Source: Lactobacillus sp. UCMA15818 (GTDB taxonomy: Bacteria; Bacillota; Bacilli; Lactobacillales; Lactobacillaceae). Taken from it: DNA of 40,287 bases. Below are positions 1 to 40,287 of this stretch, one piece after another. The stretch is taken from the NCBI RefSeq assembly GCF_030400225.1, contig NZ_VJYB01000014.1, positions 1-40,287 of the forward strand. Direction: 5' to 3'. The position numbers were made by a program, and so were the translations under genes. The first letter of the stretch is position 1. Every line of letters starts with the position of its first letter. Below the pieces are notes generated by a model, which did no database searches, was not told the DNA's origin, and saw only the letters and a list, made by a program, of their open reading frames with translations.

Positions 1-72
1 TAATGGATTTTCACCATTTAAATATTCTTTAACAACTTTCAGCTTAAAACTGTAGGTATAATTACGTGTCAA
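1..72 (-). CDS. IS3/IS150-like transposase OrfA, N-terminal fragment (cut by window edge)
   Basis: Only the first 24 codons lie in the window. Read on the minus strand from a TTG at 72, the peptide begins (M)TRNYTYSFKLKVVKEYL, which looks like the helix-turn-helix start of OrfA proteins of IS3-family (IS150-type) elements. A GGAGG ribosome binding site sits 7 bases upstream of the TTG and there is no competing ATG. The gene continues beyond the left edge, so completeness and the presence of OrfB cannot be judged. Family assignment is by recognition of this short motif only. Confidence 0.6.
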   Translation of the reverse strand, partial: MTRNYTYSFKLKVVKEYLNGENPL

Positions 73-147
73 AAAAGCACCTCCAAAACTTGATTTACAC
101 GTCCAAGTTTTGTAAGGCACTTCACTTATGGCACACTCCCGTTAAAA
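73..147 (-). mobile_element. Upstream end of the IS3-like element with its terminal motif
   Basis: Between the transposase start and about position 140 lies the untranslated end of the element. Read on the minus strand its outer tip is GGGAGTGTGCCATAAGT (140 to 124). The same tip, with small changes, ends the intergenic palindromic repeats at 3494 and 35474 and marks the junction at about 40160. The exact outer boundary and any target duplication cannot be fixed because the other end is outside the window. Confidence 0.5.
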
Positions 148-175
148 TATCAAAGTGCATACTTTCTTTGTTTTA

Positions 176-952
176 TTAATAATTTAACTTTGACCTAACT
201 ATGCTTTGGGGAACAAAAGAAAGTACGACAGCAACTATAATCAACCAAATTATATCGTTCAAGCTTTGCAGTGTTACAGCACCTGTTGCCATTTGTCGAA
301 TTAAATCTACTGCATGTGTCAGTGGTGATAACCAACCGACATTTCTCAACCAAGGTGAAACAGATCCTAAAGGAAAAAAGGTGTTTGAGAACATGTACAT
401 TGGTTGAATGATTAACATACTGAAATAGTTAAGGTAGTCTCTCGTAGGTGCTAATAAAGTAAATGTCAATCCTAAAAAACCAAATAAGGTACCTGTAATA
501 AATAGAATAACTGGAATAAACACTACCATCCAACTTTGTAAGATTCCCATAAATAGGGTTACTAATAAAAATAAGGTCCCAAATATTGTACTCCGAACCC
601 CTGCCCATAAAGCCTGGCCTACAATAATTTCTTCTAAATTAATTGGACTCGTACTCATCTCATAATAAGTCTTGTCCAGATACATCTGGATATAAGCATT
701 AGTTACACTTTCTGCATTAGCGGCATTCATACCAGTCGCCGCTACTAATCCAAGTGAAACAAAGTTTAAATAAGGCATTCCTCCTATATGTCCAACAAAA
801 TGTCCAATCCCTAATCCCATTGCTGCTAAATATAAAATTGGATCAAACAAATTCGGGAAAATCGAGATTTTAATTAACTTTTTGAAGCTCATCCAATTAC
901 GTTGAATAACATGCCAAATACCATTAACTGAGAGTTTGTTCAATTTCTTCAT
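176..952 (-). CDS. NodJ-like ABC-2 type transporter permease
   Basis: This 258-residue protein is a membrane permease of the ABC-2 family, closest in style to NodJ/DrrB exporters. A cytoplasmic N-terminus of about 25 residues is followed by about six hydrophobic segments. The stretch with STSPINLEEIIVGQALWAG and the later TFFPLGSVSPWLRNVGWLSPLTH are typical of this family, the latter being the conserved loop before the last membrane segments. It overlaps the end of the ATPase gene upstream by 29 bases, so the two are translationally coupled and form one exporter. The substrate is unknown; relatives export antibiotics, lipids or lipo-oligosaccharides. Regulation is probably by the divergent ArsR-type protein at 1865. 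Confidence 0.85.
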   Translation of the reverse strand: MKKLNKLSVNGIWHVIQRNWMSFKKLIKISIFPNLFDPILYLAAMGLGIGHFVGHIGGMPYLNFVSLGLVAATGMNAANAESVTNAYIQMYLDKTYYEMSTSPINLEEIIVGQALWAGVRSTIFGTLFLLVTLFMGILQSWMVVFIPVILFITGTLFGFLGLTFTLLAPTRDYLNYFSMLIIQPMYMFSNTFFPLGSVSPWLRNVGWLSPLTHAVDLIRQMATGAVTLQSLNDIIWLIIVAVVLSFVPQSIVRSKLNY

Positions 953-1697
953 GCTCCTTCGTATATCCAGTTAGTCCTAGATAAGTTTCTTCGATATTTC
1001 CATATCCTTGTTGTGCAGGTAACAATTTCGTTGGTCCACTAACAATTTTTTCTCCATGATTAATAATCATTACGTCATCAGCCAAACGTTCAATCTCCTC
1101 ACCATAGTGCGATGTAATTAGTATTGATACGCCCTTTTCCTTCAATTGCTCTAATTTGTTCCAAAAAACATGTCTCGATTGAATATCCAATCCAGTCGTT
1201 GGTTCATCAAGAATAATTAATTCTGGATTATTGACTAAAGCGCGTGCTAGCACCAATCGTCTTCTCATTCCACCTGATAATTCATAAATTTCTTTTTTTT
1301 GATAATTTAAGAGACCTACAAATTTTAGTAGTCTTTCCGCTTTTTTCTTAGCTAATTTCCATGGAATATCAAATAAAATGGCATGCGCTACCATATTCTC
1401 CATTACATTCAGCGATGTATCCAGCAAGTCATCTTGCATAACTACCCCAATATGGCGCTTAGCCTCTCGTGGATTAGTTTCAACATCAATTCCTTTTATC
1501 TCAACATGTCCAGTTGTGATAGCAGTTGTTGCATATATCATTTTCAATGTTGTTGATTTTCCAGCACCATTTGGCCCAAGAATAGCCAATGATTTACCCT
1601 TTTTTAACTGTATTGAAATATTTTTTACTGCAAAGAAAGTACCATACTGTTTCACTAGGTTATCAGCAGTCAAAACTATCTCTTCAAAATTCACCAT
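924..1697 (-). CDS. NodI/DrrA-like ABC transporter ATP-binding protein
   Basis: The ATPase partner of the NodJ-like permease, about 257 residues. Visible motifs are Walker A GPNGAGKST, signature LSGGMRRRL, Walker B LIILDEP followed by TTGLD, and the switch His in ITSHY. The order and the GMRRRL form of the signature are typical of DrrA/NodI exporters. The frame opens at a GTG at 1706, but that codon touches the AAGGAG ribosome binding site at 1713-1708; the ATG at 1697, 10 bases downstream of it, is the better start. A degraded second copy of the middle of this gene lies at 9611-9827. Confidence 0.88.
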   Translation of the reverse strand: MVNFEEIVLTADNLVKQYGTFFAVKNISIQLKKGKSLAILGPNGAGKSTTLKMIYATTAITTGHVEIKGIDVETNPREAKRHIGVVMQDDLLDTSLNVMENMVAHAILFDIPWKLAKKKAERLLKFVGLLNYQKKEIYELSGGMRRRLVLARALVNNPELIILDEPTTGLDIQSRHVFWNKLEQLKEKGVSILITSHYGEEIERLADDVMIINHGEKIVSGPTKLLPAQQGYGNIEETYLGLTGYTKEHEEIEQTLS

Positions 1698-1771
1698 ATT
1701 TTCCACACTCCTTAAATTACTTTTTAATAGACCAAGTTAAAAATCATTAACTGTCTTCAATTAAGATATCT

Positions 1772-1800
1772 TTGTATTTCAACAGTTTTTAGTATATACT
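1772..1800 (+). promoter_or_regulatory. Promoter of the ArsR-type regulator with embedded palindrome
   Basis: A -35 box TTGTAT (1772-1777) and -10 box TATACT (1795-1800) are separated by 17 bases. The -10 overlaps the perfect palindrome AGTATATACT (1791-1800). A second ATATACTT sits at about 1843-1850, with an inverted AAGTAT at 1823-1828. These are candidate operators for the winged-helix protein encoded just downstream, which would then regulate itself and the divergent ABC genes. The operator role is inferred. Confidence 0.5.
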
Positions 1801-1864
1801 TTGGTTACTTAGACGATGATCGAAGTATGGAATTAAAAAAATATATACTTGTGGAGAACAAAAA

Positions 1865-2548
1865 ATGAATGAATTCCCTGATATTACAATAATTGCTAAG
1901 GCACTCTCCAATTCATCAAAAATGAAGATTCTTGATGAATTGATGGACTATAAGGGGCATACAGCAACAGAGCTTGCTCGAGCCAGCCAAATAACACCAC
2001 AAACTGTAACCCATCATCTAAATGAATTTCTTAATAATAATTGGATTAGAATGGAGAAATCAGGTCGCTTTCATTATTTTTTCCTAACTAATACTGATGT
2101 TGCTCAATTATTAGAACAACTTAGCCCAATTTCGCCACAAAAAAGAGCACGCTCACTGCAGCGCACTCTTGATCTTGAAAAGGATGAATTGTTTCGTACC
2201 TGTTACGACCATATGGCTGGTCATATTGGAGTACTCATTGCTCAATCTCTTGTCACAAAAAAATATTTAGATTCAGAATTTCATCCCACTGAACTTGGGA
2301 TAACTTTCTTAAAAGATGCTCTTAACATTGATACTCAAAATCTGCATAACTTAAAAAGACAATTCACGACACAGTGTTTAGATTGGAGTGAGCGTCAACA
2401 TCACGTTGGTGGCGCACTTGGTCATGCTCTATTTCTATCATTTGCAAAAAATAAATTTGTTGTATCACATAAAAGTATAAAACGTGCTTTAGTTGTAACC
2501 TCGACTGGGGATGCTTTTTTACAAGAAAAATTGAATATAAAGTTATAA
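1865..2548 (+). CDS. ArsR-type winged-helix transcriptional regulator with C-terminal effector region
   Basis: A 227-residue protein whose first ~90 residues form an ArsR/MarR-like winged helix: KALSNSSKMKILDELM is the first helix pair, TATELARASQ and TPQTVTHHLNEF the helix-turn-helix, and MEKSGRFHYFFL the wing. The remaining ~130 residues are not a known metal-site tail; they contain Cys and His residues (RTCYDHMAGHIG, TTQCLDWSERQHH) and may bind a ligand. The gene is divergent from the NodIJ-like exporter with a 167-base shared control region, so a role as exporter regulator is likely. No classic ArsR metal-binding motif (CxC in the recognition helix) is present. Confidence 0.75.
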   Translation: MNEFPDITIIAKALSNSSKMKILDELMDYKGHTATELARASQITPQTVTHHLNEFLNNNWIRMEKSGRFHYFFLTNTDVAQLLEQLSPISPQKRARSLQRTLDLEKDELFRTCYDHMAGHIGVLIAQSLVTKKYLDSEFHPTELGITFLKDALNIDTQNLHNLKRQFTTQCLDWSERQHHVGGALGHALFLSFAKNKFVVSHKSIKRALVVTSTGDAFLQEKLNIKL

Positions 2549-2647
2549 ATGCTGTCCTTGTATTCGAAAAAGCTTTTCAAAATCTAGTGATCCACGAAAA
2601 TGATTTAAAATATTACTTATGCTCTATTCGCCCATAAGATAGTGATT

Positions 2648-3238
2648 TTAATCAATTCGATCACTATCCTGAGGTGTTAGAAAACCCAGTACAATTAGTT
2701 CTACAAAGGTAATCGTGATGCCAATCAGTGGATATATATAGATTCCAAGCGCAATTACACAAACAGAAATGGGGAAGAAAATTGATTTAAGGAATCTGAA
2801 TGGCCGCATTTCTTCAATTTTCCTGCTAACTGCTGTGTTACGGTGTTCTTTTGTATTCTTAATTGAATTTGATAACCAAAGATAAGACACACTCCAAAAA
2901 GTGAAGATAATCAGATACAAGTACTCTGGCCCAGAGTACTGTGGGAACTTTCCTACCCACCCAGTCGCAACTGGTAACAAGGACATACTAAAAAGCCATA
3001 AATTATTGACCCAATAAACCTTTTTCGATATTCTATTAGCTAAGGTAAACATGTAGTGATGGTTGTACCAAGCAACCCCGATAAAAATAAAGCTTACAAT
3101 ATAAGCAAAGAAGTAGGGGATTTGTTTGATTATTTCCTCCCAGCGAGCCGACTCTGGGGTCTTAAATTCAAGAACCATAATAGTAAGGATAATAGCTACA
3201 ACCGCATCAGTATATGCTTCAACTCGATCTTTCTTCAT
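2648..3238 (-). CDS. TMEM175/DUF1211-family membrane protein (putative potassium channel)
   Basis: A 196-residue membrane protein with about six hydrophobic segments. The first segment reads RVEAYTDAVVAIILTIMVLE, a clear variant of the RxxxFSD signature that lines the pore of bacterial TMEM175 potassium channels; here Phe-Ser-Asp is Tyr-Thr-Asp. The VAWYNHHYMF segment is also typical of the family. The frame opens with TTG at 3259, but the ATG at 3238 follows a purine-rich AAGGAAAGGG and is preferred. It stands alone, facing the ArsR-type gene. The family is known to conduct potassium; function here is by homology. Confidence 0.75.
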   Translation of the reverse strand: MKKDRVEAYTDAVVAIILTIMVLEFKTPESARWEEIIKQIPYFFAYIVSFIFIGVAWYNHHYMFTLANRISKKVYWVNNLWLFSMSLLPVATGWVGKFPQYSGPEYLYLIIFTFWSVSYLWLSNSIKNTKEHRNTAVSRKIEEMRPFRFLKSIFFPISVCVIALGIYIYPLIGITITFVELIVLGFLTPQDSDRID

Positions 3239-3493
3239 TTTCTTCCCTTTCCTTATCAAAAATCTTTCGGTACAAATTTAGTGTCCTTCAACAATTCCCT
3301 GAAAAATATTCTTTGTAGAGCGCAACAGCCTATTTAAAATTAAAACTCCAAAAAATACCTCATTTAAAACCACTATTATTATAATAAATCAAAAGCTCTT
3401 TTACTACTTAAACACTTATTCTAAAATACATTTTGCCACCAGCGTACCATTCATAATTGACTCGCCCATTCGTTAAAATCAGGCACAACAAAA
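3239..3493. other. Intergenic stretch without recognisable genes
   Basis: AT-rich DNA upstream of the TMEM175-like gene. No convincing open frame, RNA gene or terminator was seen; only weak promoter-like AT tracts for the minus-strand gene. The segment ends at the palindromic repeat that starts at 3494. Confidence 0.4.
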
Positions 3494-3663
3494 GGGAGTG
3501 TGCCACAAGTTGGGGAAATTTGAGTACTAACTCGAAATTACGAACATAGCAGGCACTTTGCTATGAGTAATTCGAAGTTAGACGGAGAACTTTGACTTAT
3601 GAAACACGTTTATACGGAATAAATAGAGAAACTGAATCAAAATTTAACTTTTGACCCAGCTCC
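3494..3663 (+). repeat. Intergenic palindromic repeat, copy A (full) with terminator-like tail
   Basis: The element starts with GGGAGTGTGCCACAAGT and its palindromic part ends near 3607 with ACTTATGAAACAC, the approximate inverse of the start. The inner arms TAACTCGAAATTACGAAC and AATTCGAAGTTA also pair, so the whole unit can fold into one long imperfect hairpin with a tip near CATAGC...GCTATG. It continues into GTTTATACGGAATAAATAGAG and then a short inverted repeat, AAAATTTAACTTTTGACCC. The same unit occurs inverted at 35344-35474, and shortened versions occur elsewhere in the window. Confidence 0.85.
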
Positions 3664-3760
3664 AACAAAAAACTTAGAAAGTCGTTAAACAATCTAAGCC
3701 CATCTTTTCTATCCTATAAAATTATCTTAATCGAGAAAAAACTGAATCATAAGTTATATT

Positions 3761-4708
3761 TTAATTTCTTTGATTAATCCAAGCAGTCGCTAAATCCATG
3801 GCAGCACGAGCAGCCTTAGTCTGATCCAAAGTATTTAGCATAACAAAGTCATGAATCATCGCTTGAAAACGGACTTGAGTAACTGCTACACCAGCATTAC
3901 GTAATTTTTTTGCATATGCTTCACCTTCATCACGTAAAACATCAGCTTCATCGGTTAGAATCAATGCCTCTGGCAATCCGTGCAGGTCTTCAAGTGAAGC
4001 TCTAAGTGGTGATGCTGTAATTTCAGCGCGTTGCTTAGGATCGCGAGTATACTGATCCCAGAACCAGACCATTCCTTCCTTGGTTAAATAATAATTATCA
4101 TCAAATTCTGCATACGATTGTGTGTCCAAACCTGCATCAGTCACAGGATAAAATAACAGTTGTTGTTGAATTGGCTGACCAACACGTTGTTTTGTCAGAA
4201 TTGTCATGACTGTTGCCATATTTCCGCCTACGGAATCACCGGCAACGGTCAAGCGGTTAAGATCGAACTTCTTTTCAGTTTGAAGTGCTGCTAATTGTTG
4301 AAGAACGCTATAATTCTGCTCAATAGCAGTTGGATACTGTGCTTCAGGTGAGCGTGAATATTCTGGGAATATGACAACTGAATTAGTCCGAACTGCTAAC
4401 TCACGAATTAGCTTATCATGTGTTTGCGCACTGCCAAAGACCCATCCTGCACCATGAATATAGAAGATTACGGGCAAGACTGCTTGTTCTCCAACCGGAC
4501 GCACAAAGCGCACGTTGATGTTTCCCCATTTACCAGTTTCAAATTCTATGTCTTCAATATCTGCTGGCTGCTTCTTAATCGTTGTTGCTTGGACCTCTTC
4601 CAATAAATTACGACCAGCTTGTGGCGCTAACTCATAGATTCGAGGATGACCCGCATTCGCATCACTAAAATCAATTGCTGCTTGTTCTAAAGAAATTCGA
4701 TTAGTCAT
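3761..4708 (-). CDS. Alpha/beta hydrolase, hormone-sensitive-lipase-type esterase
   Basis: A 315-residue cytoplasmic esterase of the HSL/acetyl-esterase family. The oxyanion-hole motif is HGAGW at residues 85-89 (family usual HGGG), the nucleophile is Ser159 in GDSVGGN, the acid is the Asp in TDEADVLRDEG, and the catalytic His lies in QAMIHDFVM. It probably hydrolyses short-chain acyl esters; substrate unknown. The ATG at 4708 follows AGGAGG. It is divergent from an OhrR-like MarR regulator with a 151-base shared control region and has its own strong promoter there, so repression by that protein and induction by an oxidant or ligand is likely. Confidence 0.88.
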   Translation of the reverse strand: MTNRISLEQAAIDFSDANAGHPRIYELAPQAGRNLLEEVQATTIKKQPADIEDIEFETGKWGNINVRFVRPVGEQAVLPVIFYIHGAGWVFGSAQTHDKLIRELAVRTNSVVIFPEYSRSPEAQYPTAIEQNYSVLQQLAALQTEKKFDLNRLTVAGDSVGGNMATVMTILTKQRVGQPIQQQLLFYPVTDAGLDTQSYAEFDDNYYLTKEGMVWFWDQYTRDPKQRAEITASPLRASLEDLHGLPEALILTDEADVLRDEGEAYAKKLRNAGVAVTQVRFQAMIHDFVMLNTLDQTKAARAAMDLATAWINQRN

Positions 4709-4751
4709 AAATAAAATCCTCCTAGATGTTTAGTTGTCTGGAACACCTTTT

Positions 4752-4780
4752 ATATTACTTGCGCACAATTGATTTGTCAA
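4752..4780 (-). promoter_or_regulatory. Strong sigma-A promoter of the esterase
   Basis: On the minus strand TTGACA (4780-4775) and TAATAT (4757-4752) are spaced by exactly 17 bases, close to consensus. A protein bound in the shared control region could readily block it. Confidence 0.75.
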
Positions 4781-4788
4781 CAATTAAA

Positions 4789-4809
4789 TTTCAAACAAGC
4801 AATTTGAAA
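4789..4809. promoter_or_regulatory. Candidate MarR/OhrR operator
   Basis: A perfect 7-base inverted repeat, TTTCAAA (4789-4795) and TTTGAAA (4803-4809), lies between the esterase promoter and the marR start. MarR-family regulators usually bind AT-rich inverted repeats next to their own gene. The assignment rests on position and symmetry only. Confidence 0.45.
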
Positions 4810-4859
4810 AAAAAATAAAAAGGAGATATATTGGTTATAGCTACTAGGAGGAAAAAAAT

Positions 4860-5321
4860 ATGTCAAATTCAAGCAATGAATTATTACCTTTAAATGAACA
4901 CCTGTGCTTCTTGTTCTACGCAACTTCCAGAGCAATTCAGCGAGGATATCATCAAACTCTAGCAGAACAAGGTTTAACTTACCCACAATACCTAGTTCTA
5001 GTAATTTTATATGAACATCGCCAGCTCACAATAAAAGAAATCGGCACCTACTTAGCTTTAGACAGCGGAACAGTTACTCCTTTAATTAAAAGAATGACCA
5101 CTGCTGGATTATTAAGAAAACAGCGCGATAAGGATGATGAACGAATTGTCTATGTCGCGATAACACCCCAAGGACAAGAAAAAAGAATTGCAATGCAAAC
5201 ACTGCCTGATGTGTTATTAGATCATAGCCAATTATCCTCGACCGAATGGCAGCAGTTATCGCAATTGACAAACAAGCTATGGCACAATTTGCAACAAGCC
5301 GATTCTGAGCATAAAAACTAA
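4860..5321 (+). CDS. OhrR-like MarR-family regulator with N-terminal cysteine
   Basis: A 153-residue winged-helix regulator. The N-terminus LNEHLCFLFYATSRAI followed by LTYPQYLVLVILYE matches OhrR proteins, and Cys16 is at the place of the peroxide-sensing cysteine of that family. The helix-turn-helix is TIKEIGTYLALDSGTVTPLIKRM and the wing RKQRDKDDERIVYVAIT. The ATG follows AGGAGG by 9 bases. The usual partner, the organic hydroperoxide reductase Ohr, is not adjacent; the divergent neighbour is an esterase, so the regulon looks different from the classic one. A decayed second copy of this gene's 3' end lies at 14936-14959. Confidence 0.82.
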   Translation: MSNSSNELLPLNEHLCFLFYATSRAIQRGYHQTLAEQGLTYPQYLVLVILYEHRQLTIKEIGTYLALDSGTVTPLIKRMTTAGLLRKQRDKDDERIVYVAITPQGQEKRIAMQTLPDVLLDHSQLSSTEWQQLSQLTNKLWHNLQQADSEHKN

Positions 5322-5365
5322 AAAGAGGTTGTGCCATCATTATTAAAATTTGGCATAACCTCTTT
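5322..5365. terminator. Bidirectional terminator between marR and the SDR gene
   Basis: AAAGAGGTTGTGCCA pairs with TGGCATAACCTCTTT around a 14-base loop, with A-runs on one side and T-runs on the other. It lies between two convergent genes and can serve both. A near copy is present at 14960-15003. Confidence 0.8.
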
Positions 5366-5387
5366 AATTATTACTATCAATATACTC

Positions 5388-5416
5388 CATAAGTCAAAAC
5401 TTAATTTTTGACCCAG
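5388..5416 (-). repeat. Fragment of the palindromic repeat family
   Basis: CCATAAGTCAAAAC followed by TTAATTTTTGACCCAGG matches the end and the terminator-like tail found at the other copies (compare 3638-3661 and 35318-35342). Only the tip and tail remain. Confidence 0.5.
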
Positions 5417-5476
5417 GTTAATAACTTTGTGCTATTATTCTAATTTTACAGACTTATATCATCTTTGTTTCTCTTG

Positions 5477-6355
5477 TTAAATTAAGTCTGCTAAACCTAT
5501 TCGCTCTAAAAATGCTGCGCGGTTAGTATCTGCCACGTCAGAAACTTTTTCAGAGCCATCATCAGCAGGATCAACATGAACCCGATAAGGCCGTTGTCCA
5601 GCGGGAGTCGAGACAATCTTGACAACTTCATCAGCCACTAACTGCGCAGAGCTGTCACTTGGTGCCAATTGTGCTAACTTTTCGCCTACCTGCTGCATTA
5701 AGTTAGGGTATTTACTGTCATATTCAGCTGCTACAGCATCGTCTGCTGGGTGTCCAGCATGCTGAAAATGATTGGTCCCTGAGGTAAATGAACCTGGAAC
5801 AATAATTGAAGTCTCAACACCAAACCGCTTTAATTCAGCTGCATAAGAGACAGCTAAGGCATCCATCCCAGCTTTGGCGGCAAAATAAGGTGCTAGGTAA
5901 GGTGGAGTTCCGCCTTTAACACTTGAGCTTGAAACCCAGAGAACTAAACCATGCTGTTGTTTACGCAACAATGGCAATACAATCCGATTCACTCGTTGCG
6001 TTGAAATAACATTGATATCATACAATTCAGCTACTTGTGCCGGCGTAAAAGCCTCGGCTGGGCCTACCACCATATGACCAGCATTGTGCATAATAACGTC
6101 CAACTGCCCTTGTTCAGCAATAACTTGATCAACCGCTGCTTGAATAGAAGTCTCGCTATTGACATCTAACTCAATTGGCAAAAGCTGAACTTGATTGGTT
6201 TGCGCAAACTCTTGTGCAGCTAATACTTGTGGACGATTGCGCTGCATGGTTTCACGCATTCCTGCATAAACTATATTGCCAGCTAGTGCTAAGCTTCGAG
6301 CGCTCAAAGCTCCAAAGCCGCTGGAGGCACCTGTAATAACAATAACCTGTTTCAT
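5477..6355 (-). CDS. Short-chain dehydrogenase/reductase (SDR), classical type
   Basis: A 292-residue oxidoreductase. The NAD(P) fold opens with VITGASSGFGALSARSLA (TGxxxGxG), the NAG motif appears as HNAG, and the catalytic set is Ser in WVSSSSVKG with YFAAK as the YxxxK. The C-terminal ~70 residues extend past the usual 250-residue SDR length, as in larger SDRs annotated as oxidoreductases acting on aldehydes, ketones or sterols. Substrate is unknown. It is the last gene of a four-gene minus-strand operon, starting 3 bases after the tetR stop, with its AAGGAG inside the tetR end. Confidence 0.85.
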   Translation of the reverse strand: MKQVIVITGASSGFGALSARSLALAGNIVYAGMRETMQRNRPQVLAAQEFAQTNQVQLLPIELDVNSETSIQAAVDQVIAEQGQLDVIMHNAGHMVVGPAEAFTPAQVAELYDINVISTQRVNRIVLPLLRKQQHGLVLWVSSSSVKGGTPPYLAPYFAAKAGMDALAVSYAAELKRFGVETSIIVPGSFTSGTNHFQHAGHPADDAVAAEYDSKYPNLMQQVGEKLAQLAPSDSSAQLVADEVVKIVSTPAGQRPYRVHVDPADDGSEKVSDVADTNRAAFLERIGLADLI

Positions 6356-6358
6356 TTT

Positions 6359-6955
6359 TTATTCTCCTTGTTGTTCAAATTCGATTTTGATTTTAGGACT
6401 AATTAAGTGCCATAAGTTCTCTTGCCGTACTTTTATCTTGGCATCTAGCCATAATTCCTTATGTCGTGGATCATAGAACAGGCTAAAAGCATCCAAAATA
6501 GCTTGTGCCACTGCCAAATTCCTAGTGCTTGGTTCTTCAATTTTAAAAATTGTCAAAATTTGTTTTCTTAAATTTTCAAGATGCTCTACCTCTAATTCCG
6601 GATGGCTTTGAACCATATCAGTATATAAGCGGAAAATAGCGGGATGTTGCTGGTAGGTATCTTGCTTGGTATGTGTAAGCGTCATTAGCCAAATATGCAA
6701 TTTTTCGACTGGATTAACTGCCGAAGCAGTAGTCACTTCAGCTAAGTTAGCTTCAGTCCCAAACAACCAATACTTAGCTAAGGAAAACCAAAGATCATCC
6801 TTGTTTTTGAAGTGGCGGTACAAAGCCACATGGGTAATCCCAAGGTGACTAGCAATTTCATTTAACGATATCTTGACTGTATTTTGCTCAAATATTAAGG
6901 CTTGAGCTGCAGCTAGAATTTCGACTTTACGATTATCTGTACTTTTGTCTGCCAC
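6359..6955 (-). CDS. TetR-family transcriptional regulator
   Basis: A 198-residue regulator. The helix-turn-helix is at residues ~25-47 (KISLNEIASHLG, then ITHVALYRHFKNKDDLW), a textbook TetR pattern; the rest is the helical ligand-binding domain. It starts at GTG 6955, which overlaps the TAG of the gene before it (TAGTG), so translation is coupled. It lies inside the SDR operon, and the operon's promoter contains inverted GTTACAAA motifs, so it probably represses its own operon and the divergent gene pair at 8196. The ligand is likely a substrate or product of the SDR enzymes (inference). Confidence 0.85.
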   Translation of the reverse strand: MADKSTDNRKVEILAAAQALIFEQNTVKISLNEIASHLGITHVALYRHFKNKDDLWFSLAKYWLFGTEANLAEVTTASAVNPVEKLHIWLMTLTHTKQDTYQQHPAIFRLYTDMVQSHPELEVEHLENLRKQILTIFKIEEPSTRNLAVAQAILDAFSLFYDPRHKELWLDAKIKVRQENLWHLISPKIKIEFEQQGE

Positions 6956-7341
6956 TATTTTCCCACCCGAGTCAAAACAACAGTTAAATCATTGGGACGA
7001 CTAGTGTGAACCGCTTGGATTCCATGTGCTGTAGCACTAACAGTTTGTCGCTCGTTAACCGCTTTTCGATAAGCATTAAAGAAACTAATGGAAGACCAGT
7101 TCATTCCTTGTTCAAAGCCTTCAAATACCTCATCCCACGCAGGATTATTATCTTCATAACAATTAATCGTGATTGAGACCACCTCACCATGCTGTAAATC
7201 CATACTAATCTTAATTGGTCCGCTGCTTACTAACACACTTTCTCCCTCTGAAGGTGTCTCTAACGGCAACTGATATTGTTGTGACACTCGTTGATTAAAG
7301 TTGTGTTGAATCGTTTGATAATCGGCAATTGTTTTTTCCAT
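6955..7341 (-). CDS. Unrecognised 128-residue protein in the SDR/TetR operon
   Basis: I do not recognise this protein. It is soluble, acidic, without signal peptide or membrane segment. The first ~30 residues look helical, the middle (VLVSSGPIKISMDLQHGEVVSITINCYED) looks like alternating strands, and a second helical part is followed by a C-terminal strand pair (AVHTSRPNDLTVVLTRVGK). The ATG at 7341 follows AAGGAGGAG. It sits between an SDR gene 9 bases upstream and a tetR gene it overlaps by one base, so co-expression is near certain. The shape would fit a small ligand-binding or polyketide-cyclase-like fold, but nothing in the sequence proves this. Confidence 0.8.
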   Translation of the reverse strand: MEKTIADYQTIQHNFNQRVSQQYQLPLETPSEGESVLVSSGPIKISMDLQHGEVVSITINCYEDNNPAWDEVFEGFEQGMNWSSISFFNAYRKAVNERQTVSATAHGIQAVHTSRPNDLTVVLTRVGK

Positions 7342-7350
7342 AGCTCCTCC

Positions 7351-8079
7351 TTAAATAAATCCACCATTTACTCGTATGGTCTGACCACTAATCCACTTTG
7401 CACTCGGTGAAACGAGCAACGCGACTGCTTCTGCAATATCGGTTGGTTTTCCTAGACGATTGAAGGCATTTAATGAAGCCAATTGGTCAATCTGTTCTTG
7501 TGATTTACCATTTAAAAACAGATCCGTTCCGGTCGGGCCAGGAGCAATCGCATTAATATTAATTTTACGCTGTCCGAATTCTTTAGCAAGCTGACGTGTA
7601 AATTGTTCAACTGCACCCTTAGTTCCCGCATAAACACTATAGGTAGGGAACATCTGTCCATTTACTGATGTTGAAAGGTTAACAATTGTCCCATTATCAG
7701 CTAACTTTTTAAATGCATTTTGCAACATAAAGTATGTTCCTTTTACATTGACTTGGAACTGGCTGTCAAAGACTTCTTCTGTTACCTCACTGATTGGTTG
7801 GGTAATCATCAATCCAGCATTATTAACTAATACATCTACATGACCAAACTTAGCGATTGCTTGCTCAAAAAGCTCCGTGGTATCTGAAACTTTGCTAATA
7901 TTAGCTTGAACAGCTAAAGCTTTTTGACCTAAGTGTTCAATTTCTTGTACCACCTGATCTGCTGCCTTACTATTAGAATTATAATTAACTACTAAATCAT
8001 AGCCTACTGTGGCTAACTTCAAAGCGATTTCACGACCTATTCCTCGTGAAGCGCCTGTTACGATTGCTACTTTTGTCAT
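7351..8079 (-). CDS. FabG-like short-chain dehydrogenase/reductase
   Basis: A 242-residue classical SDR of the size of 3-oxoacyl-ACP reductase and glucose dehydrogenase. Motifs: VTGASRGIG at the N-terminus, VNNAGLM in the fourth strand, Ser in NLSTSVNG, catalytic YAGTK, and the C-terminal SGQTIRVNGGF typical of the family. It probably reduces a small ketone with NADPH. Fatty-acid synthesis is unlikely because no other fab gene is near and the gene is in a TetR-controlled operon. It is the first gene of that operon, starting at ATG 8079 with AAGGAG 6 bases upstream, and faces the divergent pair at 8196. Confidence 0.88.
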   Translation of the reverse strand: MTKVAIVTGASRGIGREIALKLATVGYDLVVNYNSNSKAADQVVQEIEHLGQKALAVQANISKVSDTTELFEQAIAKFGHVDVLVNNAGLMITQPISEVTEEVFDSQFQVNVKGTYFMLQNAFKKLADNGTIVNLSTSVNGQMFPTYSVYAGTKGAVEQFTRQLAKEFGQRKININAIAPGPTGTDLFLNGKSQEQIDQLASLNAFNRLGKPTDIAEAVALLVSPSAKWISGQTIRVNGGFI

Positions 8080-8109
8080 ATTTTTCTCCTTTGTTACTTT
8101 TGTTTTTAT

Positions 8110-8160
8110 TTTGTAACTTTGTACAATTAGTAGTATAATACATTGTGTTACAAAGTCAAC
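8110..8160. promoter_or_regulatory. Overlapping divergent promoters with TetR-type operator
   Basis: Plus strand: TTGTAA (8111-8116), 17 bases, TATAAT (8134-8139) drives the gene at 8196. Minus strand: TTGACT (8160-8155), 16 bases, then a TATACT-like -10 drives the SDR operon. TTTGTAAC (8110-8117) and its inverse GTTACAAA (8147-8154) sit on the -35 regions of both promoters. A repressor bound there would shut both directions, and the TetR protein of the operon is the obvious candidate. Confidence 0.7.
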
Positions 8161-8195
8161 AAAAAAGTAACTAAAAATTCAAGGAGGCTTTTATT

Positions 8196-8813
8196 ATGAA
8201 TATCGGATTTATCGGCAGTGGTCACGTAGGTCAAGCATTAGCTAGCCTATTTGCACAGGCAGGACACTCGATTGTCTTGTCTAATCGCCATGGTGTTACC
8301 AATTTGCAAGACGTAATTGCGAGATTAGGAAATTCCAATATTAAGGCTGGTACTATTGAAGATGCAGCAGCGCAAGAAATTGTTGTTCTAGCATTCCCCT
8401 TTAATACACTTTCGCAGGTGCAGCCTGAGTTATTAGAAGGAAAATTAGTGATTGATGCAACTAATTATTTCCCAAAACGTGATGGTGATTTACCAAAGTT
8501 CATTGATCACAAGATTGCCACTTCACAATATGTTGCTAACTACTTTACAGGTAGTCGTGTGGTCAAGGCTTTCAATTCATTTGGTGTCGTTGATCTCCCT
8601 CAATTATCAGCTCTACCAGCAGCTAAAAAAATTGCCTTGCCAATTGCTGGTGCAGCGAACGACAAGACTATCGTCAAGAATTTAATTATCGCTATCGGCT
8701 TTGTTCCTTATGATGCTGGTGAACTGAAAGACAGTTTCAAAATCCAGGCTGATTCAAATATCTTTGGTTTTGAGGGAACTCGCCCAGAACTAATCGCTAA
8801 ATTAAAAGGATAG
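8196..8813 (+). CDS. NADP-binding oxidoreductase, F420-dependent-reductase-like (NPD family)
   Basis: A 205-residue protein with an N-terminal Rossmann fold (MNIGFIGSGHVGQALA, then SNRHG as the NADP phosphate-binding loop) and the pattern IVVLAFPFN...DATNYF typical of the small F420_oxidored family. Lactobacilli do not make F420, so these proteins most likely act as plain NADP-dependent reductases or dinucleotide-binding proteins. The C-terminus (SNIFGFEGTRPELIAKLKG) is complete. It is the first gene of a plus-strand pair, 9 bases before the hydrolase, driven by the divergent promoter shared with the SDR operon, which suggests common TetR control. Confidence 0.8.
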   Translation: MNIGFIGSGHVGQALASLFAQAGHSIVLSNRHGVTNLQDVIARLGNSNIKAGTIEDAAAQEIVVLAFPFNTLSQVQPELLEGKLVIDATNYFPKRDGDLPKFIDHKIATSQYVANYFTGSRVVKAFNSFGVVDLPQLSALPAAKKIALPIAGAANDKTIVKNLIIAIGFVPYDAGELKDSFKIQADSNIFGFEGTRPELIAKLKG

Positions 8814-8822
8814 AGGCTTAAA

Positions 8823-9386
8823 ATGGCTAAAGAAAGTATCTATTTAATTCATGGTTATGCGGCTAATCCTGAAAAGCATTGGTTTCCTTGGTTAGGAGAA
8901 AAAGTTAAGTCTGAATTGGATTTATCCATTACAAGTTTAACAATGCCTGACTCCTTAAACCCTAAAAAAAGTGAATGGGACAAGACTTGTGAGCGCAACA
9001 TTACTTCCACAGAATCGCTAACTCTAATTGGGCATAGTCTTGGTTGTATTACCGCCTTGCGTTTTTTAGACCAACACGACATCAATAATGTTAATTTACT
9101 ATTGGTTTCCGGCTTTGATGAACCAGTCTATCCATTACCACAATTAGACGAATTTACGCAACAACCGCTAAATTACCAAAAATTACGCGCTAAAATAAAT
9201 CAGGCTACCGTGATTTCGGCACAAGACGACGATATCGTTCCTTATCCATATGCCGAAACTCTAGCAAGACATTTGCAAAGTAAATTTGTTTTATTGCCTC
9301 ATGGTAAGCACTTCATTGATCGTGATCATATTACTCAGCTCCCTGTTGCCTATCAGGAACTGAAAAATTTGTTGGTATCTCGCTAG
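8823..9386 (+). CDS. RBBP9/YdeN-like serine hydrolase
   Basis: A 187-residue small alpha/beta hydrolase. It opens with SIYLIHGYAANPEKHWFPWL, the RBBP9/YdeN hallmark, and has nucleophile Ser72 in LIGHSLGC, acid Asp in SAQDDDIVPY and His in LPHGKHF. Relatives are serine hydrolases of unclear substrate. It follows the NADP-binding gene by 9 bases and is followed by a terminator at 9429, so the pair is a bicistronic unit. Confidence 0.85.
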   Translation: MAKESIYLIHGYAANPEKHWFPWLGEKVKSELDLSITSLTMPDSLNPKKSEWDKTCERNITSTESLTLIGHSLGCITALRFLDQHDINNVNLLLVSGFDEPVYPLPQLDEFTQQPLNYQKLRAKINQATVISAQDDDIVPYPYAETLARHLQSKFVLLPHGKHFIDRDHITQLPVAYQELKNLLVSR

Positions 9387-9428
9387 GATTAAAGTCATAG
9401 AAATAAGTTTAATCAATATAACCAAATC

Positions 9429-9476
9429 AAAAATGGATTGATATTTTCTGTATTCAGAAAGTAACAATCCATTTTT
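9429..9476 (+). terminator. Terminator after the hydrolase gene
   Basis: AAAAATGGATTG (9429-9440) pairs with CAATCCATTTTT (9465-9476), with an inner TTTCTG/CAGAAA stem; a T-run follows. It ends the 8196-9386 operon. Confidence 0.85.
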
Positions 9477-9480
9477 TTAT

Positions 9481-9610
9481 ACTCTTAAAAATTCTAGGCC
9501 AAATAGCAAGCTCACATTAGGTATTAAAATTACCAAGTTTAAAGATGCTTATGCCATTGGGGAACCGCTAGGACCAATATTTGCCCTAATCTTTATGATT
9601 CTTATTCATG
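9481..9610 (+). other. Possible decayed membrane-protein tail
   Basis: A frame without start codon is open from 9481 to a TAA at 9628 and contains GEPLGPIFALIFMILIHAI, which reads like a membrane segment. It may be the remnant of a transporter, but the family is not recognised and the last 20 bases belong to the decayed ATPase copy that follows. It could also be chance. Confidence 0.25.
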
Positions 9611-9827
9611 CAATAAATCATCTTACATAACTTACCCCAATGTGACACTTAGAGCCTCTCGTAGAACAATTTTTTTTATCTCAACATGCCAAATGTAATT
9701 AGCAGTTATTGCGTATATTATTTTAAATATTGTTGCTTTTCCAGCAAACTTTAGTCCAAAAAATAACCAGGATTCTTCCTTCTTTAATTGTGTTGAAATT
9801 TTTTTCAATACTAAGAAATTACCATAA
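9611..9827 (-). pseudogene. Decayed copy of the NodI-like ATPase gene (Walker A region)
   Basis: The plus-strand sequence here aligns with 1430-1655 inside the NodI-like ATPase: both share CCCCAATRTG near the start, GCCTCTCGT, TTTTATCTCAACATG, GCAGTTRTTGC and GYTTTTCCAGCA, in the same order and orientation, with a gap of about 20 bases. The frame is destroyed, so this is a remnant. Intact flanks of the gene are missing on both sides. Confidence 0.75.
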
Positions 9828-9848
9828 TAGGCTCTCTAAGACACCTTA

Positions 9849-10694
9849 TTATTTTTTTATCTTATTCATATTTATAAAATCAGTTTGTTCAATTGGAATT
9901 TCCTTCACAATTTTCGGATTCCAAAGCAAAAGCTGATTCTCAATACCAACTTCACACGCTGCAGAAAGTGTAATAATATTATATCCAACTGCATCACTGA
10001 CATAATGTATCTTATGGTTACGACAATCAATATGATAGGCCGTCGATTCTGCAACACCATTTAATATGCTTTCCGTCGCATAGGTAGTTGCGAAGTGAAT
10101 ATGGCCTGCAAAGATTCCTTTGACATTTCCATTTCTGCACACTTCCAACAGTTCGTTACCATTTTGTAAAACACTAAAGCGCATGTAATGTAATGATGCA
10201 CCTGCTATCGGATGATGCATAAAGATCAACGCAGGTCTTTCCTGATTTTCGAGCAAGCTTTCTTTTAGCCACTTCAGTTGCTTCTCATCGAGATATCCTT
10301 GTTCGATATTTCCAAATGTAGTATCTAGAAAATAACTATCCACACCGGAAAAGGTTTTCTTATAATAATATTTATCTTGTGGTTCTTTCTGTAAAAAGCC
10401 TTCATAAAAAGCCTCGGTTCTATCATGGTTACCTAATAAAACTTGGATTGGGATTCCAAGTTGACGTTCTTTTTCTTCTAGGATTTTCTTCAGTTGGATA
10501 TAATCGCTAGCAACTCCTTCATGAATGAGATCGCCTGTCAAAACAACAAATTCCGGTTTAACAGCTATCTTTTTTATATCATCAAATACCATATCTAATT
10601 TAACATGTGGATTTAACTGCTGATTGAAAGACGGCTGCTTACCCGCAGGATTCAAGTGTATATCCGAAATTTGTACAATTTTTATATCATTCAT
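9849..10694 (-). CDS. Calcineurin-like metallophosphoesterase (class III phosphodiesterase type)
   Basis: A 281-residue two-metal phosphoesterase. All five motif blocks are present: QISDIH (Asp11, His13), TGDLIHEG (Asp55), GNHD (89-91), FMHHP (160-162) and FAGHIH (His198, His200). This order is that of the CpdA/GpdQ group, which hydrolyses cyclic nucleotides or glycerophosphodiesters. The ATG at 10694 has AAGGAAG 6 bases upstream; an ATG at 10712 that overlaps the previous stop (ATGA) is an alternative giving 6 more residues. It is the last gene of an ABC importer operon, so its natural substrate may be a phosphodiester that the transporter brings in (inference). Confidence 0.85.
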   Translation of the reverse strand: MNDIKIVQISDIHLNPAGKQPSFNQQLNPHVKLDMVFDDIKKIAVKPEFVVLTGDLIHEGVASDYIQLKKILEEKERQLGIPIQVLLGNHDRTEAFYEGFLQKEPQDKYYYKKTFSGVDSYFLDTTFGNIEQGYLDEKQLKWLKESLLENQERPALIFMHHPIAGASLHYMRFSVLQNGNELLEVCRNGNVKGIFAGHIHFATTYATESILNGVAESTAYHIDCRNHKIHYVSDAVGYNIITLSAACEVGIENQLLLWNPKIVKEIPIEQTDFINMNKIKK

Positions 10695-10708
10695 TTTAAA
10701 CTTCCTTT

Positions 10709-11797
10709 TCATTTTTCAAGATTATTTTTATTCTCATAGTCAAACAATAAAACTTTCTCTGCAGCAAACGAAAAATAAACATTGTCACCACTAGTAAAAT
10801 CATTATTGGTGATAATTGCTTTGATAGACTGACCGTCTTTTATACTCAGTGTCAATTGCTGGTAACGCCCATAAGCAACAATAGTTTCAATCTGCGCAGG
10901 TAAATCCAATAAATCTGTCCGTTTTCTCTTCACAACTACATGTTCTGGTCTAATCCCTAAACAAAGCTGATTACTTGCTAAATTCAAGCTTTCCAACCGT
11001 TCAGTATTGGAAAACACAATCTTTTCATTGAAAAGAAGCTCTCCATGATTACAGGTAACTTCTAATGTATTAATTTTTGGAGTACCAATAAATTGTGCGA
11101 CGAAAAGATTTGTTGGATGATTATAAATATTATCTGGGGTATCTATCATCTGAATAATCCCGTCATTGATAATTGCAATTCGATCTCCCAGAGCCATGGC
11201 CTCTAACTGATCATGGGTCACATAAACAATTGTCTGATGGTTTTTTTCATGCAGCGACTGAATTTCATCACGTGCCTTTTCACGTAACTGTACATCAATA
11301 TTCGAAAGAGGTTCATCCAAAAGAAATATCTTACTTTGCTTAACCATTCCTCTTCCAAGTGCTACTCGCTGTTTCTGCCCTCCAGAAAGTTGTCCAGGTA
11401 GACGATCACGATATGCGGTTAAATTAAGTGTTTCAAGAATTGCTTCCAGCCGTTTTTGTCGTTCTTCTTTTTTAACTTTGTGCACTTTTAATGAGTATTC
11501 CAAATTTTGATAGACCGTCATATTGGGATACAATGCATAGTCTTGAAAAACCATCGCAATGTTGCGCTCAAAGCTTGAGATTTTTTCTGAATTTCGACCA
11601 TCTATTAGAATTTCCCCAGTACTTGGAGCTTCTAACCCTGCAATCATCCGCAAAGTAGTCGACTTACCACAACCTGATGGACCTAGCATTACTAGAAACT
11701 CCCCCTCTTTAACTTGTAAATTCATTTTACGTATTATATTAGTTTTTTTATAATTTTTCGTAACATCATTTAATTCTAAAATTACTTTATTACTCAT
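10709..11797 (-). CDS. MalK/UgpC-type ABC transporter ATP-binding protein
   Basis: A 362-residue ATPase of the CUT1 carbohydrate importer type. Walker A GPSGCGKST, Q-loop MVFQDYALYP, signature LSGGQKQRVALGRG, Walker B IFLLDEPLSNID and switch His in YVTHDQLEAMALGDRI are all present. The last ~120 residues form the OB-fold (TOBE) regulatory domain ending FSFAAEKVLLFD. It energises the two permeases downstream in numbering (11809-13510). Its stop overlaps the alternative start of the phosphoesterase. A second, distinct ATPase of the same type is at 31061. Confidence 0.92.
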   Translation of the reverse strand: MSNKVILELNDVTKNYKKTNIIRKMNLQVKEGEFLVMLGPSGCGKSTTLRMIAGLEAPSTGEILIDGRNSEKISSFERNIAMVFQDYALYPNMTVYQNLEYSLKVHKVKKEERQKRLEAILETLNLTAYRDRLPGQLSGGQKQRVALGRGMVKQSKIFLLDEPLSNIDVQLREKARDEIQSLHEKNHQTIVYVTHDQLEAMALGDRIAIINDGIIQMIDTPDNIYNHPTNLFVAQFIGTPKINTLEVTCNHGELLFNEKIVFSNTERLESLNLASNQLCLGIRPEHVVVKRKRTDLLDLPAQIETIVAYGRYQQLTLSIKDGQSIKAIITNNDFTSGDNVYFSFAAEKVLLFDYENKNNLEK

Positions 11798-11808
11798 AAT
11801 TAACCACC

Positions 11809-12627
11809 TTATTTTAATCCTGAACTGCTAATACTATTTAAAATATAGCGTTGAAAAATCAAATAAATCAGCAATGGCACAATAATCATAATAGTTGATA
11901 ATGCCATAGCTAGAGGAAAATTGGTTCCCCCCTCGCTAGAAATATAGTTTTGTAATGCTAATGGCAATGTAAAACTATTCTTGTCTTTCAAAATTAATGT
12001 TGGCCAAACATACTCATTCCAAGAATTAATAAAGAAAATCGCTCCTATACTGATAATATTCGGTCGTAAAATAGGAACCACAATGTCCTTCAAAATCTTG
12101 TATGATGGAATATCATCAATTCGCACACTCTCTATCAAACTATTCGGAATTTTATCCATTGCTTTGAGAAAGAGCATAATACCTGTGGCATCACAAAGTT
12201 GCGGCAGGGCCACCCCTAGAGCTGTGTTCAATAGATTAAGCTTAGAAATCACTAAAAAGTTTGGAATCATTACTACTGTAAACGGAACAAAAATCGTGGA
12301 AATGAAAGCAAAGTAAAAAAATTTTTTGCCTTTGAATGAAAAATATTTAAATGCATATGCTGCTAATAAACCAGTAATAATTTTTCCCAATGTTACAATT
12401 GTTGCCATAAAAAATGTATTCCAAACTATTCTAAAAAGGTTGATTTGTTTATCCAAAGTCAAATAGTTGCTGAAAGTTGGATGTGTCGGAATAAGTTGCA
12501 GCATAGAATGATAAGAATCCTGCAGTGTCTTGAAAGAATTAGAAATCATGAAGAGTACTGGCAGTAGTAAAGTCAAACAGATTACTATCAATAGAAAATG
12601 CCAACCACTTTCTCTGAATTTATTCAT
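11809..12627 (-). CDS. CUT1-type ABC transporter permease (MalG/UgpE-like)
   Basis: A 272-residue inner-membrane permease with six predicted membrane helices. The ATPase-contacting EAA loop reads IESVRIDDIPSYKILKDIVVPIL; the conserved Gly after the Asp is Asp here, which is unusual. The frame opens at TTG codons at 12651, but the ATG at 12627 behind AGGGAG is the likely start. It overlaps the previous permease gene by a few bases (12620-12627). With its partners it should import a sugar, polyol or glycerol-phosphate compound. Confidence 0.88.
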   Translation of the reverse strand: MNKFRESGWHFLLIVICLTLLLPVLFMISNSFKTLQDSYHSMLQLIPTHPTFSNYLTLDKQINLFRIVWNTFFMATIVTLGKIITGLLAAYAFKYFSFKGKKFFYFAFISTIFVPFTVVMIPNFLVISKLNLLNTALGVALPQLCDATGIMLFLKAMDKIPNSLIESVRIDDIPSYKILKDIVVPILRPNIISIGAIFFINSWNEYVWPTLILKDKNSFTLPLALQNYISSEGGTNFPLAMALSTIMIIVPLLIYLIFQRYILNSISSSGLK

Positions 12628-13510
12628 ATCTGTTCGTTCTCCCTTCAACAAATTTTATCTCCAAATAAAGGAGCACCAAAAAGATAACAAATGTAACTAT
12701 GGCTAATGCCGACGCATTCCCTGTTTTGTAAAGAACAAAAGCATTCAAATAGGTGTGGTACAAAGCATTAGATGATCCGTAATATGGTCCACCTTGAGTA
12801 ATTACACTAATTGGTGTAAAGACATATTGCAATCCTTGTACAATCGTCAAAATCAGAACATAAAAAGCAATACTTTTATTCAATGGAAGAACAATATCCC
12901 AAATCATTCTCCACTTGGGGATGCTATCCATCTTAGTCGCATCAATGATATTTTGTGGTACACTTCCAAGCCCTGTCAGCAGTAAGACAAAATTATAACC
13001 AAAAACTTTCCAATTAGTTATCAAACAAATTACTACAACAGCCATTGCTCCTGAATTAGTCCAGTTGGGTAAGGTAAGTCCTAGTCCCCGCATAAAAAAA
13101 GCAACCGGTCCCGAGACGGGATTCATAATCCAAGAAAAAAGCATTGCTCCCACTACCAATGAAAATAAACTAGGAATAAAAAAAATTATTTTATAAGCAG
13201 TTTGCATTTTACTAATGAAAAATTTAACTATTATTGAAATAAAATATGGAACTAAAAAATTTAAAAAGAGTAATAACAGAATATAGAAAACTGTATTTAA
13301 AAGAATCTTGCGATTGACTGGATCCGTAAAAATACTGAAATAATTTTCTAACCCAACAAAATCTTTTGTCGGTGCAATTAAGTTCCAATTAAAAAAGCTG
13401 AGATAGAACGTATATATTATCGGGGCTATAATAAAAACCAACAGTATGAGCGCTGTTGGAAAAAGATAAGCAATTGTTAAAGTCTTATTTTTTTTATTTC
13501 TGTTGTTCAT
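12620..13510 (-). CDS. CUT1-type ABC transporter permease (MalF/UgpA-like)
   Basis: A 296-residue permease with six membrane helices, starting LTIAYLFPTALILLVFI. The EAA loop is IDATKMDSIPKWRMIWDIVLPLN, where the usually invariant Gly is replaced by Ser. The ATG at 13510 has AGGAGA 6 bases upstream and overlaps the end of the binding-protein gene by 17 bases; an upstream in-frame ATG at 13528 lacks such a site. It pairs with the permease at 11809. Confidence 0.88.
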   Translation of the reverse strand: MNNRNKKNKTLTIAYLFPTALILLVFIIAPIIYTFYLSFFNWNLIAPTKDFVGLENYFSIFTDPVNRKILLNTVFYILLLLFLNFLVPYFISIIVKFFISKMQTAYKIIFFIPSLFSLVVGAMLFSWIMNPVSGPVAFFMRGLGLTLPNWTNSGAMAVVVICLITNWKVFGYNFVLLLTGLGSVPQNIIDATKMDSIPKWRMIWDIVLPLNKSIAFYVLILTIVQGLQYVFTPISVITQGGPYYGSSNALYHTYLNAFVLYKTGNASALAIVTFVIFLVLLYLEIKFVEGRTNRYE

Positions 13511-14780
13511 TGATCTTCTCCTGTGCATTTTTCAATGTTGCTTGCACATTGCTTCCAGATAAAATCTTGTCACGTGCATCAATCATTGTCTGTTCTGCCT
13601 GTAAACCATTCTTAGCGAATGATGTCCATGCAACTGCTGTTTTAATTTGGCTAGCAGCGGGTTTCAACATTGGATTTTTACTTAGATAATTTTTAAATGT
13701 TTGTGAACTTAACGCACTTTGAGTAGGTGGAAGATAACCGGTTCCTTTACTCCAAGTTACCAGAGAACTATTTTTATACAAATACTTTTCAAAAGTCCAA
13801 GCTGCTTTTTGTTTTTCCGTACTCTGTGCAGTAATAGCAAGCATTGATCCTCCGACTGGAACAGTTGCCTTATGTCCTTTAAAGTGAGGTGAGGTAATTG
13901 CTTCTACATCAAAATTAGCACTTTGTTTAATATGAGATGCCTGCGCAACAGTAGTATACGCAATCGCAACCTTACCATTTACAAAATCATCAACCCCTTG
14001 CGCCCAAGGAGTATGTAATGCAGTCTTATCTTTGATAACCATATCTTGGTAGAATTGATAAGCTTTTACACCTGCAGCACTGGCAAATGCTGCTTTGCCA
14101 TTCTTTTTGACTTTTGCTCCATTACTTAACTGTAAAGCTTGCTGTGCCCATGTATCAGCTGGTTCTTGGATATAAAGACCATAGTTTCCACTTGCTTCTT
14201 TAATTTTTTTAGCTGCCGCACTGACACCTTCCCAAGTTGAAAGACTGCTAGCTTTTATACCATATTTATCAAGCATTGTTTTGTTATAATACAAGACTGG
14301 TGTACTTAACGAATAAGGCAATCCAACCAATTTTCCTTTGCTGTCCTTAGCAAAAGACAAAGTTCGGGTAGTAAAATTCTTACTAATGAAAGTCTTACTG
14401 CCATCAAACTTACTTTGCGCATCAGTTGGTGTTAAATATTTAAAATTATCAGCAAAATAATTCATATATGCCCAACCAACTTGAACAACATCCGGTACTT
14501 TACCTGATGCTTGTGCAGATTGTAAGTTCTGCATTAGTCCCTGATACATATTAGGATTATATTTTGCTGTCACCTTTATGTATTTATGTGTTTTATTAAA
14601 CTTCTTTACAAGAGCATCTACTGAGGCTCCTCCTTGAGTCTGTGCATTAACATGCCAATAGGAAATGTGAACAACCTTTTTTGAGGCTGCCTTACCACTT
14701 GAACAACCAGCAAACAAAACTGCTACCATCATTAAAACTATTATTCCAACTGTTCTCTTAAACAGAGTTAAAAACTTCAA
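13494..14780 (-). CDS. Extracellular solute-binding lipoprotein of a CUT1/Ugp-like ABC importer
   Basis: A 428-residue lipoprotein. The signal peptide ends with the lipobox LFAGC (Cys25 as acylated residue), followed by SSGKAASKK. The mature part starts VVHISYWHVNAQTQGGASVDALVKKFN, which resembles the UgpB start (FWH..., KEFN), and contains LPYSLSTPVLYYNKTMLDKYG, the conserved ligand-cleft segment of this group. The likely start is TTG at 14780 behind AGGGAGAG; no upstream ATG exists. It heads the five-gene minus-strand operon (binding protein, two permeases, ATPase, phosphoesterase). Ligand: glycerol-3-phosphate, its diesters or an oligosaccharide; undecided. Confidence 0.88.
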   Translation of the reverse strand: MKFLTLFKRTVGIIVLMMVAVLFAGCSSGKAASKKVVHISYWHVNAQTQGGASVDALVKKFNKTHKYIKVTAKYNPNMYQGLMQNLQSAQASGKVPDVVQVGWAYMNYFADNFKYLTPTDAQSKFDGSKTFISKNFTTRTLSFAKDSKGKLVGLPYSLSTPVLYYNKTMLDKYGIKASSLSTWEGVSAAAKKIKEASGNYGLYIQEPADTWAQQALQLSNGAKVKKNGKAAFASAAGVKAYQFYQDMVIKDKTALHTPWAQGVDDFVNGKVAIAYTTVAQASHIKQSANFDVEAITSPHFKGHKATVPVGGSMLAITAQSTEKQKAAWTFEKYLYKNSSLVTWSKGTGYLPPTQSALSSQTFKNYLSKNPMLKPAASQIKTAVAWTSFAKNGLQAEQTMIDARDKILSGSNVQATLKNAQEKINEQQK

Positions 14781-14933
14781 TTAAATCTCTCCCTTCATTA
14801 CTAGTTAATGATAATCCTAGTTTGTATCCATTCTGTTTGAAAAAGGTAACGCGGATGTAAAAAATAAGTAAAGTACTTGTAAGTTCTCATTTGCAATCAT
14901 CTTTATCTTTAATATTAGGTATACATTTACCAT
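14781..14933 (-). other. Upstream region of the ABC operon
   Basis: AT-rich DNA that must hold the promoter of the binding-protein operon. I could not choose one convincing -35/-10 pair and no clear cre site is visible. No gene. Confidence 0.35.
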
Positions 14934-15168
14934 AAGCCAATTCTGAGCATAAAAACTACAAAGAGATTGTGCCATCATAATTGAAGTCTGGCATAACCTC
15001 TTTGTTAATTGCTACTATCAACATACTCTATATAATTTTTGACCTAAATCCAGAATTTCGTGCTAATCTCCTATTTTTGCAGCCTTATATCATCTTTATT
15101 TCTCTTGCTAAATTAAATCTGCTAAACCTGTTTGCTCTAAAAATGTTGCGCGGTTAGCACCTGCCTTT
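14934..15168. pseudogene. Decayed duplicate of the marR/SDR convergent 3' ends
   Basis: This segment aligns over its full length with 5299-5540: the end of marR (ATTCTGAGCATAAAAACTA), the same terminator hairpin (14960-15003), the linker, and the antisense end of the SDR gene (TTGCTAAATTAAATCTGCTA, then CTCTAAAAATG and TGCGCGGTTAG). By eye about four bases in five agree. Only the two tails remain, so the genes themselves have been lost. The copy keeps the orientation of the source. Confidence 0.8.
14960..15003. terminator. Relic terminator hairpin
   Basis: AAAGAGATTGTGCCA and TGGCATAACCTCTTT form the same stem as the one at 5322, with small changes. It may still stop transcription from either side. 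Confidence 0.6.
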
Positions 15169-15606
15169 GCACAAGACTTCCACAAACATTTTCCCAAACT
15201 TAGCTATCGTGCCTGGCTTTCTCTAATGTGTTTTGTTTCATTTATTACTGCGAATTTTGGATTAGATACTATTATTGAATGGTCAACTCCCATGTTGATG
15301 TTTCTTTATCCTTTTGCAATAGTTCTTATTCTTCTATCAGTTTGTTCACCCTTATTTGATCGTGATCCAGGCGTTTACGGTCTAGCTATCGCTTTTACTG
15401 CAATTCCAGCTTCATTGGATATGGTTGGTTCCTTCCCAGCAGTTATTAGTCAAAGTTCTGTCGGGAAGACCTTAATAACAATTCAGTCCCAAGTTTTGCC
15501 ATTTGCTTCAATTGCTATGGATTGGATAATACCAGCCTTAGTTGGTACTGCTCTTGACTTAGGCTATCATTTTCTACGCCTGTATTCCATCAAAAACAAG
15601 CTTTAA
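15168..15606 (+). pseudogene. brnQ: BrnQ branched-chain amino acid carrier, C-terminal remnant
   Basis: An open frame of about 145 residues lacking a proper start encodes the C-terminal third of a LIVCS-family carrier. AQDFHKHFPKLSYRAWL, then FVSFITANFGLDTIIEWS and PMLMFLYPFAIVLILLS are typical of BrnQ near its tenth to twelfth helices. The internal ATG at 15226 has no ribosome binding site. Full-length BrnQ has about 440 residues, so two thirds are gone. The junction with the decayed SDR tail at about 15168 marks a deletion or recombination point. Confidence 0.75.
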
Positions 15607-15641
15607 TTACTGATTCCACAAAAAATAATAACGAATAATAA

Positions 15642-15703
15642 AATAGTAGCCCCTATACTACTTTGTCTTGTTACAACGACAGTCAGTATAGGAGCTATTA
15701 TTA
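15642..15703. terminator. Bidirectional terminator between brnQ remnant and aldolase gene
   Basis: AATAGTAGCCCCTATACT pairs with AGTATAGGAGCTATTATT around a 25-base loop, with T-runs on one side and A-runs on the other. It would end the Gat-type PTS operon from the right and the brnQ transcript from the left. Confidence 0.8.
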
Positions 15704-15781
15704 TTTAAAAACTATGAAAAGATTAGCCTTAGTAAAATCTGACTATTTAAACACATTGAATTGATTCACATAATATATCAA

Positions 15782-16594
15782 CTAGTCACCATTAACAATG
15801 GCTGCTTTTCCTTGAGAATACTTTGTTACTCCTCTACCGGCATCCCTATTATAAATAGATTTTCCAGCAATAAGATCATCTAACGTACCAATTTTTGAGC
15901 TTTCAGAGTAGAATCCATCTAGAAGCCCTAGTTTTTGAAATACAGCTTGTTTATATGCAATCTCTGCATTCCATTCAGCAGTATCAACAATTGCCAGCGC
16001 TTGATGCACAGCAGATAGGCCATCCATCACTTCACCTTTTTTCCCAACTGTAGCCAAAATACCATGGCTATCAAGTAAGTACAAATGCATTAATCCAGCA
16101 TCACCAAGCTCACGAATTTTATCACTAACAAGTTCGGCAAGCGGTTCGGAACAATTTGGTTCATAGTCCAACGTTTCAATTCTTTTAAGCTTTTGAGTTG
16201 CCTCAGTAACATTGGGTTCATTCAGACCACTAGTTGCCCAAAACATATTGTTCTTTGCATGAGAATGAAACACCGCACGAATATCGGGATTAGCATCATA
16301 AACTCCTTCATGAAGATTAATCTCACGAGTTAGTTTACCTTCACCTGCAATAACTTCACGAGTATGGGGTTCAACGACCAAAATTTGTTCTGGACTTAAC
16401 TCACCAAGATAAGCTTGTGACATCATGGTTGGAGTCATAATAATATAATCTTTACCATCATTATCCTTAACTTTAAATGAAAAATTCCCCCCCGCAATAT
16501 TGGTATCATTACGACTCATAGTGATATTGACAATCTTTGCCAAATCTTCACGTTCATGTTCAAAAATAATACGACCATCCGGTGCATTAACCAT
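15782..16594 (-). CDS. Class II (zinc) aldolase/adducin-family sugar-phosphate aldolase
   Basis: A 270-residue enzyme of the fuculose-1-phosphate aldolase / ribulose-5-phosphate epimerase superfamily. The zinc ligands are His110 and His112 in FHSHAKNN and His177 in LLDSHGIL; the catalytic acid is Glu91 in LTREINLH, and GGNFS matches the phosphate-binding GNxS loop. It is longer than FucA (about 215 residues), with an extended C-terminus. In this operon it probably cleaves a phosphorylated ketose into DHAP and an aldehyde, but an epimerase role cannot be excluded. It is the last gene, 2 bases after the small membrane protein, with AAGGAAGG inside that gene's end. Confidence 0.8.
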   Translation of the reverse strand: MVNAPDGRIIFEHEREDLAKIVNITMSRNDTNIAGGNFSFKVKDNDGKDYIIMTPTMMSQAYLGELSPEQILVVEPHTREVIAGEGKLTREINLHEGVYDANPDIRAVFHSHAKNNMFWATSGLNEPNVTEATQKLKRIETLDYEPNCSEPLAELVSDKIRELGDAGLMHLYLLDSHGILATVGKKGEVMDGLSAVHQALAIVDTAEWNAEIAYKQAVFQKLGLLDGFYSESSKIGTLDDLIAGKSIYNRDAGRGVTKYSQGKAAIVNGD

Positions 16595-16596
16595 AA

Positions 16597-16839
16597 TTAA
16601 TTACCTTCCTTTTCATGTTTATTTAAAATTACGTGGGAATCTATAAGCTCCTGCATAATAGCTTTGCGTTTTCTTTTACCCTCTGCAAATAAAGGATGCG
16701 ACCCATAGCGCTTAATAAGCAGTCCCAAAATAATAACAAATATATTAATCCAATATTGCTGTGTTGTAATAGCCAAAACAAATAGTATAAATGTTAAAAA
16801 GCTTACTGCTGTCCAAAAATTTTTTAACTTTTTTGTCAT
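16597..16839 (-). CDS. Small two-helix membrane protein in the PTS operon
   Basis: An 80-residue protein I do not recognise. It has two hydrophobic segments (residues ~11-27 and ~30-43) followed by a basic, helical tail (GKRKRKAIMQELIDSH). The ATG at 16839 follows GAGGGTGG. It lies between the IIC gene (26 bases away) and the aldolase gene (2 bases), so it is certainly co-transcribed. It might assist or regulate the permease; nothing in the sequence shows how. Confidence 0.75.
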   Translation of the reverse strand: MTKKLKNFWTAVSFLTFILFVLAITTQQYWINIFVIILGLLIKRYGSHPLFAEGKRKRKAIMQELIDSHVILNKHEKEGN

Positions 16840-16865
16840 CTTGCCACCCTCTTCAATTTAAACAA

Positions 16866-18251
16866 TTAACTAACTGTTGCATTTTCCGTAGGTTTTTTAG
16901 TTGACGAAGTTTCATATTTTTTTCTAGGAATAGGATCCTTTTTGAATGACTGATATACAATCCAAAATAATGCTAATAATGCCACTAATCCTATCCAGGC
17001 CAAAATGTTACCATTAAAAGCTTTACTCATCAGAAAGCGAAGATCAGGTGCTTCAATGGAACTCCACGAAACAGAACTTCCTTTGGGAACATTTACAGCG
17101 CCTGTATTAACTGCTAGTTTAGTAAATACATTGGTAAAGTAAGAACTACCATATAAAAATAATGGTTCATAGATGACACCAAGTACAAGCATACGTAGTA
17201 AATTGCCACCAGTTAATAATAAGCCACCAACACCAAGACAATAATTTATAACTCCACCAATTGGAAGTACCTGATTGCCTGGAAGAACAGCTGCATAAAT
17301 GATACTTATAGGGATCAAGATAACCATGGTAACCCACAATTCAGTACTCTGACCCAACACAGGCCAATCAAGACCAATCACAAAATCCCGACCCTTAAAT
17401 CGATTCTTCATAAAATTACTCATCGTAGTACCAAATGGTGTTAATGAATCCATGAAAAATTTCGCCATTACTGGGAAGATGGCCATGACAGCTCCTACGG
17501 TAATAGCTAAGCTCAAGGCATTAGCTATTTGATAACGACCAGCAAGTCCAATAATTAATCCAATGAGGGAACCCATAACAACTGGTTCTGACAAAATGCC
17601 AATCTTCTTCTTCAATGTTTTTGCATCCCACTGATGGTTAAATATAGGGATGAAATCCATTAGCTTATTTACTGGCCACATAAGAATTGCAGTAAATGCC
17701 TCAATATGCGGAACTGTAATACCTGGGTAACCCAACATATCCTCAATTTCTTTGCTCCACATATCGCCAAGTTTCAAACTAATTACAGCTTGAATTGCCC
17801 CTGCAACGAAGGCCCAGATATAACTACCAGTCGCAAAATAAATCATATATCCAGTAAGCGCTAAGCCCCAAACATTCCACATATCAGCATTCACAACGTT
17901 TGTGGTTTTCGTAATCAGCATAATTAGATTTACACCAATTTCAATTGCAAAAAAAGCAAAGGCAAAGGTCCAGGCCCAAGTAATAGCCGAAGCTCCAGTC
18001 CATCCAAAATCAATAGCAGGTAAATTAATTCCAGTATTCTTTGCTAAAGCCTTGGATGCTGGCGTCACAACTGTAACCAATTGGTTAATAGCCATACTCA
18101 TACCGATAAATCCAACACCCAAATACAATCCAGAAAGAATAGCTTTAGATGTTTTCATGCCAAAAAGCAAACCTAAAATCATAATCAGTATAGAAATAAC
18201 AACTGATGGGCCTGGTGATAAAATTGCTTGAATAATGCTATTCAGATTCAT
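16866..18251 (-). CDS. PTS galactitol-family transporter, EIIC component
   Basis: A 461-residue membrane permease of the Gat family. It begins NSIIQAILSPGPSVVISILIM and includes LSGLYLGVGFIGMSMAINQL, typical of GatC/SgcC. About ten or more membrane segments are visible, ending in a basic tail. It transports a sugar or polyol that is phosphorylated by the IIB partner. The gene follows the IIB gene by 14 bases, and AAAGGAG is 9 bases before the ATG. Gat-family members take galactitol, pentitols or ketoses, so the name does not fix the substrate. Confidence 0.9.
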   Translation of the reverse strand: MNLNSIIQAILSPGPSVVISILIMILGLLFGMKTSKAILSGLYLGVGFIGMSMAINQLVTVVTPASKALAKNTGINLPAIDFGWTGASAITWAWTFAFAFFAIEIGVNLIMLITKTTNVVNADMWNVWGLALTGYMIYFATGSYIWAFVAGAIQAVISLKLGDMWSKEIEDMLGYPGITVPHIEAFTAILMWPVNKLMDFIPIFNHQWDAKTLKKKIGILSEPVVMGSLIGLIIGLAGRYQIANALSLAITVGAVMAIFPVMAKFFMDSLTPFGTTMSNFMKNRFKGRDFVIGLDWPVLGQSTELWVTMVILIPISIIYAAVLPGNQVLPIGGVINYCLGVGGLLLTGGNLLRMLVLGVIYEPLFLYGSSYFTNVFTKLAVNTGAVNVPKGSSVSWSSIEAPDLRFLMSKAFNGNILAWIGLVALLALFWIVYQSFKKDPIPRKKYETSSTKKPTENATVS

Positions 18252-18265
18252 ATGTTTTCACTCCT

Positions 18266-18601
18266 TTATTGAGCTGGCTTTTTAACTGCTGCTTTTACAG
18301 CAACAAGAACTTTTGCATTTGCTTCGTCCTCACCTATGCCTGTTAGCCATGGAACTCCAACAATTTCAATGACATTGTTAGCTTTTATAGTTTCACGTAG
18401 ATCATCATCAGCTGGCGCAATACCGACATACACAATAATGTTTGGATTAGAATCAATGCGAGATTTTGCCGTCTCCACCGGATGCGGTTCAGCTTGCGCC
18501 ACATCATCAAACCCTTTATCTGTCAAAAAATCATTAATCTTATTGGCAACTTGTGGACTAGTAGCAACACCAGAACCACAACATACTAGAATCGTTATCA
18601 T
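18266..18601 (-). CDS. PTS galactitol-family EIIB component
   Basis: A 111-residue phosphocarrier. It opens MITILVCCGSGVATSPQVA; the phosphorylated Cys is most likely Cys8 just before GSGVATS, as in GatB. It receives phosphate from the IIA protein (18626) and passes it to the incoming substrate. The preceding Cys7 doubles the residue, a small oddity. The gene sits 24 bases after IIA, with GGGGAG upstream of the ATG. Confidence 0.9.
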   Translation of the reverse strand: MITILVCCGSGVATSPQVANKINDFLTDKGFDDVAQAEPHPVETAKSRIDSNPNIIVYVGIAPADDDLRETIKANNVIEIVGVPWLTGIGEDEANAKVLVAVKAAVKKPAQ

Positions 18602-18625
18602 TTTAATCTCCCCTATCTAATTGTT

Positions 18626-19096
18626 TTATACAGTTACTTGTACAAATTTATTAACCAAAAGCGCTATCATTTCTTCAGGAGTAACAACTTTTTTAAAATT
18701 AGTAATAAATATCTCATCTTTAAAGGCTGCAATAATCGATGACAAAAGCCCCACTTGTTTTTTTGGCTCTTTAATTCCAAGAAACAAAAAATAGCAAGCC
18801 TTCATTTCTTTGGAATCACCCATCTGCTTCCAATTAAGTGATTGTGTATTTCTAACTACATAAATAAATGGCTTGCAAATATATTGCGGATCAACATGCG
18901 GCAAAGCTAATTCAATATTAGGAAACACTAATCCAGTTGGATAATTAACTTCTCTCTCTTTTACCCCCTCTATATACCCCTCATTTACAAAACCTTTCTC
19001 TTGTACATCTCGGCCAACAAAGTCGAACAATTGATCTGCAGACTTTGCACGAACTTGTAAATTCATAAGATCCTTGTTAAACATAGATTCATACAT
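18626..19096 (-). CDS. PTS EIIA component (GatA/NtrX-type fold)
   Basis: A 156-residue phosphocarrier of the mannitol/fructose/galactitol IIA fold. The active His67 is in IELALPHVDP, and GYIEGVKEREVNYPTGL is the family's second conserved block. The frame could begin at an ATG at 19123, but the ATG at 19096 is behind a full AGGAGG with 7-base spacing and is chosen. It is the first gene of the PTS operon, whose promoter carries a cre site at 19160-19174. Confidence 0.9.
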   Translation of the reverse strand: MYESMFNKDLMNLQVRAKSADQLFDFVGRDVQEKGFVNEGYIEGVKEREVNYPTGLVFPNIELALPHVDPQYICKPFIYVVRNTQSLNWKQMGDSKEMKACYFLFLGIKEPKKQVGLLSSIIAAFKDEIFITNFKKVVTPEEMIALLVNKFVQVTV

Positions 19097-19158
19097 TTTG
19101 AATCCTCCTTTCTTTTTGTTCATCTTTTACAAAAATGTTTATCTTTGTTACATTTTAT

Positions 19159-19187
19159 ATTGTAAACGCTTTCTCTTAACTAGTCAA
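19159..19187 (-). promoter_or_regulatory. Promoter of the PTS operon with overlapping cre site
   Basis: Minus strand: TTGACT (19187-19182), 17 bases, TACAAT (19164-19159). The plus-strand reading of 19160-19174, TTGTAAACGCTTTCT, is a very good match to the CcpA cre consensus and covers the -10 and part of the spacer. Repression by CcpA in the presence of preferred sugars is therefore expected. The motif ATATTGTAAAC (19157-19167) recurs at 19255-19265 and, inverted, near 19308; these are candidate DeoR operators. Confidence 0.75.
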
Positions 19188-19294
19188 CACTTTTTATTTT
19201 TTGAATTAAATAACTGTTTATCCACTGAAGTCAGAGTATTTAAGAAATATTATATATTGTAAACAAGTTACCCATCTTTAATAATCGAACATAC

Positions 19295-19323
19295 TTGAAC
19301 ATTTATGTTTTACATATTATAAT
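19295..19323 (+). promoter_or_regulatory. Promoter of the deoR-type gene
   Basis: TTGAAC (19295-19300), 17 bases, TATAAT (19318-19323), close to consensus. GTTTTACATAT inside the spacer is the inverse-like form of the ATATTGTAAAC motif seen twice upstream, so the regulator may control its own gene. Confidence 0.7.
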
Positions 19324-19346
19324 TAATAAAGGTTAGGAGGAAACAT

Positions 19347-20108
19347 ATGCTTAAACAAGATAGACAACGTATTATAATGGCTTTGCTTAATTCATCCAAT
19401 ACTAGTTCTATGACAACTGTCGATATTGCCAAACAAGTAAAAGTCGCTCCTATGACAATTCGTAGAGATTTGAAAGAACTATCAGATATTGGTCTTCTTA
19501 CAAGAATTTATGGTGGTGCAAGTCTAATTGTTGAAAAAACTACAACTGAAAAACGTGAATTGCAAAAAAGTGCCAAGCGTGAAATTGGTTACGAAATAGC
19601 AAGACTTGTAAAACCCAAAATGACCATTTATCTTGGTGCTGGAACGACAGTTTTTGCAAGTTTAGATTTTTTACCTAAGAATGAAATGGTCCAATATATA
19701 ACTAATTCTGATTTAGCCTTTCATTATTTAGTTAATAAAGATATGGATGTCGTACTTACTGGTGGGGCATATCACAAAACCACAAATGAGTTTGTTGGAA
19801 CTATCGCTGAAAATTCCTTAAGCAACTATGTTTTTGATATTGCATTCATTAGTACTAATGGAATTTGGGAAAACAGCGCTACTACCTCTCATTTTTCTGA
19901 AGGTAATGTTCAAAAAGCAGCAATATCTAGATCCAAACACGTTTATGTTGTATGTGATCATACAAAATTTGGTAAAGCAGATAGATTTAGTTTTTTATCG
20001 CTTAATGATGCAACTGGTATAATCACAGATTCAGGTATACCTACAGCGGATTTAAAATACTACAGCCAATTTTCAAACATCATTGTAAGAAAGAAGAGAA
20101 AAAAATGA
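19347..20108 (+). CDS. DeoR-family sugar-operon regulator
   Basis: A 253-residue regulator. The N-terminal DeoR helix-turn-helix is clear: STVDIAKQ-type segment (TVDIAKQVKVAPMTIRRDL) and wing GLLTRIYGGA. The C-terminal domain is the sugar-phosphate-binding fold (IYLGAGTTVFASL, FVGTIAENSL, CDHTKFGKADRFSF). AGGAGG lies just before the ATG. It is divergent from the PTS operon and overlaps the kinase gene by 4 bases (ATGA), so it should sense a phosphorylated intermediate of this pathway and control both transcripts. Confidence 0.9.
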   Translation: MLKQDRQRIIMALLNSSNTSSMTTVDIAKQVKVAPMTIRRDLKELSDIGLLTRIYGGASLIVEKTTTEKRELQKSAKREIGYEIARLVKPKMTIYLGAGTTVFASLDFLPKNEMVQYITNSDLAFHYLVNKDMDVVLTGGAYHKTTNEFVGTIAENSLSNYVFDIAFISTNGIWENSATTSHFSEGNVQKAAISRSKHVYVVCDHTKFGKADRFSFLSLNDATGIITDSGIPTADLKYYSQFSNIIVRKKRKK

Positions 20109-21097
20109 TATTAACCATTACAACTAATCCATCTCTTGATATTATTTACCGTACTAAAACTTTCTCAATCGGAGTAACTAATCGTGAAACAAGTCATCAG
20201 AAAGTTGTAGGCGGGAAAGGTATCAATGCAGCTCGTGTTGTTTCAACATTAAATGGATCAAAAAAAAGCAGCGTTATAGCTACTGGATTTGTGGAAACTG
20301 ATGGGTATGATATGTTTGAAAAAGAAATGTATGATTACCAAATAACAGATAAATTCATTAAAATACCTGGTAAAATTCGTTATTGTTATCAGATTTATGA
20401 TCAAGATAAGAGAAAAACTGAATTAAATGAAATCGGGACCCAAGTTTCGTATGAATCTTCCAACTCTTTGCTTCAACAAATAAGCACTCTCAAAAACCTA
20501 ACAGCTGTCTCTATAAATGGCTCTATTGCATCTGGACTCCCCCAAAATTACTATTCCTTACTAATAGAAAAAATACGTACAACTGCCCCAAATGCAAAAA
20601 TCATTTTAGACACTTCTGGTTCAGCCTTACATGAGACCTTAAAGAGTACAAGTAAACCTGATATTATCAAGCCAAATAACGCTGAATTATCTGATCTTCT
20701 TGGCTATAGAATTGAGGAAAACCCTAATTCAGCACTAAAAGCCCTGCAAGATAAACAACTGGAGGGAATACCTATGGTTGTCGTCTCACTAGGGGCAACA
20801 GGAGCCGTTGTTAAAATACAGCATGGTAATAATCCTGACTTTTATTTTGTAAAAACACGCGCACTAGATGCAAAAAATACTCAAGGAGCTGGCGACTCAA
20901 CGGTAGGAGGCATGCTTTATGCAATTGATCAAGATTTGAGTAACTTGCAAATAATTAAGTACGGTATGGCCGCTGGAATGGCTAATGTTATTGAGCAAAA
21001 AACAGGTTATATAAATACTGAAGATGTAAGTGCATTTGTGGAAGATGATTCGCAAATCATTATACAAAAAATTAATTTATCTGAAATGCCTAAATAA
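20105..21097 (+). CDS. PfkB-family 1-phosphofructokinase / tagatose-6-phosphate kinase-like
   Basis: A 330-residue sugar-phosphate kinase. It opens with MILTITTNPSLDIIY, the LacC/FruK start; GGKGINAARV (36-45) is the first PfkB signature and NTQGAGDSTVGG the second, with the catalytic base Asp264. This subgroup phosphorylates ketose phosphates to bisphosphates. The start overlaps the deoR stop (ATGA). Together with the aldolase and Gat-type PTS it suggests import as a monophosphate, then either a second phosphorylation before cleavage or phosphorylation of a side product. The exact sugar is unknown. Confidence 0.88.
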   Translation: MILTITTNPSLDIIYRTKTFSIGVTNRETSHQKVVGGKGINAARVVSTLNGSKKSSVIATGFVETDGYDMFEKEMYDYQITDKFIKIPGKIRYCYQIYDQDKRKTELNEIGTQVSYESSNSLLQQISTLKNLTAVSINGSIASGLPQNYYSLLIEKIRTTAPNAKIILDTSGSALHETLKSTSKPDIIKPNNAELSDLLGYRIEENPNSALKALQDKQLEGIPMVVVSLGATGAVVKIQHGNNPDFYFVKTRALDAKNTQGAGDSTVGGMLYAIDQDLSNLQIIKYGMAAGMANVIEQKTGYINTEDVSAFVEDDSQIIIQKINLSEMPK

Positions 21098-21105
21098 CAA
21101 TTCAC

Positions 21106-21163
21106 TAGGAATTAGATGGAAGATTTAACTTAGAGAACACGTTTATTTGAATTGATAAATGGG
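21106..21163 (-). repeat. Degenerate fragment of the palindromic repeat family
   Basis: The plus-strand text TTAGATGGAAGATTTAAC, then AGAGAACACGTTTATTTGAA and TAAATGGG, follows copy A (3578-3628) base by base with scattered changes. Only one arm is left. Confidence 0.55.
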
Positions 21164-21174
21164 TTAAGATTAGT

Positions 21175-21216
21175 TTGGACATTAATTAATGAAAATCAAT
21201 TAATGTCCAATTTTTT
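21175..21216 (+). terminator. Terminator after the kinase gene
   Basis: TTGGACATTAATT (from 21175) pairs with AATTAATGTCCAA (21198-21210), followed by six T. It ends the deoR-kinase transcript. Confidence 0.85.
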
Positions 21217-21236
21217 ATTTAACGTATTAACTACTC

Positions 21237-21276
21237 AAAAAACTGGCATCGGTTATTCACCAATGCCAGTTTTTTA
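21237..21276. terminator. Second, bidirectional terminator
   Basis: AAAAAACTGGCAT pairs with ATGCCAGTTTTTT around CGGTTATTCACCA. It has T-runs on both strands and lies between the kinase and adhesin genes, which converge. Confidence 0.85.
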
Positions 21277-21374
21277 TATAAGAGTACTACAGTTTAAAAT
21301 AAGTCATATTCATTACTACTTATTTTTGTCATTATCTACCTCTATAGCCCCTAATATCGTTTTATATTTCAAAT

Positions 21375-24300
21375 CTAGCTTTTGAATCTTCTAAAAAATG
21401 CAACTAGAGCAATTAAAACAATTACTAAACTGCCCATTATTGATAACCAAATTCCAGACTCATATCCAGTTTGTGGTAACCCAAATTTATTCTTATCATT
21501 AGTCTGCTGCTTATTTGAATTATTAGTATTATTTTGATTAGTTGCTGGTAGATTCTCAGGATAATCTTTTACTGTCAGATTAACTAATTTATTAGTATTT
21601 TGAAATTCGACAGTAAACGGTATCTGTTTGGAACTCAGCTTATATCCCTTTGGTGCACGTATTTCAATAAAGTAATAATTTCCTGGTTTCAAATTATCAA
21701 CTTTGATTTGTCCCTTACCATCAGTTGTCAAGCCACTCGCAATCTTTGTTCCATCTGCTTTATACAGGTCAAAAACCGCTCCAGCTAGGACTTTACCAGT
21801 ATTCCCATCTTTCTTCGTTAAAACAACTGAGCCAGTTTTTTCTGCGTTTTTCACTGAAATAGTTGCTACCTTAGTCGTCGTTTGTAATTCAACAACAAAG
21901 CTATATTTAGTGTCTTTATTAAAATCATATCCGGCTGGGGCTGCGGTTTCCTTAAAGTAATAATTTCCTGGTTTCAGACTATCAACTTTAATTTGTCCCT
22001 TGCTATCAGTTGTCAAATCACTCGCAATATTTGTTCCATCTGCTTTATACAGATCGAAGGTTGCTCCAGCTAAGGCCTTGCCAGTGTCACCATCGGTCTT
22101 TGTCAAAATAACTGAACCAGTTTTTTCTGCATTTTCTGCAGATACAACTGCCACCTTGGCTGTTGTTTGTAATTCAACGATGAATCCATAATGCGTGTCT
22201 TTATTAAAATCATACCCGGCTGGCGCTGCGGTTTCAACAAAGTAATAATTCCCTGGTTTCAAACTATCAACTTTAATTTGTCCCTTGCTGTCAGTTGTCA
22301 AACCACTCACAACCCTTGTCCCATCTGCTTTATACAGGTCGAAAGTTGCTCCAGCTAAGACTTTACCAGTATCACTATCAGTCTTGGTTAAGAGAACTGA
22401 ACCAGTTGTTTCTGCATTTGCCGCTGAAACAGTCGCAACTTGCGCTGTCGACTGGAACACAACAGTGAAATTCTTCTTACTACTATCGAGCTCATATCCC
22501 GCTGGGGCTTTAGTCTCAACAAAGTAATAATCGCCTGGTTTCAAGCTATCAACTTTAATTTGTCCATTGCTGTCAGTTGTCAAATCACTCGCAATCTTTG
22601 TTCCATCTGCATTGTATAAATCAAAAGTTGCACCGGCTAGTGTCTTCCCAGTATCACTATCCGTCTTCGTTAAAACAACTGAACCAGTTTTTTCTGCATT
22701 TGCTGCCGAAACAGTTGCCACCTTGGCTATTGTTTGTAATTCAACAGTGAAGCCATAATGTGTATCCTTATTGAAATCATAGCCAGCTGGGGCTGCAGTT
22801 TCAACAAAGTAATAATTTCCTGGTTTCAGGCCATCAACTTTAATTTGTCCATTGCTGTCAGTTGTCAAATCACTCGTAATCTTTGTTCCATCCGCCTTAT
22901 ACAGGTCGAATGTCGCTCCAGCTAAAGCTTTACCAGTATCACTATCGGTCTTGGTTAAGAGAACTGAACCAGTTGTTTCTGCATTTGATGCTGAAACAGT
23001 CGCGACTTGAGCTGTCGACTGGAATATAACAGTGAAGCTCTTCTTACTACTATCAAGATCATATCCGGCTGGTGCTTTAGTCTCAACAAAGTAATAATCT
23101 CCTGGTTTTAACCCATTGGCTTTAATTTGTCCGTTGCTGTCAGTCGTTAAATCACTTTTGACCTTTGTTCCGTCCGCTTTATATAAATCAAAAGTTGCAC
23201 CGGCTAATGTCTTCCCAGTATCACTATCGGTCTTGGTCAAAATAACTGAACCGGTTGTTTCTGCATTTGCCGCTGAAACAGTTGCTACCTTGGTTGTTGT
23301 CTGTAATTCAACAGTGAAGCTCTTCTTACTACTATCAAGATCATATCCTGCAGGTGCTGCTGTTTCGACGAAATAATAATTTCCTGGTTTCAAATTATCA
23401 TAAGTGAGCTGTCCGTTACTGTCAGTTGTCAAACCACTCACAACCCTTGTCCCATCTGCCTTGTACAGGTCGAAGGTTGCTCCAGCCAACGGTTGATTGG
23501 TATCACTATCGGTCTTGGTCAAAACAACTGAACCGGTTGTTTCTGTATTTCCTACTGAAACAGTTGCTACCTTGGTTGTTGTCTGTAATTCAACAGTAAA
23601 ATCATAATGTGTGTCTTTATTGAAATCGTATCCCGCTGGAGCTGCAGTTTCAACAAAGTAATAGCTTCCTGGTTTCAAATTATCATAGGTAAGCTGTCCC
23701 TTGCTATCGGTTGTCAACCCACTTGCAACTTTGGTTCCATCCGCCTTATACAGATCAAATGTTGCTCCGGCCAACGGTAGATTAGTATCACTATCGGTCT
23801 TCGTCAGAATGACTGAACCAGTCTTTTCAGCATCACTAATACTAATTTTTTGCTGAATATTACCGCCATCAATTGTGAATGGCTTCTGGGTTGTATCCAG
23901 TTCATAACCTGCAGGTGCGTCTGTTTCAACTACATAGTATTTACCAGCATTCAAACCTGAATAGCTGATTTCTCCATTTTGATCAGTCGTCAACCCTGAT
24001 TTGACTAACGTTCCATCGTCTTTGTAAAGGCTAAAAACTGCACCGGTTAACGGTTTGGCAGTATCACTATCGGTCTTTTGAATCGTGATCTTTCCTTTTT
24101 CATTAGTAATCGACTGAATGACTTGATTAGCAGCATTAGCATCACTATAGTTGACAGTGATTTCTTTACCACTCGCCAAAGCTGATGAGATCACATAACC
24201 ATCTGGCGCTGAAGTCTCAACTAAAATATATTTACCTGATTTTAAATTATTCCATTGCAATTGGCCATCAGAATCAGTTGTTCCTGAGCGCAACAGTTGC

Positions 24301-27300
24301 CCTTTTGCACCTGAAACATCTGAATACAATTCAAAACTAGCTCCAGCAATTGCAGCCTTGCTGTCTGCATCTGACTTAGTTACTACTAAATTTGTATTCT
24401 TCCCCGAAGCTGAACCGCTATTGTTCACCACATTTGTAGATCCAATTGTGTTGCTTTCAACAGGCTTTTCACCCTGAGCATTTATCGAAGCTGTATTGGT
24501 AAGCTGATCATTTGTCAGTGATGAATTAATCAAAGAACGATAATCAATTGAATATGCTGTGGTAATTTTGTTCTTGAAAATAATCTGTAATGTTTGCTTC
24601 CCAGTCAGCTGATCCGTCTCCAAATCAATTGTGTAATCCGTACCTAACTGCAATGGACTACTCTTATCTTCAGTGAAGCTCCCATCAGCTGCGACCTTCC
24701 CCGGATAAATTACGATTGAATCTTGATCAATAATTTGATTATCCGAAGGCTCATCCTTAACAACAACACCTGTTAGAGTTGACTGTGCCTTATTAACCCA
24801 GATATTCCAAGTAGCATATGCTGCATTGGTTGGGTCCTGTTTACCAGTTTTCTCAACAACATTCCCACTATTTGGAACTGTAACTTGGGCTGCTAAAGTA
24901 CTCGAATTGCTGTTATTAACATAAGTCGCGGTATTATCATAGGTTGCTTGATCAATAACCTTATCAGCCAAACTCGTATCATACGTTAAAACATATGCTT
25001 TAGTGCTTCCTGCTGGCAGATTAGCTGTAATTGTCTTTGAACTGCTGTCATAACTGATGTCAGCATTATTAACCTGACTACCTTGAGTATATGATCCATT
25101 CGAATTGATAGTTGCCTCATATAATTTAGCGCTATCTGCCACATAATCTTGATCGCCAATGATTGGATCAGTGATCTTGGCATTTGTCAAAGTCCGTTGG
25201 TTATAGTTTGTTACAACATTCCACGTAATCTTTTTTGAGACAGCATTGTAACTACCAGATTTACTGCCATCGTTCTTAAATTCTGTTTTAGGAGTAAAAT
25301 CAGCACTCCCATTGTTTGTATGCTTTGTACCTGTTTGCTCATACCAAGTTGCAGTTGCAGTATTAGTCCACGTGCTCCCTGTAGGCAGCTTTTGTGTTTC
25401 AAAACTAGTCTTATAACTTAATGTGTACCAATCTTTAGCACTGTTAGCCAAATCACCCTTAAAAGCAATTGTAAACCCATTACCATCCTGAGTGACCGTA
25501 TAATCAGTCCCTTCTGTCAGGATTGCATTTGTATCCTTATCTTTTAAAACAAAGGAGTCATAATCAACCGTCAGACCATCTGGTACTGGATCCGTCATTG
25601 ACCAGTTCTTCATATCCTGACGTGCTTTGTTAATGTCAAAGTTCCATGTAGTGGTTTTGGCATTATAATCAACAGTTCCTAATGACTTGGTTAAGCCTTG
25701 TTGACCAACAGTCTGCTTACCTGCATCAGTTGTTTGCTCATCACTAGTAACCGAGTTATTGATTGTGGTGCTACCATCAATAGCTGCCGTCACTTGCGAT
25801 TGATACGAAATCTTAACACCTTGTGTCAGACCATTGACAAAATTAATTGTCATTATTGACTTATCTGAACTATAACCCACAGTGTAATTGGCTGATGGAA
25901 CAGTAGTACCATCTTCATAAGTTAATGTAGGTGTACCCGAAAAGGCCTGCCCAGCTGAAAGAGTGTCGACCAATGTTGCCTGATCAGCTGTTAGACTCTT
26001 TTCTCCATAATTATAATTAATATGCCAGTTGTACTTTTGACCCCCATTATTATCCTGCCCATCATAGGCTTTTTGGAGTAATTTCCCATAATTGGCACTC
26101 ACAGTTGCCGTTGCTGGTGAGTCTTTTCCATCATTACTCAAAGTCGCTGTATTTGTAAAAGTTATGTTACCACCATCATTAGGAATAACAGAACTACTGC
26201 TATCAATATCCGTTTTATATTCGATTTTGAATGCTTGGTAGGTATCAGCATAACCACCAATGAATGTGACTGTACCATTTGAATCAATTGTATAATCAGT
26301 TCCCGCAACCAACGCAGCACCTGTAGCCGTTACTTTACCTGTTTGATCAACTGTTTGTGGATAAACAGCCACCGAGTTTAACTTAGTTCCATTTGGTAAT
26401 GGATCGGTAACAGTTGCATCCTTCAATTCATTGCTATTAGTATTAATTGTTACATCCCAAGTGATACCGGTTGGATTATTACCAGAACTATTCGCACCGG
26501 TTAAAGTCCCAGCTTTTGCAATAGCACTTCCTCCAGTCGGCTTAACAACAATTGGAAAACTGACTGGCCCAGCAGTTGTATCAACTATAATATTTTGTTT
26601 TCCCGTTGTATAATCACTTGAAATACTTGAAGTATAATTAAAATCTCCACTAATAGTATCATGAGAATCAACTTTATCATTGAAAGTAAAAGTGACCTTA
26701 CCATCACTAGTAATTGTGTAAGTTCCAAAGTCTCCTAATGAACCTGTTCCCGGTTTATATTGAACTCCACTTGGAAGACTAAAAGTAAAGTAATCTCCCC
26801 CTTTTATCTGATAGTTATCCGTCAGATTATTAGGAATTGACCACTTGTAATCAAAGTTCAAATTGGTCTCAGATGTAACATCATTAGCGTCAACTGCATT
26901 CCCCTTTGAATCAGTGAAAGCAAGCGTTGCACTATCAATAATCGTACCATTTGAAGCACTTGGTAGATATTGCGAGATGTCATTGCCACTGTTTACCGCA
27001 AGAGATACAACTTTACGAGTTGCTGCGCTTGATGAACTGGCTGAACTCGATGAAGCCGAACTAGAAGAACTGGCTGAACTTGACGAACTGGTCGTATCCG
27101 AGCTGGAAGAGCTAGTCGCACTTGATGTGCTCGATGAACTTGATGCCGCTTCCAAGCTAGCCGTAACTTTTTGTGCCTGCAATCCAAATTGTAATGTGCC
27201 CGTCAAAGATGAATCATCAGCTAAGTCCAATTTCAAAGTTACCGTTCCTTGTGCGTTAGCTTTGCTTGATAAGATTAACTGACTATCCGTAACTTGATAT

Positions 27301-27614
27301 TGTCCAAGTACAGTTGAATTATCGCTAGCAGTTATTGCTTCATTTGTAACCTGCTTCAACTTCACATTGTCTCCCGAACTAATATCTATTTTAGTCGTTT
27401 GTTCTTGGTCAGTTGAATTATCCAACTGAACTTTCAAATCAACTTGCTTCTCGTTGCTAGTATCCTGTTGTGCAGATATTAGCTTAATAGATGTTGAAGT
27501 ATCACTGACTTGATCAGTCGTAGTCGCATCAACAATCGGCGTAAATATCTGCAATAATAACACAAGTGCTAGACTCACCGAATATACCCTTTCAAACCAT
27601 TTTGTTTTCCTCAC
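21375..27614 (-). CDS. Giant LPQTG-anchored adhesin with collagen-binding-type and ten SpaA/Cna-B domains
   Basis: A surface protein of about 2079 residues. Order: basic signal peptide (VRKTKWFERVYSVSLALVLL), a ~110-residue strand-rich segment, a Ser-rich linker near residues 160-200, an N-terminal adhesin domain, about five ~140-residue collagen-binding-type domains, ten ~94-residue Cna-B/SpaA repeats, a hydrophilic NQNNTNNSNKQQ linker, then LPQTG (2046-2050), a membrane helix and RRFKS. Each Cna-B unit shows a strand Lys (LTKTD), the Glu of VETxAPxGY and a final Asn or Asp, the set that forms Lys-Asn/Asp isopeptide bonds. GTG at 27614 with AAGGGGAGA 6 bases upstream is the likely start; a GTG at 27650 is poorer. 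Sortase anchors it to peptidoglycan; the ligand is unknown. Confidence 0.88.
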   Translation of the reverse strand: MRKTKWFERVYSVSLALVLLLQIFTPIVDATTTDQVSDTSTSIKLISAQQDTSNEKQVDLKVQLDNSTDQEQTTKIDISSGDNVKLKQVTNEAITASDNSTVLGQYQVTDSQLILSSKANAQGTVTLKLDLADDSSLTGTLQFGLQAQKVTASLEAASSSSSTSSATSSSSSDTTSSSSSASSSSSASSSSASSSSAATRKVVSLAVNSGNDISQYLPSASNGTIIDSATLAFTDSKGNAVDANDVTSETNLNFDYKWSIPNNLTDNYQIKGGDYFTFSLPSGVQYKPGTGSLGDFGTYTITSDGKVTFTFNDKVDSHDTISGDFNYTSSISSDYTTGKQNIIVDTTAGPVSFPIVVKPTGGSAIAKAGTLTGANSSGNNPTGITWDVTINTNSNELKDATVTDPLPNGTKLNSVAVYPQTVDQTGKVTATGAALVAGTDYTIDSNGTVTFIGGYADTYQAFKIEYKTDIDSSSSVIPNDGGNITFTNTATLSNDGKDSPATATVSANYGKLLQKAYDGQDNNGGQKYNWHINYNYGEKSLTADQATLVDTLSAGQAFSGTPTLTYEDGTTVPSANYTVGYSSDKSIMTINFVNGLTQGVKISYQSQVTAAIDGSTTINNSVTSDEQTTDAGKQTVGQQGLTKSLGTVDYNAKTTTWNFDINKARQDMKNWSMTDPVPDGLTVDYDSFVLKDKDTNAILTEGTDYTVTQDGNGFTIAFKGDLANSAKDWYTLSYKTSFETQKLPTGSTWTNTATATWYEQTGTKHTNNGSADFTPKTEFKNDGSKSGSYNAVSKKITWNVVTNYNQRTLTNAKITDPIIGDQDYVADSAKLYEATINSNGSYTQGSQVNNADISYDSSSKTITANLPAGSTKAYVLTYDTSLADKVIDQATYDNTATYVNNSNSSTLAAQVTVPNSGNVVEKTGKQDPTNAAYATWNIWVNKAQSTLTGVVVKDEPSDNQIIDQDSIVIYPGKVAADGSFTEDKSSPLQLGTDYTIDLETDQLTGKQTLQIIFKNKITTAYSIDYRSLINSSLTNDQLTNTASINAQGEKPVESNTIGSTNVVNNSGSASGKNTNLVVTKSDADSKAAIAGASFELYSDVSGAKGQLLRSGTTDSDGQLQWNNLKSGKYILVETSAPDGYVISSALASGKEITVNYSDANAANQVIQSITNEKGKITIQKTDSDTAKPLTGAVFSLYKDDGTLVKSGLTTDQNGEISYSGLNAGKYYVVETDAPAGYELDTTQKPFTIDGGNIQQKISISDAEKTGSVILTKTDSDTNLPLAGATFDLYKADGTKVASGLTTDSKGQLTYDNLKPGSYYFVETAAPAGYDFNKDTHYDFTVELQTTTKVATVSVGNTETTGSVVLTKTDSDTNQPLAGATFDLYKADGTRVVSGLTTDSNGQLTYDNLKPGNYYFVETAAPAGYDLDSSKKSFTVELQTTTKVATVSAANAETTGSVILTKTDSDTGKTLAGATFDLYKADGTKVKSDLTTDSNGQIKANGLKPGDYYFVETKAPAGYDLDSSKKSFTVIFQSTAQVATVSASNAETTGSVLLTKTDSDTGKALAGATFDLYKADGTKITSDLTTDSNGQIKVDGLKPGNYYFVETAAPAGYDFNKDTHYGFTVELQTIAKVATVSAANAEKTGSVVLTKTDSDTGKTLAGATFDLYNADGTKIASDLTTDSNGQIKVDSLKPGDYYFVETKAPAGYELDSSKKNFTVVFQSTAQVATVSAANAETTGSVLLTKTDSDTGKVLAGATFDLYKADGTRVVSGLTTDSKGQIKVDSLKPGNYYFVETAAPAGYDFNKDTHYGFIVELQTTAKVAVVSAENAEKTGSVILTKTDGDTGKALAGATFDLYKADGTNIASDLTTDSKGQIKVDSLKPGNYYFKETAAPAGYDFNKDTKYSFVVELQTTTKVATISVKNAEKTGSVVLTKKDGNTGKVLAGAVFDLYKADGTKIASGLTTDGKGQIKVDNLKPGNYYFIEIRAPKGYKLSSKQIPFTVEFQNTNKLVNLTVKDYPENLPATNQNNTNNSNKQQTNDKNKFGLPQTGYESGIWLSIMGSLVIVLIALVAFFRRFKS
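21560..24400 (-). repeat. DNA array of ten ~283-bp Cna-B coding repeats
   Basis: The adhesin's Cna-B units repeat about every 283 bases. The antisense landmark ACTGAACCAGTT recurs near 21826, 22109, 22395, 22680, 22963, 23246, 23529 and 23815. The eight units nearest the anchor are most alike and alternate between two subtypes, with either DFNKDTHY or DLDSSKKSF after PAGY, as expected from unequal crossing-over. The two distal units are more divergent. Confidence 0.85.
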
Positions 27615-27711
27615 ATTTGCTCTCCCCTTTAACTTTTTTATACAAATCACTAAAATCCCAAAAAAACAAGTAAGCTTTACCCTTTTTTATAAAAGATTAC
27701 TCATAATTTAC

Positions 27712-27741
27712 ATTTTACTTTATTGTATTAAGTATAATCAA
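27712..27741 (-). promoter_or_regulatory. Promoter of the adhesin gene
   Basis: Minus strand: TTGATT (27741-27736), 18 bases, TAAAAT (27717-27712), about 95 bases before the start codon. No operator is recognisable. Confidence 0.55.
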
Positions 27742-28058
27742 GTTTTTATGTAGCATATTTGACTGTTTTTTTTGGGTAAATATTTATTGTCCATTTAATT
27801 ACACTAAAATAAACAAAAAATGAGACTAATAAAAAAGTTAACAGTATGAATAAAAGCCCTAAATAGCACAGCTTTCACCTCATAAACCACAAAAAAGTTA
27901 TCTTTGTAACCCTGTAATAAACTTTGTAAATTATTGGCAAATAAAAAACTGGTCAATCCGACTCAACAAAATGGCAATTGCCAAAATGTTAGGGACTGTA
28001 CCAGTTACTTTGTATATATTACTATTTTATTTTTCAACTTTGCCAAAAGACAAACCGA
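27742..28058. other. Intergenic stretch between adhesin and glycerol facilitator genes
   Basis: About 320 AT-rich bases. The only notable item is a perfect 12-base palindrome TGGCAATTGCCA at 27971-27982, possibly an operator or weak hairpin. No gene, and no clear terminator for the dha operon, was found. Confidence 0.4.
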
Positions 28059-28763
28059 CTACACTATCGCTACTAACCCAGCTGCCAGAATTCCTCCCAC
28101 AAGCGGTCCAACCATAGGAACCCAAGCATACCCCCAATTAGGGTTTGTTTTGTTGGGGACTGGCAAAACTGTGTATGCTAATCTAGGACCCCAATCACGC
28201 GCAGGATTGAGGGCAAAACCGGTTGTTCCACCTAATGCCTGACCAACAACCGTAATTAACAAACCAACAATCAAAGGCTTGAGCCCTTGAGTAAAATTGC
28301 CTAGATTCAATAAGGTAAAAATAAAAATAAATGTCGCAATAACTTCACTTAAGAAATTAAAAACTGGGTTGTTAATTGCAGGTGCGGTAGCGAATATGCC
28401 AACAGTATTGCCTTCTTCAACTGTTTTAGAGTCTTTGAAATGCGGGTAATATTGTACGATAACAATCGCTGCACCGATGAAGGCACCAATGAATTGACCC
28501 AGTAAATATGGTAAGACTTGACTCCAAGGGAAAAATCCAAATAATGCAAATCCAATCGTTACTGCGGGGTTAAGATGTCCCAATGAACCGAATGCTCCAG
28601 CAACATATACACCAAAGGTCACCGCTAACCCCCATGCAATCGAGATGTACCACCAATTTTGTCCATTAGCATACGATTTTTTTAAGTTAACACCAGCTCC
28701 ACATCCAACACCAAAGACAATTAAAACGGCTGTTCCAAATAACTCTCCCCAGAAACCATTCAT
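28059..28763 (-). CDS. glpF: Glycerol facilitator (aquaglyceroporin)
   Basis: A 234-residue channel of the MIP family. Both NPA boxes are present: GHLNPAVTIG (65-67) and FALNPARDWGPR (186-188); the Asp after NPAR is the mark of glycerol-conducting members. Six membrane helices are visible. It is the last gene of the dha operon, 12 bases after dhaM, so here it probably brings in dihydroxyacetone or glycerol for DhaKLM. No glycerol kinase gene is in the window. Confidence 0.93.
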   Translation of the reverse strand: MNGFWGELFGTAVLIVFGVGCGAGVNLKKSYANGQNWWYISIAWGLAVTFGVYVAGAFGSLGHLNPAVTIGFALFGFFPWSQVLPYLLGQFIGAFIGAAIVIVQYYPHFKDSKTVEEGNTVGIFATAPAINNPVFNFLSEVIATFIFIFTLLNLGNFTQGLKPLIVGLLITVVGQALGGTTGFALNPARDWGPRLAYTVLPVPNKTNPNWGYAWVPMVGPLVGGILAAGLVAIV

Positions 28764-28775
28764 TATTTTTCCCCC

Positions 28776-29150
28776 TTACTTAATCTTCAATGGTGCCAAT
28801 TGTTGTTCAATATCTGCAAGTGTGACATCTGCTTCTAACAGAGTGGCTGCTGTATATGCACCCTCTATCAAAGCAACATCATAGATATTCACCTTCTTAT
28901 CAGACATTTCAACGGCTAATTCCAGATTCATCTTAGAACTTCCCAAATCATAAAAAGCTAACAGTTCCTGTGCTTCGTTATGTTCAAAAGCATCCATGAT
29001 TTTCCCCGCACTTGTGCCTATTTCATTGTCATCCGTTCCTCCAGCAAATGTAATTGAAACATCAGCTGCAACCTGTTCCAATAACTTAGGTATTCCCATG
29101 GCAACTTCTGGCACATGTGAGACGATCACTATTCCAATTTTTTTTGTCAT
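28776..29150 (-). CDS. dhaM: Dihydroxyacetone kinase phosphotransferase subunit DhaM
   Basis: A 124-residue single-domain DhaM with the mannose-type IIA fold. His12 in IVIVSHVPEVAMG is the phosphorylated residue, and TFAGGTDDNEIGTS is the conserved second block. It passes phosphate from HPr to the ADP bound in DhaL. Unlike the E. coli protein it has no fused HPr or EI domain, as usual in Firmicutes. The start overlaps the dhaL stop (ATGA). Confidence 0.92.
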   Translation of the reverse strand: MTKKIGIVIVSHVPEVAMGIPKLLEQVAADVSITFAGGTDDNEIGTSAGKIMDAFEHNEAQELLAFYDLGSSKMNLELAVEMSDKKVNIYDVALIEGAYTAATLLEADVTLADIEQQLAPLKIK

Positions 29151-29731
29151 TTAATCCCTCCTGCTGCAATGAAACTTTCAAATAAATACTGACTTGAAAC
29201 AGCTCCCGGATCCAAATGACCAACTGAACGTTCACCTAAATACGAAGCTCTTCCCTTTTTCGCTACCAAATCCCTAGTTCCTTCAGCTGCTTCTTTCACC
29301 TTTTCAACCGATAAACTAGCGGCTGCTAGTGCATCAACAACTGGCGCCCAGACGTCAATCATTGTTTTATCACCTGTTGTTGCTCCACCGCGTTTTTTGA
29401 TTCCTTCTAGTGCCAACTTAAACAATTCCGCCGGTTCCTGTGTTTCTTCACAATTTTTAGCCATTTCTAGAAATGCCGTTCCATACAACGGGCCAGCAGC
29501 TCCACCAACTTTGCTAATCAAGGACATGGCAATTGTTTTGAAAGTCAGCTTTAAATCTGGTTCAGAAAGCTTAGCAAGACCATCCTTAACTCCTTGCATC
29601 CCCCTCATCATATTATTGCCGTGATCACCATCACCAATTGGCGTATCAAGTTCACTTAAATATGCTTTTTGTTCGCTAATTTTCTGGTAAAATAATTCCA
29701 TCCATTTATCCACTATCTCAACTGTTATCAT
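29147..29731 (-). CDS. dhaL: Dihydroxyacetone kinase subunit DhaL (ADP-binding)
   Basis: A 194-residue helical subunit. The Mg-binding motif is SELDTPIGDGDHGNNM (Asp29, Asp34, Asp36); GGAAGPLYGTAFL and GATTGDKTMIDVW complete the nucleotide site. DhaL holds ADP as a cofactor that DhaM rephosphorylates. The frame extends to 29764 into dhaK, but two ATGs at 29734 and 29731 lie behind AAGGAG; 29731 has the better spacing (7 bases). Confidence 0.93.
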   Translation of the reverse strand: MITVEIVDKWMELFYQKISEQKAYLSELDTPIGDGDHGNNMMRGMQGVKDGLAKLSEPDLKLTFKTIAMSLISKVGGAAGPLYGTAFLEMAKNCEETQEPAELFKLALEGIKKRGGATTGDKTMIDVWAPVVDALAAASLSVEKVKEAAEGTRDLVAKKGRASYLGERSVGHLDPGAVSSQYLFESFIAAGGIK

Positions 29732-29744
29732 CATATCTCTCCTT

Positions 29745-30740
29745 CTACCATGCAATCGTTTCAACTGGATAATTCAAATAATCCAGCCATTTTTCATCAA
29801 CTAAGTCGAAAATTGTCAAGGATATTCCCGCCATATCAATTGAAGTCATGTAATTCCCAACCTTCATAAAAGCTGGTACAATCTTTTTCTTAGCAAGCTC
29901 ATCAAGCAAATCATGGCTAAACACATATTGTTCCATTAACGGAGTCGCACCCATCCCATTAACCAGTACAGCATATTTATGTCCTGCATCCAACTTTAGC
30001 TCGCTATCGATTTTAGAAACTAATTCCTCAACCAGCTTACGCGAGGTCTTAATCTTCTCTCTGCGATAACCAGGTTCACTATGAATTCCGACTCCGTATT
30101 CGATCTCATCATCAGCAAGTTCAAACCCAGGCTTTCCTACTTCGGGAACCGTTGCTGCCGACAAAGCCACAGCAATCGTATTAATATGCGGCAATACTTC
30201 CTTTGCCAATTTTTCAATTTCTGCCAATGAAGCCCCTTGATCTGCAGCAGCCCCAACTATTTTGTGCATGATTACAGTTCCAGCAACTCCACGCCTTCCC
30301 TGAGTATATAGGCTGTCTTCAACCGCAATATCATCATCAACAATGATTGATTTAACCGGGATATCATCTAGTTCAGCCATATCACTAGCCATGTCGAAAT
30401 TCATCACATCTCCAGAGTAATTCTTAATAATTAGAAATACCCCTTTACCTGTATTTACAGCTTTGATTGCCTCGTAAATCTGATCTGGTGTTGGTGAAGT
30501 GAAGACTTGACCTGCAACTGCTGCGCTTAGCATCCCTTTGCCTACAAAACCGGGATGTGCAGGTTCATGCCCGCTCCCGCCTCCGCTTACAATTCCGACT
30601 TTTCCATCCATTGAAGCTTTGTCACTTCTCACAACAGCCTCTGTCTCAGGTATGCGAGTTACATATTGCGGATATGCTCTAACCAAGCCATCGATCATTT
30701 CTGGGACAACATCTCCAGGATCATTAATTATCTTCTTCAA
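29745..30740 (-). CDS. dhaK: Dihydroxyacetone kinase subunit DhaK
   Basis: A 331-residue substrate-binding subunit. GGGSGHEPAHPGF (53-65) is the substrate loop and His220 in GVGIHSEPG binds dihydroxyacetone covalently as a hemiaminal. Length and motifs are standard. The start is TTG at 30740, 8 bases after AAGGGGAG; there is no ATG nearby. It heads the dhaK-dhaL-dhaM-glpF operon, which turns dihydroxyacetone into DHAP at the cost of PEP. Confidence 0.94.
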   Translation of the reverse strand: MKKIINDPGDVVPEMIDGLVRAYPQYVTRIPETEAVVRSDKASMDGKVGIVSGGGSGHEPAHPGFVGKGMLSAAVAGQVFTSPTPDQIYEAIKAVNTGKGVFLIIKNYSGDVMNFDMASDMAELDDIPVKSIIVDDDIAVEDSLYTQGRRGVAGTVIMHKIVGAAADQGASLAEIEKLAKEVLPHINTIAVALSAATVPEVGKPGFELADDEIEYGVGIHSEPGYRREKIKTSRKLVEELVSKIDSELKLDAGHKYAVLVNGMGATPLMEQYVFSHDLLDELAKKKIVPAFMKVGNYMTSIDMAGISLTIFDLVDEKWLDYLNYPVETIAW

Positions 30741-30775
30741 TCTAATTACTCCCCTTCAAAAGTATCTTTCCATAA

Positions 30776-30791
30776 TTAATACGCTTACAAA
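30776..30791 (-). promoter_or_regulatory. Weak cre-like site in the dha leader
   Basis: On the minus strand TTGTAAGCGTATTAAT lies between promoter and dhaK start. The left half (TGTAAGCG) fits cre well, the right half poorly. CcpA control is possible but not shown. Confidence 0.35.
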
Positions 30792-30833
30792 ATAATCATA
30801 ACGCACCTCTTATACACTTCTTTTTACCATAAA

Positions 30834-30884
30834 TTTACCAATAATTATAGTGAAAAGGCTTACTGCAGTTAACAAATTGGTAAA
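30834..30884 (-). promoter_or_regulatory. dha promoter bracketed by a 9-base inverted repeat
   Basis: Minus-strand promoter: TTAACT (30872-30867), 17 bases, TATAAT (30849-30844). It is flanked by TTTACCAAT (30834-30842) and its exact inverse ATTGGTAAA (30876-30884), one on each side. Such an arrangement suits a repressor that binds both half-sites. No regulator gene is adjacent. Confidence 0.55.
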
Positions 30885-31060
30885 ATAAATGTTTAAAAAA
30901 TATTTTCTTAACTAACTATATTTTTTATCATGAAGAAGTGTCACATACGACTGCTTAAATTTATATAAAATACAAAACAATTACATTTATCACACAATTC
31001 TCTTACAAGCGACAACTACACTTAAGTTGTTACAAATTAAAAATATTAAGGAGTAAGGCA

Positions 31061-32179
31061 ATGTCTATTGAATTAACTAATATTTCAAAAACATATAATG
31101 GTTCAGACTTTATACTTTCAGATATTTCTGTCAAGATCGAAACAGGAGAATTCTTTGCGATTGTAGGTCCATCAGGATGTGGTAAAAGTACACTTTTACG
31201 TATGATTGCAGGATTAATTCCTATTTCAAATGGTCAGCTAAGAATTGATGATGAAGATGTTACCAACCTTCCTCCTCAAGAACGAGCATTGACCATGGTT
31301 TTTCAAAACTATGCCCTTTTCCCTTTTTTGAATGTCAAAGACAACGTGGCTTTTGGTCTAAAAGCACGTAAGATGAACAGCTCTGAAATCAATACTCGTG
31401 TTAACCATGCACTTGAACTAGTCAATTTAACAGATTTTAGTGAACGTAAACCAGGTGAACTCTCAGGTGGACAAAGGCAGCGTGTGGCCCTAGCTCGTGC
31501 AATTGCTAGCGATGCAAAAATCTGTCTCATGGACGAACCTCTCTCAAACTTAGATGCACAATTGCGCAATAAAATGCGTTCTGAAATTCGTGAATTACAA
31601 CAAAAACTAGGTCTAACACTCATCTATGTCACTCATGATCAGGTTGAAGCAATGACAATGGCTGACAGAATTATGGTACTTAATGATGCAAAAGCACAAC
31701 AAATTGACTCAGCTTCAAATATTTACGACACTCCCTCAAATACTTTTGTTGCAAGTTTCTTCGGTACCCCACAAATGAACTTGCTGCCCATAACTTTAAA
31801 AGAAAATAAGCAACCCTCTGATGTTGAAACCAACTTAAAATTCTCTATAACAAATAGTCTAAAGGCAGGAAACTATCTGGTTGGTGTGAGACCTAATGCG
31901 CTCGCAATTGACGAAGTAAGTTCCAAGACAAATGCCATAGTAACTAATATTGAATACTTAGGAACACATTCAATTGTACATGCACAACTGGACAATTCAC
32001 TGGAACTTCGAATCGAGGTTAGCAGTACTCATAATTTATCAACCACTGAGCGAGTCTCTGTAAGTGTCACAGGAAATCATTACATTTTTAGTGAAGACGG
32101 TCAAAAGCTGTTGAATACGAATGGAGGATATACAGATGGAAACGCAAGCCAAGAACCCCAACTTCAACATAGCATCTAA
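31061..32179 (+). CDS. ugpC: UgpC/MsmK-type ABC transporter ATP-binding protein
   Basis: A 372-residue CUT1 importer ATPase: Walker A GPSGCGKST, Q-loop MVFQNYALFP, signature LSGGQRQRVALARA, Walker B ICLMDEPLSNLD, switch YVTHDQVEAMT, then a TOBE domain. AAGGAG precedes the ATG. It is the first gene of a four-gene unit whose binding protein is UgpB-like, hence the symbol. Its 3' end overlaps the next gene by 44 bases. Confidence 0.88.
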   Translation: MSIELTNISKTYNGSDFILSDISVKIETGEFFAIVGPSGCGKSTLLRMIAGLIPISNGQLRIDDEDVTNLPPQERALTMVFQNYALFPFLNVKDNVAFGLKARKMNSSEINTRVNHALELVNLTDFSERKPGELSGGQRQRVALARAIASDAKICLMDEPLSNLDAQLRNKMRSEIRELQQKLGLTLIYVTHDQVEAMTMADRIMVLNDAKAQQIDSASNIYDTPSNTFVASFFGTPQMNLLPITLKENKQPSDVETNLKFSITNSLKAGNYLVGVRPNALAIDEVSSKTNAIVTNIEYLGTHSIVHAQLDNSLELRIEVSSTHNLSTTERVSVSVTGNHYIFSEDGQKLLNTNGGYTDGNASQEPQLQHSI

Positions 32180-33086
32180 AAAAAAGAAGAGCGCAGAGCT
32201 GTCACTTGGATACAATCCTTATGCAAAGGATAAACTTTATGCAGTACTATTTTTAGGACCTTCGCTTTTAATTCTGGCGCTTTTTGTATTCTATCCGATG
32301 CTGCGCACCATCTATCTAAGCTTTTTCTTAACAAATAATCTTGGAAAACCCACTGTCTTCGTTGGACTTAAAAACTATTTCGCGCTATTTTCTTCGAACG
32401 CCTATATCAACAGTCTGATTGCAACACTTGTCTATGTTATTGCAGTCTCAATCTTCACAATTGCAATCGGTCTTGTCTTGGCACAGGCGGCTACCAAAAA
32501 AGTGGCTGGTATCAACTTCTTTAGAACCATCTTCTCTGCAACGATGGGTGTTTCCGTATCAGTTGCAGCAATCTTTTGGCTATTTATCTTCAATCCTTCC
32601 GTTGGTTTGTTAAGTCAATTATTCACCGCGTTGAACCTGACACCAATTAATTGGTTGACTGAACCAGGCTGGGCAATGACTGCCATTGTAATTTCAACAG
32701 TCTGGATGAATCTTGGCTTTACCTTTCTTATATTCTTCGGTGCGCTTCAGTCTGTGCCTTACACACTTTATGAAGCTGCACAAATAGAAGGTGTTTCTAA
32801 ATCTTATCAATTTTTCCATATCACACTGCCAATGATTTCGCCAACGATTTTCTTTGTTTCAATTATCACATTGATTGAATCATTCAAAAGTTTCGGTCTA
32901 ATTGATTTGATGACTGCAGGAGGACCCAATAATGCCACAAATTTACTTGTATATCGGATATATCAAGATGCATTTTTAAATGGTAATTATGGCTTAGCAA
33001 GTACCGAATCTGTCATTCTTGCGGTTATTATTGCACTTTTTACATTCATTCAATTCAAAGTTCTTGAAAAGCGAGTGACCTACTAA
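32136..33086 (+). CDS. ugpA: Glycerol-3-phosphate-type ABC permease (UgpA-like)
   Basis: A 316-residue permease with six membrane helices. Its EAA loop, YEAAQIEGVSKSYQFFHITLP, is standard and keeps the conserved Gly, in contrast to the permeases at 11809-13510. The ATG at 32136 has GGAGG 8 bases upstream inside the ATPase gene; the ATG at 32121 overlaps that site. LIDLMTAGGPNNAT is the usual UgpA/MalF periplasmic-end motif. Confidence 0.85.
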   Translation: METQAKNPNFNIASKKKKSAELSLGYNPYAKDKLYAVLFLGPSLLILALFVFYPMLRTIYLSFFLTNNLGKPTVFVGLKNYFALFSSNAYINSLIATLVYVIAVSIFTIAIGLVLAQAATKKVAGINFFRTIFSATMGVSVSVAAIFWLFIFNPSVGLLSQLFTALNLTPINWLTEPGWAMTAIVISTVWMNLGFTFLIFFGALQSVPYTLYEAAQIEGVSKSYQFFHITLPMISPTIFFVSIITLIESFKSFGLIDLMTAGGPNNATNLLVYRIYQDAFLNGNYGLASTESVILAVIIALFTFIQFKVLEKRVTY

Positions 33087-33916
33087 TGACACAATATAAG
33101 AAAAGAAAAAAAATCCAACATATACTTCATTACTCATTGCTGATTATTCTAACAATTTTTATCATCATTCCTTTTTTATTGGGGCTTTGGACTAGCCTAT
33201 TACCGACTGCAGATATCTCTAAAGGAGCTCTCTGGAGCAGTCATATTTCATTAGATAATTATGTGACTGCGATAACTCAGACACCTATTATTCGTTATCT
33301 CTTTAATAGCCTTGTAATTTCTTTATTAACAATGTTCGCTCAAGTCATCTTTTGTTCAATGAGCGCCTATTCCTTTGTCTTCCTCAAATTCAAAGGACGC
33401 GACTTATTATTCTATGTATTTCTTGCAACAATGATGCTGCCATTTGAAGCCGAAGTGATTCCTAACTTTACAACGGTACGTGACCTAGGTCTGCTCAATC
33501 ATTATGCGGTCATGATTATTCCTTTTCTGACTTCTGCCTTTGGTACATTCATGCTGCGCCAAGCTTTCTTGCAAATTCCAGGAGAATTGAAAGAGGCTGG
33601 GGATATCGAAGGACTATCACATTGGCAATATTACTATAAAGTTGTAATGCCTTACTCCAAAATCAGCGTTTATACACTCGCAGCATACAGCTTTCTTTCC
33701 AGTTGGAATCAATATCTGTGGCCAATGCTGACCACCTTCAGTGATAATTTTCGCCCAGTTCAAGACGGACTCAGACAGCTGCAATCACAGGAAACATTCA
33801 ATAATTGGGGGATGATTCAAGCAAGTGCAGCAATCATTATAATCCCTACGTTAATCGCTTTATTCTTTGGCCAGCATTACTTCAAATCCGGACTTAATGA
33901 AGGTGCAATTAAATGA
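33086..33916 (+). CDS. ugpE: Glycerol-3-phosphate-type ABC permease (UgpE-like)
   Basis: A 276-residue permease with six helices. The EAA loop is KEAGDIEGLSHWQYYYKVVMP, and FLSSWNQYLWPMLTT is the conserved CUT1 segment near the end. The ATG shares a base with the stop before it (TAATG), and the stop overlaps the next ATG, so the four genes are tightly coupled. Confidence 0.87.
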   Translation: MTQYKKRKKIQHILHYSLLIILTIFIIIPFLLGLWTSLLPTADISKGALWSSHISLDNYVTAITQTPIIRYLFNSLVISLLTMFAQVIFCSMSAYSFVFLKFKGRDLLFYVFLATMMLPFEAEVIPNFTTVRDLGLLNHYAVMIIPFLTSAFGTFMLRQAFLQIPGELKEAGDIEGLSHWQYYYKVVMPYSKISVYTLAAYSFLSSWNQYLWPMLTTFSDNFRPVQDGLRQLQSQETFNNWGMIQASAAIIIIPTLIALFFGQHYFKSGLNEGAIK

Positions 33917-35262
33917 AAAGAAAAAGAACAATATTTGCCGCTCTAGTTATTATTTTTCTTGCAATAATCGGCTTTACTTTTTCACAAAAAAGTAGTGCAA
34001 AAGCTGACTCACGTATCAAGATTGTCTTTTGGCATGAAATGACTGGCCCTGGACAAGTTCAACTAAATAAATTCGTCAAAGAATTCAATGATTCACAAAA
34101 CAAATACGTTGTTGTTCCACAATTCGAAGGCAACTACAACGAAGCTGTACAAAAAATATTGAACACACATGGAACCAGTACCTCGCCTGCGCTCTTCCAA
34201 TCAATGGATATCTCAACAAGCCAGATTTATAACTCTGGCTACACAACGCCAGTTCAAAAGTTCATTGATAAAGAAGGCTATGACACAAGCAAAATTTCAG
34301 CTGTCGCACGTGCATTTTATTCCAAGAATGGTACACAACTCTCAATGCCATTCAATACTTCACAACCAGTACTATATTACAATGCAACTCTTCTGAAAAA
34401 ATATGGCATAACTCCTCCTCCAGTCAATCCGAGCTACAGTGATATTACCAGAGTAGCCACCGAACTTTATCAGAAATCTGGGAAAAAAGTCAAAGGATTG
34501 AGTGTTGAAATCTACGGTTGGCTTTTTGAGCAATTTTTAGCTAACGGCGGCGAGTCATTGGCCAATAATGAAGATGGACATTCGGGAGTGCCAACTTCTG
34601 TTAACTTTTCAGGTACAGTGGCAACAAAAACAATGAAATGGCTGCAGGAAAATATTAAAAGCGGTGCATTCATGAACTTTGGTGCTGGTTCAAGCGCCTC
34701 TGCCAATGAAATGGCGGCATTTCTTTCAGGCAAGCTTGGAATGTTCCTGCAATCATCCGCTGATATTAGTCAGTTAACAGCTGGTACAAAAGATAAACTA
34801 GGTATCACCTATTATCCACATGCTGATGGACAAAAATCCAATGGCGTTTCAATTGGTGGAGCTTCACTCTGGATCTCAAACGATAAGTCCAGTGAAGTAC
34901 AACAAGGTGCTTGGAACTTTATCAAATTCTTGATGAATGCCAAGAACCAGGCTACATGGCAAGTTGCGACTGGATACCTTGCCTTGAATAAAGATTCGCA
35001 AGATGAACCTGTACTCAAAAAATTATACAAGAGTCAACCAGAAGCAAAAGTTCCAGGACAACAGTTGCGACGTACAAAACCGAATAATACAAATTCTGGT
35101 ATCTTCATGCAAGGATTGATTCAAGAACGTACCCTGACTCAGACTGCCATGGAACAAATCTATAACGGCAGCAATATTAAAAATTCGCTCGTTGAAGCGC
35201 AAAAGGCAATGAATAGCTATATAACCTCTAATAATTTGGCAAATAAGGTCAATCAAAAATAA
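33913..35262 (+). CDS. ugpB: UgpB-like solute-binding protein without lipobox
   Basis: A 449-residue binding protein. KIVFWHEMTGPGQVQLNKFVKEFN, EGNYNEAVQKIL, PALFQSMDIS and MPFNTSQPVLYYNATLLKKYG follow the sn-glycerol-3-phosphate binding protein UgpB block by block. The N-terminus has a basic start and hydrophobic helix (residues 7-24) ending SSAKADS, but there is no lipobox and no cysteine in the whole protein. It must therefore be kept at the membrane by an uncleaved helix or be secreted, unlike the lipoprotein at 13494. Start ATGA overlaps the ugpE stop. Substrate probably glycerol-3-phosphate or glycerophosphodiesters. Confidence 0.85.
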   Translation: MKRKRTIFAALVIIFLAIIGFTFSQKSSAKADSRIKIVFWHEMTGPGQVQLNKFVKEFNDSQNKYVVVPQFEGNYNEAVQKILNTHGTSTSPALFQSMDISTSQIYNSGYTTPVQKFIDKEGYDTSKISAVARAFYSKNGTQLSMPFNTSQPVLYYNATLLKKYGITPPPVNPSYSDITRVATELYQKSGKKVKGLSVEIYGWLFEQFLANGGESLANNEDGHSGVPTSVNFSGTVATKTMKWLQENIKSGAFMNFGAGSSASANEMAAFLSGKLGMFLQSSADISQLTAGTKDKLGITYYPHADGQKSNGVSIGGASLWISNDKSSEVQQGAWNFIKFLMNAKNQATWQVATGYLALNKDSQDEPVLKKLYKSQPEAKVPGQQLRRTKPNNTNSGIFMQGLIQERTLTQTAMEQIYNGSNIKNSLVEAQKAMNSYITSNNLANKVNQK

Positions 35263-35313
35263 CACTAATTTCATTTTCTACGCTACACTAGCCAAATAAG
35301 AACAAAATAGAAA

Positions 35314-35342
35314 GGCTGGTCAAAAGTTAAATTTGACCAGCC
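35314..35342. terminator. Hairpin with terminator-like tail after ugpB
   Basis: GGCTGGTCAAA pairs exactly with TTTGACCAGCC around AGTTAAA. A T-rich run follows on both strands. It is the tail module of the palindromic repeat family and probably ends the ugp transcript. Confidence 0.65.
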
Positions 35343-35343
35343 C

Positions 35344-35474
35344 CTCTATTTATTCCGTATAAACGTGTTTCATAAGTCAAAACTCTCCGTCTAACTTCGA
35401 ATTACTCATAGCAAAATACTCGCTATGTTCGTAATTTCGAGTTAGTACTCAAATTTTCCCGACTCATGGCACAC
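35344..35474 (-). repeat. Palindromic repeat, copy B (full)
   Basis: Inverted relative to copy A and nearly identical to it over about 130 bases. It begins with CTCTATTTATTCCGTA, then GTGTTTCATAAGTC (from 35365), and ends ACTCATGGCACAC (35462-35474). Inner arms TAACTTCGAATTACTC and GTAATTTCGAGTTA pair into the same hairpin. Confidence 0.88.
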
Positions 35475-35476
35475 TC

Positions 35477-35545
35477 TCTCTATTTATTCCGTATAAACGT
35501 GTTTCATAAATCAAAATTCTCTGTTTAACGCTAAATTTTGAGAAT
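35477..35545 (-). repeat. Palindromic repeat, tandem partial copy B'
   Basis: Directly after copy B the unit begins again: CTCTATTTATTCCGTA, GTGTTTCATAAATC, AAAATTCTCTGTTTAAC, and then diverges into CTAAATTTTGAGAATTAC. The period is 135 bases. The second unit has lost its inner hairpin and far end. Confidence 0.8.
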
Positions 35546-35568
35546 TACTACACTATCAACTTCTTATA

Positions 35569-36288
35569 TCATAATTCCTTTTTATATCCAACATGAAGAA
35601 CGACGGCGCCTAGACTGAATTGCTGATAAGTAACTTTCCACAATCCAGTCTCTTCAAACATTTCCTTTAGCCTATTTGCAGAAACAAACTCCTTAGTCGT
35701 TTTCTGTAAATAATCATAATCTGCATAATTGTTTCCCCGCACCTTGGCAATCACAGGAACCAACTTGAAGAAGACATTCCAGACACTCTTCACGACCACA
35801 TTTTGCGGCTGTGAGGTCTCCAAGCAAGCCACAAAACCTCCAGGTCTCACAACTCTCGTCATTTCACTCAGCACTTGACTTGCATCAGGAACATTTCTAA
35901 GTCCAAAACCAATTGTTGCTCCATCGAACGAATTATCCGCAAACGGCAACTCCATTGCATCTCCCTGCACTAAATCTATCTTGGCTTTTTGTTTTGTATT
36001 AAGCATTTTACCTTCAGCAAGTCTCAACATTTCTTTGCTAAAATCAAGCCCTGTAACATGTCCGCTCTCACCCAATTCGCTTGCTATGTCAGCGGTCCAT
36101 GCCCCTGTTCCACAACAAACATCTAAGAGCTTTGAATTAGTCTTTATATCAAGCTTTTTCATAGTTTCCCTACGCCAATTTTTCTGTAATCCCATACTAA
36201 TCCAATTATTCATCGAATCATATTCTGGAGCAACACGATCGAATAACGAATTAACTTTTTCTTCAGGTGTTTTGTTTGTGAGTACCAA
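35569..36288 (-). CDS. menG: Demethylmenaquinone methyltransferase (UbiE/MenG)
   Basis: A 239-residue SAM-dependent methyltransferase. VNSLFDRVAPEYDSMNNWIS at the N-terminus, SAM motif LDVCCGTGAW, GLDFSKEML, GDAMELPFADNSFD and FGLRNVPDASQ are all standard MenG features. It adds the last methyl group to menaquinone at the membrane. The start is TTG at 36288 behind GAGG. No other men gene is in the window. Its presence suggests the strain makes or finishes menaquinone and may respire when heme or precursors are supplied. Confidence 0.92.
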   Translation of the reverse strand: MVLTNKTPEEKVNSLFDRVAPEYDSMNNWISMGLQKNWRRETMKKLDIKTNSKLLDVCCGTGAWTADIASELGESGHVTGLDFSKEMLRLAEGKMLNTKQKAKIDLVQGDAMELPFADNSFDGATIGFGLRNVPDASQVLSEMTRVVRPGGFVACLETSQPQNVVVKSVWNVFFKLVPVIAKVRGNNYADYDYLQKTTKEFVSANRLKEMFEETGLWKVTYQQFSLGAVVLHVGYKKEL

Positions 36289-36326
36289 ATATTAGACCTC
36301 GCTTTTTATGATGGCTTTTTCAATTA

Positions 36327-36354
36327 ATGCTATCACATTTTTTTGAATCCGCAA
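36327..36354 (-). promoter_or_regulatory. Candidate menG promoter
   Basis: Minus strand: TTGCGG (36354-36349), 16 bases, TAGCAT (36332-36327), about 40 bases before the start. Spacing and boxes are acceptable but not strong. The rest of the 36289-36603 gap holds the lctO promoter and AT-rich DNA. Confidence 0.45.
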
Positions 36355-36531
36355 ATTGTGCTTTTTAAAAAAGTTTCTAAAAATTAAATTTCCAATTATT
36401 GAACTATAAAAAGTAACACTTATAAAAATTAATAATACCTTATCCACTTTTCAGGCGATTCATTTTTGACATTGACTTTTGCTTAGTTCCAGCGATTAAA
36501 TTCCCATTCAAAGAAAAGATTCAAAAAATGA

Positions 36532-36560
36532 TTGACAATAAAAAATAAAAGAACTAGGAT
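36532..36560 (+). promoter_or_regulatory. Promoter of the lactate oxidase gene
   Basis: TTGACA (36532-36537), 17 bases, TAGGAT (36555-36560). The -35 is consensus. The gene's AAGGAG follows at about 36590. Confidence 0.7.
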
Positions 36561-36603
36561 GTAATTGTAATAAAAAAAGTAACAAATAAGGAGAAAATTA
36601 ATT

Positions 36604-37707
36604 ATGACAACAATAAATGGATATGAACAAAGCGATCGTGAACAAAAATTAGATATTTTAAACTTATCTTCACTTGAAGAAAAAGCCAAAAAAATTATTC
36701 CCGCTGGCGGTTTTGGTTATATTAGCGGTGGTTCCGAAGATGAATGGACATTACATGAAAATACAAGTGCATTCAATCATATTCAGATTATTCCTCGTGC
36801 TCTTACCAATGTTGAGCAACCTACCATTGCTACTGAAGTTTTTGGATTAAAATTAAAAACACCTATTATGATGGCTCCTGCTGCTGCACAAGGTTTAGCA
36901 CATTCACGAGGTGAGAAAGCAACGGCGGAAGGTTTGGCCAAAGTTGGCGGACTAATGGCTCAAAGTACCTATTCTTCAACATCAATTGCCGATACCGCTG
37001 CAGCCGGTAATGGTACACCTCAATTCTTCCAACTATATATGAGTAAAGATTGGGACTTCAACTACAGCCTGCTTGACGAAGCTGTAAAGGCTGGTGCTAA
37101 AGGAATTATTCTTACAGTAGATGCAACCGTAGATGGGTACAGAGAATCTGATATCATTAACAACTTCCAATTTCCAATTCCAATGGCGAACTTAGCTAAG
37201 TTCTCAGAAGGTGATGGCAAGGGAAAAGGAATTATGGAGATTTATGCCGCTGCTGCTCAAAAGATTGGCCCTGATGATGTTCGCCGGATTGCAGAATACA
37301 CCAACTTACCTGTAATAGTTAAGGGAATTGAAAGTGCAGAAGACGCTTTGCTTGCAATTGGTGCTGGTGCCAAAGGAATCTATGTTTCAAATCACGGTGG
37401 TCGTCAATTGAACGGTGGACCTGCTTCGATTGATGTTTTGCATGAGGTTGCCCAAGCAGTTAACCATCGAGTTCCTGTTATTTTTGATAGTGGTGTTCGT
37501 CGTGGATCGCATGTTTTCAAGGCTCTTGCAAGCGGAGCAGACCTAGTTGCCCTTGCCCGCCCTATTATCTATGGACTTGCTCTTGGTGGCGCTCAAGGTG
37601 TTGCTTCTGTAATCAGTCACTTAAACGATGAGCTAAAGATTGATATGCAATTAGCCGGAACGAAGACAATTGAAGATGTAAAGAAAGCTAAAGTTATTAG
37701 AAAATAA
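36604..37707 (+). CDS. lctO: FMN-dependent L-lactate oxidase
   Basis: A 367-residue alpha-hydroxyacid oxidase. The catalytic set is complete: Tyr39 (FGYISGG), Tyr145 (FQLYMSKD), Arg180 (DGYRESD), Lys240 (VIVKGIE), His264 and Arg267 (SNHGGRQL), with FMN phosphate loop DSGVRRG. Length and the YISGGSEDEWT block match bacterial lactate oxidases, which oxidise L-lactate to pyruvate and make H2O2; lactate monooxygenase or another 2-hydroxyacid oxidase is less likely. No membrane segment, so it is soluble. It has its own promoter and terminator. The neighbouring menG gene is divergent. Confidence 0.88.
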   Translation: MTTINGYEQSDREQKLDILNLSSLEEKAKKIIPAGGFGYISGGSEDEWTLHENTSAFNHIQIIPRALTNVEQPTIATEVFGLKLKTPIMMAPAAAQGLAHSRGEKATAEGLAKVGGLMAQSTYSSTSIADTAAAGNGTPQFFQLYMSKDWDFNYSLLDEAVKAGAKGIILTVDATVDGYRESDIINNFQFPIPMANLAKFSEGDGKGKGIMEIYAAAAQKIGPDDVRRIAEYTNLPVIVKGIESAEDALLAIGAGAKGIYVSNHGGRQLNGGPASIDVLHEVAQAVNHRVPVIFDSGVRRGSHVFKALASGADLVALARPIIYGLALGGAQGVASVISHLNDELKIDMQLAGTKTIEDVKKAKVIRK

Positions 37708-37710
37708 ATT

Positions 37711-37775
37711 GTGGCAGACAAAACACATTTATTCGTAATAATATAGAGAAACTAAATTAAAAGTTAAATTTTGAA
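37711..37775 (+). repeat. Fragment of the palindromic repeat family after lctO
   Basis: AAAACACATTTATTCGTAAT, ATATAGAGAAACTAAATTA and AAAGTTAAATTTTGA correspond to 3602-3657 of copy A (AAACACGTTTATACGGAAT and so on). The palindromic core is missing except for a TGGCA-like end. Confidence 0.6.
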
Positions 37776-37780
37776 GTGCT

Positions 37781-37825
37781 CCATAATCATTAGACAAAAA
37801 TCTAATTATTATGGGGTATTTTTGA
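37781..37825 (+). terminator. Terminator after lactate oxidase
   Basis: CCATAATCATTAGA pairs with TCTAATTATTATGG around CAAAAA, followed by GGTATTTTTG. Confidence 0.85.
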
Positions 37826-37852
37826 CTTTTAAAACTAACTTAATATTGTTTA

Positions 37853-38030
37853 TTGACAGCGCATTAATAAACAAGTACCCTTAGTGCATATCTATGAACG
37901 TTAAGGGGGCGACCTTTCTATGACATTTTTAGCCCAAAAAAGATAGGGATGTTGCAAATCTGCAACCATGCTTATTTTGCCATCAATCATGATTATAGAA
38001 AACTCCGTCACTTAATTAATTCATATTGTC
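37853..38030 (+). promoter_or_regulatory. Structured region upstream of the oppA-like gene, possible leader
   Basis: TTGACA (37854-37859) with 17 bases to TACCCT may be the promoter. Downstream, CCCTTA (37878-37883) can pair with TAAGGG (37902-37907), and GTTGCA (37951-37956) with TGCAAC (37961-37966). A terminator-like hairpin at 38037 follows. This looks like a leader RNA, but it does not match a T-box or a riboswitch I know. Confidence 0.35.
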
Positions 38031-38036
38031 TAGAGG

Positions 38037-38075
38037 GGCAGGGTCAAAAGCTAAATTTTAACCTGGCTTCTTTTT
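38037..38075 (+). terminator. Terminator-like hairpin upstream of oppA-like gene
   Basis: GGCAGGGTCAAAA pairs imperfectly with TTTTAACCTGGC, followed by TTCTTTTTT. It is the same tail module as at 3638, 35314 and 39814, but here it precedes a gene. Confidence 0.55.
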
Positions 38076-38155
38076 TATTCCAGATAAATGTGTTCTATAA
38101 GTCTAAGTCAAAATTTTCCGCCTAACACGAAATTTTACCGCTTTATGACACACTT
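38075..38155 (-). repeat. Palindromic repeat, internally deleted copy C
   Basis: TTTATTCCAGATAAATGTGT, CTATAAGTC, CAAAATTTTCCGCCTAAC and finally TTTATGACACACTT follow copy B from end to end, but the inner hairpin arms are missing. Both termini are kept, which supports the unit borders. Confidence 0.65.
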
Positions 38156-38186
38156 TATAAAACTACATCAATTGGGGGTTTATTAC

Positions 38187-39803
38187 ATGAAAAAAGGACT
38201 TTTGGTATTATTTGGGACCGTAATAGCTACAACACTTATATTGACTGCTTGCGGAAATAAGCAATCATCTGACACATCAAAGCAACAGGTCTTGACTGTG
38301 GCAACAGATGCCGAAATGGCGACTCTTAGTACAACTAAGTATAGTGATACTACTAGTCTTGAAGCATTACAGAACACTTTCGAAGGACTTTATCGCTTTA
38401 ATTCAAGCAATAAACCAGTCCTTGCTGGGGCTTCAAGTGTTTCTGTCAGTTCAGATGAAAAAACCTACACTTTTACACTTAGAAAGAACGCAAAATGGTC
38501 AAATGGTGACGCCGTAACTGCACAAGATTACGTCTTTGCATGGAGAAAGATGGTGGATCCTTCATCAGCTTCTCCCAATTCACAACGTTTTGCATCCATT
38601 AAGAATGGTGATGCGATTGCAGCCGGCAAACTATCAGCTGACAAGTTGGGGATTAAAGCACTCAGCACTTATAAACTACAAGTTACACTTGAGTCGCCTA
38701 TCAGTTACTTCTCAGAACTTATGACTGGTGCACCATTCTATCCACAAGATGAAAAAATTGTTAAAAAATATGGCAGCCAGTACGGCACAAGTGCTGCTAA
38801 GACAGTCTTTAATGGCCCCTTCGTTGTAACTAATTGGAACGGGACTAACTTGAAGTGGAATTATGTGAAGAACAGCAAGTATTGGGATAAAAAAGCAATT
38901 ACACTAAAAAAAGTTCAAGTTCAAGTTGTTAAGGATTCCTCGACAGCCGCTAATCTATACCAGACAAACAAGTTGGATTATGCAATGCTAACAACAGATT
39001 ATATTAAGCAATACCAAAAAACAGCTGGTTTTCATTCAAAAACAATCCCATTAATCGGCTACCTGTCATTTAATACCCACCGCCAGACGACAGCAAATGT
39101 TCACTTTAGAAAAGCAATTGCTCTGGCTTACAATAAGAATTCTCTAGTCAAGAATGTCTTGCACGCAGGCTCAGCACTAAATGGGATTGTTCCTAAGAAT
39201 TTTGCCTTTAACACAAAGACTGGCGATGATTATCGTAAAGATGCAGGCAATATGTCAACTTATAATCTCAAAGAAGCTAAGAAACAATGGGCTGAAGCAA
39301 AGAAAGAGCTTGGCAAACAAAAAATTTCAATTGAATTATTAACTTCAGATACCACTGATTCCAAACAAATTGGAGAATATCTTCAAAGTCAACTTGAAAC
39401 AAACTTACCAGGTTTATCGGTCAGTCTTCGTTCTATTCCACTAAAGTCTCGTTTAGCCGCAACAACTGACTATGATTTCGATATCGTCTATGGAACATGG
39501 CAACCTGATTATGCTGATCCTGTTAACTTCATCAGTGATGGTGGACAATATCATTTATCTGATGACTACAACAATAGTAACTTCCGCAGCCTGTTAAACA
39601 AGGCGGCGACTACCTATGCAACTAATCCAACAAAGCGTTGGTCAACTTTGATCAAAGCTGAGAAACAGTTAATTACGACAGATGCATTTACTGCACCAGT
39701 ATATCAGGGCGGGATGTCTTATTTACTAAAGAATAAGGTCAAAGGACTCCAAATCTCACCATATGGAACAGTATTATTCTATCGAAACGTCCACATCAAA
39801 TAG
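38187..39803 (+). CDS. Oligopeptide-binding lipoprotein, OppA family
   Basis: A 538-residue substrate-binding lipoprotein (SBP_bac_5). The signal peptide ends in lipobox LILTAC (Cys23). Family blocks seen: NTFEGLYRF, YTFTLRKNAKWSNGDAVTAQDYVFAWRKM, TVFNGPFVVTNW, VHFRKAIALAYNK, and the C-terminal AEKQLITTDAFTAPVY. The frame extends upstream to 38088 through repeat copy C, but the ATG at 38187 behind GGGGG begins the signal peptide and is right. No oppBCDF genes follow, so it is an orphan binding protein that must use a transporter elsewhere. Ligand probably a peptide; pheromone or other ligands possible. Confidence 0.88.
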   Translation: MKKGLLVLFGTVIATTLILTACGNKQSSDTSKQQVLTVATDAEMATLSTTKYSDTTSLEALQNTFEGLYRFNSSNKPVLAGASSVSVSSDEKTYTFTLRKNAKWSNGDAVTAQDYVFAWRKMVDPSSASPNSQRFASIKNGDAIAAGKLSADKLGIKALSTYKLQVTLESPISYFSELMTGAPFYPQDEKIVKKYGSQYGTSAAKTVFNGPFVVTNWNGTNLKWNYVKNSKYWDKKAITLKKVQVQVVKDSSTAANLYQTNKLDYAMLTTDYIKQYQKTAGFHSKTIPLIGYLSFNTHRQTTANVHFRKAIALAYNKNSLVKNVLHAGSALNGIVPKNFAFNTKTGDDYRKDAGNMSTYNLKEAKKQWAEAKKELGKQKISIELLTSDTTDSKQIGEYLQSQLETNLPGLSVSLRSIPLKSRLAATTDYDFDIVYGTWQPDYADPVNFISDGGQYHLSDDYNNSNFRSLLNKAATTYATNPTKRWSTLIKAEKQLITTDAFTAPVYQGGMSYLLKNKVKGLQISPYGTVLFYRNVHIK

Positions 39804-39813
39804 ATAAGTGCAA

Positions 39814-39856
39814 AAAAAGAGCTGGGGTAAAAGTTAAATTTTGCCCAGCTCTTTTT
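39814..39856. terminator. Strong terminator after oppA-like gene
   Basis: AAAAAGAGCTGGGGTAAAA pairs with AATTTTGCCCAGCTCTTTTT around GTTA. T-runs are on both strands. Confidence 0.9.
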
Positions 39857-39967
39857 ACGGTTTCATTTATTAAACGACTGAAATAAATATTGTCATACTC
39901 ATAGATTCAATCCAAAAGCAAAACTACTAAATTCTGACATTAAATCTCTTTTCTAAGTACACTTTAT

Positions 39968-40159
39968 ACAAATGAAAAACACTATAAAAATGTTTTAAAA
40001 GGCGGTCGTTATCGAAAAGAAGATTTTGAAGTCGTTTATCGAACCTTAATTTGTGACGAACCATTGAATCCACAATATACTGATCATCCGTTGGTCAATC
40101 GTAAGCCAGAGCGGGATCTCCATATAAAACCTGATTGGCTATTAATCTATAAATATGAT
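39968..40159 (+). pseudogene. YafQ/RelE-type mRNA-interferase toxin remnant
   Basis: A frame without a start codon encodes TNEKHYKNVLKGGRYRKED, then FEVVYRTLICDEPLNPQYTDHPL and DLHIKPDWLLIYKYD. The DHPL and HIKPDWLLIYK blocks are the active-site core of YafQ-family toxins. The first ~15 residues and the last ~15 (which hold the final catalytic His) are absent. The 3' side runs straight into GGGGGCTGTGCCATAAGT, an IS/repeat-like end. No antitoxin gene is upstream. A dead toxin gene interrupted by an insertion is the simplest reading. Confidence 0.72.
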
Positions 40160-40287
40160 GGGGGCTGTGCCATAAGTCCTAAGTAAAAGAGCCACATTAG
40201 AAAAAATAATAATTTTTCTAGTGTAGCTCTTTTGGTATAATTGAAAATAAAAAAAGCACTGGTTGCAGCCAGCACCTTCAAAAACAA
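40160..40287. mobile_element. Probable end of an insertion element
   Basis: The tip GGCTGTGCCATAAGT resembles the IS end at 124-140. It is followed by a long hairpin (AAAAGAGCCACATTAGAAAAA at 40185-40205 with its near-inverse at 40213-40233), typical of IS or transposase-gene ends that block readthrough. The element continues past the window; no transposase sequence was identified, though minus-strand frames stay open to the edge. Confidence 0.4.

Follow-up and report, generated by a model that had tools for sequence, protein, structure and literature searches.

A probable IS1182-family MITE of Liquorilactobacillus that inserts at hairpins, many of them terminator-like

Background

Among the small repeats of bacterial genomes RUP has an IS630-type mobiliser, and IS1397 is an insertion sequence (IS) that targets REP elements. 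The closest described relatives of the repeat reported here are IS1272 and TnSha1, members of the IS1182 family from Staphylococcus, which transpose by replacing an inverted repeat or stem-loop (PMC5678879; PMC4923244). In the parts of these papers accessible to us, the target hairpin is often a terminator and is deleted, the sites lie immediately downstream of genes, tandem left-end structures are reported for IS1272, and new IS1272 insertions are described as free of duplications, with a duplication pathway figuring only as a possible model. In these papers and in the others that we found, IS1272 and its composites are the elements for which transposition by hairpin replacement is described. 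A MITE whose terminal repeats are like those of an IS1182-family IS is known from Paracoccus yeei (MITEPye1, PMC11578231); it has 1-3 chromosomal copies with direct repeats at their borders, and hairpin replacement is not described in the accessible part of that report. RUP, BOX and SPRITE of Streptococcus pneumoniae are small and intergenic and insert into one another, SPRITE being terminator-like (PMC10969869), and REP/BIME sequences are high-copy palindromes that serve as specific IS targets (PMC1525189), as far as the accessible portions of these sources go.

Here we describe an element found in a stretch of 40,287 nucleotides from Lactobacillus sp. UCMA15818 (contig NZ_VJYB01000014.1, positions 1 to 40,287; hereafter the window). 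With IS1272 and TnSha1 it has in common an IS1182-family transposase as its probable mobiliser, the deleted and often terminator-like hairpin target, the position of its sites behind genes and the occurrence of tandem arrays. Unlike IS1272, it is a 170-bp non-autonomous element standing at about 93 sites, and some insertions of this system have duplications of 10-21 bp 3' of the hairpin. Its likeness to RUP, BOX and SPRITE is one of description only and their host is different, and it is set apart from REP/BIME by IS1182-family terminal inverted repeats. Thus, IS1182-type MITEs and hairpin replacement are each already known separately. In a literature search that left most subscription journals outside its reach, and in the accessible parts of what it returned, neither this repeat nor any MITE that replaces hairpins was described, and the combination of high copy number, terminator exchange and duplication beside the hairpin was likewise not encountered.

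Results and discussion

We aligned the 30 genomic copies that matched best, flanks included. This alignment revealed an element of about 170 bp, too short to encode a transposase. It starts with a left tip (GGGAGTGTGCCATAAGTCGGG) and an imperfect hairpin I, which spans some 114 bp; a conserved linker (GTTTATACGGAATAAATAGAG) connects this to hairpin II (AACTGAATCAAAATTTAACTTTTGACCCAGCCCC), which is terminator-like and the 3' arm of which forms the right tip. The left end is sharp in 26 of the 30 copies, three of the others being cut by an IS and one having diverged. The initial annotation, made from the window alone, had described copies A and B (Table 1) as inverted to each other and as folding end to end into one hairpin. 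The two are indeed mutually inverted, with 89% identity over 147 nt ungapped; the large hairpin spans only about 114 bp, and the unit continues through the linker into hairpin II. The fold of copy B beats 200 shuffles on both strands (z -6.2 and -6.9), and its arrangement, including the tandem remnant beside it, recurs in L. mali KCTC 3596 (L085, 5138-5299), where the surrounding stretch shares 97.7% identity with the window. The flanks of copy A are covered by none of the matches listed in other genomes, where 23 candidates were scored per genome.

Table 1. Copies of the element and other features located in the window
Feature	Position	Strand	Basis
Copy A, complete element	3494-3663	+	94.7% identity to the 170-bp consensus along its full length; one of the 30 aligned copies
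Copy A, hairpin I	3494-3607	+	
Copy A, linker GTTTATACGGAATAAATAGAG		+	
Copy A, hairpin II and right tip	about 3630-3663	+	
AACAAAA, candidate short target duplication of copy A	3487-3493, repeated directly after at 3664-3670		read in the sequence
Copy B, complete element but for 3-4 bp missing from hairpin II	about 35314-35478	-	94.6% to the consensus
Tandem partial copy, apparently the 3' half of an older element	35478-35529	-	52 bp, 92-94%; same tandem in L085
Internally deleted, diverged copy (left tip and right half)	38035-38154	-	74% over consensus 84-170, plus left-tip match
Decayed copy, with linker and beginning of hairpin II, disrupted by another small palindrome	37711-37775	+	judged by eye
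Weak remnant of right half	21106-21146	+	BLAST E 0.064, 78% over 36
Left tip of one more copy (140-124, GGGAGTGTGCCATAAGT), broken by an IS3-family IS that continues beyond the end of the contig	1-140	-	
End of IS1182-family IS (GGGGCTGTGCCATAAGTCC...), presumably the autonomous partner, truncated where the contig ends	40161-40287	+	same as other IS ends
Surface protein of 2091 aa with 285-bp repeats, collagen-binding and SpaA domains	21375-27650		LPXTG anchor match of 20.9 bits (cut-off 20), E 0.00035

Of the lesser copies listed in the initial annotation, the tandem partial copy near 35477-35545 and the internally deleted copy, placed at 38075-38155, are both present with slightly different borders (Table 1); of the three fragments, the one at 37711 is a decayed copy, recognised by eye and resembling other genomic copies with ACATTTATTCGTAATAA linkers, and that at 21106 is weak (BLAST E 0.06). 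The one at 5388 is unsupported: it belongs to a stretch that is found again, with 83-84% similarity, at 14925-15165. The tip with its IS3-family IS at 140-1 (minus strand) and the end of the IS1182-family IS at 40161-40287 had been overlooked. Duplicated stretches of the window outside the family, 75-84% identical, are 5287-5534 with 14925-15165 and 1487-1646 with 9667-9826, and they include the hairpin AAAGAGGTTGTGCCA...TGGCATAACCTCTTT. A small palindrome of the GAAGTGCYCCATAATNRTTAGACAAAA...TTATGGGG type, the tips of which we take to be IS3-like, interrupts hairpin II at window 37772-37822, at L158 and L009 of UCMA15818 and at L131 and L268 of genome G152. The right half of three UCMA15818 copies (L025, L174, L043) runs into similar sequence (CTTGGACTTGTCCTCAATGC...CAGCTAGATAGAGATGTAAATGCAAG), presumably the end of a tnpB gene.

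In the UCMA15818 assembly (2.58 Mb, 46 contigs) at least 43 BLAST matches were obtained, with 40 of 198 first-look candidates scored. A 26-base linker pattern with up to 3 mismatches recovers 93 sites, divided 45 to 48 between the two strands, as against none for the reversed pattern in the same genome; the further copies on which the initial annotation had made the family depend are therefore anything but few. Near-complete copies at unrelated loci are 88-98% identical, and a chance origin of the family is excluded. The linker pattern occurs in 6 of 151 genomes sampled across the family Lactobacillaceae, namely in all six of Liquorilactobacillus and in none of the 145 from other genera. A DNA search of 14 Liquorilactobacillus genomes found the element in 11, the exceptions being G151, G154 and G156. 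Exact matches to the linker pattern in named genomes amount to 43 stretches, all from Liquorilactobacillus (sucicola, capillatus, satsumensis and mali). Two plasmids of the genus carry the element at 87% identity, phage records gave no match to it, and Rfam covariance models had no match at gathering score in the window or in L030, L003 and L307.

We compared 21 UCMA15818 loci with the relatives G153, G066 and G152, setting segment borders by eye from the alignments. Ten loci were informative (L004, L006, L010, L011, L012, L013, L015, L019, L022, L042 and L047 gave no usable comparison), and at all ten the relatives lack the element, which supplies the empty sites that the initial annotation had expected of a mobile repeat. 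At six of these loci the relatives have a stem-loop, often terminator-like, where the element now stands: TGCCTAATTTAGGCA at L003, AAGAAGCTG...CAGCTTCTT at L005, CTGTGGT...ACCACAG followed by a T-tract at L007, ACAGTGATGCACTGT at L017, TAATTGTTTTA...TAAAACAATTA at L021, and CCGATTGATT...AATCAACCGG followed by a T-rich tract at L024. L020, judging from the alignment, is probably a seventh replacement that left part of the stem in place. The hairpin lost at L017 lies inside a coding HIT-domain gene, with an intact frame of 136 aa in the relative as against 108 aa in UCMA15818; hence the target is a hairpin and not only a terminator. The other outcome is seen at L018 and L027, where the element sits directly 3' of an intact terminator-like stem and about 10 bp are duplicated (TTTTTTGATT and TTTTTCTTTT, respectively); L028, with a similar but imperfect repeat, is probably a third site of this kind. 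Thus, the target duplications that the initial annotation had suggested looking for exist at two, probably three, of the 10 informative loci and are mostly absent otherwise, because the element usually replaces its target hairpin. Likewise, no general target duplication was seen by eye in the 30 aligned copies.

Two tests bear on the replaced segments. Among sliding windows of the same length from the relatives' loci, 0.03-3.3% close end to end as well as the six replaced segments do (for L017, its 15-bp core), while neither the L017 deletion taken at its whole length of 32 bp nor the footless L020 segment passes; this test covered 14 of 15 segments, L024/L229 being the exception, and the G152 version of L021 entered the shuffle test only. 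The stricter shuffle test, which counts perfect arms and ignores G-U pairs and mismatches, gave p < 0.05 for 8 of 14 segments; the six above this value include L017 (p 0.07) and, in two relatives, L007, whose stems depend on G-U pairs. At L005 the right junction is within hairpin II, and at L017 it is 17 bp past the hairpin foot, where those 17 bp are also lost; hence, there are exceptions to the joining of the right tip at the 3' foot.

The presumed autonomous partner is an IS of about 1.8 kb that starts with GGGGCTGTGCCATAAGTCC and has an inverted repeat at its other end. Its 549-aa protein is an IS1182-family transposase (NCBIfam NF033551, E 3e-91, above cut-off) with DUF772 and DDE_Tnp_1 domains, to which no solved structure is related by sequence at E 0.01. 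A DUF772 domain search gave 20 matches in G152, of which one fell below the cut-off, and a single match in UCMA15818. The UCMA15818 genome has one full IS copy, on contig C3, and IS 3' ends at the ends of contigs C4, C12, C13, C19, C21 and C43, so several copies have probably been collapsed in the assembly. In the window the IS at the right end appears, by eye, to interrupt a small frame (40040-40160) resembling a YafQ/RelE-type toxin. The left tip of the UCMA15818 element matches the IS tip at 15 of 17 positions and the right tip at 14 of 17, and the right end of L080/L092-type copies matches at 16 of 17. The interiors show no resemblance by eye, which argues against the element being a simple internal deletion of this IS. 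IS1182 homologues or fragments occur in 10 of 11 element-bearing genomes as against none of the three element-free ones (Fisher p 0.011, a value that overstates the co-occurrence because the genomes are related and not independent). The matches are fragments only in several genomes, with just two short ones in G122, and in G030, which has element copies, no IS1182 homologue was found.

Further, the IS itself behaves like the element. We examined 19 copies (18 of G152 and one of UCMA15818, leaving out L309 and the weak match L316) and sought empty sites for a minority of them. At L311, in an IS3 transposase gene, the IS stands without the palindrome CTGACGTCAG (CTGACGTCAGTCAG lost) and the next TCAG, all of which is kept in the intact IS3 copy; at L296 a 21-bp duplication lies one base 3' of the hairpin TCAACACGTTCGTGTTGA. 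Hence the IS shows both modes, hairpin loss and duplication beside a hairpin. Five of the 19 copies lie directly against a linker of the element, which would follow if hairpin II served as a target. The initial suggestion of a non-autonomous MITE is borne out by the 93 dispersed linker sites, the sharp left ends, the element-free sites in relatives and the tips common to a transposase-bearing IS. The element shows the tested features of a MITE except a target duplication of fixed length; this is still compatible with a MITE of this IS family, since the IS1272-type mode predicts none. From these sequence comparisons we infer that an IS1182-family transposase moves the element in trans.

Other mobilisers were considered. 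The initial annotation had also offered a REP/BOX-like element, and a REP/BIME-like repeat moved by a Y1 (RAYT/IS200-type) transposase would share the palindromic, intergenic, high-copy character and the role of target for other ISs; moreover, the UCMA15818 genome has a Y1_Tnp gene and 6 of 11 element-bearing genomes have a match. However, no Y1_Tnp match (PF01797) was found in the other five (G146, G096, G153, G155, G158), two of the three element-free genomes do have one, the sharp terminal inverted repeats are those of the IS1182-family IS and target hairpins are lost. We therefore reject Y1/RAYT as the general mobiliser, and a REP-like nature in the strict sense is not supported; the reading as a whole is highly improbable. 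A retro-transposed small RNA, i.e. a bacterial SINE, would account for 5'-truncated copies with intact 3' ends, for right ends joined to T-tracts and for variable left junctions. Yet the left ends are precise in most of the best-matching copies, many short copies are explained by internal deletions, and RVT_1 matches (PF00078) are missing from 9 of 11 element-bearing genomes, UCMA15818 included, with only G146 and G030 matching, but present in all three element-free ones (below cut-off in G154). As this distribution does not follow the element, the reverse-transcriptase model is rejected as having hardly any likelihood.

A third candidate is the IS3-family IS that sits inside many copies, where it separates GGGAGTGTGCCATAAG from AAGTCGGG and is flanked by AAG on either side, and that might mobilise a composite unit. 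Its right junction is at the same place in 15 of 23 fetched G152 copies; 13 of these also show the left junction, and at these 13 loci the IS3 is contained in hairpin I and bordered by AAG at each junction (the left one AAA at L138). The junction at window 140-1 (minus strand) is the same as in the IS3 copies of G152 and of UCMA15818 element copies. In G152, two variants of the IS3 3' end follow two element subfamilies (L126-L129 versus L116-L124), so that IS3 and element may in part have spread together, or gene conversion may have taken place. Against the IS3 as mobiliser, a junction (left or right) is present in only 9 of 93 UCMA15818 copies, one of which, L046, has the opposite IS end, and the ends of the IS3 differ from those of the element. 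Its position within hairpin I between AAG repeats reads as that of a later guest; on this ground we reject it as the mobiliser, a role that is very unlikely.

Hairpin II is itself a palindrome. Elements stand in tandem at window 35314-35529 and at C4:7886-8094 (C4:7894/8026), and in inverted order at L059. We propose that such arrays arise because hairpin II of the element is also a target: one element replacing the hairpin II of another would yield hairpin I-linker-[hairpin I-linker-hairpin II]. The tandem of the window would accordingly stem from a nested insertion of copy B into the hairpin II of an older copy. No empty site was seen for the arrays.

The orientation of the copies points to a possible function for hairpin II. 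The upstream gene is on the same strand in 56 of 71 UCMA15818 copies with a callable upstream gene, and this bias grows with linker divergence: 14/24 at 0 mismatches, 16/19 at 1 and 26/28 at 2-3 (first versus last class, Fisher p 0.007), or 13/23, 13/15 and 21/21 under a stricter gene length. The trend is weaker with age taken from hairpin I identity and equal flanks, where the counts are 22/30, 17/18 and 11/12 (first versus the other two, 28/30, p 0.08). That older copies mostly lie in sense behind a gene suggests domestication as terminators. In an alignment of 73 of the 93 copies (20 without a recognisable, complete hairpin II were left out by eye), covariation in hairpin II is 0.209 as against 0.133 in shuffles (0/500), with both sides changing in 11 of 15 pairs and in 92 cells as against 53 in shuffles. 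Copies with more divergent linkers fold no less stably in the region of hairpin II (median folding energy -8.0 in young and -11.8 in older copies, p 0.105; -8.5 versus -14.6 when only recognisable hairpins II are taken, p 0.04). Five or more T in the next 8 nt follow 18 of 53 strong-hairpin copies in the scanned stretch, a few of these hairpins not being hairpin II. Orientation, covariation and folding fit retention of copies as putative terminators; the hairpins of older subfamilies may, however, have been better from the outset, and the covariation could be due to palindrome correction instead of selection. Both termination activity and selection on the copies are thus putative. The same bias and covariation would also be expected of a vertically inherited, non-mobile terminator set shaped by selection. 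This reading is exceedingly improbable: the absence of the element from the compared relatives at the 10 informative loci already refutes it, and young copies have no orientation bias, one copy disrupts the HIT-domain gene, and near-complete copies with 88-98% identity occupy unrelated loci.

Taken together, it is very probable that the element is a MITE mobilised in trans by an IS1182-family transposase, which inserts at hairpins by inverted-repeat replacement or, less often, with a duplication of about 10 bp, and that its sense copies are kept as terminators. In this scheme the transposase would recognise the tips common to IS and element (GGGRSTGTGYCAWAAGT) and direct insertion to a pre-existing inverted repeat, the right tip being joined as a rule at the 3' foot of the target hairpin. 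The hairpin would usually be lost, as for IS1272, and in fewer cases about 10 bp directly 3' of it would be duplicated. Since the element has a terminator-like hairpin at its end and many of the target hairpins resemble intrinsic terminators, insertion could swap one gene terminator for another, and copies in sense behind a gene would then be kept.

Conclusions

A broader reading, which we offer tentatively and hold at somewhat less than even chances, is that of a genus-wide terminator-swapping system: a MITE that seeks out and removes gene-end hairpins and supplies its own terminator would insert almost harmlessly, with two outcomes at the 3' foot of the hairpin, replacement or a duplication of 10-21 bp, and dozens of gene 3' ends would have been rewired and kept by selection. 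The approximately 93 natural sites, together with relatives that keep the original hairpins, would constitute a large data set on what such a transposase recognises. They also provide a natural test of transposons becoming terminators, with young copies in either orientation and almost all of the older copies in sense. Should termination of transcription by the element prove real, this would be a mobile element that spreads with little harm by replacing what it destroys.
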